Positions 1 through 64,000 of a stretch of DNA of 64,000 nt are shown here, one piece after another; the first letter of the stretch is position 1, and the number at the start of each line of letters is the position of its first letter. The translations under genes were made by a program, and so were the position numbers. The notes beneath the pieces are model-generated. The model searched no databases. It saw only the letters and a list, made by a program, of their open reading frames with translations, and had not been told where the DNA came from. Source of the stretch: Burkholderia pyrrocinia (GTDB taxonomy: Bacteria > Pseudomonadota > Gammaproteobacteria > Burkholderiales > Burkholderiaceae); NCBI RefSeq assembly GCF_003330765.1, contig NZ_CP024902.1:930001-994000 (forward strand), written 5' to 3'.

Positions 1-933
1 CTGCGCGCGAGCGCGCCGCTCGACGCGCTCGCGCTCGTCGGCCGTGCGGTGCCGCCGGCCACGCTGCGCGCGCTGCCCGATGCGATTGCGACCCGGATAC
101 GCGCCCGCTACGAGCAGGCGCTGCTCGGCGTGCTGCGTGCGCAGCACGGCGCGCCCGACGCGGCGCTCGACGAACTCGATGCGATGCTGGCCGCGCTCGC
201 CGACGACGGGCCGTACGATTTCTGGCGGCTCGCGACCGCGTGCCTGCGCGCGCTGCGCGCAAGCAGCGCGCCCGAGCTGAAGCGCTTTCTCGCGCGGACG
301 AACCTGCTGCTCGGCGAGCACGCGCAGGGCCGGCGCAGCGCGCCGCCCGAACTCGTGCGCGAGACGATTGCGCTGTTGTGGCGCGATTTCGCGCTGTTCG
401 GCGCCGCGGCCGAGGACGTCGCGCTCGTCGACGTGCTGCACGACTACGGGCTGACGGTCGACTGGCACGTCGCCGGCACGCCCGCGTCCGAAGCGCTGTG
501 GGAGGCCGATGCCGCGCGGGCTGAGCACGACGCGGTTGCCGTCGCGCCGACCCGCGCGCTCGGCGTCGTGACCGTCAATGCGCATGCATATGAGGATTTC
601 CTGCAGACGGCCGATGCGTCGATGGCCGACCTCGCGGCCGATCCGGCCGCAGCCGACGCGGGCGCCGCGTGGCACGCGTCCGGCGCCGCCTACCGGGTCG
701 GTACGGCGGCGTGCGCGCTCGGGCTCGGCCACGCGGCGCTGCTGGCCGATACGCTCGGCCTGGCGTGGCGCCGTGCGGCGCACGGCGTGCCGCTCGCCGA
801 CGGCGGCCTCGACGCGCACGGTCACGCGTCCGACATGTTGCGCGCGGCGCTGCTGAAGATCGCGGCCGGCGTCGCGCCGCCGGACCTCACTGCGGCGTCC
901 GCGGCGCTTGGCGCGGCGCTCGGCCGGACCTGA
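1..933 (+). CDS. C-terminal part of ChpA/PilL-N-like protein (5' truncated)
   Basis: The reading frame is open from the first base of the window, so the start lies upstream, and it stops with TGA at 931-933 after about 310 visible residues. A stretch around residues 70-120 (motif FWRLA, followed by KRFLARTNLLL and a later LLWRDFALFG) resembles the helical N-terminal domain that precedes the Hpt modules of betaproteobacterial ChpA/PilL chemotaxis-type kinases. No histidine kinase, CheW or receiver domain follows before the stop, so this would be a stand-alone or shortened relative. It may act as a scaffold in a twitching/chemosensory pathway, but that is inference from a remembered family pattern. 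Composition is typical of the flanking chromosome. Confidence 0.5.
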   Translation: MRASAPLDALALVGRAVPPATLRALPDAIATRIRARYEQALLGVLRAQHGAPDAALDELDAMLAALADDGPYDFWRLATACLRALRASSAPELKRFLARTNLLLGEHAQGRRSAPPELVRETIALLWRDFALFGAAAEDVALVDVLHDYGLTVDWHVAGTPASEALWEADAARAEHDAVAVAPTRALGVVTVNAHAYEDFLQTADASMADLAADPAAADAGAAWHASGAAYRVGTAACALGLGHAALLADTLGLAWRRAAHGVPLADGGLDAHGHASDMLRAALLKIAAGVAPPDLTAASAALGAALGRT

Positions 934-1072
934 CGAACAAGGGGACGGACACGCGGCGGCGGCCCTTGCCGCGCGGGCCCGCAACAGGCTGCCGACAGCG
1001 CCCGCGCGCGTGTTAGAGTGCCATGTGATCCGCGCGCGCCGTTGCCAGCGCGGCGCGGCGTTGCTTGTTGAT

Positions 1073-1100
1073 CGCGGCCCGGTCAGGCCGCGGCGTCTTT
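1073..1100 (+). terminator. possible hairpin terminator before yqgE
   Basis: CGCGGCC at 1073-1079 pairs with GGCCGCG at 1086-1092 around a 6-base loop, followed by GCGTCTTT. The T run is short. It would end the upstream gene just before the yqgE promoter, but it could equally be chance pairing in GC-rich DNA. Confidence 0.3.
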
Positions 1101-1102
1101 GC

Positions 1103-1108
1103 TAAAAT
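1103..1108 (+). promoter_or_regulatory. possible -10 element for yqgE
   Basis: TAAAAT sits 8 bases before the yqgE ATG, and no convincing -35 hexamer is visible 17 bases upstream. If used, the transcript would be almost leaderless. It is the only AT-rich element in the gap between the first gene and yqgE. Confidence 0.3.
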
Positions 1109-1115
1109 TCAAACC

Positions 1116-1694
1116 ATGTCAAAGCCTTCCGATCGCATCAATCTCACCAACCAGTTCCTGATCGCCATGCCCAACATGGCCGATCCGACGTTTTCGGGAA
1201 CGGTGGTCTATCTTTGCGATCACAGCGAGCGCGGTGCGCTCGGCCTCGTCATCAACCGTCCCACCGACATCGACCTCGAATCGCTGTTCAACCGCATCGA
1301 CCTGAAGCTCGACATCGAGCCGCTGCTGCACATTCCGGTGTACTTCGGCGGCCCGGTCCAGACCGAGCGCGGCTTCGTGCTGCACGAGCCGGTGGAAGGC
1401 GCGAGCTACAACTCGTCGATGTCCGTCGAGGGCGGGCTGGAGATGACGACGTCAAAGGACGTGCTCGAGGCGGTCGCGACAGGCACTGGCCCGAAGCGCT
1501 TCCTGCTGACGCTCGGCCATGCGGGCTGGGGTGCAGGGCAGCTCGAGGAAGAAATTTCCCGCAACGGCTGGCTGACCGTGGCCGCCGATCCGCGCATCGT
1601 GTTCGACACACCGGCCGAGGAGCGTTTCGAAGCCGCGCTCGGCCTGCTCGGCGTCAGTTCGTCGATGCTGTCCGGCGAAGCAGGGCACGCATGA
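1116..1694 (+). CDS. yqgE: YqgE/AlgH family protein
   Basis: This 192-residue protein has the usual UPF0301 start ([15 protein letters not shown]) and the central family motifs GLVINRPTD and YFGGPVQ. The ATG at 1116 is chosen because it gives the family length; an in-frame TTG further upstream at 1065 adds residues with no family similarity. Its molecular role is unsettled; it is a conserved cytoplasmic protein usually paired with ruvX. The stop overlaps the ruvX start in an ATGA arrangement (1691-1694), so translation is probably coupled. It heads the yqgE-ruvX-pyrR block. Confidence 0.92.
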
Positions 1695-2140
1695 GTGGCG
1701 CGAGCGCGCGTGATGCGACGCTCCTGGCGTTCGACTACGGCGAAAAGCGGATCGGCGTCGCGATCGGCAATGCGCTGACGCGCTCGGCCCGCGCACTCGT
1801 CGTGATCCAGAACCTGAACCGCGAACACCGCTTCAAGGCGGTCGGCGACCTGCTGGCCGAATGGCGGCCGGACGCGCTCGTCGTCGGCCTGCCGATGCAT
1901 CCGGACGGCACGCCGCACGACATGACGCAGCAGGCGAAGCGCTTCGGCAACCAGCTGAACGGCCGCTTCGGGCTGCCCGTCACGTGGGTCGACGAGCGCT
2001 ATTCGTCGGTCGAGGCCGAGGCCGGGCTGCGCGAGCGCAATGTGCGCGGCCGCGCACGGGCCGAGATGCTCGATGCCGAGGCCGCGCGCGTCATCCTTCA
2101 ACAGTATCTCGATCAATTGTCCGACCATGAGCACCATTGA
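1691..2140 (+). CDS. ruvX: RuvX/YqgF, putative pre-16S rRNA nuclease / Holliday junction resolvase-like
   Basis: A 149-residue RNase H-fold protein. The N-terminal [10 protein letters not shown] carries the catalytic Asp of the family and the later VDERYSS carries the second conserved acidic position. Family members process the 5' end of 16S rRNA in E. coli, and a role at Holliday junctions has also been proposed. The start ATG at 1691 overlaps the yqgE stop, and the 3' end overlaps the pyrR start by 14 bases, consistent with one transcript. Confidence 0.93.
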
Positions 2141-2642
2141 CGCCGAGGCGCTTTACCGCGTCCTGCTCGACCAGATCCGCGCCGCGTACGGTACGGCGTT
2201 CGCCGAACCGGGCGGCCCGCGGCTCGCCGGCATCTATAGCGGCGGCGCGTGGCTCGCCGAGCGCCTCGCGCGCGATCTCGGCGCGCCGGCCTTTGGCGTC
2301 GTGAACGTTGCGCTGCATCGCGACGACTACGCGAAGAAGGGCCTGCACAGCCAGGCGAGCCCGACGGCGCTGCCGTTCGAGATCGACGGTGCGCGCATCG
2401 TGCTCGTCGACGACGTGCTGTACACCGGGCGCACCGTGCGCGCGGCGCTCAACGAGCTGTTCGACTACGGCCGTCCGGCCGCGGTCGAGCTCGCGGTGCT
2501 CGCCGATCGCGGCGGCCGCGAGCTGCCGGTCGCCGCGCGCTTCGCGGGCGGCGCGCTCGACGTGCCGGCCGGCGCGACGCTCGTGCTCGCGCGCGACGAT
2601 GCCGCGCAGTTCACGCTGCGCGTCGAGGCGCACGGCGCTTGA
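2127..2642 (+). CDS. pyrR: PyrR-type phosphoribosyltransferase / uracil PRTase
   Basis: A 171-residue type I phosphoribosyltransferase. The PRPP-binding loop is clear ([13 protein letters not shown]), and the N-terminal part contains the PyrR-like [13 protein letters not shown]. In Bacillus PyrR binds pyr mRNA and has UPRTase activity; in Gram-negatives the regulatory role is less certain. It lies directly upstream of pyrB, separated by 74 bases that hold a GC-rich hairpin (2664-2690), so a local regulatory role is conceivable. It overlaps ruvX by 14 bases. Confidence 0.9.
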
Positions 2643-2663
2643 ACGACACGCGAAACCGTTTTC

Positions 2664-2693
2664 CGGGCCGCTGGTTCGCACCGCGGCCCGTTT
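2664..2693 (+). terminator. hairpin in the pyrR-pyrB gap, possible attenuator
   Basis: CGGGCCGC (2664-2671) pairs perfectly with GCGGCCCG (2683-2690) around an 11-base loop and is followed by TTT. It is placed 23 bases before the pyrB ATG. The U-run is too short for a strong intrinsic terminator, but the position between the pyrimidine regulator gene and pyrB suggests an attenuation element. No alternative antiterminator pairing was worked out. Confidence 0.35.
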
Positions 2694-2716
2694 GCATAGT
2701 TGGAATCACGCACACC

Positions 2717-3748
2717 ATGACCACCGACACCACTGGCCGCACCGGCAATCCCGCTGCGACCGCGAGCCCCGACCGGTTCCGCTACGGTTTCCTGAAGGGC
2801 AACCCGCAGCTCACGAAAAACGGCGAGCTGAAGCACCTGCTGTCGATCGAGGGCCTGCCGCGCTCGATCGTCAACCACATCCTCGATACGGCCGAGCAGT
2901 TCGTCAGCGTGACGGACCGTGAAGTGAAGAAGGTGCCGCTGCTGCGCGGCAAGTCCGTGTTCAACCTGTTCTTCGAGAACTCGACGCGCACCCGCACGAC
3001 CTTCGAGATCGCCGCGACGCGCCTGTCGGCCGACGTGCTGAACCTGAACATCAATGCGTCGTCGACCAGCAAGGGCGAATCGCTGCTCGACACGATCAAC
3101 AACCTGTCGGCGATGCATGCCGACCTGTTCGTCGTGCGCCACGCGTCGAGCGGCGCGCCGTACCTGATCGCCGAGCACTGCGCGCCGCACGTGCACGTGA
3201 TCAACGCCGGCGACGGCCGCCATGCGCACCCGACGCAGGGCCTGCTCGACATGTACACGATCCGTCACTACAAGCGCGACTTCACGAAGCTGCGCGTGGC
3301 GATCGTCGGCGACATCCTCCATTCGCGCGTCGCGCGCTCCGACATCCACGCGCTCACCACGCTCGGCGTGCCGGAAGTGCGCGCGATCGGCCCGCGCACG
3401 CTGCTGCCGGGCGGCCTCGAGCAGATGGGCGTGAAGGTGTTCCACAACCTCGACGAAGGGCTGAAGGGCGTCGACGTGATCATCATGCTGCGCCTGCAGA
3501 ACGAGCGGATGAGCGGCGCACTGCTGCCGTCCGCGCAGGAGTATTTCAAGACCTGGGGTCTGACGCCCGAGCGCCTTGCGCTCGCCGCGCCCGACGCGAT
3601 CGTGATGCACCCGGGCCCGATGAATCGCGGCGTCGAGATCGATTCGCAGGTCGCCGACGGCCCGCAATCGGTGATCCTCAACCAGGTCACGTTCGGTATC
3701 GCCGTGCGGATGGCGGTGATGGGCATCGTCGCCGGCAACAGCGACTGA
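2717..3748 (+). CDS. pyrB: aspartate carbamoyltransferase catalytic subunit
   Basis: PyrB condenses carbamoyl phosphate with L-aspartate to N-carbamoyl-L-aspartate in UMP synthesis. The 343-residue protein has the carbamoyl-phosphate loop [13 protein letters not shown], the HPTQGLLD motif, and [12 protein letters not shown] near the C-terminus. It carries an N-terminal extension of about 30 residues relative to E. coli PyrB, as in class A ATCases that assemble with a PyrC-like partner. The partner is the next gene, whose metal site is degenerate. The ATG at 2717 is the first good start after the intergenic hairpin. Confidence 0.96.
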
Positions 3749-3799
3749 GCCCGCTTTCGCGCATCCCTTTCACGCAATCAACGCATTCACAGACAGCGC

Positions 3800-5089
3800 A
3801 TGAAGATTCATATCAAAGGCGGCACGCTGATCGACCCGGTCGCCGGCACCGAGCGGCAGGCCGACGTATTCGTCGCGGGGGGCAAGATCGCCGCGATTGG
3901 CGAGGCGGGCGCGGCGGCACCGGCCGATTTCAACGCCGCGAAGACCATCGACGCGTCGGGCCTGATCGTCGCGCCCGGTCTCGTCGACCTGTGCGCGCGG
4001 CTGCGCGAGCCCGGCTACGAGCACAAGGCGACGCTTGCGTCCGAGATGGCCGCGGCCGTCGCGGGCGGCGTCACGACCCTCGTGTGCCCGCCGGATACCG
4101 ATCCCGTGCTCGACGAGCCGGGCCTCGTCGAAATGCTCAAGTTCCGCGCGCGCAATCTGCAGCAGGCGAACGTTCATCCGCTCGGCGCGCTGACGGTCGG
4201 CCTCAAGGGTGAAGTCATCACCGAGATGGTCGCGCTGACCGAGTCCGGCTGCGTCGGCTTCACGCAGGCCAACGTGCCGGTGCGCGACACGCAGGTGCTG
4301 CTGCGCGCGCTGCAGTATGCGAGCACCTACGGCTACACCACGTGGCTGCGCCCGCTCGACGCGTTCATCGGCCGCGGCGGCGTCGCCGCGAGCGGCGCGC
4401 TGGCGTCGCGGCTCGGGCTGTCCGGCGTGCCGGTCGCGGCCGAGACGATCGCGCTGCACACGATTTTCGAACTGATGCGCGTGACGGGCGCGCGCGTGCA
4501 CCTCGCGCGGCTGTCGTCGGCGGCCGGCCTTGCGCTCGTGCGCGCGGCGAAGGCCGAAGGGCTGCCCGTGACCTGCGACGTCGGCGTGAACCATCTGCAC
4601 CTGATCGACGTCGACATCGGCTACTTCGATTCTCAGTTCCGGCTCGACCCGCCGCTGCGCAGCGAGCGCGACCGCGAAGCGATCCGCGCGGCGCTCGCCG
4701 ACGGCACGATCGACGCGATCTGCTCCGACCACACGCCCGTCGACGACGACGAGAAGCTGCTGCCGTTCGGCGAAGCGACGCCCGGCGCGACGGGGCTCGA
4801 GCTGCTGCTGTCCCTGACGCTGAAGTGGGCGGACGAGACGCGCACGCCGCTCGCGCAGGCGCTGCGCCGCATCACGTCCGCGCCGGCCGACGTGCTGAAG
4901 CTGCCGGTCGGCCGCCTGGTCGAAGGCGGCGCGGCCGACCTGTGCGTGTTCGACCCGCGCGCGCACTGGCGCGTCGAACCGCGTGCGCTGAAGAGCCAGG
5001 GCCACAACTCGCCGTTCCTCGGCTACGAACTGCCCGCTTGCGTGAGTACGACGCTCGTTGCCGGACAGATCGCGTTCGAGCGCCACTGA
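3800..5089 (+). CDS. pyrC: dihydroorotase homologue with lost metal site (PyrC'-like, ATCase partner)
   Basis: A 429-residue amidohydrolase aligning along its length with type I dihydroorotases. The usual HxH zinc motif after PGLVDL is replaced by C65-A-R67 (LCARLREPG), the two-His PHH motif is reduced to one His (VNHLHL), and the DHAPH motif reads SDHTPV. D310 and K136 at the bridging-lysine position remain. In Pseudomonas, PyrC' with similar losses is catalytically dead and holds the PyrB dodecamer together; the same role is inferred here from its place 51 bases after pyrB. A functional dihydroorotase must then be encoded elsewhere. The frame is intact, so this is not a decayed gene. Confidence 0.85.
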   Translation: MKIHIKGGTLIDPVAGTERQADVFVAGGKIAAIGEAGAAAPADFNAAKTIDASGLIVAPGLVDLCARLREPGYEHKATLASEMAAAVAGGVTTLVCPPDTDPVLDEPGLVEMLKFRARNLQQANVHPLGALTVGLKGEVITEMVALTESGCVGFTQANVPVRDTQVLLRALQYASTYGYTTWLRPLDAFIGRGGVAASGALASRLGLSGVPVAAETIALHTIFELMRVTGARVHLARLSSAAGLALVRAAKAEGLPVTCDVGVNHLHLIDVDIGYFDSQFRLDPPLRSERDREAIRAALADGTIDAICSDHTPVDDDEKLLPFGEATPGATGLELLLSLTLKWADETRTPLAQALRRITSAPADVLKLPVGRLVEGGAADLCVFDPRAHWRVEPRALKSQGHNSPFLGYELPACVSTTLVAGQIAFERH

Positions 5090-5108
5090 ACCACGCCGGA
5101 CCCTCGCC

Positions 5109-5966
5109 ATGACCGCCCTTCGCAAGCTGCGTCTCGTCTTTCACCTGTTGCGCGGCATGGCGATCGTCGCGCTGCGGTTTTCTCACGTCACGCCCGCGCG
5201 CCGCGCCGAAATGATCCGCCGCTGGTCGCTCAAGATGCTGCGGATCTGCGGGATGCGCGTCGTCGTCCATAACGACGGCGCGCGGCTCGACGCGAGCGCG
5301 CTCGTGGTCGGCAATCACGTGTCGTGGCTCGACATCTACGCGATCAACGCGTGGCGGCCGACGCCGTTCGTGTCGAAGGCCGAGGTGCGGCAGTGGCCGG
5401 TTGTCGGCTGGCTCGCCGAGAAGCTCGACACCGTGTTCCTGCAGCGCGAGAAGCGCACCGAGGCGATGCGGATCATGCACGAGATGGCCGAGCGCCTGCG
5501 CAACGGCGGGCTGATGTGCGTGTTTCCGGAAGGGACGACGACCGACGGCCAGGAACTGCTGCCGTTCCACGCGAACCTGTTCCAGGCCGCGGTATCGGCC
5601 GGCTGCGCGGTGCAGCCGATCTGCCTGATGTACGAGGACGCGCAGCGGCGGCAGTCGGTCGCGCCGGCCTACACGGGCGAGCTGTCGCTCGGCAAGTCGC
5701 TCGACATGGTGTTGCGCGGCGGCCCGCTCGTCGCGCATCTGTATGTGTGCGAACCGATCGCACCGGGCGGCGACCGGCGGACGACGTCTGCGGCGGCGCG
5801 CGACGCGATCGCGGCCGCGCTTGTGACGCTGCAGGCGAAGGTCGGCAAGCCGTCGGCCGAGTCGCTCGCGGAGCTGGCCAGGCATGCATATCCGGCGACC
5901 GAACTCGGCGCCGGCGCGACGGGCGATGGGGCGGCCGAGGAGCCCGTGCCGGGGCGCGAGGGGTGA
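5109..5966 (+). CDS. PlsC-type 1-acyl-sn-glycerol-3-phosphate acyltransferase
   Basis: A 285-residue acyltransferase with the catalytic HX4D motif in GNHVSWLD and the substrate motif FPEGTTTDG. It has a hydrophobic N-terminal segment (about residues 10-25) for membrane association. It probably acylates lysophosphatidic acid or a related lysolipid at the inner membrane; related proteins in other species acylate ornithine lipids, so the acceptor is not certain. The start follows pyrC by 19 bases, so it may be cotranscribed with the pyr genes. It converges on apaH with 32 bases between stops. Confidence 0.85.
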   Translation: MTALRKLRLVFHLLRGMAIVALRFSHVTPARRAEMIRRWSLKMLRICGMRVVVHNDGARLDASALVVGNHVSWLDIYAINAWRPTPFVSKAEVRQWPVVGWLAEKLDTVFLQREKRTEAMRIMHEMAERLRNGGLMCVFPEGTTTDGQELLPFHANLFQAAVSAGCAVQPICLMYEDAQRRQSVAPAYTGELSLGKSLDMVLRGGPLVAHLYVCEPIAPGGDRRTTSAAARDAIAAALVTLQAKVGKPSAESLAELARHAYPATELGAGATGDGAAEEPVPGREG

Positions 5967-5998
5967 TGCGCTTCCCGGTCGGACGAATCAGCGCGTAA

Positions 5999-6838
5999 TC
6001 ACTCGCCGCCCGGCGCGCGGCACGCTTCGCACTGCACCTGCGTGACCGTGCGCTGCGCCGGATCGGCCGTCAGCCGCACGGCCGACAACTGGTTTCCCCA
6101 TACGCATCCCGAATCGAGCGCGACGACGTTCTCGCGCAGCATCAGGCCGAGCGCGGCCCAGTGCCCGAACACGACCGTCACGTCCTCCGTGCGGCGCCCC
6201 GGTACGTCGAACCACGGCAGGTAGCCGGGCGGCGCGCTGTCGGGGCCGCCGTTCGCCTTGAATTCCATTACGCCGTCGGGCGTGCAGAAGCGCAGGCGCG
6301 TGAACGCGTTGAACGCGACGCGCATCCGGTCGCGTTTCTTCAGGTCCGGGCTCCATCGATTCGGTTCGTTCCCGTACAGCTTCTGCAGCGTGTCGCGCCA
6401 GTCGGGCGCGCGCAGCGCGCGCTGCAGTTCGTCGGCGAGTTCGAGCACGAGCGTGGTGTCCCATTGAGGGAGTACGCCCGCATGCACGAGCAGCATTCCG
6501 TTCTCCGCATGCACGAACGGGCGGTGGCGGACCCAGTCGAGCAACGCTTCGGCGTCGGGCGCGTCGAGAATCTCGCCGATGGTGTCGCCCGGGCGTTCGG
6601 TGCGGATGCCCGCGGACACAGCGAGCAGGTGGAGGTCGTGATTGCCGAGCACAACGGTCGCGCGCGGTCCGAGATCGACGAGCGCGCGCAGCGCGGCGAG
6701 GGAGTCCGGCCCGCGGTTGACGACGTCGCCGGCGATCCACAGCGGCGTGTCGGCGGGGGCTGAAAGCTTTTCGAGCAGCGCCTGGAAAGCAGAATGACAG
6801 CCTTGGATGTCACCGATGGCGATGGGGGTGCGGGTCAT
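5999..6838 (-). CDS. apaH: symmetrical bis(5'-nucleosyl)-tetraphosphatase ApaH
   Basis: ApaH splits Ap4A into two ADP and can remove NpnN caps from RNA. The 279-residue length matches E. coli ApaH (about 280). The metallophosphatase signature is complete: GDIQGCH at the N-terminus, GDVVNRGPDS, and GNHD. The start at 6838 gives MTRTPIAIGD; an upstream in-frame ATG at 6886 would add 16 residues of no similarity. It is transcribed away from the O-antigen locus, leaving a shared upstream region. Confidence 0.95.
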   Translation of the reverse strand: MTRTPIAIGDIQGCHSAFQALLEKLSAPADTPLWIAGDVVNRGPDSLAALRALVDLGPRATVVLGNHDLHLLAVSAGIRTERPGDTIGEILDAPDAEALLDWVRHRPFVHAENGMLLVHAGVLPQWDTTLVLELADELQRALRAPDWRDTLQKLYGNEPNRWSPDLKKRDRMRVAFNAFTRLRFCTPDGVMEFKANGGPDSAPPGYLPWFDVPGRRTEDVTVVFGHWAALGLMLRENVVALDSGCVWGNQLSAVRLTADPAQRTVTQVQCEACRAPGGE

Positions 6839-7181
6839 AGGGCGGCGGATATTGCGAGGTTCGATGGTGCGGGAAGAATCATCCATTCAATGCGGCATTG
6901 TGCAATTTCTGTTCCGTAATAGTTCGTTGATTTGGCAATAAATTTCATGTTCAACAAGGGTTCGGAGCGCTGTATCAAGTTGTTAGCGGCATGGCTTTTG
7001 CAGGGGACGGCTCCCTATAATTGTCGTTTTCCCCAACAAAATTAGCATTTCATGACTTTGGAGGCCATGTCGAGCGGTTAAAATTCCCGGTCTGACGTAG
7101 CGATCACAAGTTACTAGCATTTGCGAATCTGATGTGGCAGGCGCCTGATGACGTCTGCCGCGCATTACTAGAGGGAGCCTC
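6839..7181. other. divergent intergenic region apaH / rmlB
   Basis: No gene is visible in these 343 bases. The segment is clearly more AT-rich than the flanks and must hold the promoters for apaH (-) and for the rml-led O-antigen operon (+). A TATAAT lies at 7016-7021, and a good ribosome binding site GAGGGAG stands just before the rmlB ATG. No convincing JUMPstart/ops element was found. Confidence 0.6.
7016..7021 (+). promoter_or_regulatory. possible -10 box of the rml/O-antigen operon
   Basis: A perfect TATAAT occurs 161 bases upstream of rmlB inside the AT-rich gap. No -35 hexamer close to TTGACA is found at 16-18 bases; the nearest candidate (TTGCAG at 6998-7003) is only 12 bases away. 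It would imply a long leader. Confidence 0.35.
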
Positions 7182-8243
7182 ATGATCCTGGTTACGGGCG
7201 GCGCGGGTTTTATCGGTGCCAATTTTGTACTCGACTGGCTGCGCGCATCCGACGAAGCCGTGCTCAACGTTGACAAGCTGACGTACGCGGGGAACCTGCG
7301 CACACTGCAGTCGCTGGACGGGAACCCGAAGCATGTGTTTGCACGCGTCGACATCTGCGACCGTGACGCGCTCGATGCGCTGCTTGCCGAGCACAAGCCC
7401 CGTGCCGTGCTGCACTTCGCCGCCGAAAGCCACGTCGATCGCTCGATCCACGGTCCTGCGGATTTCGTGCAGACCAACGTCGTCGGCACGTTCACGCTGC
7501 TCGAGGCAACCCGTCAATACTGGAACAGCCTGAGCGACACCGACAAGGCGGCGTTCCGCTTCCTGCACGTGTCGACCGACGAGGTGTTCGGTTCGCTGTC
7601 CGCAACCGATCCGCAATTCTCCGAGACGACGCCGTACGCGCCGAACAGCCCGTATTCCGCGACGAAGGCGGGTTCGGACCATCTGGTGCGCGCGTACCAT
7701 CATACGTATGGGTTGCCGACGCTGACGACGAACTGCTCGAACAACTACGGCCCGTACCAGTTCCCCGAGAAGCTGATCCCGCTGATGATCGCGAACGCGC
7801 TTGCGGGCAAGCCGCTGCCCGTTTATGGCGATGGCCAGAACGTGCGCGACTGGCTGTACGTCGGCGATCACTGCAGCGCGATTCGCGAAGTGCTCGCGCG
7901 TGGCGTACCCGGCGAGACGTATAACGTTGGCGGCTGGAACGAGAAGAAGAACCTCGAAGTCGTGCACACGCTGTGCGATCTGCTCGACAAGGCGCGTCCG
8001 AAGGCGGCGGGTTCTTACCGCGACCAGATCACCTATGTGACGGATCGGCCCGGCCACGATCGCCGCTATGCGATCGATGCGCGCAAGCTCGAGCGCGAGC
8101 TTGGCTGGAAGCCTGCCGAAACGTTCGAGACGGGGCTTGCAAAGACGGTCGACTGGTATCTCGACAATCAGGTCTGGGCCGACGAAGTCGCATCCGGCGA
8201 GTACCGCAAGTGGGTCGAGACGAACTACGCGAAACGCGATTGA
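7182..8243 (+). CDS. rmlB: dTDP-glucose 4,6-dehydratase
   Basis: Second step of dTDP-L-rhamnose synthesis: dTDP-glucose to dTDP-4-keto-6-deoxyglucose with NAD+. The 353-residue SDR protein has the NAD motif TGGAGFIG at residues 5-12, STDEVFG with the catalytic acidic pair, and YSATKAGSD containing the YxxxK pair. It is first of the rmlBACD genes, with a strong GAGGGAG ribosome site. The four gene products supply L-rhamnose to the glycosyltransferases downstream. Confidence 0.97.
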
Positions 8244-8254
8244 GGAGAGGAGCG

Positions 8255-9148
8255 ATGGCACGTAAAGGCATCATTCTCGCCGGTGGTTCCGGCACCCGGC
8301 TGTATCCGATCACGCACGTCGTATCGAAGCAGCTGCTGCCGGTCTACGACAAGCCGATGATCTACTATCCGCTGTCGACGCTGATGATCGCGGGCATTCG
8401 CGATGTGTTGATCATCTCGACACCGCAGGACACGCCGCGCTTCGAATCGATGCTCGGCGACGGCAGCCAGTGGGGGATGAACATCCAGTATGCGGTGCAG
8501 CCGTCGCCCGATGGTCTCGCACAGGCCTTCATCATCGGCAAGGAGTTCGTCGGCAACGATCCGTCGGCGCTGATCCTCGGTGACAACATCTTCTACGGCC
8601 ACGACCTGGCGAAGCAACTCGAGCGTGCGCATGCGCAGGAAACCGGTGCGACCGTCTTTGCGTACCACGTGCATGACCCGGAGCGTTATGGCGTCGTCGA
8701 GTTCGACAAGTCGTTCCGCGCGCTGTCGATCGAAGAAAAGCCGGCCAAGCCGCGTTCGAACTATGCGGTGACCGGCCTGTACTTCTACGACAACCGCGTG
8801 TGCGACATCGCGGCCGACATCAAGCCGTCGCCGCGCGGCGAGCTGGAAATCACCGACGTGAATTCGCGGTATCTCGCTGATGGCGCGCTGAATGTCGAGA
8901 TCATGGGGCGCGGTTACGCGTGGCTCGATACCGGTACACACGATTCGCTGATCGAGGCTGCCAGCTTCATCGCGACGCTGCAGAAGCGGCAGGGCCTCGT
9001 GGTTGCGTGTCCGGAGGAAATCGCCTATCGCCGCAACTGGATCGACGCGGAGCAGGTGCTGAAGCTCGCGCAGCCGCTCGCGAAGAACGCGTACGGTCAG
9101 TACCTCAAGAACATTCTTACGGATCAAGTCGCATGGCCATCCAAGTAA
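8255..9148 (+). CDS. rmlA: glucose-1-phosphate thymidylyltransferase
   Basis: First step of the pathway: dTTP plus glucose-1-phosphate gives dTDP-glucose. The 297-residue protein opens with the nucleotidyltransferase signature [14 protein letters not shown] and carries EEKP at the sugar-binding region. It starts 11 bases after rmlB behind GAGGAGAGG. Its end overlaps the rmlC start by 16 bases, which suggests coupled translation. Confidence 0.97.
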
Positions 9149-9684
9149 CGTCGACGGCGCTGCCCGAAGTCAAGATCATCGAGCCGAAAGTGTTCGGCGA
9201 TGCACGTGGGTTCTTCTACGAAAGCTTCAACGGGAAGGAATTCGCCGAGCAGGTCGAACCCGGCGTCGAATTCGTGCAGGACAACCATTCGCGCTCGTCG
9301 AAGGGTGTGCTGCGCGGGCTGCACTATCAGGTCCAGCATGCGCAGGGCAAGCTCGTTCGCGTGGTCGAGGGCGAAGTGTTCGACGTCGCCGTCGACATTC
9401 GCAAGAGCTCGCCGAACTTCGGCAAGTGGGTGGGTGTCGTGCTGTCGAACGACAACCATCGGCAGCTGTGGGTGCCGCCCGGCTTCGCGCACGGTTTCGT
9501 CGTGCTGTCGGAGGCCGCGCAGTTTCTTTACAAGACGACCGACTACTGGTTCCCGGAGCACGAGCGCAGTATCGTGTGGAACGATCCCGAGATCGGGATC
9601 GAGTGGCCGATCGACTTCGAACCGTTGCTGGCGGCGAAGGATGCCGCGGGCAAGCGTCTGAGCGAAGCCGAAGTCTATGCGTGA
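9133..9684 (+). CDS. rmlC: dTDP-4-dehydrorhamnose 3,5-epimerase
   Basis: A 183-residue cupin-fold epimerase of the normal family length. It contains RGFFYESF near the N-terminus and the active-site region [10 protein letters not shown] with the catalytic His, followed by [17 protein letters not shown]. It inverts C3 and C5 of the 4-keto sugar. The ATG at 9133 lies inside the end of rmlA, and the end overlaps rmlD by 8 bases. Confidence 0.97.
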
Positions 9685-10576
9685 GGTAGGTGTGACTTCT
9701 GAACCGACGATTCTCGTGACAGGCGTGAACGGACAGGTCGGATTCGAGCTGCTGCGTTCGTTGCAAGGCCTGGGGCGCGTGGTGGCGTGCGATCGCTCGA
9801 TGCTCGATCTGTCCGATCTCGATCGGGTGCGCAGCGTCGTGCGCGAGCTGAAACCGTCGATCATCGTGAATCCTGCCGCCTATACGGCCGTCGACAAGGC
9901 CGAGACGGATGTCGACGCCGCGCGTCGCCTGAATACCGACGTGCCACGTGCTTTTGCGGAGGAGGCGGCGCGCCTCGGCGCAGCGCTGATTCATTACTCG
10001 ACCGACTATGTGTTCGACGGTACCAAAGAGGGTGCCTATGTCGAAACGGACGCCACTAACCCGCAGAACGTGTACGGGCTGACCAAGCTCGAAGGCGAGC
10101 AGGCCATCGCGGCGACGGGGTGCGCGCACCTGATTCTGCGCACGAGCTGGGTGTATGGGCGTCGCGGCAAGAACTTCCTGCTGACGATGCTGAAGCTCGG
10201 CAGCGAGCGTCCGGAACTGCGCGTCGTTGCGGATCAGGTCGGCGCGCCGACGTGGTCGAAGACCATCGCTACCGCGACATCGCATATCGTTGCGCAAGCC
10301 CTGGCGGCTGGCGACGCGGACTGGTGGGCGCGGCGCTCCGGCGTTTACCACTTCACGTCGGCCGGCGCGACGTCGTGGCACGGGTTTGCCGAAGCGATCT
10401 TTTCGAACGCGATGGGCGAGCGTGCGCCGAAGGTCGTGCCGATTCCGGCGAGCGACTACCCGGTGCCTGCCAAGCGTCCGTCCAATTCGCGACTGTCGCA
10501 CGACAAGCTGACCGAAGCATTCGGGTTGCGGTTGCCGGACTGGGCCGATGCGCTGAAGCTGTGCCTGAGTGAGTAA
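9677..10576 (+). CDS. rmlD: dTDP-4-dehydrorhamnose reductase
   Basis: Last step: NAD(P)H-dependent reduction to dTDP-L-rhamnose. A 299-residue SDR protein with TGVNGQVG at the N-terminus, YSTDYVFDG, and VYGLTKLEGE holding the YxxxK pair. The ATG at 9677 overlaps rmlC by 8 bases; a GTG at 9692 is an alternative start. Its stop overlaps the next gene's GTG start by 8 bases. Confidence 0.96.
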   Translation: MREVGVTSEPTILVTGVNGQVGFELLRSLQGLGRVVACDRSMLDLSDLDRVRSVVRELKPSIIVNPAAYTAVDKAETDVDAARRLNTDVPRAFAEEAARLGAALIHYSTDYVFDGTKEGAYVETDATNPQNVYGLTKLEGEQAIAATGCAHLILRTSWVYGRRGKNFLLTMLKLGSERPELRVVADQVGAPTWSKTIATATSHIVAQALAAGDADWWARRSGVYHFTSAGATSWHGFAEAIFSNAMGERAPKVVPIPASDYPVPAKRPSNSRLSHDKLTEAFGLRLPDWADALKLCLSE

Positions 10577-11477
10577 CTTGAATCAGAATCCCGCGGATCA
10601 GGAGCGGGCCGGTGTCGTGGTCGTGTTCTACCGACCGGATCACGGTTGCGTGGCTCGTGCGAATCGGCTCGCCAAAGTATGGCCGTGCGTGGTGATCGAC
10701 AACACGGAGAGTGTGTCGACGCCGGAGGCGCTCGGACTTGACGCACGGGTTGAGTATGTCGCCAACGGCGCTAACCTCGGCATTGCGACGGCGCTCAATC
10801 AGGGCGTCGAGCGCCTGATGGCGGCAGGCTACAGATCGGCATTGCTGTTCGATCAGGATAGCGAACCATCTAGCGAATTGCTGGTTGAATTGCCCCGAAC
10901 ACTGGCGGCCGAGCGCATGCGCAATCGTCGCGTGGCGCTTGTCGGTCCCGCGTACGAGGATGCGCGGCTGGGCGGCGTCGCACCATTCGTTCGCTTCGGG
11001 TATCTGAAACTGCGCCGTGTTCAGCCGGAGGGCGTGCAGCCGATCGAGGTCGACTTTCTGATTACGTCGGGATCGTGCGTGAATCTCGACGTGTGGCGCG
11101 ACATCGGCCCGATGGACGACGCACTGTTTATCGATTTCGTCGATCTCGAATGGTGCGTCCGGGCGCGCTCGAAGGGCTATTCGGTGCTCGGGGCGCCCGC
11201 GTTGCGATTGACGCACGAACTGGGCGGCGAGCCGGTGAGGGTTTTCGGGCGAAGCTACCCAGGACACAGCGCGGTTCGGCATTATTATCTGTTCCGCAAC
11301 GCGATCGCACTGATCCGGCGTTCCTACGTGCCGTGGAGCTGGAAGTCGACGGAACTCGTCAAGATGCCGGTCCGGCTAGCGATCTACGCGCTGTTCATGC
11401 AGCCACGAATGGCGCACCTGCGACTTTCGCTTCTTGGCATCTGGCATGGGTTATCCGGACGCTCGGGAGAGCTGTAA
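10569..11477 (+). CDS. GT2 family glycosyltransferase, rhamnosyltransferase-like
   Basis: A 302-residue single-domain GT-A enzyme resembling RfbN/RfbF-type rhamnosyltransferases: VVVFYRPD at the N-terminus, VIDNTE, NLGIATALNQG, LLFDQDSEP with the DxD-like metal site, and a C-terminal DFVDLEWCVRARSKG. Being translationally coupled to rmlD, it probably uses dTDP-L-rhamnose, but donor and acceptor are inferred. GTG start at 10569. From here the base composition becomes less GC-rich than in the rml genes. Confidence 0.85.
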   Translation: MSNLNQNPADQERAGVVVVFYRPDHGCVARANRLAKVWPCVVIDNTESVSTPEALGLDARVEYVANGANLGIATALNQGVERLMAAGYRSALLFDQDSEPSSELLVELPRTLAAERMRNRRVALVGPAYEDARLGGVAPFVRFGYLKLRRVQPEGVQPIEVDFLITSGSCVNLDVWRDIGPMDDALFIDFVDLEWCVRARSKGYSVLGAPALRLTHELGGEPVRVFGRSYPGHSAVRHYYLFRNAIALIRRSYVPWSWKSTELVKMPVRLAIYALFMQPRMAHLRLSLLGIWHGLSGRSGEL

Positions 11478-11537
11478 TCCATCGGTTACGGCGGATTCCA
11501 GGGTTTGTCGTCTAACTATCTATTATTGAAGAATCGC

Positions 11538-12320
11538 ATGCTCACTGTCGCAATCGCAGACCTAAAACAAAGCATCGTGTCCTGGCGGCTATGGACGCTG
11601 CTCGGCTGGCTGGAAATCCGGCAGCGCTATGCGCGCTCGCGTGTCGGCCCGTTCTGGCTCACGATCAGCATGGGCGTCATGATCGGATCGTTGGGCGTCG
11701 TCTACGGTACGCTCTTCGGACAGGATATGCACGCCTACCTTCCGTTTCTGGCGGCGAGTCTTGTGATGTGGGGGCTGCTTTCGCAGACGATTCAGGACGG
11801 CAGCGTCGCATACATCAACAGCGCGTCCTACATCAGGCAAATGGCGACGCCGAAGCTGATCTACATGCTGCAGGTGGTGTGGCGAAACCTGATCGTGATG
11901 ACTCACAATGCGGTGATCATCGTCGTGCTCCTGGCGATATTCGGCGTGAAAAGCTGGGAAACCTTGCCTTTGTTCATCCCCGGCCTGCTGCTGTACCTCC
12001 TGAACATTCTGTGGATTGCGATGACGGTCGGCGTGTTGTCCGCCCGTTTTCGCGATCTTCCCCAGATCATCTCGGCATTGCTTCAGGTCGCGTTCTACGT
12101 GACGCCGATCATCTTCCGTCCCAACGCGTTGAACCGCTATACCTTCATTGTCGAGTGGAATCCGCTCGCATATCTGCTCGACGTCGTGCGTGGCCCGCTG
12201 ATCGGGCAGCCGCCGAGCGCGTTGACGTGGGGTGTCACGGCCGGTATGGCCGCGGTAGGCTGGATCGTCGCCTTGTGGCTGACCGGTCGTTATGTGAAAC
12301 GTATCCCGTACTGGGTTTGA
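11538..12320 (+). CDS. wzm: O-antigen ABC transporter permease Wzm
   Basis: A 260-residue ABC-2 type membrane protein with about six hydrophobic segments. It contains the family's N-terminal RQRYARSRVGPFW and the late WNPLAYLLDVVRGPL. It exports undecaprenyl-PP-linked O-polysaccharide across the inner membrane together with Wzt, whose gene starts 10 bases later. The ATG at 11538 is preferred; a TTG at 11505 would add 11 residues. Confidence 0.94.
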   Translation: MLTVAIADLKQSIVSWRLWTLLGWLEIRQRYARSRVGPFWLTISMGVMIGSLGVVYGTLFGQDMHAYLPFLAASLVMWGLLSQTIQDGSVAYINSASYIRQMATPKLIYMLQVVWRNLIVMTHNAVIIVVLLAIFGVKSWETLPLFIPGLLLYLLNILWIAMTVGVLSARFRDLPQIISALLQVAFYVTPIIFRPNALNRYTFIVEWNPLAYLLDVVRGPLIGQPPSALTWGVTAGMAAVGWIVALWLTGRYVKRIPYWV

Positions 12321-12330
12321 GGAGCACATC

Positions 12331-13080
12331 GTGGCCCATATCGAATTGAAGAACGTGACGCTCGATTTGCCGATCTATGACGTGCAGGGACGCTCGCTGA
12401 AGAAGCAGGTCATGCGCATGGGGCGACGCAATCGCATTGCCGAGGGCAGTGACGGTGTGATCGTCGTGCGCGCACTTGACGACGTCAACGTCCGCTTTGA
12501 GCGTGGCGATCGTATTGGGCTGATCGGGCACAACGGAGCGGGAAAGTCGACGTTGTTGCGTGTGATGGCGGGTATCTACCCGCCGACAGCCGGGGCCGTG
12601 TCGCGCATCGGCAAGGCTGTACCGTTGCTGGATATCAGTCTCGGCATGGATGAAAATTCCACCGGTATGCAGAATATTCGACTGAGAGGCCTGCTGCTCG
12701 GAATGTCGGACGCCGAGATACGGCAGAAGCAGCAGAGTATCGCGGAGTTCTGTGAACTCGGCGACTATCTCGATTTGCCGATTCGTACCTATTCCAGCGG
12801 CATGCGGGTGCGACTCGCATTCGCCGTGTCTACCGCGGTCGACGCCGAGATCCTGTTGCTCGATGAAGTGATGGGCGTAGGCGACGCGTCTTTCATGCAT
12901 AAGGCGGAAGCGCGATTGGCGGACCTGCATAGTCGCGCGGAGATCGTCGTACTGGCGATGCATTCGAACAGCGAAATTCGCAAGGTTTGCAACAAGGCGC
13001 TGTGGATGGAGCGGGGCCGGGTTCGCGCATTCGGTCCGGCGGACGAGGTGGTGTCGCAGTACGAGGCGGCAGTAGCTTGA
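12331..13080 (+). CDS. wzt: O-antigen ABC transporter ATP-binding protein Wzt (short form)
   Basis: A 249-residue ATPase with Walker A GHNGAGKST, signature YSSGMRVRLAFAV, and Walker B ILLLDEVMGVGD. GTG start behind GAGGAG. It ends right after the ATPase core and lacks the roughly 180-residue C-terminal carbohydrate-binding domain found in Wzt proteins that recognise a modified chain end (E. coli O8/O9a type). In that respect it resembles systems where export is not tied to a terminal cap. This matters because the locus also encodes a methyltransferase and a sulfotransferase that could cap chains. Confidence 0.94.
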   Translation: MAHIELKNVTLDLPIYDVQGRSLKKQVMRMGRRNRIAEGSDGVIVVRALDDVNVRFERGDRIGLIGHNGAGKSTLLRVMAGIYPPTAGAVSRIGKAVPLLDISLGMDENSTGMQNIRLRGLLLGMSDAEIRQKQQSIAEFCELGDYLDLPIRTYSSGMRVRLAFAVSTAVDAEILLLDEVMGVGDASFMHKAEARLADLHSRAEIVVLAMHSNSEIRKVCNKALWMERGRVRAFGPADEVVSQYEAAVA

Positions 13081-13097
13081 GTCTCGCCGTCATTCAG

Positions 13098-14975
13098 ATG
13101 ACATTGTCAAAAGTCAGTTCGCTCGTAGGTCGGATAACCGGGGGCAGGAACCTTGGCGCCATGTTGCGCCAGGGCTATGCCGTCTATCGCCGTGAAGGTT
13201 TCGGCGGGGTCAAGCGCAAGCTCACGTGGATGATGGCCGGTGCGCCCGGGGCAATCGATCCGGAGGATTATGCGAACTGGGTAAGTCGTCACGATCGGAT
13301 CGACGATGCCATGCGAGAGGCGATGGGGCGCCGCATCGGCGAGTTCTCAAAAGCGCCGCTGATCTCGGTGGTGATGCCGGTCTACAACCCCCGTCCCGAG
13401 TGGCTGGCGGAAGCGATTGAATCCGTGCGGCGCCAGCTCTATCCTCACTGGGAGCTGTGCATCGCGGACGATCGCTCTCCGGACCCGGCGATTCGTCCGT
13501 TGCTCGAGCGTTATGCAGCGCAGGATTCGCGGATCAAGGTGGTATTCCGCGAAACCAACGGCCATATTTCCGCGGCTTCGAACAGCGCGCTCGGTCTGGT
13601 AACCGGGGAGTGGGTTGCATTGCTGGATCACGACGATCTGCTGCCGGAACATGCACTCTACTGCGTGGCGGATACGATCGAGCGCAACCCGTCCATCCGT
13701 CTGATTTATTCGGACGAGGACAAGATCGACGAGGGTGGCAGGCGCAGGGATCCCTATTTCAAATGTGAATGGAATCCGGATCTATTCCATTCGCACAATA
13801 TGTTCAGCCACCTTGGGGTCTACCAGAAGGCACTGCTGGACGAAGTCGGCGGGTTTCGCATTGGCTATGAGGGGTCGCAAGACTACGATCTCGCGCTGCG
13901 TTGCATCGAGCGCGTCGATGCGGCTGCCATTCGTCATATTCCTCGGGTGCTCTACCACTGGCGGATTCATTCAACCAGCACGTCGAGCGGTGTCGAAGCG
14001 AAGCCCTATGCGGCAGTTGTCGGCGAAAAGGCCATCAATGAGCATATCGGCAGGCTGGACGTGGCGGCACATGCCGAATACATCGGATATGGCTATCGTG
14101 TCAGGTATGCGCTGCCGGCGCAGCCACCGCTTATTACGCTGATTATTCCGACCCGCAATGCAGTGCAACTGATGCGTCAATGCATCGGTAGCATTCTCGA
14201 ACGCACGACTTACGAAAATTACGAAATCCTGATCGTTGACAATGGCTCGGACGATGCCGAAGCGTTGCTTTATTTTGAGTCCCTCGTTGAGAACCCCAGA
14301 ATTCGGGTCTTGAGGGACGAGCGACCGTTCAATTATTCGGCGCTGAATAACGCCGCGGTAGCGTCCGCCAACGGCGAGTTTGTTTGTTTGCTCAACAACG
14401 ACATCGAAATCATTTCTCCGGACTGGTTGTCCGAAATGGCTGGTCTGGCGCTGCAGCCCGGAGTGGGCGCGGTCGGGGCAAAATTGTTGTATCCGAACGA
14501 TACCGTGCAGCATGCAGGTCTCGTGTTGGGAATTCTCGGCGTCGCTGGCAACGCGCACAAGCACGTTCCAAGGACGACGCGTGGCTACTTCGGGCGTGCC
14601 GGTCTCGTCAGCGGATTCTCGGCGGTGACGGCTGCTTGCCTGTTGGTACGCAGGTCGATCTACCGGGAGGTCGGGGGGCTGGACGAACAGAATCTGGCCG
14701 TGGCCTATAACGATGTCGATTTCTGCTTGCGCGTTCGCGAGGCCGGTTACCGGAACGTATGGACGCCGTTTGCCGAGTTGTATCACCACGAGTCTGCGAC
14801 ACGCGGCCCGGAAACCGATCCCGCCAACCAACTGCGCTTCCAGCGTGAAACCGCGCATATGACGCAGCGTTGGGGCAAGATGTTGCTGGATGATCCTTGC
14901 TATAGCCCCAACCTGACCCTCGATCGCGAGGATTTCAGTCTCGCGTGGCCCCCCAGGGTGGCACCGCTTGCTTAG
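13098..14975 (+). CDS. double GT2-domain glycosyltransferase
   Basis: A 625-residue protein with two GT-A domains. The first starts near residue 88 (ISVVMPVYNPRP) with LLDHDDLL near 175. The second starts near 344 (ITLIIPTRN) with LLNNDIEI near 431 and HHESATRG near the C-terminus. Such tandem enzymes usually add two sugars or polymerise rhamnose/mannose chains; the linkages here cannot be told. The ATG at 13098 is used; a TTG at 13077 overlapping the wzt stop is possible. It is a clear paralogue of the gene at 20009. Confidence 0.88.
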   Translation: MTLSKVSSLVGRITGGRNLGAMLRQGYAVYRREGFGGVKRKLTWMMAGAPGAIDPEDYANWVSRHDRIDDAMREAMGRRIGEFSKAPLISVVMPVYNPRPEWLAEAIESVRRQLYPHWELCIADDRSPDPAIRPLLERYAAQDSRIKVVFRETNGHISAASNSALGLVTGEWVALLDHDDLLPEHALYCVADTIERNPSIRLIYSDEDKIDEGGRRRDPYFKCEWNPDLFHSHNMFSHLGVYQKALLDEVGGFRIGYEGSQDYDLALRCIERVDAAAIRHIPRVLYHWRIHSTSTSSGVEAKPYAAVVGEKAINEHIGRLDVAAHAEYIGYGYRVRYALPAQPPLITLIIPTRNAVQLMRQCIGSILERTTYENYEILIVDNGSDDAEALLYFESLVENPRIRVLRDERPFNYSALNNAAVASANGEFVCLLNNDIEIISPDWLSEMAGLALQPGVGAVGAKLLYPNDTVQHAGLVLGILGVAGNAHKHVPRTTRGYFGRAGLVSGFSAVTAACLLVRRSIYREVGGLDEQNLAVAYNDVDFCLRVREAGYRNVWTPFAELYHHESATRGPETDPANQLRFQRETAHMTQRWGKMLLDDPCYSPNLTLDREDFSLAWPPRVAPLA

Positions 14976-15061
14976 CTATCTTGCGAAAACCGGTGGCGAT
15001 GGCGCACGAAGTGAGCTGTCGAACAGATCATTGAGGGAACGCCGGAGAGAATGGAGCTGAC

Positions 15062-16495
15062 GTGAATATCTATCCTGTCATTTTGTGCGGGGGCAGCGGC
15101 ACCCGCTTGTGGCCCATGTCGCGCGGTGGATATCCCAAGCAGTACTTGCGGCTGACGGGGGAGCATACACTCGTCCAGCAAACGGTGCGCCGGCTGAGCG
15201 GCATCGCAAGTGTTGCCGAGCCGATTGTCATTGCAAACCAGGATCAGCGCTTTTTGGTTGCAGATCAGTTGCATGGCATAGGTGTCGCACCGGAGGCCAT
15301 CGTCCTGGAGCCGATGAAGCGCAATACGGCGCCGGCGGTTGCGGCCGCCGCGCTGATCGCTGTCGAACGATCGCCGGATGCGCTGCTGATGGTCTTGCCG
15401 TCCGACCATGTCATTCTCGATTCCGCCGCCTTCTCGGATCTGGCCTCGGCTGCTGCCGATATCGCGCGCGAAGGGTACCTCGTGACTTTCGGAATCGAGC
15501 CGACGGCTCCCCATACCGGCTATGGCTATATCCGCAGCGGCGCCGCGCTGGATGGATTCGGCGGAGCGAGCCGCGTCGACGAATTCATCGAAAAACCCGA
15601 TGCCGAAACGGCGGGGCGCTTCCTGGACCAAGGGGGGTATTACTGGAACAGCGGCATGTTCATGCTCAAGGCATCGACCTATCTGGAAGATCTGGCTCGC
15701 TATGCTCCGACGGTATTGGCACAAATCGGGCAAGCGGTTGCACAGGCCAGGCGCGATGACGATTTCATCCGATTGGAGCCGCAAGCATTTGCCTTGTGTC
15801 CCGATATCTCCATCGATTATGCAGTGATGGAAAAAACCGACCGCGCGGCGATGGTTGTTGCATCGGGCATGGGCTGGAGCGATATCGGCTCGTGGTCCGC
15901 GCTCGCTGACATCACCGAAAAGGACACGGACGGCAATTCGTTGTCGGGCGATGTGATCGCGGAGGACGTGACGAGCAGCTATATCCGGGCAGACCACCGG
16001 ATGGTAGCTGCGATCGGGTTGAAGGATACGATCGTCGTCGAAACAGCGGACGCGGTACTGGTTGCTCATCGAAGCCAGACGGAGCGCGTGAAGACGATTG
16101 TCGAGCGCCTGAACGCGTCGGGGCGGCACGAGTCTGTAACGCATCGCAAGGTTGTGCGCCCATGGGGTACCTATGAAAGCATCGATCAGGGCGAGCGTTT
16201 TCAAGTGAAGCGGATCATCGTGAATCCGGGATCGTCGCTCAGCCTGCAGATGCATCATCATCGCGCCGAACACTGGATTGTCGTGCGCGGTACGGCGCGA
16301 GTGATGAACGACGGGCGCGAGTTGTTGCTGACGGAGAATCAGTCGACCTATATTCCGCTCGGTGCGAAGCATCGGCTGGAGAACCCGGGAAAGATCCCGC
16401 TCGAACTGATCGAGGTTCAGTCAGGTGCCTATTTGAGCGAGGACGACATCGTGCGCTTTGAGGACAATTACGGACGAGACGTCAAGCCGATATAA
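15062..16495 (+). CDS. manC: mannose-1-phosphate guanylyltransferase / mannose-6-phosphate isomerase
   Basis: A 477-residue bifunctional type II enzyme producing GDP-mannose. The N-terminal domain carries CGGSGTRLWPMSR and FIEKPD. The C-terminal cupin isomerase domain carries the metal-binding QMHHHRAEHWIVV. GTG start at 15062. Neither GDP-mannose dehydratase nor a 4-reductase is found in the window, so GDP-mannose may be used directly, or converted by enzymes encoded elsewhere. The mutase at 37412 can supply mannose-1-phosphate. Confidence 0.95.
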   Translation: MNIYPVILCGGSGTRLWPMSRGGYPKQYLRLTGEHTLVQQTVRRLSGIASVAEPIVIANQDQRFLVADQLHGIGVAPEAIVLEPMKRNTAPAVAAAALIAVERSPDALLMVLPSDHVILDSAAFSDLASAAADIAREGYLVTFGIEPTAPHTGYGYIRSGAALDGFGGASRVDEFIEKPDAETAGRFLDQGGYYWNSGMFMLKASTYLEDLARYAPTVLAQIGQAVAQARRDDDFIRLEPQAFALCPDISIDYAVMEKTDRAAMVVASGMGWSDIGSWSALADITEKDTDGNSLSGDVIAEDVTSSYIRADHRMVAAIGLKDTIVVETADAVLVAHRSQTERVKTIVERLNASGRHESVTHRKVVRPWGTYESIDQGERFQVKRIIVNPGSSLSLQMHHHRAEHWIVVRGTARVMNDGRELLLTENQSTYIPLGAKHRLENPGKIPLELIEVQSGAYLSEDDIVRFEDNYGRDVKPI

Positions 16496-16643
16496 GTGCG
16501 CGTGCTGCGTTGCGAAAGTCGCTTCGCGCGGCCTGACGGAGCATGGACAAGAAACGCGCTGTAGCGGTTTGCGTTGCGTTCGCGTGAATACCGGATCGAT
16601 TGCTGGCGGGGGCGGCACAGTCGTCCGACTACGAAGGAATCAA

Positions 16644-19600
16644 GTGGAAAATACAACTGGTCAATATTCGTTCCCGGAAATCATCGAAGCCTTGGGCGTC
16701 GACGGTGAGCTGTTCTGGGAGCCGCGCAGGCTCGTTTCTCCCGGCGCATGGGCGGGTCATATCGCGACCGCATTCTGGCTCGTGAAGGCAATACAGCCGC
16801 GTGTGCTGGTGGAATTGGGCACCCACAGCGGCAACTCTTATTCGGCTTTCTGCCAGGCAGTTTCGCAGTACGGATTGTCAACCCGTTGCTTCGCCGTCGA
16901 TACATGGCAGGGAGATGAGCATGCCGGCCAGTACGATGAGCGTGTCTTCGAGAGCATCTCGAAGTTCAACGATTTGCACTACGCCGGGTTTTCGAAGCTG
17001 CTCAGAATGACGTTCGATGAAGCGAGAGCCTACTTTCCGAGCCATCCGCAAGGAGAGATCGATCTGCTTCATATCGACGGATTGCATACATACGAGGCAG
17101 TCAAGCACGATTTCGATACATGGATCGACGCACTCTCGGATCGAGCGGTTGTCCTGTTCCACGATATCAATGTTCGCGAGCGGGGGTTTGGCGTCTGGCA
17201 GCTTTGGCAGGAACTGTCGGCGAAGTATCCTTCGTTCGAATTCGACAACTCCGAGGGGCTCGGCGTGCTTTGCACTGGATCCGAGAGTGCGCCGCTGATT
17301 GCCAAACTGACGGCGCTTGGTGCCGATCCGACGGCTGCATCGACGATTCGGGCGATGTTCGCTGCGCGCGGCGAAGCCTTTCGCCGTCATGTCCAGGTTG
17401 TTGATCTCGACAGGCATGCAAACAACCTGAGTGGCGAGATCGTGCGCCTGTCGCACGAGGCGCAGGCTGCTAAGGCCGGGTTCGACGAGCGTGTCGGTGC
17501 GCTCACGTCGGACCTGGCACAGGAACGGGCAGTTCGACAGACGCTGGAATCGGGCGCCGCGGATGCCGCGGCTGCGCAGGAGGTTCTCCGTCAACGCATC
17601 GTTGCGCTTGAGGTAGATCTGGCGCGAGCGCGAGACGAGCAATCGTCTCGCGCGGCAAGCAAAGCGGAATGCGCGCGTCTTTCGTCCGAAGTCGAACGGC
17701 TGGAAGCGAAACTTGCACTGCAACATAGTGAGCACGAAGGGCAACTGCACAGCTTGATGGAGAGTGAGCTGCGCGAGCGCGATCAGATCGTTCAATCGTT
17801 CCGGAGCTCCACGTCCTGGCGAGTGACGGCACCGATGCGGGCCGTGATTACGCGGCTTCGCGGCTCGGGAGTGGTGAATCCACTTGCACTTTCGTCAACC
17901 GGTGTTTCCGGCACCGACGGATCATCGACGGGGGCGCAAGGTATTTCCGATGCCGGCCTGGGAACCGATGCGAAAGCGGCAATGCGCGCCGGATTCAAGG
18001 TGCGTTTCGACGCGTTTCTGACCTCGAGCGGCATGCTGCGTTTCAAGCAGCATGCGGAGCCGGATGTCAGCATTCTGCTGATCTTTTATAACAGCGTCGA
18101 GCTGAGCTATGCATGCCTGGCATCGATCGCCGAAGTCCTGAGTGATAGCGAGATCCGGGCGGAAGTGATCATTCTGGACAATGCATCGACCGATGCAACT
18201 TCCCGACTGCTTGATCGTATCGAAGGCGCAACGATCATCCGCAGTAAGGAGAATCTGCACTTCCTGAAAGGCACGAACCGGGCTGCGAAGGAGGCGCGCG
18301 GCAAGTACCTGCTGTTCCTCAACAACGACGCACTTCTGATGTCTGGCTCCCTGGAGGCAGCGGTGTCGCTTTGCGAGGCGGAAGGCGACGTCGGAGCCGT
18401 CGGGGGACGCATCATCCTGCCGGACGGATTGTTGCAGGAAGCCGGATCCGTGGTCTGGCGCAACGGTGCATGCACGGGCTATGGCAGAGGTGCCGCACCT
18501 GAAGGTGCAGAATACATGTTCCGTCGCGATGTCGACTACTGCTCGGGGGCGTTCCTGTTGACCCCACGCCAATTGTTCGAAGGTCTGAATGCATTCGACG
18601 AACGATATGCGCCGGCTTATTACGAGGAAACGGACTATTGCCTGCGGCTGTGGGAGTCAGGACACCGCGTGGTGTTCGACCCGGACATCGTCATCATGCA
18701 TTACGAATTCGGCAGCGCGTCGACCAGTGCCCAGGCGTTGCAATTGCAGCAAAGAAACCATGGAATCTTCCGCGAGCGGCACGCGAACTGGCTCCGGGAG
18801 CAGCACGAGGTGGCACCGGACAAGATCCTGTGGGCGCGTGCAGCTCGAAGTAACCGGAAAAGACTCCTCTTTATCGAGGACCGCGTACCGCATGAAAGCC
18901 TGGGCGCCGGTTATCCTCGCGCGCTCGAGCTTCTGTGTTCGCTGGAAAAGGCGGGAGCAGACATCACGCTTTTCCCGATGTTTCGCCACGACGAGAGTTG
19001 GCCGGCTATCCGGCGCACGGTTCCTGCTTCTGTTGAAGTAATGCGTGATCATTCCGCGCGAGATCTTCCACGGTTTCTGAAGGAGCGGGCAGGCTACTAC
19101 GATGCGATCGTGGTTTGCCGCCCGCACAACATGGAAGCGTTCCTCGGAGCAACCAACCGTGGCAAATCACCGTGGGTGAGTAACACTCCCATCATTTACG
19201 ACGCGGAATCGCTGTTTTCGTCGAGAGTGCTGCTGGAGCGAAAATTGTCTGGCGAGACTGCGTCGCCAGACGAGGCACGCAAGCTGATTGCAGACGAAAT
19301 TGCGCTGACCCGTCCGGCTAAAGCGATCATTTCCGTGTCCGAGGCCGAGAAGCGTCAATTCGAATCGCATGGCGTGGGGCCCGTCTACGTGCTCGGACAT
19401 GCGGCCGAGCCGACGCCGACACCGCGTGCGTTCAGGCAACGCGCCGACTTCCTGTTCGTCGGCGGTATCCATGACGACAAATCACCCAATGCCGATTCCC
19501 TGCGCTGGTTCGTGACGCAAATTTGGCCTCGGGTTATTGAGAAACTGGGTGCCGATCTCAAGCTCCACATTGTGGGCTACAACCGAGCAGCCAGTGTTTT

Positions 19601-20012
19601 CGCGTTGAAGGATCGATCGGTGCACCTGGTCGGCCGAGTCGACGAACTGGAGCCATGGTACGACGCTGCGCGTGTCGTCATTGCTCCGACTCGAATCGCC
19701 GCAGGTATTCCTCTCAAGGCGCATAGCGCGGCATCGCATGGCGTTCCGATGGTGGCGACCCGATTGATTGCCGAACAACTGGGGTGGGAGTCCGGCGTGC
19801 ATTTGCTGGCCGAGGACGACGCCGATGCGTTTGCCGATGCATGTGTGCGCTTGTATAACGACGAGGTGTTGTGGAATGCGATGCGGACGAATGCACTTGC
19901 ACGTGTCGCCGTCGATTGTTCGACGCAGCGTTTCGATCAGACGGTAAGCGACCTGTTTGCGCAGATTTTCGGCGGCGATAATCCGTCCCACAACTTGTCA
20001 ACTCAAAAGTGA
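16644..20012 (+). CDS. methyltransferase - coiled coil - GT2 - GT4 fusion protein
   Basis: A 1122-residue multidomain protein. Residues about 40-200 are a class I SAM methyltransferase (Methyltransf_24-like; VLVELGTHSGNSYSAF near 54, LLHIDGLHTYEAV near 141, VLFHDINV near 168). About 250-383 is a charged, heptad-like coiled coil. A junction SSTSWRVTAPMR (about 387-398) follows. A GT2 domain begins near 472 (ILLIFYNS, FLNNDALLM near 558), and a GT4-like domain begins near 740 (FLFVGGIHDDKSPNADS near 932). Methyltransferase plus coiled coil recalls WbdD, which caps O9a chains and measures their length; that role here is inference. The GTG at 16644 is chosen because AAGGAA precedes it. It overlaps the next gene by 4 bases. 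Confidence 0.85.
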   Translation: MENTTGQYSFPEIIEALGVDGELFWEPRRLVSPGAWAGHIATAFWLVKAIQPRVLVELGTHSGNSYSAFCQAVSQYGLSTRCFAVDTWQGDEHAGQYDERVFESISKFNDLHYAGFSKLLRMTFDEARAYFPSHPQGEIDLLHIDGLHTYEAVKHDFDTWIDALSDRAVVLFHDINVRERGFGVWQLWQELSAKYPSFEFDNSEGLGVLCTGSESAPLIAKLTALGADPTAASTIRAMFAARGEAFRRHVQVVDLDRHANNLSGEIVRLSHEAQAAKAGFDERVGALTSDLAQERAVRQTLESGAADAAAAQEVLRQRIVALEVDLARARDEQSSRAASKAECARLSSEVERLEAKLALQHSEHEGQLHSLMESELRERDQIVQSFRSSTSWRVTAPMRAVITRLRGSGVVNPLALSSTGVSGTDGSSTGAQGISDAGLGTDAKAAMRAGFKVRFDAFLTSSGMLRFKQHAEPDVSILLIFYNSVELSYACLASIAEVLSDSEIRAEVIILDNASTDATSRLLDRIEGATIIRSKENLHFLKGTNRAAKEARGKYLLFLNNDALLMSGSLEAAVSLCEAEGDVGAVGGRIILPDGLLQEAGSVVWRNGACTGYGRGAAPEGAEYMFRRDVDYCSGAFLLTPRQLFEGLNAFDERYAPAYYEETDYCLRLWESGHRVVFDPDIVIMHYEFGSASTSAQALQLQQRNHGIFRERHANWLREQHEVAPDKILWARAARSNRKRLLFIEDRVPHESLGAGYPRALELLCSLEKAGADITLFPMFRHDESWPAIRRTVPASVEVMRDHSARDLPRFLKERAGYYDAIVVCRPHNMEAFLGATNRGKSPWVSNTPIIYDAESLFSSRVLLERKLSGETASPDEARKLIADEIALTRPAKAIISVSEAEKRQFESHGVGPVYVLGHAAEPTPTPRAFRQRADFLFVGGIHDDKSPNADSLRWFVTQIWPRVIEKLGADLKLHIVGYNRAASVFALKDRSVHLVGRVDELEPWYDAARVVIAPTRIAAGIPLKAHSAASHGVPMVATRLIAEQLGWESGVHLLAEDDADAFADACVRLYNDEVLWNAMRTNALARVAVDCSTQRFDQTVSDLFAQIFGGDNPSHNLSTQK

Positions 20013-22306
20013 CTCAAATGATCGAGCCGACGCTCAACCCGGCGAATGATTTGACGCCTGAAGGGCCATGGTGGGTTGCCACCGGGCCGGATCCTTATTT
20101 TCTGCTCGATTTCGGTAACGCTGGGATCTCGGCGGGATGGCACCTCGTCACGCTCGAGATCGAACTCGAGAGCGGGGTTCTGGCACCGACGTTCTATTTC
20201 GACACCGGCACCGGTTTTTCTCAGGAGCTTGCGCAGGAGTTGCCCGCGTCGTCCTTGTCGTCGCAGGGGGCAATGATCGTATTTCCGGCGAACGTACACG
20301 CGATTCGCCTGGATCCGATGAGCTGTCCCGGACGTTTCAGAATCAAGCGGTTTTCGATTCAGCCGACGTCGAGGCTATCGCTGGCCTGGCGGCGCATGAA
20401 GCCAATGATCCGCCTGCTTCGAGACAAACCGGCGCTGTTTTTCCCGTATGCAGCACAAGCCGTTCGGCTGCTCAAGGAGCGTGGCGCCGCCGGTGCGCTG
20501 CGGCATGCACTCAGGGATCGCACGACCGATACCTTGCCGAACTCGTCGAGTAACGACTATGGCGATTGGGTCGCGCGCTACGATACGTTGTCGCATGACG
20601 ATGTATCCGGGATCGCGGCGCATATTCAGCGCTTGGTGCATCGCCCGCTCGTTTCCGTGCTGGTCCCCCTCTACAACACGCCTGAGCCGTTCCTGATCCG
20701 ATGCATCGAGTCGGTGCGCGAGCAGCTTTATGATCACTGGGAATTGTGCCTCGTCGATGATGCGTCGCCGCAACCTCATGTGCAGCGGATTTGCGAGCGA
20801 TACGCAGCGCAGGATTCGAGAATCCGCTATTTGCGCCGCGAGACGAATGGACATATTGCCGAAGCCACCAATTCGGCGCTGTCGCTTGCGACAGGCGAGT
20901 TCACCGCGCTGCTCGATCACGACGACGAGCTTGCCGCGCACGCCCTGTATATTGTGGCGGTGGAACTGAACAAGCAGCCCGATCTCGACATGCTCTACTC
21001 GGATGAAGACAAGATCGACGAACAGGGCAAACGTTACGAACCATGGTTCAAACCGGACTGGAATTACGATCTGATGCTGTCGCAGAATGCCGTGGTGCAT
21101 CTGGCGGTATATCGGACATCGATACTTCGGGCGATCGGCGGTTTCCGGAGTGCGTTCAACGGTAGCCAGGACTATGACGTGACGCTTCGCTTCAGCGAGA
21201 AAACCACGCCGGAGCGCATCAGGCACATTCCGTTCATTCTTTATCACTGGCGTGCAATCAGCGGTTCTGTCGCGCTTGCCACGACTGAGAAGATGTATCC
21301 ATATGAGGCGGCCGAGCGCGCGATTCGTGAACATCTGGAGAGAACCGGTCGGAGCGCGACGGTGGAACGTCAGCCGCATCTCGGCTACTACCAGGTCACG
21401 TGGCCGGTTCCGGCGCTTGAGCCGAAGGTAGCGATCATCATTCCCACGAAGGACAAGGTCGAACTGCTGCGTGTCGCAGTCGATTCGATTCTCGAGAAAA
21501 CGACCTACGAGAACTATGAAATCGTCATCGTGAACAATCGCAGTGTGGAAGCGAGCACGATGGAGTATTTCGCGCAGGCGCTGCAATCGCCGAAGGTGCG
21601 TTTGCTCGATTACGATAAGCCGTATAGTTTTGCTGCACTAAATAATTGGGCCGTGACCCAGACTGATGCGCCGTTGCTGGCTTTCGTGAACAACGACATT
21701 GAAGTGATCGAGCCGAACTGGTTGCGGGAAATGGTCGGGCACGCGCTACGTCCCGAAGTCGGCTCGGTCGGCGCGAAGCTGCTTTATCCGAACGGGACGA
21801 TTCAACACAGTGGTGTGGTCGTGGGTATTGGCGGCCTCGCGGGGCATCCGCATGTCGGAGAGCCCGGGGAAACGTTCGGTTATTTTGGCCGCGCCTCGTG
21901 CACTCAGCGGTATTCAGCTGTGACAGCGGCTTGCGTGGTGATGCGCCGCGAGGTCTTTCTTGAAGTCTCGGGTTTTGACGAGGTCAATTTCGCGGTGGCG
22001 TTCAATGACGTGGATCTTGGCTTGCGTTTGGGAAAGGCTGGTTACGCGAATGTATGGACGCCGCGCGCACTGCTTTTCCATCATGAATCCGCCAGCCTCG
22101 GACTGCCGACGAACGAAGATCGCCGCCGGCAGTTCCTTGAGGAGTGCGACAACTTTCGCAGAATCTGGGCGGATGTCATCAGGAACGATCCGTTCTATAA
22201 CCCAAATTTGACCGTAAGCGGTGGCGATTTCCGCCCCAATTTCCCTCCTCGCGTGCGCAGGCCGTGGGTCGAGCAGAATGACCTGCATGAAGGCGTGGTG
22301 GCGTAG
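20009..22306 (+). CDS. double GT2-domain glycosyltransferase with N-terminal extension
   Basis: A 765-residue protein. Residues 1 to about 120 form a beta-rich extension of unknown role that contains WHLVTLEIELESG. Two GT-A domains follow: the first near 214 (VSVLVPLYN, LLDHDDE near 301), the second near 472 (KVAIIIPTKDK, FVNNDIEV near 558). The body parallels the double GT2 protein at 13098, including HGRLNG-like NGHIAEATNSA and ERYAAQDSRI, so the two arose by duplication. GTG start at 20009 overlaps the previous stop (GTGA); ATG at 20018 is the alternative. It probably acts on the same glycan as its neighbours. Confidence 0.87.
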   Translation: MTQMIEPTLNPANDLTPEGPWWVATGPDPYFLLDFGNAGISAGWHLVTLEIELESGVLAPTFYFDTGTGFSQELAQELPASSLSSQGAMIVFPANVHAIRLDPMSCPGRFRIKRFSIQPTSRLSLAWRRMKPMIRLLRDKPALFFPYAAQAVRLLKERGAAGALRHALRDRTTDTLPNSSSNDYGDWVARYDTLSHDDVSGIAAHIQRLVHRPLVSVLVPLYNTPEPFLIRCIESVREQLYDHWELCLVDDASPQPHVQRICERYAAQDSRIRYLRRETNGHIAEATNSALSLATGEFTALLDHDDELAAHALYIVAVELNKQPDLDMLYSDEDKIDEQGKRYEPWFKPDWNYDLMLSQNAVVHLAVYRTSILRAIGGFRSAFNGSQDYDVTLRFSEKTTPERIRHIPFILYHWRAISGSVALATTEKMYPYEAAERAIREHLERTGRSATVERQPHLGYYQVTWPVPALEPKVAIIIPTKDKVELLRVAVDSILEKTTYENYEIVIVNNRSVEASTMEYFAQALQSPKVRLLDYDKPYSFAALNNWAVTQTDAPLLAFVNNDIEVIEPNWLREMVGHALRPEVGSVGAKLLYPNGTIQHSGVVVGIGGLAGHPHVGEPGETFGYFGRASCTQRYSAVTAACVVMRREVFLEVSGFDEVNFAVAFNDVDLGLRLGKAGYANVWTPRALLFHHESASLGLPTNEDRRRQFLEECDNFRRIWADVIRNDPFYNPNLTVSGGDFRPNFPPRVRRPWVEQNDLHEGVVA

Positions 22307-22406
22307 CGCCAGGCGATTGCACACCCGGCATGACGAACGCATATTGACTGCGGAGATCATGCCGGGGAGCGTGAAGTGCCCGGCGGGAAGATGCGTTTCT
22401 GTCCGA

Positions 22407-23663
22407 TCAGCTTCTCGTCAGCAAGCGCTTGAACGCACGCAGCGGCGATGTAATTCGCCAGCTTTTCGACGTCAATATTTCAATATGTGATCTGCGCATG
22501 TCGTCGAGTTCTGCTCTTGTCGTCGCCATCTTCGATCTGATATCGGCGAACGCTTCATTGGTCGAGTGCAGTTGCGCCTCGAGTTCTTCCTGTCTGTTAC
22601 GCGCGTCGTCGCGCTCGGTGTGAGCGCTTTGCAATGCATTGGACCATGCTTGCTGCTGTTGCTCCAATACGTGAATCGTCTCGTTGAGCGACGCGATTGT
22701 CGCATTCAATGTCTCGGTGGCGCGCAGGTGATCGTGGAGCGCAGCGTCGCTCGCTTGCTCGGACGCTTGTGTCAGGTGGAACTGCCGATCGAGCTGCCAT
22801 TCATATCTTAAAAGCGGCGAGATATCATCAAGATAGATACGCGCGTTTCTGGCGGCATCGGACAGCAACGTATTGTCGGCCGGAAGTTTGTTTCGCACCG
22901 ATTCGTCGAGTGCGGCAAAAAGTGCCTTTACCTGACGAGGCGCGGAGTGAAGTAAATCGAGATCCTCCGCGGCGAATCTGGTGTGTCTGAGGTCGCCGTC
23001 GATGAATTCCCTGTCGAATGTTGCCGCCTCGGACTCGATCAGCGGCAATCCCAACTCGGACGAGATTCGCGTCAATTCCGATTGAGGCGCGTCCAGCAGC
23101 GCGTCGTAACTGATGAGTGTCCGAGTGCTGCCGACAGTCATCTCGAGCGCGGAAAGCGTGTGAGTGAGCCAAAGGATATGCGATTTTTCTTCGGCGAACC
23201 GGTCGCGCTCCAGGAGCGAGCGTGCAACGCTGATCGGGTTGCGAACGGCAATGGCATACACGACACGGGATTGCAAGCTCGTGAGGACTGGTTGCCAGAA
23301 CCAGGACAGTCGGGCAATGCGCGGATCCTTGAGCGCAAAAGTCTTGCCGTCGCATTTTGCGCGAAGCATGGTTGCGGCTTTGACGCGGAGTTCATCCAGT
23401 CGATGCATGTCGATCGCGCTTGAGTTGATCGGTGCCATGGTGTCCCAGTCGAAACCCGCTGCGCGCATGACGTCGATGTTGATCTGGTTGACGTCGAGAT
23501 CTTCGAAAAATCCCTTGTCGTTGTTGCCTGCGGCTGCTGGCATAAGTCTCGAGCCGAGATCGGCACCGAGCGCTTCCATCGCACGTGTGAGAACGCTTGT
23601 ACCGCTACGGTGCATGCCGAGAACGACGATCAGGGTCGGTGGCGTGGACGAGGAATTGGGCAT
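22407..23663 (-). CDS. sulfotransferase-like protein with C-terminal coiled coil
   Basis: A 418-residue protein. The N-terminus carries the 5'-phosphosulfate loop of sulfotransferases (GMHRSGTS, residues 16-23), and RNPISVARSLLERD is a good candidate for the 3'-phosphate-binding region. Residues about 290-395 form a Gln/Glu/Asp-rich coiled coil, followed by the tail SKSWRITSPLRAFKRLL, close to the SSTSWRVTAPMR junction in the fusion protein at 16644. Sulfation of a surface glycan is the likely role; PAPS as donor is inferred. It is the only gene between 7 and 31.7 kb on the minus strand, so it is expressed separately from the rest of the locus. Confidence 0.78.
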   Translation of the reverse strand: MPNSSSTPPTLIVVLGMHRSGTSVLTRAMEALGADLGSRLMPAAAGNNDKGFFEDLDVNQINIDVMRAAGFDWDTMAPINSSAIDMHRLDELRVKAATMLRAKCDGKTFALKDPRIARLSWFWQPVLTSLQSRVVYAIAVRNPISVARSLLERDRFAEEKSHILWLTHTLSALEMTVGSTRTLISYDALLDAPQSELTRISSELGLPLIESEAATFDREFIDGDLRHTRFAAEDLDLLHSAPRQVKALFAALDESVRNKLPADNTLLSDAARNARIYLDDISPLLRYEWQLDRQFHLTQASEQASDAALHDHLRATETLNATIASLNETIHVLEQQQQAWSNALQSAHTERDDARNRQEELEAQLHSTNEAFADIRSKMATTRAELDDMRRSHIEILTSKSWRITSPLRAFKRLLTRS

Positions 23664-24237
23664 AGGGTGAAACGGACCAGTCGATAAAGGGGACGTATTT
23701 GCGTCGCTGCTTCAGAGATCGGTGCCATGAGCGAGACGCCGGTGTCGCCGTGTTCAAGTGGTCTCTTGGGGGGCAAGCGGGCACTCTGACGGTCGTTGCA
23801 CGACAGCGGCTCGGCGCATTGTCGGATATGCGGCGCATCGGGAGGCGGAGGGTACATTCTAAGCAAACATGGAATGCGAGCGCGATATGAGAGTGGCTAT
23901 TTTCGGACGGGCCGTTACCATGCGTTGCTCGCACACGGCATGGACTCCATCGAAGGCAGGATTGTTCTGACTGGCCAGTGGTTGAGAGAGGCGCACGTAG
24001 TTGGTGTCGTGTGTGCTTGATGTCACCGACCCATCCTATTCGACGGCATGCAGAAAAACGGGGGCAGATTCTCTGGTTGCCGCCAGACGGGCAGACGTTA
24101 AAATAACAGGCTGACGCCGCATATCGAACGGAAAGCGGGCTTGTACGGTTCGGTAGCCGTGAGAGACGCTTGATCTCTCATGCTTCGGCAATCTGTCCAA
24201 CCAGCGCTTCATCGTCAGGCGCGTAGTCGAACCACGG
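23664..24237. other. 574-base non-coding gap with possible gene scar
   Basis: No complete gene is supported. The stretch separates the minus-strand sulfotransferase from the plus-strand GT2 gene at 24238, so it should contain two outward promoters, none of which I can place with confidence. Short protein-like pieces occur: a plus-strand frame ending at 24020, and a minus-strand piece ending at 24178 with HPWFDYAPDDEALVGQ. They suggest that a gene was deleted here. Composition changes from the lower-GC O-antigen core to high GC just after this gap. Confidence 0.5.
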
Positions 24238-24258
24238 ATGAATGTAATAAGCGTGCCA
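24178..24258 (-). pseudogene. possible C-terminal gene remnant
   Basis: On the minus strand a short open frame reads WHAYYIHP then WFDYAPDDEALVGQIAEA and stops at 24178-24180. It looks like the natural end of a protein rather than random shadow coding, but the frame is closed about 8 residues upstream, and its 5' part overlaps the start of the GT2 gene on the other strand. The family is not recognised. Confidence 0.3.
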
Positions 24259-25083
24259 CCTCGCGATACCGACGGCTTGTCAGTTTCCATCGTCGTTTAC
24301 TACCCCGACGCCGTTCAACTTGAGCAGACACTGATCAGTCTGGGCGCTGCATGTGCACGCATGCGCATGGTTTCGCCCGAATGCCCGATCGATTTGTTTC
24401 TGATCGATAACGGCGGTCTCGGCGATGTCGAAGCGGTGGTCGACGAACTCGGTACAGAGGGCCTTACATGCCGGGTGCTGACGGGGCACGGTAATATCGG
24501 GTACGGAAGGGGGCACAATCTTGCCGTCGAACTGTCGACGCGGCCGATGCACTTGATTCTGAATCCCGACATCGATCTGGAGGCACATGCACTCGTTGCT
24601 GCCCGTGCGTTTCTCGATTCGCGTCCCGACGCTGGCGCGCTGACGCCGTGGATCGGCGATTACGCGGGCGGGCAGCAGTATCTCTGCCGCCGTTACCCGG
24701 CGGTGCTCGATCTGCTCGTGCGTGGCTTTCTGCCGGCGCGGTTCCGCGCACCTTTTGCGAAGCGCCTCGCCCGCTACGAAATGCGCGACGTGATCAACGA
24801 CCGCGACATCGTCTGGGACCCCCCCATCGTCAGCGGCTGCTTCATGCTGTTCCGCACCGAAGTCCTGAAGAAACTCGGCGGCTTCGATCCGCGCTACTTC
24901 CTGTACTTCGAAGACTACGATCTCAGCCTGCGCACCCATGACGTCGCCCGCGTCGCCTACGTCCCGTCGGTCCGCGTGATCCATCACGGCGGCGGCGCAT
25001 CCCGTAAGGGCTTCGCGCACATCCGTATGTTCGCCGCGTCGGCCTTCAAGTTTTACAACCGTTTCGGCTGGAGGCTGTGGTGA
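24238..25083 (+). CDS. GT2 family glycosyltransferase
   Basis: A 281-residue GT-A enzyme of the rhamnosyltransferase/WcaA-like group: VSIVVYYPD, HGNIGYGRGHN, LILNPDIDL as the DxD-type metal site, and a C-terminal YFLYFEDYDLSLR. Its stop overlaps the start of wbiG (GTGA at 25080), so it belongs to the wbiGHI end of the locus. GC content rises within this gene to the genome level, which marks the right border of the variable O-antigen core. Donor and linkage are unknown. Confidence 0.87.
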   Translation: MNVISVPPRDTDGLSVSIVVYYPDAVQLEQTLISLGAACARMRMVSPECPIDLFLIDNGGLGDVEAVVDELGTEGLTCRVLTGHGNIGYGRGHNLAVELSTRPMHLILNPDIDLEAHALVAARAFLDSRPDAGALTPWIGDYAGGQQYLCRRYPAVLDLLVRGFLPARFRAPFAKRLARYEMRDVINDRDIVWDPPIVSGCFMLFRTEVLKKLGGFDPRYFLYFEDYDLSLRTHDVARVAYVPSVRVIHHGGGASRKGFAHIRMFAASAFKFYNRFGWRLW

Positions 25084-26045
25084 GTCACCTCGTCGTCACC
25101 GGCGCGAACGGCTTCGTCGGCCGTGCGGTCTGCCGCCGCGCGCTGCAGGCCGGGCACACCGTCACCGCACTGGTCCGCCGTCCGGGCGGATGCATCGACG
25201 GCGTGCGCGAATGGGTGCACGGCGCCGCCGATTTCGATGGCCTGGATGAAGGGTGGCCGACCGATCTGGCAGCCGATTGCGCGATCCATCTTGCCGCCCG
25301 CGTGCACGTGATGCACGACGAGTCGCCCGATCCCGACGCCGCGTTCGATGCCACCAACGTCACTGGTACCCTGCGCCTCGCCGAGGCGGCGCGCAATCAC
25401 GGCGTACGCCGCATCGTCTTCGCGAGCAGCATCAAGGCGGTCGGCGAGGGTGACGGCGGCGTACCGCTGTCGGAAGCAACCGCCCCCGATCCGCAGGACG
25501 CATACGGCCGTTCGAAACTGCGTGCGGAGCAACAACTCGCGCAGTTCGGCGCATCGGCGGGACTCGACGTCGTCGTCGTTCGTCCGCCGCTCGTCTATGG
25601 CCCGGCCGTCCGCGCCAACTTCCTGCGGATGATGGACGCTGTCGCGCGCGGGATGCCGTTGCCGCTCGGCTCCGTTTCAGCACGTCGCAGCATCGTCTAC
25701 GTCGAAAACTTCGCTGACGCGTTGCTGCGTTGCGCAATCGACCCGCGCGCGGCCGGCGAATGCTTCCACGTCGCCGACGACGACGCGCCGTCGGTCGCGG
25801 GCCTGCTGCGTCTCGTCGGCGACGCGCTCGGCAAGCCGGCGCGGTTGGTTGCAGTGCCGCCAACGGTGCTGCGCGTGCTCGGGAAGCTGACTGGCCGCCA
25901 CGCGGCCATCGACCGCCTGACGGGCAGCCTGCAGCTCGATACGGGCCGGATCAGACGCGTGCTCGACTGGCATCCTCCCTATACGACCCGCCAGGGCCTC
26001 GAAGCGACCGCCGCATGGTATCGTTCGCGCGATACACAACAATAG
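25080..26045 (+). CDS. wbiG: NAD-dependent epimerase/dehydratase (WbiG-like)
   Basis: A 321-residue extended SDR protein with TGANGFVG at the N-terminus, an SS pair in FASSIKAVGEG, and DAYGRSKLRAE containing the YxxxK pair. It is related to UDP-hexose 4-epimerases/reductases encoded beside WecA-like transferases in many O-antigen loci, including the wbiG position in Burkholderia pseudomallei. It probably makes or reduces a UDP-N-acetyl-6-deoxyhexosamine. GTG at 25080 overlaps the previous stop; GTG at 25077 is an alternative. Confidence 0.82.
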   Translation: MSHLVVTGANGFVGRAVCRRALQAGHTVTALVRRPGGCIDGVREWVHGAADFDGLDEGWPTDLAADCAIHLAARVHVMHDESPDPDAAFDATNVTGTLRLAEAARNHGVRRIVFASSIKAVGEGDGGVPLSEATAPDPQDAYGRSKLRAEQQLAQFGASAGLDVVVVRPPLVYGPAVRANFLRMMDAVARGMPLPLGSVSARRSIVYVENFADALLRCAIDPRAAGECFHVADDDAPSVAGLLRLVGDALGKPARLVAVPPTVLRVLGKLTGRHAAIDRLTGSLQLDTGRIRRVLDWHPPYTTRQGLEATAAWYRSRDTQQ

Positions 26046-26050
26046 TCGAC

Positions 26051-27067
26051 ATGCTTTTCCCGATCTCCACATGGCCTGCTGCGGTCGTGGTGGCGCTGGT
26101 CGCCGCCATCGCATCGACGGCCATCCTGCGCGTGCTGCTCGCGACCGGCCTCGCATGGCGCCTCGCCACCGACATTCCGAACGACCGTTCGCTCCATACG
26201 CTGCCGACACCGCGCGTCGGCGGATGGGGCATCGTGCCGGTGAGCATCGTTGTGCTCCTGGCGCTGGCGCCGCGACTGTGGCTGATCGCCATCGCCGCCG
26301 CGGGGCTGGCCGCGATGTCCCAGATCGACGACCGCCGCGGGCTGCCGGCCCGCGTGCGGTTCTCGGCGCACTTGGCGGCAGTCGTCGCGCTGATCGTCGT
26401 CTTTCCGGCCGAAGCACCCTGGTGGTTGCTCGCTGGCGTGGGCTTCGCGATGGTCTGGCTGACGAACCTGTACAACTTCATGGATGGCGCCGACGGCCTC
26501 GCGGGCGGCATGGCGCTGTTCGGTTTCGGCGGGTACGCGGTCGCGGCGCTCACCGGCGCATCTGCGTCGCCCGATCTGGTCGTGGCCGGCGCAGCGGTCG
26601 CCGGCGCGGCGTTGGGCTTCCTGCTGCTCAACTTTCATCCGGCCAGGCTGTTCCTTGGCGACGCCGGCTCAATTCCGCTGGGATTTCTGGCCGGTGCGCT
26701 CGGTTACTGGGGCTGGCGCACCGGTGCCTGGCCGATCTGGTTCCCGGCGCTGGTATTCGCCCCCTTTATTGCAGATGCATCTGTAACACTTTTGAGACGT
26801 CTGTTACGCGGCGAAAAGTTCTGGCAAGCGCACCGGGAGCACTATTATCAAAGGATGGTCCGATCGGGCATAGGTCACGGTCGGACCGCTCTTTATTGGT
26901 ACCTCATCATGCTCGCCGGCATAATCGTCGCCGTGTGGGCAAAGGGCCGCCCGCAACTGCAGCAATGGCTGTCGTTCTTCGCGTGGTACGGCGTCCTGGC
27001 ATGGTTCGGATGGTTGATCGACATGCGTTGGCGCCGGTTTCAATCGGCTACCGAAAACAATTCGTGA
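26051..27067 (+). CDS. wbiH: WecA/WbpL-type undecaprenyl-phosphate sugar-1-phosphate transferase (WbiH-like)
   Basis: A 338-residue multi-spanning membrane enzyme of the MraY/WecA family with about ten hydrophobic segments. The catalytic motifs are NLYNFMDGADGLAGG, FLGDAGSIPLGFL and the cytoplasmic HREHYYQRM. It starts O-chain synthesis by moving a HexNAc-type 1-phosphate to undecaprenyl phosphate. It lies 5 bases after wbiG and 12 bases before the WbpM-like gene, the usual wbpL-wbpM arrangement. A second, dissimilar transferase of this family is encoded at 31733-32839. Confidence 0.9.
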   Translation: MLFPISTWPAAVVVALVAAIASTAILRVLLATGLAWRLATDIPNDRSLHTLPTPRVGGWGIVPVSIVVLLALAPRLWLIAIAAAGLAAMSQIDDRRGLPARVRFSAHLAAVVALIVVFPAEAPWWLLAGVGFAMVWLTNLYNFMDGADGLAGGMALFGFGGYAVAALTGASASPDLVVAGAAVAGAALGFLLLNFHPARLFLGDAGSIPLGFLAGALGYWGWRTGAWPIWFPALVFAPFIADASVTLLRRLLRGEKFWQAHREHYYQRMVRSGIGHGRTALYWYLIMLAGIIVAVWAKGRPQLQQWLSFFAWYGVLAWFGWLIDMRWRRFQSATENNS

Positions 27068-27079
27068 GGTTTCCCGCCG

Positions 27080-28960
27080 ATGTTGCGATCCAAGGCATCT
27101 TGGCTGTCACTGAGTGCTTTCCTGTTCGACCTGACGGCGGTTGTTGCCGCGTGGTTGTTCGCTTATCTCGTTCGTTTCAATGGCAGCGTTCCGCATGATT
27201 TCCTGAGCGGCGCGCTGATGGCACTGACATGGGTGCTGCCTGTCTACGCGCTGATGTTCCTCGGGTTCGGCCTGTATCGCGGGCTGTGGGTGTTCGCGAG
27301 CCTGCCCGACCTGATGCGCATCGCGAAGGCGGTGGTCGGCGGCGGCGTGGTCGTGATGATCGGCGCCGTGATGTTCCAGCCCGCGCCGATCATTCCGCGC
27401 TCGGTGCTGCTCGTGTCGCCGCTGATGCTGTTCCTGGCGATGGGCGGCGCACGCGCACTGTATCGCGCGACGAAGGAGTACTACCTGTACGGCGGTCTCG
27501 TCGGGAAAGGCAAGCCGGTGCTGGTGCTCGGTGCCGGCACGGCCGGCGCGAGTCTCGCGCGCGAACTGTCGCGCTCCGGTGAATGGCGCCTCGTCGGCCT
27601 GCTCGACGACGACGTCACGAAGCAGGGGCGCGAGATCTACGGCTACAAGGTGCTGGGTTCGTTCAACGACCTGAAGCACTGGACCGACGCGATGAAGGTC
27701 GAATACGCGATCATCGCGATTCCGTCGGCGTCGGTCGAGATGCAGCGTCGCGTCGCGACACTGTGCGTGCGCGCCGGCGTGAAGGCGATGGTGCTGCCTT
27801 CGTTGACCGCACTGATGCCGGGGCAGGGCTTCCTGTCGCAGGTGCGGAACATCGATCTCGAGGATTTGCTCGGCCGCGACGCCGTGACAATCGACACGCC
27901 GCACGTCGAGGCGCTGCTGCGCGGCCGCGTCGTGATGGTGACGGGCGCGGGCGGCTCGATCGGCTCCGAGCTGTGCCGGCAGATCCTGCGCTTCGCGCCG
28001 GCGCAGCTCGTCGCGTTCGACCTGTCCGAATACGCGATGTACCGGCTGACCGAGGAGTTGCGCGAGCGCTTCCCCGACTTGCCTGTCTTGCCGATCATCG
28101 GCGACGCGAAGGATTCGCTGCTGCTCGACCAGGTGATGTCGCGCCATGCGCCGCACATCGTGTTCCATGCGGCCGCTTACAAGCACGTGCCGCTGATGGA
28201 GGAGCACAACGCGTGGCAGGCGCTGCGCAACAACGTGCTCGGCACGTATCGCGTGGCCCGCGCGGCGATCCGCCACGATGTGCGTCACTTCGTGCTGATC
28301 TCGACCGACAAGGCCGTCAATCCGACCAATGTGATGGGGGCGAGCAAGCGCCTTGCCGAAATGGCCTGCCAGGCGTTGCAGCAGACGAGTGGGCGCACGC
28401 AGTTCGAGACCGTACGCTTCGGCAATGTGCTCGGCAGCGCGGGCAGCGTGATCCCGAAGTTCCAGCAGCAGATCGCGAAGGGCGGCCCGGTGACGGTCAC
28501 ACACCCGGAGATCACGCGTTTCTTCATGACGATCCCGGAAGCGTCGCAGCTCGTGCTGCAGGCGTCGAGCATGGGGCATGGCGGCGAGATCTTCATTCTC
28601 GACATGGGCGAGCCGGTGAAGATCGTCGATCTCGCGGGCGACCTGATCCGCCTGTACGGTTTCTCGGAAGACCAGATCCGCATCGAGTTCACCGGGCTGC
28701 GGCCGGGCGAGAAGCTTTACGAGGAGCTGCTGGCGGACGACGAGGCGACGACACGCACGCCGCATCCGAAACTGCGGATCGCGCGCGCGCGGGAAGTGCC
28801 GGACAACCTTCTTGACGAACTGCTGCCATGGCTGATGCAGCACCGCGTGCTGGGCGACGACGAGGTGCGGCGCGATTTGCGGCGCTGGGTGCCGGAATAT
28901 CAGACGGCCGTGGCGCCGGTGCTGCAGAGTGTGCCGAAGCGGGCCGTTGCCAGCGAGTGA
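27080..28960 (+). CDS. wbiI: WbpM/WbiI-type UDP-HexNAc 4,6-dehydratase, membrane-anchored
   Basis: A 626-residue protein of the WbpM/PglF/CapD family. Four N-terminal hydrophobic segments (about residues 10-135) are followed by a CoA-binding-like Rossmann domain (VLVLGAGTAGASLAREL), then a catalytic SDR domain with TGAGGSIGSELCRQ. The dehydratase signature STDKAVNPTNVMGASKR has Met in place of the usual SDR Tyr, as in WbpM. It converts UDP-GlcNAc to a 4-keto-6-deoxy intermediate for FucNAc/QuiNAc-type sugars. It is the last gene before a strong terminator. Confidence 0.93.
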   Translation: MLRSKASWLSLSAFLFDLTAVVAAWLFAYLVRFNGSVPHDFLSGALMALTWVLPVYALMFLGFGLYRGLWVFASLPDLMRIAKAVVGGGVVVMIGAVMFQPAPIIPRSVLLVSPLMLFLAMGGARALYRATKEYYLYGGLVGKGKPVLVLGAGTAGASLARELSRSGEWRLVGLLDDDVTKQGREIYGYKVLGSFNDLKHWTDAMKVEYAIIAIPSASVEMQRRVATLCVRAGVKAMVLPSLTALMPGQGFLSQVRNIDLEDLLGRDAVTIDTPHVEALLRGRVVMVTGAGGSIGSELCRQILRFAPAQLVAFDLSEYAMYRLTEELRERFPDLPVLPIIGDAKDSLLLDQVMSRHAPHIVFHAAAYKHVPLMEEHNAWQALRNNVLGTYRVARAAIRHDVRHFVLISTDKAVNPTNVMGASKRLAEMACQALQQTSGRTQFETVRFGNVLGSAGSVIPKFQQQIAKGGPVTVTHPEITRFFMTIPEASQLVLQASSMGHGGEIFILDMGEPVKIVDLAGDLIRLYGFSEDQIRIEFTGLRPGEKLYEELLADDEATTRTPHPKLRIARAREVPDNLLDELLPWLMQHRVLGDDEVRRDLRRWVPEYQTAVAPVLQSVPKRAVASE

Positions 28961-29008
28961 TCGGGCCGGCGGTTGGTCGCGCGGAGATAACAAGCGATCG
29001 CGGAATCC

Positions 29009-29041
29009 ATGCCGTTCAGTAGCGTACTGAACGGCATTTTT
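29009..29041 (+). terminator. intrinsic terminator of the O-antigen operon
   Basis: A perfect 13-base stem (ATGCCGTTCAGTA, 29009-29021; mate 29025-29037) closes on a GCG turn and runs into TTTTT. It stands 48 bases after wbiI and is one of the clearest terminators in the window. Confidence 0.92.
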
Positions 29042-29311
29042 ATTGATGGGATCGCCGCGAATAAAGTCAGGTTGGCGCGTGATGAATGCCGAGTGCGATG
29101 CTTTCGGTTTTACAACTTGTGAAGCTCGATGCGACATCTATCGGGTATGACTGGAAGCATGCATTGCGCTGAACGGGGGCATGGCTTGATACGTCCGCGT
29201 CATTTGACTGCCGGTCGATTTCTGCATATGTTTTCCTAAAGGTGGTCGGGCGATTTCCGTAAAGAACAAAGTGAAAAACTGAATAAGAAATCTACGGTCG
29301 ATACCAATCCG
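29042..29311. other. non-coding leader before the S53 peptidase gene
   Basis: Together with the terminator, the gap from 28961 to 29311 has no gene. The 270 bases after the terminator are relatively AT-rich and presumably contain the promoter of the peptidase-lectin gene. No consensus promoter pair could be assigned. Confidence 0.45.
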
Positions 29312-31681
29312 ATGAAAGCGGAGCATTTTGCAAGGGGAATGAGCGCGGTATTCATCGTGCTCGTGCTTGCAGGCTGCGGCGGCGACGACGACGCGAGTCC
29401 GACTGCGGCCACTGTGCAGGCCGGCAAACTGTCGGCGCTGCGAGCCGCCGGCAACGTGGTGAGTGCGGCGCCGATGAGTGCGACGGCGCCGGTCCATGTT
29501 GTGCTCGTGCTCAAGCTGAATGACGAAGCCGCGTTGAACCGCTTTCTGCAGCAAACGCGAACGCCCGGCAGTGCCAGCTTCGGGGCCGTGCTGAGCTCCG
29601 CGCAGATTGCCGGGCGATACGTGCCCACCGCCGGGCAGGTCGCCACCGTGAAGGCCTATTTGGGAAGTAAGGGCTTCACGAACGTCAAGGTGGCCGGCAA
29701 CAACATGATCGTCGAAGCCGATGCCCCGGCCAGCGTGATATCCGGCGTGTTCCAGACGACACTGGTACCGGTCGCGATGGCGGACGGCAGCAGTGCGCAT
29801 ATCAACACCACTCCGGAGACGGTGCCGGATGCGATCAGCGGGGTCGTTCGAGGGGTTCTGGGGCTGGATACCGCGACTCGCCTGCATCCGCATTTCGTGC
29901 GCGCTTCCGTTGCCGGCAGTGCGCCGACCGCAAACGCGTCGCCGACGACCGCCGCCGTCACGGTGGGCCACAATCCGACGGACTTTCCAGGCATCTATTC
30001 CGTCGGCAGCGCTCCGACGGCAGGCAATACCATGGTGGGCATCATTGCCGAAGGAGACGTGACGCAGCCCGTCATCGACCTGACGACGTTCGAAAGCAAC
30101 AACCAGTTGCCCGCCGTACCCGTTTCGGTGATCCATGCCGGCACGCCGAGCGCGGACACGAGCGGAGACACCGAATGGTCGCTCGATAGCCAGACCGTCG
30201 TCGGGATGTCCGGCGGCGTCAAGCAGCTCAATTTCTACGTTGCGCCGTCCTTCGCGTGGAGCGATATGGCGCTCGCGATCAATCGCGCCGTGACCGACAA
30301 CACCGCCCGGGTCATCAACATGTCGATCGGCGGATGCGAGAACTGGGCCCCGACGGCATCGATCGATGTACTGTTCGAACTTGCAGTCGCGCAGGGGCAG
30401 ACCTTTTCGGTCAGCTCGGGGGATTCGGGCAGCGTCGCGTACGGTTGCACCGGCACGTCGGTGCAATACCCGGCCAGCTCGCCCTATGTCGTATCCGTAG
30501 GCGGCACCACCCTCTATACGAACGGGAACGGAAGCTACGCCGGCGAGACGGCCTGGGACTCCGGTGGTGGCGGCATCAGCGGCTTCGAACCGATTCCGTC
30601 ATGGCAGTCGAACGTACCTGCGCTCAAGGGGCGAGCGTTCCGGGGCCTGCCGGACCTTGCGTTCGACGCCGACCCCAACAGTGGCGAACTGGTCGTCGTG
30701 GGCGGACAACTCGAGACGGTGGGCGGCACAAGCCTGTCCGCGCCGCTGTTTACCGCGACCTGGGCGCGCCTGCTGTCCGGCAGTTGCGCAACGAACCTCG
30801 GGTTCGCGGCGCCCACGATATACAGCTTTCAATCAACGACCGGGGCCATCTTTCGCGATATCACCAACGGCAGCAACGGCGCATACAGCGCGGGTTCGGG
30901 ATGGGACTTCGTGACTGGCTGGGGCACGCCGAACGTCAGCGTGCTGCATTCCGCGATATGCGTTCCGACGTCTCCGATCCACGGCGGCGTTATCAATGAA
31001 GGTACGACGCTCAAGTCGGGGCAAATACTGTACTCGGCGTCCGGAAGCCATGAGCTGGTCATGCAGGATGACGGCAACCTCGTGCTTTACAACACGACCA
31101 ATGGTGCCGCGGTGTGGAATTCCGGGACGCACGGAAACGCCGGAGCGTATGCCGTCTTCCAGACCGATGGCAACTTCGTGGTCTACAGCGCGAGTGGCAA
31201 GGCGCTGTGGTTCTCGTCAACCAACAGCACGTCTTATGGGCAATACCTTGCCGTACAAGACGACGGCAACATGGTGATCTACGAATCACAGGTGCCGGTA
31301 TTTTTCACAGCGACCACTACCACGGGTTATGTGAATTCGTCGAGTGGCCCGGCCCTTTGGTATGGCGGCGTCACCATCAGCAATGGCCAAAGCTTTACTT
31401 CAGGCAACGGCGCAAACGTGCTGGTCATGCAGGGCGACGGCAATCTGGTGCTGCTTCGCCAGGGCGTTCCGCAGTGGAATTCCGGTACGTCCGGTCATGC
31501 GGGCGCCTATGCCACGATGCAAACGGACGGCAATCTGGTCGTCTACAGTTCGACGCACACGCCGCTCTGGTATTCCAACACCAGCGGGAATCCGGGCGCA
31601 GTCACCTACGTTCAGGACGACGGTAACGTGGTGATCTATACGCAAGTGCCGCACTGGAGCACCAATACTACGGGAAGCTAA
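29312..31681 (+). CDS. S53 (sedolisin/kumamolisin) peptidase lipoprotein with bulb-lectin domain
   Basis: A 789-residue protein. The N-terminus is a lipoprotein signal (LVLAGC near residue 23). Residues about 60-200 match the pro-kumamolisin activation domain. The S53 catalytic domain follows: E288 and D292 in EWSLDSQ, D371 in SSGDSGS, S474 in GGTSLSAP, and the calcium-site end DFVTGWGTPN. Residues about 555-789 form mannose-binding B-lectin repeats with six QxDGNxVxY-type motifs; five are intact and one ends in Leu instead of Tyr. It should be a lipid-anchored, acid-type serine peptidase that binds mannose or rhamnose glycans. It lies alone between two polysaccharide operons. Confidence 0.9.
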   Translation: MKAEHFARGMSAVFIVLVLAGCGGDDDASPTAATVQAGKLSALRAAGNVVSAAPMSATAPVHVVLVLKLNDEAALNRFLQQTRTPGSASFGAVLSSAQIAGRYVPTAGQVATVKAYLGSKGFTNVKVAGNNMIVEADAPASVISGVFQTTLVPVAMADGSSAHINTTPETVPDAISGVVRGVLGLDTATRLHPHFVRASVAGSAPTANASPTTAAVTVGHNPTDFPGIYSVGSAPTAGNTMVGIIAEGDVTQPVIDLTTFESNNQLPAVPVSVIHAGTPSADTSGDTEWSLDSQTVVGMSGGVKQLNFYVAPSFAWSDMALAINRAVTDNTARVINMSIGGCENWAPTASIDVLFELAVAQGQTFSVSSGDSGSVAYGCTGTSVQYPASSPYVVSVGGTTLYTNGNGSYAGETAWDSGGGGISGFEPIPSWQSNVPALKGRAFRGLPDLAFDADPNSGELVVVGGQLETVGGTSLSAPLFTATWARLLSGSCATNLGFAAPTIYSFQSTTGAIFRDITNGSNGAYSAGSGWDFVTGWGTPNVSVLHSAICVPTSPIHGGVINEGTTLKSGQILYSASGSHELVMQDDGNLVLYNTTNGAAVWNSGTHGNAGAYAVFQTDGNFVVYSASGKALWFSSTNSTSYGQYLAVQDDGNMVIYESQVPVFFTATTTTGYVNSSSGPALWYGGVTISNGQSFTSGNGANVLVMQGDGNLVLLRQGVPQWNSGTSGHAGAYATMQTDGNLVVYSSTHTPLWYSNTSGNPGAVTYVQDDGNVVIYTQVPHWSTNTTGS

Positions 31682-31697
31682 GGTTCCGTTCGTTGCG

Positions 31698-31735
31698 TGA
31701 GCGGGCTTTGAGTTCGATTGGCGACAGCCCGCTCA
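31698..31735. terminator. possible hairpin between convergent genes
   Basis: TGAGCGGGCT (31698-31707) pairs perfectly with AGCCCGCTCA (31726-31735) around an 18-base loop. It sits between the peptidase stop and the end of the minus-strand transferase gene. There is no T run, so factor-independent termination is doubtful. Confidence 0.35.
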
Positions 31736-32839
31736 ATGCCCACGCCGCTCCTTCCTCACCACCATCCACCTCGGCACCCTGAACCGCACGATGCTGAGGT
31801 ACAGCCACACATAGGTCAGTGCAAACAGCACCACAAACACGAACAGGTGCACCGTGTGTCGCCAGAACAGCGTCGCGGGTATCACCGCGACGAGGCACAG
31901 CAGCCACAGGTACGGCGACGTCAGCGAATTGCGCCGCGTCAGGTCATGTGCATGCTTCGTCCCCACAGCCCAGCGCATCAGCCGCTTGTACACGAGCATG
32001 TGCAGGTGCACACCGTCCGGAATGCCGGGCGACATCCCGCGGATGAACTTCTTTCGGTAGATCGAGAAGCAGGTCTCGAAGATCGGATACATGAACAGCA
32101 GCACCGGGTACCACGCGGACACCTCGCGGTTGCGCATCACCAGCAGGATCGCGAGCTCCGCGAGCATGAAGCCGATGAAATACGCGCCGCCGTCGCCGAG
32201 GAAGATCAGCCCGGCCGGGAAATTCCACAGGAAGAAGCCGAGCACGGCCCCCATCATGATGATCGACGCGGACATCACGACCGGGTCGTTCACGTGAAAC
32301 GCGACATACGCGAGCGACGCGAACATCATGAAGCTGACCATCGACGCGAGCCCGTTGAAGCCGTCGATGATGTTGATCGCATTCGCCAGCGCCGCAACCG
32401 CGAGCACCGTGATGAACGCAGAGATGGCGACATACCCGAGCAGGAAATCGAGCGGCGGCACGCTGATGCGCTTGACCGCGATCCCCATCAGCCAGAACGC
32501 GAGCGCGGCCGCACCCATCGTGCAGAGCAGCCGCGCGCGCGGCGACACGCGCTTGGTCAGGTCCTCGACGAGGCCGGACAGGAACGCCGGCAGCCCGCAG
32601 GCGGCGATGCCCAGAATGCTGCCGGCGATCGTCGGATAGCGCCGGGACAGGATCAGCGCGGCAATGACGACCCCGGCGAGGATCCCGATGCCCCCGACCC
32701 GCGGCACGGGCCGCACGTGGAATTTCTGCACGCCGGCCAGGTCGCTGTCGATCGAGAATTTCTCGTGAAGGTGCGCGTAGCGCACGATGAACAGCGTGAC
32801 GAGCAGGGAGGCAATGAAGCCGGACGCGAAGCTGAGCAT
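31733..32839 (-). CDS. second WecA-like undecaprenyl-phosphate sugar-1-phosphate transferase
   Basis: A 368-residue MraY/WecA-family membrane enzyme with about eleven hydrophobic segments. Motifs: PVPRVGGIGI near the N-terminus, NAINIIDGFNGLA, FLGDGGAYFIGF, and the substrate loop DGVHLHMLVYKRLM. It resembles WecA-like UDP-GlcNAc/GalNAc transferases and is clearly different from WbiH (26051-27067). It is last in the minus-strand operon wzx-GT2-GT4-galE. Having its own initiating transferase fits a second Wzx-dependent glycan. Confidence 0.88.
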   Translation of the reverse strand: MLSFASGFIASLLVTLFIVRYAHLHEKFSIDSDLAGVQKFHVRPVPRVGGIGILAGVVIAALILSRRYPTIAGSILGIAACGLPAFLSGLVEDLTKRVSPRARLLCTMGAAALAFWLMGIAVKRISVPPLDFLLGYVAISAFITVLAVAALANAINIIDGFNGLASMVSFMMFASLAYVAFHVNDPVVMSASIIMMGAVLGFFLWNFPAGLIFLGDGGAYFIGFMLAELAILLVMRNREVSAWYPVLLFMYPIFETCFSIYRKKFIRGMSPGIPDGVHLHMLVYKRLMRWAVGTKHAHDLTRRNSLTSPYLWLLCLVAVIPATLFWRHTVHLFVFVVLFALTYVWLYLSIVRFRVPRWMVVRKERRGH

Positions 32840-32866
32840 GGGATCGCTCGAAAAATGGACAGCGGA

Positions 32867-33889
32867 TTATACAAAACCGCGCGGGTTCCCCTCCTGCCAT
32901 CGCCAGTGGTCGGCACACATTTCCTCAATGCCGAGCGTCGCGCGCCAGCCGATGATGTCGGCCGCGGCCTGCGGGTTCGCGTAGCACTCGGCGATGTCGC
33001 CCGGGCGGCGCGCGACGAGTTCGTACGGCACCGGGCGGCCCGACGCCTTCTCGAATGCGCGCACGACTTCCAGCACGCTGTAGCCTTGGCCCGTGCCGAG
33101 ATTCACGACGAAGCTCGCGTCGCGCTTGGCCAGCGCGTCGAGCGCGGCGATGTGCCCCTTCGCGAGATCGACGACATGGATGTAGTCACGCACGCCAGTG
33201 CCGTCCGGCGTCGGGTAGTCGGAGCCGAACACGCGCAGCTTCTCCAGCTTGCCGACCGCGACCTGCGCGACATACGGCATCAGGTTGTTCGGAATGCCGG
33301 CCGGATCCTCGCCGATCAGCCCGCTCGCGTGCGCGCCGACCGGGTTGAAGTAGCGCAGCGTCGCGATCCGCCACGACGGTTCGGACACCTCGAGATCGCG
33401 CAGGATCTGCTCGGCGATCAGCTTCGACTGGCCGTACGGGTTCGTCGCGGACAGCGGGAACGATTCGTCGATCGGCGAGCGCTCGGGCACGCCGTACACG
33501 GTCGCGGACGAGCTGAACACGAACTGCCGGACGTTGCGCTCGCGCATGACCTTGAGCACGGCGAGCAGGCCGCCGATGTTGTTCTGGTAGTACTCGAGCG
33601 GCTTCGCGACCGATTCGCCGACGGCCTTGAGCGCCGCGAAATGAATCGTGCCGGTGATCGGGTGCGCGTCGAACACCTTCGCGAGCGCAGCTTCGTCGCA
33701 CACGTCGACCTGGTGGAACGCGGGTTTCCTGCCCGTGATCTGCTCGATGCGCCGCAGGGACTCGGCCTTGCTGTTGACGAGGTTGTCGACGATCACGACA
33801 TCGTAGCCGTTGTCGAGCAGCTCGACGGCGGTGTGCGAGCCGATATAGCCAGCTCCGCCGGTGACGAGGATGGTGCCTTTAGCGGTCAT
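32867..33889 (-). CDS. galE: UDP-glucose 4-epimerase
   Basis: A 340-residue extended SDR enzyme interconverting UDP-Glc/UDP-Gal or their N-acetyl forms. It has TGGAGYIGSH at the N-terminus, FSSSATVYG, and NPYGQSKLIAEQ with the YxxxK pair, and it matches typical GalE length. An AAGGAG lies 9 bases before the ATG. It lies between the GT4 gene and the WecA-like transferase, so it probably supplies UDP-Gal or UDP-GalNAc to this operon. Confidence 0.95.
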   Translation of the reverse strand: MTAKGTILVTGGAGYIGSHTAVELLDNGYDVVIVDNLVNSKAESLRRIEQITGRKPAFHQVDVCDEAALAKVFDAHPITGTIHFAALKAVGESVAKPLEYYQNNIGGLLAVLKVMRERNVRQFVFSSSATVYGVPERSPIDESFPLSATNPYGQSKLIAEQILRDLEVSEPSWRIATLRYFNPVGAHASGLIGEDPAGIPNNLMPYVAQVAVGKLEKLRVFGSDYPTPDGTGVRDYIHVVDLAKGHIAALDALAKRDASFVVNLGTGQGYSVLEVVRAFEKASGRPVPYELVARRPGDIAECYANPQAAADIIGWRATLGIEEMCADHWRWQEGNPRGFV

Positions 33890-33904
33890 TGCAGATGCGC
33901 TCCT

Positions 33905-35041
33905 TCAGAGGGTGATACCGGTCAACGAATGAATGGTCTGACGATAACGTTCGACGACCTGCTGCTCGTCGAATTCCGCCGTGACCTTCTGCCGGCCGCG
34001 CGCGCCCATCGCGTCGCGTCCGGCCGTTCCGAGTTCGATCATGCGGAGCAGTTGCTCCGCGAGGCTCGCGCTGTCGCGCACGCGGCACAGGAAGCCCGTT
34101 TCGCCGTCGGCGGCGACGTCGCGGCAGCCCGGCACGTCGGTCGCGACGATCGGGCGGCCCATCGCCGATGCTTCCATCAGCGTGCGCGGCACGCCTTCGC
34201 GGTACGACGGCAGCACGACGCAGTCGGCGGCCGCGATATGCGGGCGCACGTCGTGCGCTTCGCCGAGATACTCGACGATGCCTTCGCCGACCCACGCGTC
34301 GACATCCGCGCGACCGATCGCGCTCGGATTGTCCACGCCGAGCGGCCCGAGCAGCTGGAAGCGCGCGTTCGGGAAGCGGGCACGCACGATGCGCGCGGCC
34401 TCCACGTATTCGCGCACGCCCTTGTCCCACAGCAGCCGGCCGATCAGGATGAAGACGGGCGCGTCGCCGGCGGGCAGCGGCACGGGCGCGAACTGTTCGA
34501 GATCGACGCCTTCGCCGTGCAGCAGCCGCGCGCGGTCGGGATGCGCGAGCAACTGCTCGTCGGTGAAGGTCGCGAGATCGTCGCGGTTCAGGAACCAGAC
34601 TTCACGCGGGAAGCGGAACGCGAACCGGTACAGGCGCTTCGCGACGCTTGCCGCGCGGCTCTTCTGGATGAATACGTAGCCGAGCCCGGTCGTGACCGCG
34701 ATCGACGGCACGCGCGCGAGCCACGCGGCGACCGAGCCGTAGATGTTCGGCTTGATCGTGTAATGGAACACGAGCTCGGGCTTCAGCGCGCGGTAGTGGC
34801 GCACCAGCGCGGTGAGCGTGCCGAGATCCTCGCGCGGGCTCGTGCCTTTCGAAGCAACCGCGAGCGCCACGTAGCGGCAGCCCATCTGCTCGAGCAGCGG
34901 CACCGTGCGGTCGTGCGGCGCGATCACGATGACCTCGGCGCCGCGCGAGACGAGCGCACGGATCAGCCCGTGGCGGTACGTGTAGATCGCCCAGGCCGTG
35001 TTGCAGACGAGCGCGATGCGCAGCGGGGAGGTGGCGGCCAT
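33905..35041 (-). CDS. GT4 family glycosyltransferase
   Basis: A 378-residue GT-B enzyme. The N-terminal Rossmann half has VCNTAWAIYTYRHGLIRAL. The C-terminal donor half has LIGRLLWDKGVREYVEAA, then SYREGVPRTLMEASAMGRPIVATDVPGC with the EX7E-like site. It resembles galactosyl/N-acetylgalactosaminyl transferases such as PglA/CapM; with galE next to it, UDP-Gal(NAc) is the likely donor (inference). The start at 35041 is chosen as the first ATG of the similarity; upstream codons include a run of Phe from an A-rich stretch. Confidence 0.88.
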   Translation of the reverse strand: MAATSPLRIALVCNTAWAIYTYRHGLIRALVSRGAEVIVIAPHDRTVPLLEQMGCRYVALAVASKGTSPREDLGTLTALVRHYRALKPELVFHYTIKPNIYGSVAAWLARVPSIAVTTGLGYVFIQKSRAASVAKRLYRFAFRFPREVWFLNRDDLATFTDEQLLAHPDRARLLHGEGVDLEQFAPVPLPAGDAPVFILIGRLLWDKGVREYVEAARIVRARFPNARFQLLGPLGVDNPSAIGRADVDAWVGEGIVEYLGEAHDVRPHIAAADCVVLPSYREGVPRTLMEASAMGRPIVATDVPGCRDVAADGETGFLCRVRDSASLAEQLLRMIELGTAGRDAMGARGRQKVTAEFDEQQVVERYRQTIHSLTGITL

Positions 35042-35085
35042 GAAAAAAAAAGAAAAAATAAAGCGTCGAAAATGCCGAATATGCG

Positions 35086-35910
35086 TCAGGAGGACGGCCG
35101 CGCGGCGAACAGCGTCTGCTTGATCCGCTGCAGCGTACGGTACGGCGTCACGAAATGCAGCAGGTTCTTGGCGAGGCCGGCCCAGTCGTACGGGTTCAGC
35201 GCGTTGAAGTGGCTCAGCAGCAGCGTGAGCGTCGAAACGAGCTGGCGCCGGCGCTTCGTCGCGCTGATCCCGCCCTCGTTGAGCTCGTAATAGAGGCCGA
35301 GCTCGGGCAGGTTCGCGCAATCGTAGCGTTGCATTAACCGTAAAAAAAGATCGAGATCCTCGGCCGCGCGGTATTTCGCGCGATAGTTGCCGACCTCGCG
35401 CACGGCGTCGATGCGCAGCATCACCGACGGATGCACGAGCGGCGAGCGCAGGAAGCGCGTGCGGCGCAGCGTGCGCGGATCGGCGGGCGGCGTCAGCATG
35501 AAGCGCGGCTCGCCGGCGCGCGACACGACCTGTGTCCACATGCCGACGCAGGCCACGCGCGGGTGGGCGCCGAGATACGCGCGCTCTTTCGCGAGGCGCT
35601 GCGGCGCGGCGAGATCGCCCGCGTCGATGCGCGCTGCATAGCGGAAGCCGCGCGCCGCGAGCGCGTCGATGCCGGCCGCGAGCGCGCGCTCGATGCCGCC
35701 GTTCTGCGGCATGCGCAGCACCTCGATCGCGAGGCCGGGCAGGTCGGGCGCGACGATCGGCGGCGCGCTGCCGTCGTCGACGATCAGCACGTGCACGGGC
35801 GCGTCCTCGCGAAACGAGGAGAGGGTCCGGACGACGTCGTCGTGCCCGTTGTAGGCCGGCATCAGCACGGCCACGTCGTCGAGCGGGGGCGGGCAATCAG
35901 GGGGCGTCAT
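35086..35910 (-). CDS. GT2 family glycosyltransferase
   Basis: A 274-residue GT-A enzyme: VAVLMPAYNGHDDV, VLIVDDGS, ARIDAGDLA as the metal site in place of the more common DxDD, and YRAAEDLDLFLR at the base-binding ED position. It resembles WaaE/SpsA-like transferases. The ATG at 35910 overlaps the flippase stop (ATGA at 35907-35910), so the two are coupled. Sugar and linkage are unknown. Confidence 0.87.
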   Translation of the reverse strand: MTPPDCPPPLDDVAVLMPAYNGHDDVVRTLSSFREDAPVHVLIVDDGSAPPIVAPDLPGLAIEVLRMPQNGGIERALAAGIDALAARGFRYAARIDAGDLAAPQRLAKERAYLGAHPRVACVGMWTQVVSRAGEPRFMLTPPADPRTLRRTRFLRSPLVHPSVMLRIDAVREVGNYRAKYRAAEDLDLFLRLMQRYDCANLPELGLYYELNEGGISATKRRRQLVSTLTLLLSHFNALNPYDWAGLAKNLLHFVTPYRTLQRIKQTLFAARPSS

Positions 35911-37163
35911 GGTCGCAGCTTGAAACAGATGTAATAAAAATTCACGGCGGCGGCGGCCAGGTAGCCGGCCGCCAGCCCGACGAGCGCGCCGTACAGGCCG
36001 AGCCGCGGGATTGCGAACAGGTTGACCAGCGCGGCGATCGCGAGCGCGAGCAGCCATTTCGACAGCAACACGAATTTTGCTTGATATTTGAGAACGATAA
36101 GATTGCCTATCGCCTCGATGCCGGCCGGCACGGACAGCCAGACGGCCCAGCGGAAGATGTCGACCGATGCCTCGTAGCCGCGGCCGAACACCTTGCCGAC
36201 GATCAGCGGGGCGGCCGCGTCGAGCACGAGCGCGCCGGCCGTCATCAGGCAGGCCGTCATCGCGATCAGCCGGACGATGTTGCGGCGCAGCCGCGCGACG
36301 TCCTGCACGCGGTAGACGAATGCGGGCGCGATCGTCTGCGCAAGCATCAGCGCGAGCGTGATCCAGTTCTCGTTGAGCTGCTGCGCGGCCGAGTAGCGGC
36401 CGAGATCGGCGAACGACACGTGGCGCTCGAGCATCAGGCGGTCGAGCTTCAGGAACAGGTACATGCAGATGAGGCCGAGCCAGAATACGGTGCCGGCCGT
36501 CGCAAAGTGCCTGAACAGCGGCTTGTCGAAGGTCCAGCCGAGCGTGCCGCCGTTGCGATGCCGGTAGTACAGCAGCAGCGCGAAGCCGATCGCGGCGGCC
36601 TCGAGCGCCCACAGCCACGCGAAGCGCGCGGGGCCGGCGGCTGCGCGGACCAGCAGCCAGACCAGCAGCGCCTTCGCCAGCGCGGTGATCATGCTGGTGA
36701 CGAGCTGCGGCTTGCTGTAGGTCATGCTCTGCAGCCACGCGTTGATCACGCCGACGAACGGCTCGCGGAACACCATCGTGACCGCCAGGCCCGCGAGCAT
36801 CGCGCCGACCAGCGGATCGAAGGCACCCGCGGCGATCGCGATCCAGGTCGCGACGAGCGCGGCGACCGACACGGCGATGCGCAGCGCGAACGCGCTGCCG
36901 AGCACCGCGCCAAGCTGGGCGGGCGGGCGCTGGACGATGGTCGGGACGAGGATTTCCGCGCCGCACACCCAGGTGAGCGGCGCCAGTACCAGGAGAAGCG
37001 TATTCGCATACTGCCATTTGCCGAACACGTCCGGCCCGAAATAACGGGCCAGAAGACCGCTGATCGCGATCGCGACGCCGATCTGCGTGAGCCGTTCGAG
37101 CCCCAGCCAGACGAGGTTCGCGACGGCTTTCGCGACATCCGGGTTGGCGAAGCGTTTCAGCAT
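35907..37163 (-). CDS. Wzx-type lipid-linked oligosaccharide flippase (MOP superfamily)
   Basis: A 418-residue integral membrane protein with about twelve hydrophobic segments and the MOP/Wzx pattern: FGKWQYANTLL early, KLDRLML in the middle, and repeated AAxLVNLF-type helices late. It would flip an undecaprenyl-PP-linked repeat unit. A Wzx flippase normally works with a Wzy polymerase, and no Wzy candidate is visible in the window. It heads the minus-strand operon and diverges from the mutase gene. Confidence 0.85.
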   Translation of the reverse strand: MLKRFANPDVAKAVANLVWLGLERLTQIGVAIAISGLLARYFGPDVFGKWQYANTLLLVLAPLTWVCGAEILVPTIVQRPPAQLGAVLGSAFALRIAVSVAALVATWIAIAAGAFDPLVGAMLAGLAVTMVFREPFVGVINAWLQSMTYSKPQLVTSMITALAKALLVWLLVRAAAGPARFAWLWALEAAAIGFALLLYYRHRNGGTLGWTFDKPLFRHFATAGTVFWLGLICMYLFLKLDRLMLERHVSFADLGRYSAAQQLNENWITLALMLAQTIAPAFVYRVQDVARLRRNIVRLIAMTACLMTAGALVLDAAAPLIVGKVFGRGYEASVDIFRWAVWLSVPAGIEAIGNLIVLKYQAKFVLLSKWLLALAIAALVNLFAIPRLGLYGALVGLAAGYLAAAAVNFYYICFKLRP

Positions 37164-37247
37164 GCTGCAGCGCGGCTGCGCGCGCGCGAAATGGCCGGCA
37201 GGACGGCCGAAGGCGGCGGGTTGGCGGCGGCGGGACGGCTAGGCATT

Positions 37248-37253
37248 AAAATG
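37248..37253 (+). promoter_or_regulatory. possible -10 element upstream of the mutase gene
   Basis: TAAAAT lies in the 248-base divergent gap, about 160 bases before the mutase ATG. A TTGGCG at 37222-37227 is 20 bases upstream, which is longer than ideal. Confidence 0.3.
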
Positions 37254-37411
37254 GGCGACATGCGCGTCATCAAAACCCGCGATTATAAGTGGGATCGGGA
37301 TCGCTCCCGCGGCCATCCTGCCCTTTGTCCCGCAGGGCCCGCGTGTATCATGCGCGGCACCGGCGAGAGGCGGCCAGACAATTTTCCATGCACGCAACCG
37401 AGAGAGAATCG

Positions 37412-38806
37412 ATGATCTCCCAATCCATTTTCAAGGCATATGACATTCGCGGTGTGGTCGGCAAGACGCTCGACGTCGATACGGCGCGCGGGATCGGCCG
37501 GGCATTCGGCAGCGAAGTGCGCGCGCAGGGCGGCGATGCAGTCGTCGTCGCGCGCGACGGTCGCCTGTCCGGGCCGGACCTGGTCGGCGCACTCGCCGAC
37601 GGCCTGCGTGCGGCGGGCGTCGACGTCGTCGACGTCGGCATGGTGCCCACGCCGGTCGGCTATTTCGCGGCGAGCGTGCCGCTTGCGCTGAAGGGCGGCG
37701 AGCGCCGCGTCGATTCGTGCATCGTCGTCACGGGCAGCCACAACCCGCCCGACTACAACGGCTTCAAGATGGTGCTGCGCGGCGCCGCGATCTACGGCGA
37801 GCAGATCCAGGCGCTGTACCGCCGCATCGTCGACGAGCGCTTCGAGACGGGCAGCGGCACCTATGAGCAGTTCGACGTCGCCGATCAGTACATCGCGCGC
37901 ATCGTCGGCGACGTGAAGCTCGCACGGCCGCTGAAGCTCGTCGTTGATGGCGGCAACGGCGTCGCGGGCCCGCTCGCGACGCGCCTGTTCAAGGCGCTCG
38001 GCTGCGAGCTCGTCGAGCGCTTCACCGACATCGACGGCACGTTCCCGAACCACCACCCCGATCCCGCGCACCCGGAAAACCTGCAGGACGTGATCCAGGC
38101 GCTGAAGGACACCGATGCCGAGCTCGGCTTCGCGTTCGACGGCGACGGCGACCGCCTCGGCGTCGTCACGAAGGACGGCCAGATCATCTATCCGGACCGC
38201 CAGCTGATGCTGTTCGCGGAAGAAGTGCTGTCGCGCAACCCGGGCGCGCAGATCATCTACGACGTGAAGTGCACGCGCAACCTCGCACAGTGGGTGAAGG
38301 CGAAGGGCGGCGAGCCGCTGATGTGGAAGACGGGCCACTCGCTCGTGAAGGCGAAGCTGCGCGAGACGGGCGCGCCGCTCGCCGGTGAAATGAGCGGCCA
38401 CGTGTTCTTCAAGGATCGCTGGTACGGCTTCGACGACGGCCTCTACACGGGCGCGCGCCTGCTCGAGATCCTCACGAAGACGGCCGATCCGAGCGCGCTG
38501 CTGAACGGGCTGCCGGACGCGATGAGCACGCCCGAGCTGCAGCTGAAGCTCGAAGAGGGCGAGAATTTCCGCCTCATCGACAAGCTGCAGAAGGAAGCGA
38601 AGTTCGACGGCGCGGACGAGGTCGTGACGATCGACGGCCTGCGCGTCGAGTACCCGGACGGCTTCGGCCTCGCGCGTTCGTCGAACACGACGCCGGTCGT
38701 CGTGCTGCGTTTCGAAGCCGAGACGCAGGAAGGGCTCAAGCGCATCCAGGAGGATTTCCGCCGTGTGCTGACGGCCGCGAAGCCGGACGTCAAGCTGCCG
38801 TTCTGA
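37412..38806 (+). CDS. manB: phosphomannomutase / phosphoglucomutase
   Basis: A 464-residue alpha-D-phosphohexomutase. The active-site phosphoserine loop is TGSHNPPDYNGFK (S109), the metal loop is DGDGDR (D243, D245, D247), and the sugar-binding loop is GEMSGH. It interconverts the 6- and 1-phosphates of mannose or glucose, feeding both manC (GDP-Man) and rmlA (dTDP-Rha) in the nearby locus. The ATG at 37412 gives MISQSIFKAYDIRG, the family start; ATG at 37388 would add 8 residues. Confidence 0.95.
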   Translation: MISQSIFKAYDIRGVVGKTLDVDTARGIGRAFGSEVRAQGGDAVVVARDGRLSGPDLVGALADGLRAAGVDVVDVGMVPTPVGYFAASVPLALKGGERRVDSCIVVTGSHNPPDYNGFKMVLRGAAIYGEQIQALYRRIVDERFETGSGTYEQFDVADQYIARIVGDVKLARPLKLVVDGGNGVAGPLATRLFKALGCELVERFTDIDGTFPNHHPDPAHPENLQDVIQALKDTDAELGFAFDGDGDRLGVVTKDGQIIYPDRQLMLFAEEVLSRNPGAQIIYDVKCTRNLAQWVKAKGGEPLMWKTGHSLVKAKLRETGAPLAGEMSGHVFFKDRWYGFDDGLYTGARLLEILTKTADPSALLNGLPDAMSTPELQLKLEEGENFRLIDKLQKEAKFDGADEVVTIDGLRVEYPDGFGLARSSNTTPVVVLRFEAETQEGLKRIQEDFRRVLTAAKPDVKLPF

Positions 38807-38870
38807 GCCCGGGCGGCCCTCGGGCCGCTGCCGGCGCGACGGTCGGTCGACCTGTCGCATCCATCCCGAA

Positions 38871-38904
38871 AAGCGGCGTACGCGTCATGCGTGCGCCGCT
38901 TTTT
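38871..38904 (+). terminator. intrinsic terminator after the mutase gene
   Basis: AAGCGGCGTACGC (38871-38883) pairs with GCGTGCGCCGCTT (38889-38901), with one G-U pair, around the loop GTCAT and then TTTT. It separates the mutase from the waaC-kdoO-waaA block. Confidence 0.87.
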
Positions 38905-38928
38905 GTCTGTCTGACTCCCCGGGCGCGA

Positions 38929-38934
38929 TAAAAT
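38929..38934 (+). promoter_or_regulatory. possible -10 element for waaC-kdoO-waaA
   Basis: TAAAAT lies 46 bases before the waaC start, right after the terminator. A TTGTCT at 38903-38908 is 20 bases upstream and overlaps the terminator tail. The position is right for the core operon promoter, but the match is moderate. Confidence 0.4.
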
Positions 38935-38979
38935 CGCTCCTTTCTGCCTGTCGCCGGCCGCCTGCTGGCGTTTTTCAGC

Positions 38980-39975
38980 GTGCAAAAGATCCTGATCGTG
39001 CGCGTGTCGTCGCTGGGCGACGTCGTGCACAACATGCCTGTGATCGCCGATATCCGGCGTCGCCACCCCGATGCGCAGATCGACTGGCTCGTCGAGGAAA
39101 GCTTCGTCGACCTCGTGCGGCTCGTCGACGGCGTGCGCGACGTGCTGCCGTTCTCGCTGCGCCGCTGGCGCAAGAAGCCGTTCGCGGGGGCCACGCGGCG
39201 CGAGATCCGCGCATTCCGCAAGCGCCTCGCGGCCGAGCGGTACGACCTCGTGGTCGACTGCCAGGGTCTCATCAAGACGGCCTGGGTCGCGAGCTGGGCG
39301 CACGGCCCGCTCGTCGGGCTCGGCAACCGTACCGACGGCGCCGGCTACGAATGGCCCGTGCGCTTCTTCTACCGCAAGCGCGTGCCGATCGCGCCGCGCA
39401 CGCACGTGGTCGAGCGCTCGCGGCAACTCGTCGCGGCCGCGCTGGGCGACCCGGCGCCGACACCGGCCGATCCGGTCGACTTCGGCTTCGACACGCGCGC
39501 GGCGGCGCTCGCGGTGGCCGCGCTCGGCCTGAACCTGCCGGTGCCGTACGTGATGTTCGTCCATGCGACGTCGCGTGCCGACAAGCAGTGGCCGGACGCC
39601 GCGTGGATCGAGCTCGGCCAGGCGCTGGTGCGGCGCGGTGCGTCGCTCGTGCTGCCGTGGGGCAACGACGCGGAGCGCGCGACCAGCGAGCGGCTTGCGA
39701 AGGAGTTCGGCGCGGCCGCGATCGTGCCGCCGAAGCTGTCGCTGCCGGCCGTGGTCGGGTTGATCGACGGCGCGGCCGCGACGGTCGGGGTTGATACAGG
39801 TCTGGTTCATATCGCGGCCGCGCTGAAGCGTCCGACGGTCGAACTGTACAATTTCGCGACGGCCTGGCGGACCGGCTGCTACTGGTCGCCGAACGTCGTC
39901 AATCTCGGCACGGCGGGGCAGCCCCCGTCGATCGCGCAGGTGAAGTCGGCGCTCGCGGGCTTCGGTCTCCTGTAA
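38980..39975 (+). CDS. waaC: LPS heptosyltransferase I
   Basis: A 331-residue GT9 enzyme that adds the first L-glycero-D-manno-heptose to Kdo. It has ILIVRVSSLGDVVHNMP at the N-terminus, the donor-site region FVHATSRADKQWP, and VGVDTGLVHIAAAL near the C-terminus. GTG start at 38980. It is followed by kdoO and waaA, so this is the inner-core block. Confidence 0.94.
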   Translation: MQKILIVRVSSLGDVVHNMPVIADIRRRHPDAQIDWLVEESFVDLVRLVDGVRDVLPFSLRRWRKKPFAGATRREIRAFRKRLAAERYDLVVDCQGLIKTAWVASWAHGPLVGLGNRTDGAGYEWPVRFFYRKRVPIAPRTHVVERSRQLVAAALGDPAPTPADPVDFGFDTRAAALAVAALGLNLPVPYVMFVHATSRADKQWPDAAWIELGQALVRRGASLVLPWGNDAERATSERLAKEFGAAAIVPPKLSLPAVVGLIDGAAATVGVDTGLVHIAAALKRPTVELYNFATAWRTGCYWSPNVVNLGTAGQPPSIAQVKSALAGFGLL

Positions 39976-40000
39976 CGCCTGTCATGTACGCGAACCGATC

Positions 40001-40885
40001 ATGAGCGAATCCCAGATCATCGAAGTCCCGTCCGCCGACTGGAGCGGACACAACCTGTCGGCGCCGCGCGAGCAGTTGCTGGCCGCGGTCGAGGAAGGCA
40101 AGGTGCTGTACTTCCCGCACCTGCGCTTCGCGATCGAAGGCGGCGAGGAAGCGCTGCTCGATCCGGCGCTCGCCGATCCGAAACGCAAGAACATCAGCCT
40201 CGCGCCGAATGGCGGCGCGCTCGCCGGCGTGCTCGGCGACAGCGTCACGCAGTCGGCCGTGCGCGCGCTGGTCGCGCGCTTCCAGCAGCAGGCCGGCACG
40301 CTCGTCGACGGCCTCTTTCCCGAATACCGCGGCAAGCTGCGCGTCGCGCCGACGAGCCTGCGGCTGATGCAGGTCGAGACGCGCCAGACGTCGTGGCGCA
40401 AGGACGACAGCCGGCTGCACGTCGACGCGTTCCCGTCGCGGCCGAACTACGGCGAGCGGATCCTGCGCGTGTTCACGAATGTGAACCCGGCCGGCGTGCC
40501 GCGCGTGTGGCGCGTCGGCGAGCCGTTCGAGGACGTCGCGAAGCGCTTCCTGCCGGCCATCAAGCCGCAGTTGCCGGGCGCCGCATGGCTGCTGAACCTG
40601 CTGCACGTGACGAAGTCGCCGCGCAGCGCATACGACCACCTGATGCTGAACCTGCACGACAGCATGAAGGCCGATCTCGACTACCAGAAGACGAGCCCGC
40701 AGCAGACGATGCCGTTTCCGCCGGGCTGCGTGTGGATATGTTTCTCGGACCAGACTTCGCATGCTGTGATGTCCGGCCAGTTCATGCTCGAGCAGACGTT
40801 CTTCCTGCCGGTCGACGCGATGGTCCGCCGCGAATGCGCGCCGCTCGGCATTCTCGAACGCCTGAAGGGCAGGGCGCTGGTTTGA
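40001..40885 (+). CDS. kdoO: Kdo 3-hydroxylase (KdoO), Fe(II)/2-oxoglutarate dioxygenase
   Basis: A 294-residue protein matching KdoO of Burkholderia, which hydroxylates the outer Kdo at C3 to Ko during core assembly. The iron-binding HxD is H140-V-D142 (LHVDAFPSRP) and the distal His is probably H254 (SDQTSHAVMSG). It sits 25 bases after waaC and 37 bases before waaA, the enzyme that makes its substrate. The hydroxylated sugar (Ko) is typical of Burkholderia LPS. Confidence 0.9.
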   Translation: MSESQIIEVPSADWSGHNLSAPREQLLAAVEEGKVLYFPHLRFAIEGGEEALLDPALADPKRKNISLAPNGGALAGVLGDSVTQSAVRALVARFQQQAGTLVDGLFPEYRGKLRVAPTSLRLMQVETRQTSWRKDDSRLHVDAFPSRPNYGERILRVFTNVNPAGVPRVWRVGEPFEDVAKRFLPAIKPQLPGAAWLLNLLHVTKSPRSAYDHLMLNLHDSMKADLDYQKTSPQQTMPFPPGCVWICFSDQTSHAVMSGQFMLEQTFFLPVDAMVRRECAPLGILERLKGRALV

Positions 40886-40922
40886 GCGCGCACTTCATCC
40901 GGCACAACGCGGGGGTACGGGC

Positions 40923-42287
40923 ATGCTGAGGGCGATCTATCGCGCACTGTGGTGGCTCGTCGCGCCCGTCGCGGTCATCCGGCTCTACGTGCGCTCGCGC
41001 AAGGAGCGCGGCTATCGCGAGCACATCGGCGAACGCTTCGGCCACGTGGCGGGCCGCTCGCGCGACGACCGTGCGCCGCTGATCTGGGTCCATGCGGTAT
41101 CGGTCGGCGAGACGCGCGCCGCGCAGCCGCTGATCGATGCGCTGATGCACGCGCGTCCCGACGCGCGCATCCTGCTCACGCACATGACGCCGAGCGGCCG
41201 CGCGACCGGCGAACAGATCTTCGGCGATCGCGTGCTGCGCTGCTACCTGCCGTACGACATGCCGGGCGCGGTGCGGCGCTTCCTGCGCGCATGGCGGCCG
41301 ACGCTCGGTCTCGTCATGGAAACCGAGGTGTGGCCGACGCTGATCGACGAATGCAAGCGCGCGGACCTGCCGCTCGTGCTGACCAATGCGCGGATGTCCG
41401 CGCGCTCGTTCCGGCGCGCGGCGAAGTTCGGCGCGGCGACGCGCGACGTGTTCGGCGGTTTCTCGCGGGTGCTCGCGCAGAGCCCGGCCGATGCGGAGCG
41501 GCTGACGTCGCTCGGCGCGCGCAACGTGACCGTGCTCGGCAACCTGAAGTTCGACATGACGACGCCGCCGGAACTCGCGGCGCGCGGCCATGCGTGGCGC
41601 GATGCGATCGGCACGCGGCCCGTGTGGGTCGCCGCCAGCACGCGCGAGAACGAGGAGGCGCTGGTGCTGCAGGCGTTCGCGGCGATGCGCACGCCCGGCG
41701 CGCTGCTGGTGCTCGTGCCGCGTCATCCGCAGCGTTTCGCCGAGGTCGAGGCGCTGGTCGAGCGCAGCGGGCTCAAGGGCGTCCGACGCTCGGTGTGGGC
41801 GGCCGACACGGCCGCGCTCGCGGCCGGCCGACCGGCCGCCGAACCGCTGCCGGGCGACGTGACGGTGCTGCTCGGCGATTCGATGGGCGAACTCGGCGCG
41901 TATTACGCGGCCGCCGACATCGCGTTCATCGGTGGCAGCCTGCTGCCGCTCGGCGGCCAGAACCTGATCGAAGCGTGCGCGGTCGGCGTGCCGGTGCTGC
42001 TCGGGCCGCACGTATTCAACTTCACGCAGGCGACCGCCGACGCGGTCGCGGCCGGCGCGGCGATGCAGGTCGAGGATCCGCTCGATCTCGCACACGTGCT
42101 CGACGCGCTGTTCGCCGACAAGGCGCGGCGCATCGCGATGGGCGCGGCCGGCGCGGCATTCGCGTCGCGTCACCGCGGCGCGACCGCGCGCACGGTCGAC
42201 GTGCTCGCGGCGCTGCTGCCGCCCGCCGAACGCGGCGAGCGCGCGATGCACGACGCGCAGGACGCCTCCGACGCCTCCGACGAATAG
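40923..42287 (+). CDS. waaA: 3-deoxy-D-manno-octulosonic acid transferase (Kdo transferase)
   Basis: A 454-residue GT30 membrane-anchored enzyme. It has an N-terminal membrane anchor, HAVSVGETRAAQPLI containing the catalytic acidic residue, METEVWPTLI, and GGSLLPLGGQNLIEA in the donor half. It adds Kdo residues to lipid IVA. The C-terminal tail is extended with an acidic DASDASDE repeat. It converges on ureG; the 51-base gap contains two short GC hairpins without T runs. Confidence 0.96.
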   Translation: MLRAIYRALWWLVAPVAVIRLYVRSRKERGYREHIGERFGHVAGRSRDDRAPLIWVHAVSVGETRAAQPLIDALMHARPDARILLTHMTPSGRATGEQIFGDRVLRCYLPYDMPGAVRRFLRAWRPTLGLVMETEVWPTLIDECKRADLPLVLTNARMSARSFRRAAKFGAATRDVFGGFSRVLAQSPADAERLTSLGARNVTVLGNLKFDMTTPPELAARGHAWRDAIGTRPVWVAASTRENEEALVLQAFAAMRTPGALLVLVPRHPQRFAEVEALVERSGLKGVRRSVWAADTAALAAGRPAAEPLPGDVTVLLGDSMGELGAYYAAADIAFIGGSLLPLGGQNLIEACAVGVPVLLGPHVFNFTQATADAVAAGAAMQVEDPLDLAHVLDALFADKARRIAMGAAGAAFASRHRGATARTVDVLAALLPPAERGERAMHDAQDASDASDE

Positions 42288-42338
42288 GCGGCGCAAGGCC
42301 GCCCGGGCAGGCGTGGCGGCTGCGTGCCGCCGCGCTGC

Positions 42339-42986
42339 TCAGACCGTCAGCAAGCCCTTTTTCTCGATGAACGCGATCACGTCCGCGACGCCTTCGAGCG
42401 CTTTCAGGTTCGTCATCACGTAAGGCCGCTCGCCGCGCATCTTCTTCGTGTCGGACGCCATCACGTCGAGGTTCGCGCCGACCAGCGGCGCGAGATCGGT
42501 CTTGTTGATCACGAGCAGGTCGGACTTCGTGATGCCGGGGCCGCCCTTGCGCGGAATCTTCTCGCCGCCCGCGACGTCGATCACGTAGATCGTCAGATCC
42601 GACAGCTCGGGGCTGAAGGTCGCCGCGAGATTGTCGCCACCCGATTCGATGAACACGATGTCGGCGTCGGGAAAGCGCGACAGCATCCGGTCGACGGCCT
42701 CGAGATTGATCGACGCATCCTCGCGGATCGCCGTGTGCGGGCAGCCGCCCGTCTCGACGCCCATGATGCGCTCCTCGGGCAGCGCGCCCGCAACCGTCAG
42801 CAGCCGCTGGTCTTCCTTCGTATAGATGTCGTTGGTGATCGCGACGAGGTCGTAGCGGTCGCGCATCGCCTTGCACAGCATTTCGAGCAGCGTGGTCTTG
42901 CCGGAGCCGACGGGGCCGCCGATGCCGACGCGCAGCGGCGGCAGTTTCTTCGTGCGGCGGGCGGAGGAGGGAGCAGGTGCGTTCAT
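42339..42986 (-). CDS. ureG: urease accessory GTPase UreG
   Basis: A 215-residue SIMIBI GTPase that drives nickel delivery to urease. P-loop GPVGSGKTT, metal-binding [15 protein letters not shown], and NKTDL for guanine recognition. It is last in the urtABCDE-ureDABCEFG string, 18 bases after ureF. The N-terminus lacks the long His-rich tail of some plant UreG proteins; the His-rich segment is in UreE instead. Confidence 0.97.
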
Positions 42987-43004
42987 GGCGTATGGCGTCG
43001 TGGT

Positions 43005-43685
43005 TCAGGAGCGAAACAACCGCGAGTACTGGGTTTCGTGCCGCGCGGACAGGATGCCGAGCTGCGGCGCGAACGTGTTGACGGCGTCGGGCGGCGTCGC
43101 GAGCGCGCGGCGGACGGCCGCGTCGATCGCGCCGCGCAGCGCGACGATAATGCGTTGCCCGGCGAGCTGGCCGAGCGGCACGGCCTTCAGCGCGGCGGAC
43201 GTCTGGTTCTCGACCCAGCCGAATGCGTAGGCGGCGAGCGTCGCGTCGGCACTGGCGTCGTGCGCGGCGGCTGCGTAGGCGAACGCGGTCGGCAGCGCGA
43301 CCGGCGACATCGACGCGAGCGTCGCGCGGCGCGCGGTGTCGCCCCATTCGAGCGACGCGCAGAGCTGCGCGAGCGACCAGCCCATCTGTTCGGTCTCGCG
43401 GCGCAGTTCCGCCGATTCGCGGCTCGCCACATACCACACGTTCTCGGCGGCGAGCGCGTGCGTGTCGTGCACATGCCAGCGCGCGAGCTGGTGTGCGAGG
43501 AACGGCAGCTCGCCGTGCGCGAGCACGTCGGTCAGGCCGCTCGCGATCCAGTCGCGCGCGGAATCGGCGTCGCGGATCAGGTTCGCATCGAGCGCGGCCT
43601 CGAGGCCCTGCGAATAGCTGTACGCGCCGATCGGCAGCGCCGGCGACGCGAGGTGCAGCAGCGCGACGAGTTCAGTGGTGGTCAT
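43005..43685 (-). CDS. ureF: urease accessory protein UreF
   Basis: A 226-residue helical scaffold that links UreD (UreH) to UreG in the activation complex. Family motifs: [16 protein letters not shown] near the N-terminus and the C-terminal conserved tail ending SRLFRS. The start at 43685 overlaps the ureE end by 14 bases; an upstream ATG at 43715 would add 10 residues within ureE. Confidence 0.95.
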
Positions 43686-44289
43686 GGCCGTGGCCGTGCG
43701 TGCATCCGGGACCATGCTGATGATCGTGATCGTGATCGTGATCGTGATCGTGATCGTGATTGTGCGAGTGCCCGTGGTGTTCGCCGAACACCTGTTGCGC
43801 GAGCGCGTAGTCCTCGGCGAACGTCGCGTCGTGCCCGTGCTTGTGGCCGCCGCCGTATGCGCCGGATTCGGGCTGGAACGGTGCGCGTGTCTCCTCGACC
43901 TGCGTGCCGAGCCGGCGCAGCATGTCCGCGAGCACGGGATCGGCTTCGAGCTTCAGGTAGCCGTCGCCGATCTCGACCGGTGTGTGACGGTTGCCGAGGT
44001 GGTACGCGGCGCGCATCAGCGTGAGCGGATCGGCCGCGCGCACGAGCAGCACGGTCTCGGGCGCCGCGGCGATGCGCACGAGCGCGCCGTCGTCGGCGAC
44101 GAGCACGTCGCCGTCGCGCAGCACGGTGCCGCGCGGCAGCAGGACCGCGACGTCTTCGCCGGTGTCGAGCGTCGCCGCGAGGCGGCTCTTGCAGCGGGCG
44201 TCATAGGCGAGCGTGAGCGTCGGCGCGCGCGCGACGAGCGACGCGGCGAGTTTCACGTTCGGGGCAATGCGTTTGTCGAGGGTGCGCAT
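43672..44289 (-). CDS. ureE: urease nickel chaperone UreE with His/Asp-repeat tail
   Basis: A 205-residue chaperone: an N-terminal peptide-binding domain, then a metal-binding domain with [12 protein letters not shown]. The last 35 or so residues are His-rich ([10 protein letters not shown] then repeated HD and HGHGHDHH), which should bind several nickel ions. The (HD) run is encoded by six identical hexamers plus one variant (43721-43762), so its length could change by slippage without shifting the frame. It starts 28 bases after ureC. Confidence 0.96.
43721..43762. repeat. hexanucleotide tandem repeat in ureE
   Basis: TGATCG is repeated six times without error from 43721 to 43756, followed by TGATTG. 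On the coding strand it encodes alternating Asp and His in the UreE tail. Copy-number change would lengthen or shorten the metal-binding tail in 2-residue steps. Confidence 0.95.
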
Positions 44290-44317
44290 GGAACGGGAAT
44301 GAGGCGGTAACCGGAAA

Positions 44318-46024
<1,707 letters not shown>

Positions 46025-46062
46025 GTCGTGTTGTTCCTGAAGAGACGGGCGTGAGGCGTCGC

Positions 46063-46368
46063 TCAGAGCGGCCCCATCACCTTGCCCTGAAAACCGTAGA
46101 CGGCGCGATCGCCCGCCAGCGCGACGAGCTCGACGGTGCGCGTCTGGCCCGGCTCGAAGCGCACGGCCGTGCCGGCCGCGATGTTGAGCCGGAAGCCGCG
46201 CGCGGCCGCGCGGTCGAACGACAGTGCGTCGTTGACTTCGAAGAAGTGGTAGTGCGAGCCGACCTGCACCGGGCGGTCGCCGGTGTTCGCGACGACGAGC
46301 GTCAGCGTTTCGCGGCCCGCGTTCAGTTCGTGTTCGCCGTCGTCGGTGAGGATTTCGCCGGGGATCAT
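46063..46368 (-). CDS. ureB: urease beta subunit
   Basis: A 101-residue structural subunit, typical length, with [15 protein letters not shown] and [13 protein letters not shown], the His-rich turn that faces the active-site flap. It lies 10 bases downstream of ureA and 38 bases upstream of ureC on the minus strand. Confidence 0.97.
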
Positions 46369-46378
46369 GCGCGGTGCC

Positions 46379-46681
46379 TCACGGAATCGGGTGATGGACG
46401 GTCACGAGCTTCGTGCCGTCGGGGAAGGTCGCCTCGACCTGGATGTCGGGAATCATTTCCGGCACGCCGTCCATCACGTCGTCGCGCGTGAGCAGCGTCG
46501 TGCCGTAGTGCATCACCTCGGCGACGGTCTTGCCGTCGCGCGCGGCTTCCATCAGCGCGGCGGTGATGAAGGCGACCGCCTCCGGATAGTTGAGCTTCAG
46601 GCCGCGCGCGCGACGGCGTTCGGCCAGCAGCGCCGCCGTGAAGATCAGCAGCTTGTCCTTTTCTCGGGGAGTCAGTTTCAT
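46379..46681 (-). CDS. ureA: urease gamma subunit
   Basis: A 100-residue subunit with [21 protein letters not shown] at the start and HHPIP at the end, the standard form. A 236-base gap without a gene lies upstream before ureD, so a secondary promoter for ureABCEFG is possible. An AT-rich patch on the minus strand about 25-35 bases upstream contains TAAAAAT. Confidence 0.97.
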
Positions 46682-46917
46682 GAAGGCAAACGTTCAGGAA
46701 AACGTAATTTTTATCGGTGCGCATGCAAGCGGGCGGATGCGCGGATCATCGTAGCACTGCGCTGTTTTGCGTGCGTCGTGTATCGGTTATGTAAGCAGCA
46801 AGGCGCGTGCCATGTGCATGGAACGTCGTGCGATGCGCGTTCGTGGTGCGCGGTGCATGGGTAACGTGCAGCGCCGGATGCGCTGCTGCGCCGAAACGGT
46901 GCGTGGCGCGAGCGCGC

Positions 46918-47850
<933 letters not shown>

Positions 47851-47945
47851 CTACCGGAACAATAATCCAGATGCCGCGTTCGTTGAAGGCGCCGGTTTCG
47901 GCCGAGCCGCGAACCGGCCGCCGATGCCCGCTGCCGCGCCCCGCG

Positions 47946-48638
47946 TCAGACCGCAATCAGTTCCCGCACGCCGTTCGCTTCCATGTCCCGCGCGTCGCCC
48001 CCCGCCACGATCTCCCCGCGGCTCATCACCCAGTACCGATCCGCGATCGAACGTGCGAAGTCGTAATACTGTTCGACGAGCAGCACCGTCATCTTCGATT
48101 CGTCCACGAGTTGCCGCAACGTGCGGCCGATGTCCTGGATGATCGACGGCTGAATACCCTCGGTCGGCTCGTCGAGGATCAGCAACTGCGGCTCGCTCAT
48201 CAGCGCGCGGCCGATCGCGAGCTGCTGCTGCTGGCCGCCCGACAGGTCGCCGCCGCGCCGCGCACGCATGTCCTTCAGCACCGGAAACAGGTCGTAGATG
48301 CGGTCGGGCACCTTCGACGGCGCTTTCCGGCTTGCCGCGCCGACCAGCAGGTTCTCCTCGACGGTCAGCCGCGGAAAGATGTCGCGGCCCTGCGGCACGT
48401 ACGCGAGCCCGGCGGCGACGCGCGCATACGGCGGCATCGCGCCGAGCGCCGTGCCGCGCCACGACACGGTGCCGCTTTTCGCGGCGACGACGCCCATCAG
48501 GCAGCGCAGCAGCGTGCTCTTGCCGACGCCGTTGCGGCCGAGCAGCACGGTGAGCTTGCCGTCGTCGGCGGAGAGGTTGACGTTGCGCAGGATATGGCTG
48601 CCGCCGTAGTACTGGTTCAGCGCTTCGATCTTCAGCAT
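47946..48638 (-). CDS. urtE: urea ABC transporter ATP-binding protein UrtE
   Basis: A 230-residue ATPase of the branched-chain amino-acid/urea (HAAT) family. Walker A GRNGVGKST, signature LSGGQQQQLAIGRAL, Walker B LLILDEPTEGIQPS. It starts 4 bases after urtD if the ATG at 48638 (MLKIEALNQ) is used; an upstream ATG at 48653 would overlap urtD by 11 bases. Confidence 0.95.
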   Translation of the reverse strand: MLKIEALNQYYGGSHILRNVNLSADDGKLTVLLGRNGVGKSTLLRCLMGVVAAKSGTVSWRGTALGAMPPYARVAAGLAYVPQGRDIFPRLTVEENLLVGAASRKAPSKVPDRIYDLFPVLKDMRARRGGDLSGGQQQQLAIGRALMSEPQLLILDEPTEGIQPSIIQDIGRTLRQLVDESKMTVLLVEQYYDFARSIADRYWVMSRGEIVAGGDARDMEANGVRELIAV

Positions 48639-48642
48639 CGCA

Positions 48643-49500
48643 TCATCGTCCAAGGTAAGACTCGATCACCGCGTCGTCGCGCTTGACCTGGTCGAGCGTG
48701 CCTTGCGCGAGCACCGCGCCTTCGGCCATCACCGTCACGCGGCCCGTGTCGCCCGCGAGCGCCGCGACGAAATCCATGTCGTGCTCGACGACCATCATCG
48801 AGCAGGTGCCGCGCAGCGTGTTCAGCAGCTCGGCGAGTTCCATCGTCTCGTGGTCGGTCATTCCGGCCGCCGGTTCGTCGAGCAGCAGTAGCGCGGGGCG
48901 CTGCATCAGCAGCATGCCGATCTCGAGCCGCTGCTTCTGCCCGTGCGACAGTTCTCCGGCTGCTTGATACGCGTGGCTTTCGAGGCCGATCAGCGCGAGC
49001 GTCTCCTCGATCTTCGCCTGCGCCGCGCGGTCGAGCCGCGCGCGCAGCGACGCGAGCCAACCCTTGTCGGTCTGCATCGCGAGTTCGAGGTTTTCCCACA
49101 CCGGATGTTGCTCGAACACGGTCGGCTTCTGGAACTTGCGGCCGATGCCCGCGCGCGCGATCTCAGGCTCGCTCATTCGCGCGAGGTCGAGCGTCTGTCC
49201 GAGGAACACGTTGCCGGAGTCGGGGCGCGTCTTGCCGGTGACGACATCCATCATCGTCGTCTTGCCCGCGCCGTTCGGGCCGATCACGCAGCGCAGCTCG
49301 CCCGCGTCGATCGCGAGCGACAGCTTGTTCAGCGCGCGAAAGCCGTCGAAGCTCACCTCGATGTCCTCGAGGTAGAGGATCGTGCCGTGCGACGTGTCGA
49401 TGCCGGGCGGCACGACGCGGCCCATCGAAGCGGTGCCGCTGACGGCCAGCAGTTCGTCTTCGGGCGGCGGCGTGAATTGGTAGAGGGCCGTTCCGTTCAT
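48643..49500 (-). CDS. urtD: urea ABC transporter ATP-binding protein UrtD
   Basis: A 285-residue ATPase with Walker A GPNGAGKTT, signature LSHGQKQRLEIGML (LSHGQ replaces LSGGQ, as usual in UrtD), and Walker B LLLLDEPAAGMT. Its first 40 or so residues are a non-conserved leader longer than in UrtE. The ATG overlaps the urtC stop (49497-49500). Confidence 0.95.
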   Translation of the reverse strand: MNGTALYQFTPPPEDELLAVSGTASMGRVVPPGIDTSHGTILYLEDIEVSFDGFRALNKLSLAIDAGELRCVIGPNGAGKTTMMDVVTGKTRPDSGNVFLGQTLDLARMSEPEIARAGIGRKFQKPTVFEQHPVWENLELAMQTDKGWLASLRARLDRAAQAKIEETLALIGLESHAYQAAGELSHGQKQRLEIGMLLMQRPALLLLDEPAAGMTDHETMELAELLNTLRGTCSMMVVEHDMDFVAALAGDTGRVTVMAEGAVLAQGTLDQVKRDDAVIESYLGR

Positions 49501-50681
49501 GTGCGTTTCCCCTTCGCAAGCAGGGTTTCGACGAGGCCCATGATCCCGCGCGGCAGCAGCAGCGGCACGAGCACGAAGATCAGGCCGAGGAAGAACAGCC
49601 AGTATTCGGCGAAGTACGCGGTAAACAGGCTCTTCGCGCCGTTCACCGCGAACGCGCCGACGATCGGCCCGATCAGCGTGCCGCGCCCGCCCACCGCGAC
49701 CCAGATCGCCATCTCGATCGAGTTGCCGGGCGACATCTCGCCGGGATTGATGATGCCGACCTGCGGCACGTACAACGCGCCTGCGATGCCGCACAGCACG
49801 GCCGACACGGTCCACACGAACAGCTTGTACGCGAGCGGGCTGTAGCCGAGGAACATCAGCCGCGTCTCGCCGTCGCGCACTGCGGTGACGACGCGCCCGA
49901 GCTTGCTCGTGACGATCGCGCGCGCGGCGATGAACGCGAGCACGAGCGTCGCAAATGTCAGCAGCAACAGCACTGTGCGCGTGCCGGGCGACGTGATCGC
50001 GAAGCCGGCGATGCGCTTGAAGTCGGTGAAGCCGTTGTTGCCGCCGAAGCCGGTCTCGTTGCGATAGAACAGCAGCATCGCGGCGAACGTCAGCGCCTGC
50101 GTGATGATCGACAGGTACACGCCCTTCACGCGCGAGCGGAACGTGAAGAAGCCGAACACCCACGCGAGCACGGCCGGCACGAGCACGACCAGCAGCAGCG
50201 CGACCGCGAGATGCTGCGTGCCGCTCCAGTACCACGGCAACTGGTGCCAGTCGAGGAACACCATGAAGTCGGGCAGGTCGCTGCCGTACTTGCCATCGCG
50301 GCCGATCTCGCGCATCAGGTACATGCCGATCGCATAGCCGCCGAGCGCGAAGAACAGGCCGTGGCCGAGGCTCAGGATCCCGCAGTAGCCCCATACGAGA
50401 TCGAGCGCGAGCGCGGCGATCGCGTAGCACATCAGCTTGCCCGTGAGCGTCATCGCGTAAGCGGACAGATGGAACGCGCTCGATTCCGGCGCGACGAGCG
50501 CGGCGAGCGGCACGCCGACGCCGATCGCGATGCACAGCGCGACCAGCGCGAGCCACGCGCGGCGCGACAGCAGCGCGGGGCGCGGCGGCAGGCCGAGTGC
50601 GAAGCCGTCCGCCGTGCGTGCGGAGGAGGGGGGCGTAGCGGCCGCCGGGTGGTCCGGCAGCGTTTCGGTGAGGGTATTCAA
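49497..50681 (-). CDS. urtC: urea ABC transporter permease UrtC
   Basis: A 394-residue LivM-type membrane protein with about ten hydrophobic segments. It contains the conserved YCGILSLGHGLFFALGGY and, late, WVAVGGRGTLIGPIVGAFAVN. The N-terminal 35 residues are Pro/Ala-rich and cytoplasmic. It pairs with UrtB. One base separates its start (50681) from the urtB stop. Confidence 0.95.
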   Translation of the reverse strand: MNTLTETLPDHPAAATPPSSARTADGFALGLPPRPALLSRRAWLALVALCIAIGVGVPLAALVAPESSAFHLSAYAMTLTGKLMCYAIAALALDLVWGYCGILSLGHGLFFALGGYAIGMYLMREIGRDGKYGSDLPDFMVFLDWHQLPWYWSGTQHLAVALLLVVLVPAVLAWVFGFFTFRSRVKGVYLSIITQALTFAAMLLFYRNETGFGGNNGFTDFKRIAGFAITSPGTRTVLLLLTFATLVLAFIAARAIVTSKLGRVVTAVRDGETRLMFLGYSPLAYKLFVWTVSAVLCGIAGALYVPQVGIINPGEMSPGNSIEMAIWVAVGGRGTLIGPIVGAFAVNGAKSLFTAYFAEYWLFFLGLIFVLVPLLLPRGIMGLVETLLAKGKRT

Positions 50682-50682
50682 G

Positions 50683-52302
50683 TCATGCCTCCGCGCTGCG
50701 GCCCTTCGGGGCGAACATGCCCTGCGGACGCTTCTGGATGAACAGCACGATCATCACGAGGACCGCGATCTTCGCGAGCACGGCGCCCCAGAACGGCTCG
50801 ATCGCCTTGCTCGCGAGGCCGAGTCCGAAGCCGCCGAGCACGGTGCCGGCGATCTGCCCGACGCCGCCCAGCACGACCGCCATGAACGAATCGATGATGT
50901 AGTTCTGGCCGAGGTCGGGGCCCACGTTGCCGATCTGCGACAGCGCGCAGCCGCCGAGGCCGGCGATGCCCGCGCCGAACGCGAACGCATACGCGTCGAC
51001 GCGCGCGGTCTTCACGCCGACGCACGCGGCCATCCGGCGGTTCTGCGTGACCGCGCGCACGAACAGGCCGAGCCGCGTCTTCGTCAGGACGGCCCATGCG
51101 ACGAACACCACCGCGAGCGCGAACGCGAGGATCGCGAGCCGGTTGTACGGCAGGATCAGGTTCTGCATCACGGTCACGCCGCCGCTCATCCACGACGGGT
51201 TCACGACCTGCACGTTCTGCGCGCCGAACAGCATGCGGGTCGCCTGGATCAGGATCAGGCTCACGCCGAACGTCGCCAGCAGCGTCTCGAGCGGGCGGCC
51301 GTACAGGTGCCGCAGCACGAGCCGTTCGAGCACGATGCCGACCAGCGCGGCCGCCGCGAACGACGCGGGTACGGCGACGAGCGGATACCAGTCGAACGCG
51401 CCCGGCGCGTAGCGCTGGATCAGCGTTTGAACGACATAAGTTGCGTACGCACCGATCATCAGGAATTCGCCGTGCGCCATGTTGATCACGCCGATCAGCC
51501 CGTACGTGATCGCGAGGCCGAGCGCGGCGAGCAGCAGCACGCTGCCGAGCGACAGCCCCGCGAACAGCGTGCCGACGATCTCGCCGCGGCGCTGCAGCGC
51601 GTGCAGTGCGTCGAGCCCCTGCTGCGCGGCGTCGCGCACGCGTGCATCGGGCTCCGCGAAGCTGCCGTCCGCGTTCTTCGCGACGAGCGGACGCAACTGT
51701 TCGATCATGTCGAGATTGCTGCGCGCGGCCACCACCTGCACGGCTTCGAGCCGCTTCGCCGGGTCGCCATCGTGCAGCGCGGCGATCGCCCACAGTGCGT
51801 CGAGGCGGCGCTTCAGCGCGGGATCGGTTTCCTTCGCGCGGGCGCGCTCGATCATCGGCTTGAGCGCCGGGTCCGGCGACTTCAGCAGCGCATCGATCGC
51901 GTCGCGCCGCGCGGCGACGTCGGGCGACGCGAGCGCGAGCCCCGACAGTGCGCCAGCGATCTTCGTGCGCAGCAGGTTGTTCAGCATCACGGGCTGCGTG
52001 TCGCCGGGCGGCGTCGCGGCCTGCGTGAGCGCGTCGTGCGCGGTGTCTCCGGTCTGGATCAGCAGGCGGCCGTCGCCGGTCGCGAGTGCGTCGCCGGTCG
52101 ACAGCGCGTTGAGCAGCGCGACGGCGCGCGGATCGGCGTCGGCGGCGATCCGTTCGATCGCGGTGGTCTTCGCGTCGAAGTCGTCGCCGGCGAGCGCGGC
52201 GGTATCGGCGGCCGTCAGCGCGAACGCGGCGCGCGGCAGCCCGCCCGCGAGGGCGGCGCAGGCAACGATCGCGACGGCAGCTCGGCGAAAGCGTGTAGGC
52301 AT
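50683..52302 (-). CDS. urtB: urea ABC transporter permease UrtB
   Basis: A 539-residue LivH-type permease. A signal-like N-terminus (about 29 residues) is followed by a roughly 200-residue hydrophilic helical domain expected outside the membrane, then about eight membrane segments with GLAITYGLIGVINMAHGEFLM. The long N-terminal domain is normal for proteobacterial UrtB and absent from LivH. Spacing to urtA is 141 bases. Confidence 0.95.
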   Translation of the reverse strand: MPTRFRRAAVAIVACAALAGGLPRAAFALTAADTAALAGDDFDAKTTAIERIAADADPRAVALLNALSTGDALATGDGRLLIQTGDTAHDALTQAATPPGDTQPVMLNNLLRTKIAGALSGLALASPDVAARRDAIDALLKSPDPALKPMIERARAKETDPALKRRLDALWAIAALHDGDPAKRLEAVQVVAARSNLDMIEQLRPLVAKNADGSFAEPDARVRDAAQQGLDALHALQRRGEIVGTLFAGLSLGSVLLLAALGLAITYGLIGVINMAHGEFLMIGAYATYVVQTLIQRYAPGAFDWYPLVAVPASFAAAALVGIVLERLVLRHLYGRPLETLLATFGVSLILIQATRMLFGAQNVQVVNPSWMSGGVTVMQNLILPYNRLAILAFALAVVFVAWAVLTKTRLGLFVRAVTQNRRMAACVGVKTARVDAYAFAFGAGIAGLGGCALSQIGNVGPDLGQNYIIDSFMAVVLGGVGQIAGTVLGGFGLGLASKAIEPFWGAVLAKIAVLVMIVLFIQKRPQGMFAPKGRSAEA

Positions 52303-52443
52303 CGGGAAATCCTGTCGGGCGTAGGGAAGCGAATTCGTGCGGCGATGCGCCGGCGATTGCGGGTCGTTACGGCCAGCGCGGCCGGCGCATCGGCATCGGC
52401 ATACGAATGGAGCGCCACGCCGATGCGCGACGCCCGCACCACG

Positions 52444-53751
52444 TCAGGCGAGCGCCGCGCGCTGCCGGCGCAGGAACGCCGGAATCGACGTGACGATGTC
52501 CGGCTTGCCCTGGTTGCCCGCAATGAACGGGCTCCACGGCTGCGCGCGCACCGCGGTCTTCGTTTTCCACACGACGTTGAATTGCCCGTCGCCGCGGATC
52601 TCGCCGATCATCACCGGCTTGTGCAGGTGGTGGTTGCCGTCCATCGCGAGCGTGAAGCCCGACGGCGCGGCGACGGCCTGGCCGATCATCGCGACGCGCA
52701 CCTTGTCGACGTCGGTGCTCTTCGCCTTCTCGACCGCCTGCTTCCACATGTGGATGCCCACGTACGTCGCTTCCATCGGGTCGTTGGTCACGCGCTTCGC
52801 GCCGCCTGGCAGGTTGTTCGCCTTCACCCACGCGGCGAACTGATCCTTGAACTTCGTGTTGGTCGGGTTCTTCACCGACATGAAGTAATTCCACGCGGCA
52901 AGGTGGCCGACGAGCGGCTTCGTGTCGATCCCGCGCAGTTCTTCCTCGCCGACCGAGAACGCGACGACCGGCACGTTGGTCGCCTTGATCCCCTGGTTGC
53001 CGAGCTCCTTGTAGAACGGCACGTTGGAGTCGCCGTTGATCGTCGAGATCACGGTCGTCTTGCCGCCTTGCGAGAAGTTCTTGATGTTCGCGACGATGGT
53101 CTGGTAATCGCTGTGACCGAACGGCGTGTAGACCTCCTGAATGTCGGCGTCCTTCACGCCCTTCGATTTCAGGAACGCGCGCAGGATCTTGTTGGTCGTG
53201 CGCGGATACACGTAGTCGGTACCGAGCAGGAAGAAGCGCTTCGCGCCGCCGCCTTCCGCACTCATCAGGTACTCGACGGCCGGAATCGCCTGCTGGTTCG
53301 GCGCGGCGCCCGTGTAGAACACGTTGCGCGACATTTCCTCGCCTTCGTACTGCACCGGGTAATAGAGCAGCCCGTTCAGTTCCTCGAACACCGGCAGCAC
53401 GGACTTGCGCGACACCGACGTCCAGCAGCCGAACACGCACGCGACCTTGTCCTGCGTGAGTAACTGGCGCGCCTTTTCCGCGAAGAGCGGCCAGTTCGAC
53501 GCAGGATCGACCACCACGGGTTCGAGCTTGCGGCCCATCACGCCGCCGCTCTTGTTGATGTCGGCGATCGTCATCAGCGCCGTGTCCTTCAGCGACGTTT
53601 CGGAGATCGCCATCGTGCCCGACAGCGAATGCAGGATGCCGACCTTGATCGGGCCGGTGCCCGCATCGGCCGCTTGCGCGAACGGGCTCTTGCCTGCCAG
53701 CGCGAGCGCGCCAGCCATCGAACCGAACTTCAACAGACTGCGACGTTTCAT
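52444..53751 (-). CDS. urtA: urea ABC transporter substrate-binding protein UrtA
   Basis: A 435-residue periplasmic urea-binding protein. The N-terminus has a Tat-like signal (KRRSLLKFGSMAGALALAG). The mature part begins near PIKVGILHSLSGTMAISE and contains GCWTSVSRKSVLPVFE and LYYPVQYEGEE, all typical of UrtA. The ATG at 53751 is chosen for the signal peptide. A sigma-54 promoter lies 62-76 bases upstream. Confidence 0.96.
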   Translation of the reverse strand: MKRRSLLKFGSMAGALALAGKSPFAQAADAGTGPIKVGILHSLSGTMAISETSLKDTALMTIADINKSGGVMGRKLEPVVVDPASNWPLFAEKARQLLTQDKVACVFGCWTSVSRKSVLPVFEELNGLLYYPVQYEGEEMSRNVFYTGAAPNQQAIPAVEYLMSAEGGGAKRFFLLGTDYVYPRTTNKILRAFLKSKGVKDADIQEVYTPFGHSDYQTIVANIKNFSQGGKTTVISTINGDSNVPFYKELGNQGIKATNVPVVAFSVGEEELRGIDTKPLVGHLAAWNYFMSVKNPTNTKFKDQFAAWVKANNLPGGAKRVTNDPMEATYVGIHMWKQAVEKAKSTDVDKVRVAMIGQAVAAPSGFTLAMDGNHHLHKPVMIGEIRGDGQFNVVWKTKTAVRAQPWSPFIAGNQGKPDIVTSIPAFLRRQRAALA

Positions 53752-54058
53752 CGGGTTCCCCTTGACGTGTTGGATGTGTGTGCGCCGTGGCGGCGTCAAC
53801 CGTCGGGGTAACGCAAGGCATGTGCCAGTCGCGCGGATGCACGCCCGGCGTGCCTGCGCAGGGCAGCGGGCGGCGGCGGGGTGGTGCGCATGATGCGTCG
53901 TGCAGCATGCGCGATCCGTTGCGGTGCAGGTTCGCGGGCGCAAATGGTGCACGGTTGTGCTTCCCCGTATCGGTGCCTGCACTCGGTGTTCGGTCTGCCG
54001 TGCACCCTGTCTTCGCACCACGCAGGCGCGTGCGCAACGATCCACCTGGACGAGCGCG
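53752..54058. other. urtA regulatory region
   Basis: No intact gene lies between urtA and the rhodanese gene (534 bases to 54285). The first 300 bases contain the sigma-54 promoter and, further upstream, TGGTGCA (53945-53951) and GCACGGTTGTGC (53949-53960), which look like NtrC half-sites but do not form a full dyad. The rest holds an aminotransferase remnant and a hairpin. Confidence 0.5.
53813..53827 (-). promoter_or_regulatory. sigma-54 (-24/-12) promoter of urtA
   Basis: On the minus strand the sequence is TGGCAC-ATGCC-TTGC, an exact match to the core TGGCAC-N5-TTGC consensus. It stands 62 bases upstream of the urtA ATG in the right direction. RpoN/NtrC control of urea uptake and urease under nitrogen limitation is established in several proteobacteria. 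Confidence 0.85.
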
Positions 54059-54172
54059 AGATCCCGTTACACGGGCGACATCCTCGCGTTCTCCCCGCCG
54101 CTCATCATCGAGGACACGCAGATTGCCGAGCCGTTCGCGATCGTCGCCGATGCGCTGAAGGAAACGGAGTAG
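54059..54172 (+). pseudogene. C-terminal remnant of a class III aminotransferase
   Basis: The plus-strand frame reads GDILAFSPPLIIEDTQIAEPF and ends at TAG 54170-54172. This is the typical end of class III (omega-amino acid) aminotransferases. Nothing upstream in the frame belongs to the enzyme, so only about 35 residues survive. It lies between two minus-strand genes and marks an old deletion. Confidence 0.7.
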
Positions 54173-54185
54173 GGCGGGAAAGAGA

Positions 54186-54210
54186 AACGGGCGCGCAGCG
54201 CGCGCCCGTT
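54186..54210 (-). terminator. possible terminator of the rhodanese/pcm transcript
   Basis: An 11-base perfect stem (54186-54196 with 54200-54210) closes on a 3-base loop. On the minus strand it is followed by TTTCTCTTT, beginning within the stem. It lies 76 bases after the rhodanese stop. Confidence 0.55.
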
Positions 54211-54285
54211 CGGCAGATCAGTGCGGCCCCGGCGGCAACTTGCCGGCGGCCGGGTGCGGCGGCGCGCGATGCGCCGCCGGAAAGG

Positions 54286-54609
54286 TCAGTAACGCGGCAC
54301 GGACGGATCGACGTCGCGCGACCACGCGTCGATCCCGCCTTGCAGGTTGTACAGCTTCGTGAAGCCGCGCGATTCGAGGAACATCGCGACCTGCGCACTG
54401 CGCATTCCGTGATGGCACACGCAGACGATTTCCGCTTCGTCGTCGAGCTCTTCGCTGCGCGCGGGGATCTGCTGCATCGGGATCGACACGCTGCCGGCGA
54501 TGTGCGCGGTCGCGATTTCCCACGGCTCACGCACGTCGAGCACGACCGGCGCAGGGCGCGCCGTATCGCCGAGCCATTCCGCGAGCATTGCGGGCGTCAG
54601 GATCTGCAT
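54286..54609 (-). CDS. single-domain rhodanese-like sulfurtransferase (GlpE/PspE type)
   Basis: A 107-residue rhodanese domain with VVLDVREPWE and the active-site loop CHHGMRSAQ; C65 would carry the persulfide. It has no signal peptide, so it is cytoplasmic. It follows the pcm-like gene by 14 bases and is probably cotranscribed. The physiological sulfur acceptor is unknown. Confidence 0.9.
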   Translation of the reverse strand: MQILTPAMLAEWLGDTARPAPVVLDVREPWEIATAHIAGSVSIPMQQIPARSEELDDEAEIVCVCHHGMRSAQVAMFLESRGFTKLYNLQGGIDAWSRDVDPSVPRY

Positions 54610-54623
54610 GGAGGCTCCGCCGC

Positions 54624-55280
54624 TCAGAATTTGAAGCGCGACGGCTCGATCGCGTTGACCAGGTGGTCGATGTAGGTTTCGAACACGTCGGCGACGCGGT
54701 ACTGCTTGTCGTCGATGCGCGTGATGATCTGCGCCTTCATTACCGGACGGCCGCCGACGAACGCCGACAGGCGGCCGCCGATCTTCAGCTGTTCGAGCAT
54801 CTCCTGCGGCACGACGGGCAGGCCGCCCGCGACGCAGATCACGTCGTACGGCGCCTTGCCGGCCCAGCCGCGCGAACCGTCGCCGAGCACGACTTCCACG
54901 TTCGTCACGCCGTCGTTGCGAAGGTTGTCTTCCGCGAACTTCGCGATCGCCGGATCGATCTCGACGGCCGTCACGTGCTGCGCGCGATGGGCGAACAGCG
55001 CGGCCAGGTAGCCCGAGCCCGCGCCGATCAGGAGCACGTTCTCGTGCTTCTTGACCGTCAGCTCCTGCAGCACGCGCGCTTCGACGCGCGGGAACAGCAT
55101 CTTGCTGCGGCCGCCGGGCAGCGGCAGTTCGAGATCGGCGAACGCGAGATCGCGGTGTTCGGCCTGAACGTAGTTTTCACGCTTGACGATCGACAGCAGG
55201 CCCAGGATGTCCAGATCCAGCACGTCCCACGGCCGGATCTGCTGTTCGATCATGTTGAAACGCGCGTTTTCGATATTCAT
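54624..55280 (-). CDS. pcm: protein-L-isoaspartate O-methyltransferase family protein
   Basis: A 218-residue SAM-dependent methyltransferase of the PCMT family. Motif I is LLIGAGSGYLAALFA. The N-terminus contains MIEQQIRPWDVLD, characteristic of the betaproteobacterial branch. That branch departs from E. coli Pcm at the substrate-side loop, so true isoaspartate repair is not assured. It precedes the rhodanese gene; the usual tolC neighbour is absent. Confidence 0.85.
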   Translation of the reverse strand: MNIENARFNMIEQQIRPWDVLDLDILGLLSIVKRENYVQAEHRDLAFADLELPLPGGRSKMLFPRVEARVLQELTVKKHENVLLIGAGSGYLAALFAHRAQHVTAVEIDPAIAKFAEDNLRNDGVTNVEVVLGDGSRGWAGKAPYDVICVAGGLPVVPQEMLEQLKIGGRLSAFVGGRPVMKAQIITRIDDKQYRVADVFETYIDHLVNAIEPSRFKF

Positions 55281-55384
55281 GGTGTGGTCATGCAGCCTGG
55301 TCGGCCATCAGCGGGGATAGAGAAACTGCGTGATTGTACCAAACGGGGCGGCGGCGAAGCCTTCAGGCGGCCTGCAACAGACCT

Positions 55385-55642
55385 TTACCCTTTGCTCTTC
55401 TTGATCTGTGCCTCGAATGCGATGTCGAGCTTGCTCGCCTTGCGCGGCTTTTTAGGGCCGAATTCGTCGACGAACTTGACGAACTCGTCGAGCGGCAGCG
55501 GCTCGCAGCGCTTCTCGGCGGTGCCGCCCGAGCGGTCGACGAGATAGAACAGGCCGCCCGCCATCGCGACGGCCGCGAATTGCGGGTTGCCGGAGCGGGT
55601 CTTCAGGCGTTCGACCGCGTAGGTCGCTTTGGTGGTGCGCAT
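55385..55642 (-). CDS. conserved hypothetical protein
   Basis: An 85-residue, positively charged protein with no recognised domain: TTKATYAVERLKTRSGN at the start, a beta-rich centre (AAVAMAGGLFYLVDRS), and a Lys-rich end. The ATG at 55642 is preferred to 55675. It lies between pcm and hemN on the same strand with gaps of about 100 and 70 bases. The even codon bias suggests a real gene; the function is unknown. Confidence 0.7.
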   Translation of the reverse strand: MRTTKATYAVERLKTRSGNPQFAAVAMAGGLFYLVDRSGGTAEKRCEPLPLDEFVKFVDEFGPKKPRKASKLDIAFEAQIKKSKG

Positions 55643-55714
55643 CGTGCGGGTTCTGGCGGAGCGTAAGCCCCACACTGTATCAAACCGGCCGCCCGCGTGC
55701 GGCCGGCCAGGGCC

Positions 55715-57106
55715 TTAAACCGTGCGCGAGTAGCGCTGCCGCGGCGTCTGGCCGAGATACGCGTCGAACGCCATCGCGATGTTGCGCACGACCATCCGGC
55801 CGGCCGGATGGATCGTCAGGCGATCGCCCGCGATCGTCAGCAGCCCGTCGCGCTCGAACGGGCGCAGCGCGTCGAGCTCGCGCGCGAAATGATCGGCGAA
55901 GCGGATGCCGTGCGCGGCCTCGACATGCGAGAACGGCAGTTCGAGGTTGCACATCAGCTGCGTGATCACGTCGCGGCGCAGCCGGTCGTCGGGCGTGAGC
56001 CGCACGCCGCGCGCGATCGGCAGCCGGCCCGCGTCGAGCGCGGCGCCGTACGCGGGCAGGTCCTTCGCATTTTGCGTGTAGATGTCGCCGACCTTGCCGA
56101 TCGACGACACGCCGAAACCGACGAGATCGGTATCCGCGCGCGTGCTGTAGCCCTGGAAATTGCGCTGCAGCGTGCCGTTGCGCTGGGCGTGCACGAGTTC
56201 GTCGGACGGCCGCGCGAAGTGGTCCATCCCGATGTACACGTAGCCGGCCGACGTCAGCATGTCGATCGCGAGGCCGAGTAGCGCGATGCGCGTTTCGGGC
56301 GGCGGCAGCGTCGCATCGTCGATCTGCCGCTGCATCTTGAACAGGTGCGGCATGTGCGCGTAGCCGAACACCGACAGCCGGTCGGGCGCGAGTTCGATGA
56401 TCGTCTCGAGCGTGCGCGCGAACACGGCGACCGTCTGGTGCGGCAGCCCGTAGATCAGGTCGACGCTCACCGAATGGAAGCCCGTCGCGCGCGCGGCGCC
56501 GAGCAGGTCGGCCGTCATCGCGAGCGGCTGAATGCGGTTGATCGCCTGCTGCACGACCGGATCGAAATCCTGCACGCCGAGGCTCAGCCGGTTGAAGCCG
56601 ATCGTGCGCAGGTGGACGAGCGTCGCCGGCGTGACCGTGCGCGGGTCGATCTCGATCGAGAACTCGGCGTCGGCGTCCGGCGCGAGCGCGAAGTGCTCGC
56701 GGGTGGCCGCCATCAGCTCGGCCGTTTCGTCGTCGGACAGGAAGGTCGGCGTGCCGCCGCCCCAGTGCAGCTGCGTGACGGGACGCGCCGGATCGAACAG
56801 CGCGGCCTGCAGCGCCATCTCGCGCTTGAGCTGGTCGAGATACGGACGCGCGCGGCGGCGGTTGTTGGTCGCGATCTTGTTGCAGCCGCAGTAGAAGCAC
56901 GCGGTGTTGCAGAACGGGATGTGGAAGTACAGCGACAGCTCGCTCGACGACGCGCCGGGGTCGCTCGCCGCGCGCGCATAGTCAGCCGGGTCGAAATCGT
57001 CGCGGAACTGTAGCGCGGTGGGGTACGACGTATAGCGCGGCCCGTTCGCGCCGTACTTCGCGAGCAAATCGGGACGGAACATTGTGTCGGCAGAACCAGA
57101 ACGCAT
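55715..57106 (-). CDS. hemN: oxygen-independent coproporphyrinogen III oxidase
   Basis: A 463-residue radical SAM enzyme that decarboxylates coproporphyrinogen III without oxygen. The cluster motif is C66-x3-C70-x2-C73-x-C75 (FCNTACFYCGC), the true HemN signature, as opposed to the HemW type. GGGTPTFL and the C-terminal HemN domain are present. The ATG at 57106 is chosen; a longer frame to 57196 adds unlike residues. No FNR/Anr box was found in the 160 bases upstream. Confidence 0.93.
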   Translation of the reverse strand: MRSGSADTMFRPDLLAKYGANGPRYTSYPTALQFRDDFDPADYARAASDPGASSSELSLYFHIPFCNTACFYCGCNKIATNNRRRARPYLDQLKREMALQAALFDPARPVTQLHWGGGTPTFLSDDETAELMAATREHFALAPDADAEFSIEIDPRTVTPATLVHLRTIGFNRLSLGVQDFDPVVQQAINRIQPLAMTADLLGAARATGFHSVSVDLIYGLPHQTVAVFARTLETIIELAPDRLSVFGYAHMPHLFKMQRQIDDATLPPPETRIALLGLAIDMLTSAGYVYIGMDHFARPSDELVHAQRNGTLQRNFQGYSTRADTDLVGFGVSSIGKVGDIYTQNAKDLPAYGAALDAGRLPIARGVRLTPDDRLRRDVITQLMCNLELPFSHVEAAHGIRFADHFARELDALRPFERDGLLTIAGDRLTIHPAGRMVVRNIAMAFDAYLGQTPRQRYSRTV

Positions 57107-57267
57107 GATGGTCTCGCGCTTTTTAGATGCTTTCGAGTATATAAACGCGCGATTCGGCTGCATTGTGTAATAACGTCGCAGCCGGCGATGGCACAATGCG
57201 GGGTGGGGCCGCCGGACGCTGTGTCCGGTTGCCGCACCGTTTTGTGTTGTTCGTTCGAGAGAGCCGA

Positions 57268-57597
57268 GTGTCCGTCGAAATGCCTGTCCGCCCGGCGCCC
57301 GCCGATGTCCCGCCGTCGCACGCGTGCCGCGAGGGCTGCGGTGCGTGCTGCATCGCGCCGTCGATTTCCAGCCCGATTCCGGGCATGCCCGACGGCAAGC
57401 CGGCCGGCGTGCGCTGCGTACAACTCGGCGACGACCTGCGCTGCCGGATCTTCGGCCGGCCCGAGCGTCCCGCGTGCTGTTCGGGACTGCAGCCGTCCGC
57501 CGACATGTGCGGCGCGTCGCGCGACGACGCGCTCGCGTGGCTCACGCGCCTCGAGGCCGCGACGCAGCCGTCGCATCGTGGCGGCTCGGGGCGGTAG
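57268..57597 (+). CDS. YkgJ-family CxxCxxCC cysteine cluster protein
   Basis: A 109-residue protein with CREGCGACC near residue 20, then [13 protein letters not shown] and a later single Cys, giving an eight-Cys pattern likely to bind zinc or an iron-sulfur cluster (Pfam UPF0153/YkgJ). The function is unknown. GTG at 57268 is chosen because GAGAGA precedes it closely; ATG at 57280 is the alternative. It diverges from hemN. Confidence 0.82.
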
Positions 57598-57739
57598 CGG
57601 GCCGCCCGCCACGTTCGAGACCGATACGACGCATGGAACCCGCGGCGCGCGCCGAAGCACTCATGCCGGTCGACTGCCCGGCATGGGCCGGCGCCGATCA
57701 CCCGATCACCGCTGCGCCCGATACAGGAGATTGTTCAGC

Positions 57740-58321
57740 ATGACCGCATCTTGCGCGCCTGGCCGGCGCAGTTTTCTCGTCGCATGCGTCGGCGCCGTCG
57801 GCGTGACGCTTTCGCTCGCCGCCTGCGCGTCGACATTTCCGTTCATCCCCGATCACTACACGTTCTCGCGCGGCGACGTGCAGAAAGCCGTCGCGCGCAA
57901 GTTCCCGTATCAGAAGACGGTCGCGCAGGTCGTCGACGTGTCGCTCGTGAACCCTGCCGTCAACCTGCTGCCCGACCAGAACCGCGTCGCCGTGCAACTC
58001 GATGCGCATTTCGCGAGCCCGTTCCTGCGCGCGCCCGTCAGCGGCAAATTCATCGTGTCGGGCCAGCTCGCGTACGACGCGCCGAGCCGCTCGGTCGTAC
58101 TGAGGGCGCCGGCCGTCGACAGCCTCGTGCTCGACGGCGATGCACAGATGTACGCGCAGCAGGTCGGCGCGGCCGCCGGCCTGCTCGCAACGCAGGTGCT
58201 GACCAACTATCCGATCTACACGTTCAAGCCTGAACAACTGCAATTTGCCGGCGTGAACTACGAACCCGGTACAATTACGATTCTTACAAACGGCATACGC
58301 GTGGCGATCGTCGAAAAATGA
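57740..58321 (+). CDS. DUF1439 lipoprotein (YceB-like)
   Basis: A 193-residue protein with a lipoprotein signal (GVTLSLAAC, Cys near residue 29), followed by a DUF1439 domain: FSRGDVQKAVARKFPYQKT, then a beta-rich body ending ITILTNGIRVAIVEK. Probably tethered to a membrane facing the periplasm, with a lipid-binding-like fold; the function is not established. It lies upstream of uppP by 78 bases. Confidence 0.82.
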   Translation: MTASCAPGRRSFLVACVGAVGVTLSLAACASTFPFIPDHYTFSRGDVQKAVARKFPYQKTVAQVVDVSLVNPAVNLLPDQNRVAVQLDAHFASPFLRAPVSGKFIVSGQLAYDAPSRSVVLRAPAVDSLVLDGDAQMYAQQVGAAAGLLATQVLTNYPIYTFKPEQLQFAGVNYEPGTITILTNGIRVAIVEK

Positions 58322-58399
58322 CGTCGTGCCGCGCGCGGCCGGGCGGGCCGCGGCGGCAATCAGGCCCTTTCTTTCGACCACTTCGGAGTTGGGCCACGG

Positions 58400-59230
58400 A
58401 TGGACTGGATCCTGATCTGCAAGGCATTGATCCTCGGCGTCGTCGAGGGGCTGACGGAATTCCTGCCGGTGTCGAGCACCGGTCACCTGATCGTCGCGGG
58501 CAGTTTCCTGAATTTCAACGATTCGCACGCGAAGACCTTCGACGTCGTGATCCAGTTCGGCGCGATCCTCGCGGTCTGCTGGGAATACCGGCAACGGATC
58601 GCGTCCATCGTGTCCGGGCTGCCGAGCCGGCCCGATGCGCGGCGCTTCACGCTGAACGTCGTGATCGCGACGATTCCCGCGATCGCGCTCGGCCTCCTGT
58701 TCGAGAAGAAGATCAAGGCCGTGCTGTTCTCGCCGGTGCCCGTCGCGTTCGCGCTCGTCGTGGGCGGCGCGATCATCCTGTGGGCCGAGGCGCGGCAGCG
58801 CGAACGCAGCGAGCCGCCGCGCGTGATGTCGGTCGATGCGCTGACGCCGCTCGATGCGCTCAAGGTCGGCATCGCGCAGTGCTTCGCGCTGGTGCCCGGC
58901 ATGTCGCGTTCGGGTTCGACGATCATCGGCGGGATGCTGTTCGGCCTCGACCGACGCGTCGCGACCGAATTCTCGTTCTTCCTCGCGATCCCGATCATCT
59001 TCGGCGCGACGCTCTATGAAACCGTCAAGGACTGGCAGGCGTTCACCGTCGATTCGCTCGGCCTGTTCGCACTCGGGCTCGTCGCGGCATTCGTCAGCGC
59101 GTTCGTGTGCGTGCGCTGGCTGCTGCGCTACGTCGCGACGCACGATTTCACGGTGTTCGCGTGGTATCGGATCGCATTCGGGCTGTTCGTGCTGCTGGTC
59201 GGTTACAGCGGCTGGCTGAACTGGGCGTGA
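58400..59230 (+). CDS. uppP: undecaprenyl-diphosphatase UppP (BacA)
   Basis: A 276-residue multi-spanning membrane phosphatase that recycles undecaprenyl pyrophosphate, the carrier for both peptidoglycan and the O-antigen made by genes in this window. It contains the BacA signatures [17 protein letters not shown] and [10 protein letters not shown] with the catalytic Ser/Arg region. It confers bacitracin resistance when abundant. Confidence 0.96.
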
Positions 59231-59262
59231 GGGCCGCGGCGCTCGCCGACTGCGCAGAAACG

Positions 59263-59302
59263 AAAAATCCCTGCCTCGCGGCTACGCCAGGCAGGGATTT
59301 TT
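59263..59302. terminator. bidirectional terminator between uppP and trmB
   Basis: AAAAATCCCTGCCT (59263-59276) pairs perfectly with AGGCAGGGATTTTT (59289-59302) around a 12-base loop. A-tract and T-tract flank the stem, so it can end transcription from both sides. Confidence 0.9.
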
Positions 59303-59369
59303 CATTGGGGCGCGCGATCGCGCGACGCGTTGCGGTTCCTGGTGCAGCCGGTGTGCGGCTGCGTGGCGA

Positions 59370-60137
59370 TCAGTTCGCGCGCTTGCGGAACACCAGGTCC
59401 CACACGCCGTGGCCGAGCCGCAGCCCGCGCCGTTCGAACTTCGTCACCGGGCGGTAGTCGGGGCGCGGCGCATAGTCGGCGGCCGTGTTTTCGAGCGACG
59501 GTTCCGCGCCGAGCACTTCCAGCATCTGTTCCGCGTAGTTCTGCCAGTCGGTCGCGCAGTGAATGTACGCGCCGGGCTTCAGGCGCGACGCGAGATGCGC
59601 GACGAGCGGCGGCTGGATCAGCCGGCGCTTGTGGTGGCGCGCCTTGTGCCACGGATCGGGGAAGAAGATGTGCACGCCGTCGAGGCTTTCCGGCGCGAGC
59701 ATGTGCTCGAGCACCTCGACCGCGTCGTGCTGGATGATGCGGATGTTCGGCAGATCGTGTTCGCCTATCAGCTTCAGCAGCGCGCCGACGCCCGGTTCGT
59801 GCACCTCGACGCCGAGGAAGTCGTCGCCCGGGCGGTGCGCGGCGATTTCCGCGGTCGATGCGCCCATCCCGAAGCCGATCTCGAGGATGCGCGGCGCGCT
59901 GCGGCCGAACACCGCATTCCAGTCGGGCATCTCCGGCGCATACGGAACGACGAAGCGCGGGCCGAATTCGTCGAGCGCGCGGCGCTGGCCGGTCGACACG
60001 CGGCCTGCGCGCGTGACGAAGCTGCGGATGCGGCGGTGGTGCAGCGGATTGACTTCGTCGGCGCCGTCGGCGGCTTCGTCGGGAATGGCGTCGTCGTGCG
60101 GCGGCAGGCCGGCTTCGTTCGGATCGTCGTGCATCAT
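59370..60137 (-). CDS. trmB: tRNA (guanine-N7-)-methyltransferase
   Basis: A 255-residue SAM enzyme that makes m7G46 in tRNA. Motif I is [15 protein letters not shown] and the substrate signature is [15 protein letters not shown], both diagnostic. The N-terminal 40 residues are an acidic, non-conserved extension. Two adjacent ATG codons (60137 and 60134) are possible starts. It is transcribed in the same direction as the tRNA-Gly upstream of it. Confidence 0.95.
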
Positions 60138-60270
60138 CGGTACAGAGAAAGGCTCGGTTGCGGGCGAGGGCCCGTTGCGCGCAGCAGTGCGCCGGGGGAA
60201 CCGGCACAGGGTACAAAAAAGCCGCCTTCGACGAGGCGGCTCATGCGCAGGCTGCCGTGCAGCCGGAAAG

Positions 60271-60345
60271 TGGAGCGGGCGATGGGAATCGAACCCACGT
60301 CATCAGCTTGGGAAGCTGAGGTAATGGCCATTATACGACGCCCGC
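60271..60345 (-). tRNA. tRNA-Gly (anticodon CCC)
   Basis: The minus strand reads GCGGGCG at 60345 and closes with CGCCCGC T CCA at 60271. The anticodon arm is TCAGC-TTCCCAA-GCTGA, giving anticodon CCC, and the T arm carries GGTTCGATTCC. CCA is encoded. It closely resembles E. coli glyU. It forms the border between housekeeping genes and the accessory stretch to the right. Confidence 0.95.
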
Positions 60346-60512
60346 AGAACGGCGGATTGTACAGGGGTTTGGGTGGGGAAGGCAAGGGGGCGGGCGGTGG
60401 CAGCGAATCTGGCATCGCTCGGTGGGGGAGCAGTGGCGTCGCTGGCGGTGTCCGGTGAGCCACCCACCATTCACGGGATCTACCAATCCAAGCTCAGGGC
60501 ACCAACGCTCCT

Positions 60513-60707
60513 GTGGCAGAGTGGATAAAAACGCAGGTCAAGGCGCAGCGGACGGATTGGACCGACGTGAGGCTGCCCGATCAAGCAGAAGCTCGGGCAC
60601 TCTTCCTGGCAGAGCGTGAACGATCGGACAAGATCAGACAGGAAGGCTATGCGCGAAGAGCGCTAGCCGATGGTGGCAAACAATCGACGGACGAACAGGT
60701 TCCATGA
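60513..60707 (+). CDS. short ORF before the immunity gene, possible toxin C-terminal remnant
   Basis: A 64-residue frame (GTG start) rich in Glu, Arg and Ala, with AEWIKTQVKAQRTDWTDV and RSDKIRQEGYARRALADG. Its stop overlaps the start of the immunity gene by 4 bases (ATGA), the usual arrangement of an effector C-terminus and its immunity gene. The frame is closed by TGA at 60456, so no toxin body precedes it. It is either a tiny gene or the last piece of a polymorphic toxin. No toxin fold is recognised. Confidence 0.45.
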   Translation: MAEWIKTQVKAQRTDWTDVRLPDQAEARALFLAERERSDKIRQEGYARRALADGGKQSTDEQVP

Positions 60708-61780
60708 TGTTGAATATTTTGACCATGACCCCCGAGCAGGAACAGGATGCGCGAGCAAAGGCGTTTTATCTGCTCAAGAAATGGACGAGTTTCACGTTCC
60801 TGGAATACGCCGTTGGACTATATCGGGACTTTCTCGGCGCGTACGCAAAACAACTGGACACACCGAGCCCAAATCAGGTGGAGCTTGAGGAAGCCTACAC
60901 ACATGATTTCTTGGGGGCACTGGTGCACATGGATCTGGGCATCGATGCATTGCGCCGAGGTCTTGACAAACGAGCAGCATACGACGCGCTGGTTATAGGA
61001 AGCCAGCAAGGTGGCGACCTGTTGTTTGGACGGAGTGCGCTTGAAATCGGTCGTAAATACGATCCGTTTTTTCATTCACTGGGACTGAAGGACACCAACT
61101 TTTCGGACCCCGTGTATGCCACCGGGTTCGCGGAGGGCGTGTGGATCGAGAGATTGATTTGCTACGCGCTCAAGTGCACGGTCGGATTCGGTTATACCGG
61201 GATGCTTGCATACGGAACACGTGCGGATGGAGGAACCCGTGTTTTTGAGCATTGGACCTATGAATCCATGTTTGAAGATGCACCACTTCCGGCGTGGCGG
61301 TATTGGCCTCCCGGTCGCAGCTATCCCGCAGTGCTTCCTCCCTGCCCACCTAAGAATGAATCCGGGACCGGCGAGGTTTACAGCGATCAAGAGATTCCTG
61401 TCGAGGGTATCTGGGAGCCATGGCTTTCGGTTGGCAAGGTCGGATGTCCGAGCTACTTCCTCAAAGGTAGTATCGCCCACAAGTATCTGTTGGAAGGTAC
61501 CAACGACGAACAGGCGGTGCGCTGGCGGCTGCTGTGGGAGGACAAGCGTTACCAGGATGGCAGCATTCCGGCAGAGGAGGAAACCTACCTCCCCAAGTTT
61601 GTCGCACAACCCAGGCTACGGGCGTTGCCCGGAGAGCCTTGTCCGCGCGCCGGTTATTGGCAAAGCCCTGCCGTGAAAGATTCGGTTTATGTCGAGGCTG
61701 GAGAGCCTATGCCGGGACCTCAGCGCACATCGTGGGGGATGGTCGTTTGGCATTATTCAGATCCTCAGCCGGGCAATTGA
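60704..61780 (+). CDS. Imm71/Imm72 family immunity protein
   Basis: A 358-residue protein matching the layout of Imm71/Imm72 immunity proteins found beside polymorphic toxins in Burkholderia. A helical N-terminal half (about 1-190) contains GFGYTGMLAYGTR. The C-terminal half contains EPWLSVGKVGCPSYFLKGSIA, RWRLLWEDKRYQDGSIPAEE, and ends with CPRAGYWQSPA and SWGMVVWHYS. It has no signal peptide and would neutralise a type VI or contact-delivered toxin in the cytoplasm. No complete toxin gene is in the window, so it may be an orphan. GC is lower than in the housekeeping genes nearby. Confidence 0.75.
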   Translation: MMLNILTMTPEQEQDARAKAFYLLKKWTSFTFLEYAVGLYRDFLGAYAKQLDTPSPNQVELEEAYTHDFLGALVHMDLGIDALRRGLDKRAAYDALVIGSQQGGDLLFGRSALEIGRKYDPFFHSLGLKDTNFSDPVYATGFAEGVWIERLICYALKCTVGFGYTGMLAYGTRADGGTRVFEHWTYESMFEDAPLPAWRYWPPGRSYPAVLPPCPPKNESGTGEVYSDQEIPVEGIWEPWLSVGKVGCPSYFLKGSIAHKYLLEGTNDEQAVRWRLLWEDKRYQDGSIPAEEETYLPKFVAQPRLRALPGEPCPRAGYWQSPAVKDSVYVEAGEPMPGPQRTSWGMVVWHYSDPQPGN

Positions 61781-62089
61781 ATAGTCGTAGAGATAAGAGC
61801 CAATGGCGGCTTGTGGCTTGGTCGTGAAGTGCCGGAGGGCTTACTTCCTGCTCCATCCATCTCTGCGAGTACCTTCGTCCGTTGTTCATGGAGGGAAAGG
61901 GCGGTGAGTTTGGACCGTTAGCAATGCATTGATCTGAAAGAGAGTGTACGCGGCACGTTGCGCTTGGTCTCGATATTTGCGGTCCCGTTGACGATGAGCC
62001 GTGCGGTTCGTCCTGGAAGTGACGGCATCGGCGGTCGGTCGCGTTTTTCGACTATTCTCCGAGCGGCAATCGACGATGGTTGGAACGAC

Positions 62090-62446
62090 ATGAATCCCAG
62101 GCGCGTTCATTCACTGGTCCTCAAGCACTATCCAGAGATCGATTTCGTCAAGTGCGAATGGATACATCTCTTTCGGGATGGTGCTGTCGATCGAGACTTG
62201 CTGCGAAAGATGCTCTCCACGATCGGGGCCGATGATTTCATCGTCCACGTCCGTCGAAAGGTCGGTGATTTCTTGCCGATGGAGGCGGCACTCGATTTCA
62301 TTGCCGAGAACATTGGGAAGAGCTATATCAGGATCGCAGATAGAGCCTTCACCGGCTTCGTGTTCATCGCAAACAACAGTGTTGCGGCAACCTGGCCGCA
62401 GCGCCTGACACATAGCCAGATCGATCTGCTGAAGAGCCGAAAATGA
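62090..62446 (+). CDS. hypothetical protein
   Basis: A 118-residue mixed alpha/beta protein (HYPEIDFVKCEWIHLFRDG, DDFIVHVRRKVGDFLP, SYIRIADRAFTGFVFI) with no recognised domain. ATG at 62090 is preferred; ATG at 61994 or TTG at 61958 would extend it in frame. Its end overlaps the next ATG (ATGA at 62443), so the two genes are a pair. Given its place after an immunity gene, it may be another small immunity or accessory protein, but that is inference only. Confidence 0.6.
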   Translation: MNPRRVHSLVLKHYPEIDFVKCEWIHLFRDGAVDRDLLRKMLSTIGADDFIVHVRRKVGDFLPMEAALDFIAENIGKSYIRIADRAFTGFVFIANNSVAATWPQRLTHSQIDLLKSRK

Positions 62447-62847
62447 ACCGCCCACTCTCAGCTTTCGAGATGTCGCTCGCTCGCTGGATGCTGGAGCACG
62501 GCGAACCGGAGGCACGAGCGTTTCTTGAGCAACTCGCAGTAGCAGAGGTTATGCCGTGGCGCTGCCCCTGCGGTTGCGCAAGCATCAATTTTCAGATCAA
62601 GGGTAGCCAGCCTGCTGCGCCCGGGGCCGGGGTGCATGTTCTCGGAGATTTTGTCTTTGGTCCAGACGAGCGGCCAGCAGGGATCTTCATTTACGAGTGC
62701 GCTGGTTTATTGAGTGGTGTCGAAGTTTACGGAATGGCCGGCAACGCTCCCGCAGATTTACCCCGAGAGGACACGCTTCGCTCTTTTACGGCTGCTGCGC
62801 CTATGCCAGGGACGGCGCTCTCGCAGGCGAGCCCGTGTCGAAAATAG
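62443..62847 (+). CDS. hypothetical protein with CPCGC motif
   Basis: A 134-residue protein: a helical N-terminus (ARWMLEHGEPEARAFLEQL), then the Cys motif WRCPCGCASINF, and a beta-rich part with HVLGDFVFGP and VYGMAGNAP. Homologues of unknown function with this pattern occur in other proteobacteria (from memory). The three Cys could bind metal. It is coupled to the upstream gene through ATGA. The C-terminal 25 residues are low-complexity. Confidence 0.65.
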   Translation: MNRPLSAFEMSLARWMLEHGEPEARAFLEQLAVAEVMPWRCPCGCASINFQIKGSQPAAPGAGVHVLGDFVFGPDERPAGIFIYECAGLLSGVEVYGMAGNAPADLPREDTLRSFTAAAPMPGTALSQASPCRK

Positions 62848-62936
62848 ACGAGTCGGTGTCGGAAGCATACAAGTCCCGACAACGCTTTCGAACTAACGTG
62901 ATAGACCTCTTATCCGATCGTTTGTCTGGAGCTGAC

Positions 62937-63281
62937 ATGTCCGATTTCATCACCGTTCTGCGCGAAACCTGCCCGACCCCGGTCCTTGACGCGACCAAGT
63001 GGAAGCGCATCGGCGGCGATCCGCACACCGTGAACCTCAACGCCTACGTCTCCAGGGACGGCAGCAAGATCATGGGCACCTGGATCTGCACGCCGGGCAA
63101 GTTCGAGGTGAACTACGAGAAATGGGAGTACTGCCACTTTCTCGACGGCTACTGCATCATCACGCCGGAAGGCGAGGAGTCGGTGCACCTGAAAGCCGGC
63201 GATGTGTTCGTGATCGAACCCGGCATGAAAGGGACCTGGGAAGTGGTGGAGACGGTGCGCAAGTACTTCGTCTTCGCCTGA
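62937..63281 (+). CDS. cupin domain protein (DUF861 / Cupin_3)
   Basis: A 114-residue small cupin of the (S)-ureidoglycine aminohydrolase-like family: GTWICTPGKFEVNYEKWEY, then CHFLDGYCIITPEG, HLKAGDVFVIEPGMKGTWE. The start ATG is preceded by TGGAGC. High GC and Burkholderia-like codon use distinguish it from the two genes upstream. The substrate is unknown; in amino-acid catabolic loci these proteins often accompany dehydrogenases or aminotransferases. Confidence 0.85.
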   Translation: MSDFITVLRETCPTPVLDATKWKRIGGDPHTVNLNAYVSRDGSKIMGTWICTPGKFEVNYEKWEYCHFLDGYCIITPEGEESVHLKAGDVFVIEPGMKGTWEVVETVRKYFVFA

Positions 63282-63337
63282 GCGGGCCTGTAGATTCGAT
63301 CCACGCATATCGTCGTCGTCCGGATACCTTCCCGGTT

Positions 63338-63556
63338 CGCGACCTCTGTCATCGCGGCTCGCAGCACGTCGTTGCCGCGCTCGCGCTCGGCGGCGCGGAA
63401 GTCAATCCGTTCGCGTTCCAACCGTTCAGCGGACTGGCCGATGGTGAACGCGTCGACGCAGGGAATGCGGCCGTGCCGCAAGCGCCGGGCATCGGCTTCG
63501 AGCTTCATGCCGACGCGCACAACGCGTTTCGCCCGGTTCGGGCCGCTGACGCCTAA
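63338..63556 (+). pseudogene. C-terminal remnant of an enolase-superfamily (mandelate racemase-like) enzyme
   Basis: The plus-strand frame contains GSQHVVAALALGGAEVNPF and, near its end, PQAPGIGFELHAD, matching the capping C-terminus of mandelate racemase/muconate lactonizing enzymes. It stops at TAA 63554-63556. Upstream in the same DNA is the cupin gene in another frame, so the N-terminal domain and most of the barrel are missing. Confidence 0.65.
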
Positions 63557-63792
63557 AGCGCGTCGATCGCGAAACGAACCGCGAAGCCGAGCATCATCAC
63601 CGCGACGAAAAAATCGAGTACACGCCAAGCGAGCACACGAGCGAACCATGCACGGCACGCGCGCGCGCCATAGGCGAGCATCAGGAACCACGCGAGCGAG
63701 GCCGTCATCGCGCCGATCGCAAACGGCGCTCGCGCACCGGCGGCCGGCCCGATCGCGGTCAACGCGCCGCGCCGGTCACACGCGGCCGGCAT
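63553..63792 (-). pseudogene. C-terminal remnant of a LysE/ArgO-type exporter
   Basis: The 79-residue frame reads FAIGAMTASLAWFLMLAYGARA and ends with a last hydrophobic helix (VLDFFVAVMMLGFAV). This matches the C-terminal third of LysE/ArgO amino-acid exporters, which are about 200 residues. The first residues overlap the end of the regulator gene and have no LysE similarity. It is truncated at the 5' side and unlikely to work. Confidence 0.65.
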
Positions 63793-64000
63793 CGCCGTCC
63801 GCCCACTCGGGCCGTCGCCCGAGCGTATCGAACAGCCGCACGATCTCGGCCTTCACCTTCTGCACCGCGTTGCTGACGAGCGCCGTATCGTGCCAGCACA
63901 GCGACAGGTCGCGCGCGAACAGCCGGTGCGCGACCGTCGACAGCTTGAGCTTGCGTTCCTCGATCTCGACGTGCGCGGCCGTCCACGGCAGGATCGTCAC
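63776..64000 (-). CDS. C-terminal end of a probable LysR-type regulator (partial)
   Basis: The minus-strand frame is open from the window edge and stops at 63776. The visible 74 residues (ILPWTAAHVEIEERKL, HRLFARDLSLCWHD, VQKVKAEIVRLFDTL) fit the last strand and helix of a LysR effector-binding domain, but similarity is weak and the DNA-binding half lies outside the window. Its place beside a LysE-type exporter remnant fits a regulator. Confidence 0.45.
   Translation of the reverse strand: MTILPWTAAHVEIEERKLKLSTVAHRLFARDLSLCWHDTALVSNAVQKVKAEIVRLFDTLGRRPEWADGDAGRV

Follow-up and report, generated by a model that had tools for sequence, protein, structure and literature searches.

A predicted lipoprotein that joins an S53 peptidase to a bulb-lectin tandem at a variable site of Burkholderia O-antigen clusters

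Tandem bulb lectins of the LlpA type are known as bacteriocins. What, then, might the same kind of module do when it is joined to a peptidase and carried beside genes for sugars that the lectin could bind? This is the situation in Burkholderia pyrrocinia (contig NZ_CP024902.1), within a window of 64,000 nucleotides that is the whole stretch of DNA analyzed here. From the sequence the lectin is likely to be the grip of the peptidase. The reading that we prefer, with a probability of about 0.4, gives a surface sedolisin two anchors in turn: first a lipid, and then the lectin, which would bind the glycan of the cell that makes it.

Organization of the fusion protein

The open reading frame begins with ATG and is conserved with 75-88% identity in 11 other genomes; it is therefore not a chance frame. 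A total of 13 intact copies was compared, from 12 carrier genomes of which one (G033) has a second copy. The coordinates of the gene, its domains and its neighbors are collected in Table 1.

Table 1. Positions in the window of the fusion gene, its domains and the neighboring glycan genes
Feature	Coordinates	Strand	Evidence or remark
rmlB, rmlA, rmlC, rmlD (dTDP-L-rhamnose)	7182..10576	+	each above NCBIfam equivalog cut-off; same-locus controls
manC, mannose-1-phosphate guanylyltransferase/mannose-6-phosphate isomerase (GDP-mannose)	15062..16495	+	TIGR01479, 687.2 bits
Left flank, Polysacc_synt_2 nucleotide-sugar epimerase/dehydratase (wbiI position)	27080..28960	+	PF02719, 402.8 bits
S53-MMBL fusion gene	29312..31681	+	789 aa, predicted lipoprotein; ORF, Pfam, 1ga1 alignment, copy alignment
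Lipoprotein signal, residues 1-22, lipobox LAG-C	29312..29377	+	sequence; lipobox in 13/13 copies
Pro-kumamolisin activation (propeptide) domain, residues 51-187	29462..29872	+	PF09286, 85.2 bits
Variable linker, residues 188-216	29873..29959	+	4/29 positions invariant, mean identity 0.665
S53 sedolisin catalytic domain, residues 217-549 (boundaries set by us)	29960..30958	+	1ga1, 257.8 bits over 215-546
N-terminal MMBL domain, residues 564-675	31001..31336	+	motifs at 585, 617, 649; Pfam, copy alignment, structure matches
C-terminal MMBL domain, residues 676-789	31337..31678	+	motifs at 707, 737, 768; in the home copy, exchanged by recombination
Right flank, Glycos_transf_4 (wecA position)	31733..32839	-	PF00953, 113.6 bits

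The original prediction, of an S53 peptidase fused to a bulb lectin and made as a lipoprotein, is borne out by Pfam matches to both parts, by alignment with the structure of Pseudomonas sedolisin (1ga1) and by the lipobox LAG-C22, which has Gly at +2. A signal peptide with a lipobox is present in all 13 copies, and lipidation is predicted. The propeptide that is characteristic of S53 enzymes lies well above the Pfam cut-off of 23.5 bits, and its removal site would be expected in the linker that follows. 1ga1 is the closest solved structure to the peptidase part. The four residues proposed to form a complete S53 set (E288, D292, D371 and S474) lie opposite those that we take to be the catalytic and oxyanion residues of 1ga1, and are invariant in all 13 copies. 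D516 and D532 align with Asp residues of 1ga1 in nearly invariant columns; aspartates of this kind near the C-terminus of the S53 domain presumably form its calcium site. The S53 domain also has the lowest median dN/dS (0.148) of the four domains measured. With its active-site residues intact in every copy we reject an inactive peptidase, as far as sequence can tell.

The lectin part matches B_lectin (PF01453) with 49.7 bits, against a cut-off of 32.4. The predicted six motifs of QxDGNxVxY type are there, five ending in Tyr and the fourth, at 707, in Leu; their Q, D, N and V residues are kept throughout the 13 copies. In the copy alignment the N-terminal MMBL domain is the least conserved of the folded domains. 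The order of lipobox, propeptide, peptidase and lectin is constant in all copies. An AlphaFold model of the lectin part (pLDDT 82.6) matches both tandem and single MMBL structures; that of the full-length protein is poor (mean pLDDT 53.6), and a fold search from it has supporting value only.

The fusion resembles sedolisin and kumamolisin (MEROPS S53) in its propeptide, its active-site residues and its closest structure, but differs in having a lipobox before the propeptide and a lectin tandem after the peptidase. The tandem of MMBL domains with QxDxNxVxY motifs is shared with the LlpA bacteriocins (putidacin L1, pyocins L1 and L2, Burkholderia LlpA), and the nearest solved bacterial lectins are pyocin L1, putidacin L1 and pyocin L2. 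However, LlpA proteins are made of two MMBL domains only, in ~256-290 aa, and two LlpA-like proteins that we examined have three fully canonical motifs each compared with five in the home copy of the fusion. The fusion scores 180.3 bits against LLB_putidacin (NF033557), below the family cut-off of 275. The C-terminal extension of LlpA, found in L154 and L155, is missing from the fusion, where all 13 copies end no more than eight residues beyond the last Trp. On the basis of the score, the fused peptidase and the missing extension we do not place the protein in the LlpA family.

A variable site within the O-antigen cluster

The full fusion is present in 12 of 65 Burkholderia genomes, and in each of the 12 it lies between wbiI and wecA. 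For the wbiI-position flank, 64 genomes out of the 65 give matches at E 1e-150, two of them partial, and the wecA-position flank is found in all. Between these flanks 40 genomes have nothing, and nine have other cargo that is often glycan-related; acyltransferase, gmd, glycosyltransferase and epimerase genes are all found as occupants. Debris of wecA lies next to copies of the fusion, which points to recombination as the route of insertion. Sequence comparison shows that the O-antigen cluster has a variable site here and that the fusion gene is carried in it as cargo.

Its spread is patchy, with at least 10 changes of state on the rpoB tree, and genomes closer in rpoB do not have more similar copies, whether judged by the peptidase (Spearman -0.24) or by the lectin (0.13). 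Judged from its DNA the home gene is a mosaic, in which the C-terminal lectin domain was exchanged separately from the peptidase part. The claim rests mainly on the DNA because tests of tree groupings gave mixed outcomes. Two groupings of the peptidase tree were compatible with the lectin data (not rejected, p 0.36 and 0.26), and one lectin clade was likewise not rejected by the peptidase data (p 0.20). The peptidase data did reject two other lectin groupings (p 0.0019 and 2e-5), which had been named after inspection of the lectin tree or identity table.

One carrier (G039) has a further fusion at the same site, in which an S8 subtilase bears a lipobox and, at its C-terminus, a B-lectin tandem of the same kind; Pfam found no propeptide in it. 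S53 paralogues that lack the lectin were examined at 21 loci in the genus. At none of these was a lipobox found in the 45 residues that begin at the assumed start, nor was any lectin motif found. Since 19 of these loci have one common N-terminal sequence type they are not independent.

Association with genes for sugar synthesis

The genes for GDP-mannose and dTDP-rhamnose that had been noted in the flanks are confirmed, and a tie between the fusion and O-antigen type is supported. Eleven of the 12 carriers have manC in the cluster, compared with 13/48 genomes that lack the fusion (Fisher p 6.6e-5), and the association persists in a phylogeny-aware Pagel-type test (LR 22.1, p 2.0e-4). A cluster rmd-type gene behaves similarly (9/12 against 9/46; LR 21.3, p 2.8e-4), and a second rmd copy anywhere in the genome is also associated with the fusion (Pagel-type p 0.019). 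Thus the site is constant in the 12 carriers, yet occupation of it by the fusion tends to follow manC and so varies with cluster content.

The rmlABCD genes provide dTDP-L-rhamnose. Together with wzm they serve as controls from the same locus, and the Pagel-type test gave p 0.46 for rmlB, 0.85 for rmlD and 0.78 for wzm. At a threshold of 40% identity no rml gene was associated with the fusion (rmlC 9/12 against 33/48), and rmlA-C, wzm and most other genes within the same 20 kb showed no positive association. At 75% identity the exceptions, unadjusted, were rmlD (p 0.024) and an NAD-epimerase gene (p 0.049). We therefore reject the L-rhamnose route as the linked one. The link to mannose and rhamnose glycans that had been proposed stands as a tie to the O-antigen through manC, but the wrong rhamnose was named, because the LlpA lectins tested bind D-rhamnose and not L-rhamnose, and it is the genes for GDP-mannose and GDP-D-rhamnose that are linked. 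Pyocin L1 and putidacin L1 are reported to bind D-rhamnose, and D-mannose more weakly, but not to bind L-rhamnose (PMC3916391). The preference of the fusion for clusters able to make matching sugars suggests that the enzyme may grip the sugar coat of its own cell.

The association has limits. Two lineages of manC are found with the fusion, one 73-100% and the other 45-48% identical to the home gene, and the association depends on the ~45% homologues; at 60% identity or above the counts are 3/12 and 5/48 (p 0.19). An independent-pairs test had 6 usable pairs, which is too few. On average 2.8 went the same way and 0.6 the opposite way for manC, and 3.3 and 0.2 for rmlC; these are not separated, so the test does not favor manC. 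The genome with the S8 fusion is an exception, having neither cluster manC nor a second rmd. The home cluster has manC, and no match to gmd or rmd within 20 kb; a group of manC, gmd, rmd-type and ABC-transporter genes lies ~150 kb away.

A stretch of 20 kb takes in both the fusion and the glycan genes, and a single cluster type is common to six carriers. Other genes of that type are linked to the fusion about as strongly (ABC ATPase 7/12 against 2/48, HldE-like kinase 6/12 against 1/48), and shared transfer of one cluster type may account for part of the manC link. When the seven genomes with an HldE-like gene were excluded, a weaker association remained (5/6 against 13/47, p 0.014).

Two proposed successive anchors and the alternatives

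We propose a sequence of three steps. The lipobox suggests that the zymogen would be lipidated and retained in the envelope. As in other S53 enzymes the propeptide would then be cut off, and with it the lipid, so that the catalytic domain and lectin lose their membrane anchor; because the lipobox precedes the propeptide, the lipid would hold the zymogen only. Finally, and here the co-occurrence lends support, the multivalent lectin tandem would keep the mature peptidase on O-polysaccharide of the producer that contains D-mannose or D-rhamnose. The product might be a private, cell-bound acid peptidase, used on nutrient proteins or to strip hostile proteins that bind the surface. A precedent for the release is NalP of Neisseria meningitidis, a surface serine protease held by lipid and freed by self-cleavage; it differs in being a subtilisin-like autotransporter, and the passages that describe it mention no lectin (PMC5472700).

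We count in support of the two anchors the constant domain order, the S8 counterpart, the paralogues without lipobox, the co-occurrence with manC and rmd, the conserved lectin motifs, the site among glycan genes and the D-rhamnose ligand reported for the nearest solved lectins. Against them we count the possible shared transfer of one cluster type, the independent-pairs result, the reliance of the manC link on ~45% homologues, the exceptional carrier, the home cluster without gmd or rmd, and the S8 fusion without a recognized propeptide. A more specific version is possible but doubtful. In this the lipid on the inactive form would be exchanged, on loss of the propeptide, for the hold of the lectin on the D-mannose/D-rhamnose O-polysaccharide made by the same cluster. 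Two peptidase families, S53 and S8, would each have acquired this type of lectin tandem at a single cargo site, and changes in the glycans would be accompanied by reshuffling of the lectin part.

It is unlikely, in our estimation, that the protein is instead a protease-armed relative of LlpA, whose lectin docks the peptidase on D-mannose or D-rhamnose LPS of related competitors so that it cuts their surface proteins. Such a role would suit the nearest structural relatives. In attacking susceptible relatives pyocin L1 makes use of their D-rhamnose LPS (PMC3916391), a Burkholderia LlpA is reported to kill other Bcc strains (PMC3831624), and albusin B of Ruminococcus albus, which combines a B-lectin with a peptidase, is a reported bacteriocin (PMC6240691, PMC6465234), although its peptidase is M15, its lectin N-terminal and its host Gram-positive. 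The patchy distribution fits too, as does the variability of the N-terminal lectin domain, which is described as setting the target range of LlpA (PMC3585409). However, initial retention of the product is what a lipobox would lead one to expect, and the gene follows the glycan genes of the producer itself, though targets among its kin would have these too. The same source describes the C-terminal extension as required in LlpA-BW; it is absent here, but so it is from Xanthomonas LlpA (PMC3585409). No obvious immunity-type gene lies between wbiI and wecA of the home copy, but LlpAs are stated to need none (excerpt of PMC6240691). The genes for the cell's own glycan and the lipobox appear to favor tethering to self over action on a neighbor.

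We also think it improbable that the gene is a passenger at a recombination site, with the manC link a by-product of shared transfer and the lectin ligand elsewhere, in cepacian or in host or fungal mannans. The diversity of occupants, the wecA debris, the identities that fail to rise with rpoB and the equally strong linkage of other genes of one cluster type would all be expected of a passenger. Cepacian is reported to contain both D-mannose and D-rhamnose (PMC3584063). At least one rmd-type gene is present in 63 of the 65 genomes. Yet most genes of the same 20 kb lack a positive link, both manC lineages accompany the fusion, and the manC link outlasts removal of the HldE-type clusters.

It is most improbable that the peptidase fold is an idle scaffold. 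The model for such a scaffold is UmbA, the lectin protein of umbrella toxins in Streptomyces. It also combines a protease fold with lectins but is a component of a large particle, and the S. coelicolor proteins are described as having a trypsin-like domain without the full triad (PMC11062931). UmbA4 (9oee) is a weak match in sequence and fold that extends into the lectin part, but the S53 active site is invariant, its domain has the lowest dN/dS, and nothing resembling a toxin particle was found among site neighbors scanned with Pfam. With an S53 domain and an intact active site, the protein was rejected as a member of the umbrella type.

In literature on S53 or other peptidases with B-lectin or MMBL domains, covered mostly by title and abstract, we did not recognize the fusion; a review of fused MMBL domains (Ghequire, Loris and De Mot 2012, Biochem Soc Trans) may mention it. 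The S53 and S8 enzymes extend the known fusions of B-lectins with peptidases. Direct questions follow. Are exoenzymes kept private by holding on to a cell's own O-antigen, and does O-antigen switching select lectin modules?

A sample of 369 genomes of the class, at E 1e-40, had the full fusion in the home genome only; four others matched the peptidase part, with no lectin motif in the stretch examined. A protein of Curtobacterium plasmid D40 (WP_111027664.1, annotated as hypothetical) likewise has an S53-like domain followed by a B-lectin tandem (29% identity over 805 alignment columns; B_lectin 44.6 bits). It differs in its Gram-positive host, a Pro-rich linker and a propeptide score of 20.1 against the Pfam cut-off of 23.5. 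Its host has no O-antigen, which counts against holding on O-antigen, though the relative is distant. Finally, the lectin part has phage matches in four Pseudomonas records, with 31-38% identity.

Architecture of the fusion and its lectin relatives

The original prediction described a protein with a lipobox, an S53 active site and six lectin motifs, and this is borne out by the order of the domains (see the table) and by the conservation of the motifs. In 13 intact copies from 12 genomes, G033 contributing two, the four predicted active-site positions are invariant, and the Gln, Asp, Asn and Val of all six lectin motifs are kept throughout. At the motif at 707 Tyr is replaced by Leu in 12 copies and by Ala in the copy of genome G011, which has one additional lectin-motif Tyr to Phe change. 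The best solved relatives include sedolisin (1ga1, 257.8 bits) and, for the lectin part, are putidacin L1 and pyocins L1/L2.

Positions of the fusion, its parts and related genes (window coordinates, or locus L in a compared genome)
Feature	Position	Strand	Remarks
S53-MMBL fusion ORF	29312-31681	+	789 aa
Lipobox	Cys22		Gly at +2; N-terminal-most element of the fusion
Propeptide	residues 51-187		PF09286
S53 catalytic domain	residues 217-549		boundaries are our own division
First MMBL domain	residues 564-675
Second MMBL domain	residues 676-789
Left flank of fusion (wbiI)			Polysacc_synt_2 epimerase
Right flank of fusion (wecA)			Glycos_transf_4
HldE-like heptose kinase/adenylyltransferase	L083:11952-13529, L112:11739-13217	-	O-antigen stretch of six fusion carriers
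Second manC, gmd and ABC transporter pair	L240:4125-13693		home genome
S8-lectin ORF	L059:4281-6515	+	G039; 744 aa
Tailspike-like protein	L055:4577-6595	-	G020; 673 aa
S53-like protein with tandem B-lectin	L242:3761-6238	+	Curtobacterium plasmid; annotated hypothetical

The lectin tandem is matched in 58 of 398 genomes of the family. We examined 18 lectin loci without the S53 fusion, of which 17 have a motif-bearing frame, and the six of these scanned against Pfam encode LlpA-like, single-domain, GDSL-lipase and N-terminal-lectin proteins with no peptidase domain among them. The LlpA-like tandem lectins (L154 in G358 and L155 in G061, frames of 289 and 280 aa) have a C-terminal extension, and small single-domain MMBL frames (L156 in G021, L157 in G048 and L158 in G176) have three canonical motifs apiece. 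Two loci of other Burkholderiaceae, L163 and L166, encode GDSL lipases whose C-terminal part matches MMBL, in L163 below the Pfam cut-off. In the long frames (~1100 aa) of L159 and L160 the MMBL match is close to the N-terminus, with no other Pfam match in the stretch scanned. Since the Curtobacterium plasmid protein (29% identity) has an S53-like domain together with a lectin tandem, its sequence indicates that the combination is not everywhere tied to O-antigen.

The fusion site and its mosaic gene

The full fusion is found in 12 of the 65 genomes of the genus searched, every copy listed lying in the wbiI-wecA interval, and the other 11 copies are 75-88% identical to the home copy. By flank-match coordinates the site holds the fusion in 12/65 genomes and other cargo in 9/65, and is empty in 40/65, with flank matches ≤240 bp apart. 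In G035 the flanks are separated by 432 bp with no recognised domain, and in G003, G029 and G040 (3/65) the flanks are on separate contigs or one is absent.

The cargo is diverse. Acyltransferases lie beside or replace the fusion in G006, G019 and G058. There is a gmd with an epimerase-type gene in G051, a glycosyltransferase with an epimerase in G012 (the ORFs of G044 resemble these by size alone), and a SIS/GATase protein in G055 (an ORF of G024 is alike by length alone). G027 has two GT2 proteins and one polysialyltransferase-like protein, and G016 a PIN protein. The tailspike-like protein of G020 combines an S74 endosialidase-chaperone domain with a pectate-lyase-like match that is weak and below cut-off. 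Weak matches below cut-off are also seen to a sulfotransferase (G036) and GT22/PMT (G021). G006, G033 and G039 have wecA debris beside their copies or between them, and remnants of a decayed fusion gene are retained in G036; these sequence traces point to turnover of the site by recombination with its flanks.

The home copy is itself a mosaic. Its DNA is 97-98% identical to that of G006 around residues 46-166, falling to 72-83% from residue 646 onward, and compared with G034 it is 72-88% identical in windows as far as residue 686 and 92-96% identical past it. The best split falls after residue 661 (449 informative sites, 281:93 vs 11:64, chi-square 100.4), matched in none of 1000 shuffles, of which the highest gave 16.5. 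This switch of partner shows that a stretch spanning the C-terminal lectin domain was exchanged. Across all fusion copies the folded domain that varies most is the N-terminal lectin (mean identity 0.73), followed by the C-terminal lectin (0.785), the propeptide (0.815) and S53 (0.825). In the same order of domains, median dN/dS is 0.213, 0.181, 0.207 and 0.148, from 65-66 pairs among 12 copies that do not include G011.

Elsewhere in the O-antigen cluster, a weak sulfotransferase-like gene, below cut-off, lies on the opposite strand (window 22407-23663, -).

Glycan genes that accompany the fusion

For 60 of the 65 genomes the glycan genes were compared over as much as 20 kb upstream of wbiI (G003, G024, G025, G029 and G040 being left out, and the G044 and G057 stretches ending at ~10.5-11 kb), with fifteen window proteins as queries at three identity thresholds, making 45 tests. 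At 40% identity manC is found in 11/12 carriers vs 13/48 non-carriers (Fisher p = 6.6e-5; ~0.003 allowing for 45 tests). The link fades at 60% (3/12 vs 5/48, p = 0.19), since the manC of most carriers belongs to a distant lineage. All 24 manC matches are stop-free and have the isomerase motif; the exact nucleotidyl motif string is missing from four, all in non-carriers, in one of which the analysed stretch ends inside the gene. For the glycosyltransferase gene gt2 the link is negative (p = 0.006). At 75%, rmlD (6/12 vs 8/48, p = 0.024) and the NAD-epimerase gene (10/12 vs 23/48, p = 0.049) give unadjusted values.

In a broader scan, 2,398 ORFs taken from these stretches served as queries, and uncorrected one-sided Fisher tests put manC first (p = 3.7e-5). 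The scan also gave gmd (TIGR01472; 9/12 carriers vs 11/48 non-carriers), an rmd-type reductase (9/12 vs 10/48) whose nearest named solved enzymes are the GDP-6-deoxy-D-mannose reductases 6x3b and 2pk3, an ABC ATPase gene (7/12 vs 2/48) and the HldE-like gene (6/12 vs 1/48). One cluster type is common to six carriers; without the seven genomes having the HldE-like gene, manC is present in 5/6 carriers vs 13/47 non-carriers (p = 0.014). Genome-wide, a second rmd-type copy is found in 11/12 carriers vs 22/53 others.

The genes linked to the fusion are those for GDP-mannose and GDP-D-rhamnose. The product of the rml route is L-rhamnose, and rmlA, rmlB and rmlC are unlinked at all three thresholds in the 60 genomes. 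The suggested tie to the O-antigen type is supported by manC, gmd and the rmd-type genes, and not by rmlA, rmlB and rmlC. PMC3916391 reports millimolar binding of D-rhamnose by pyocin L1 and putidacin L1, weaker binding of D-mannose, and no observed binding of L-rhamnose. In the home genome a gmd and an rmd-type gene (contig 1, 810-812 kb) lie near a second manC and an ABC transporter pair, ~150 kb away from the fusion, and gmd with an rmd-type gene is present again on contig 2.

At least 10 gains or losses of the fusion are needed on the rpoB tree. We corrected for kinship with a Pagel-type test of our own making on this tree (58 tips), in which the fusion is linked to manC (LR 22.1, p = 2.0e-4) and the cluster rmd-type gene (LR 21.3, p = 2.8e-4), and negatively to gt2 (p = 0.015), with no link for same-locus rmlB (p = 0.46), rmlD (0.85) or wzm (0.78). 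A 59-tip run gave p = 1.3e-4 for manC, 0.019 for the second rmd and 0.83 for rmlC. The observed manC share was reached in 0/14,923 simulated histories with 9-15 carriers. In the treekit pair test, which has low power, manC was not favoured over rmlC. Shared transfer of neighbouring genes may lie behind the fusion-manC link.

Proposed anchoring by lipid and then by lectin

Enzymes of the S53 family carry an N-terminal propeptide when synthesised and lose it on activation. Because the predicted lipidated cysteine precedes the propeptide, processing would free the fusion peptidase from the membrane, leaving the lectin as its sole remaining hold.

In G039 an ORF adjoining the S53 fusion gene encodes an S8 subtilase domain (177.5 bits) preceded by a lipobox and followed by a C-terminal B-lectin tandem with five motifs. 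Pfam finds no propeptide in it, so that the order of lipobox before propeptide is seen for the S53 fusion and not for S8. The lectin-less S53 paralogues of the genus have neither a lectin motif nor, in the first 45 residues from an assumed start, a lipobox (21/21 loci in each case, 19 being of one orthologous type and the start of L004 uncertain).

A hand-over of the anchor from lipid to lectin, holding the processed peptidase on the producer's own glycan, would fit the variable linker 188-216, the finding of an S8 enzyme that also has lipobox and lectin, and the link with the producer's own glycan genes. Antagonism toward kin and carriage of the gene as a passenger jointly have about as much weight. 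NalP is a precedent for the release step: PMC5472700 describes it as a surface protease that is held by lipid and then self-released.
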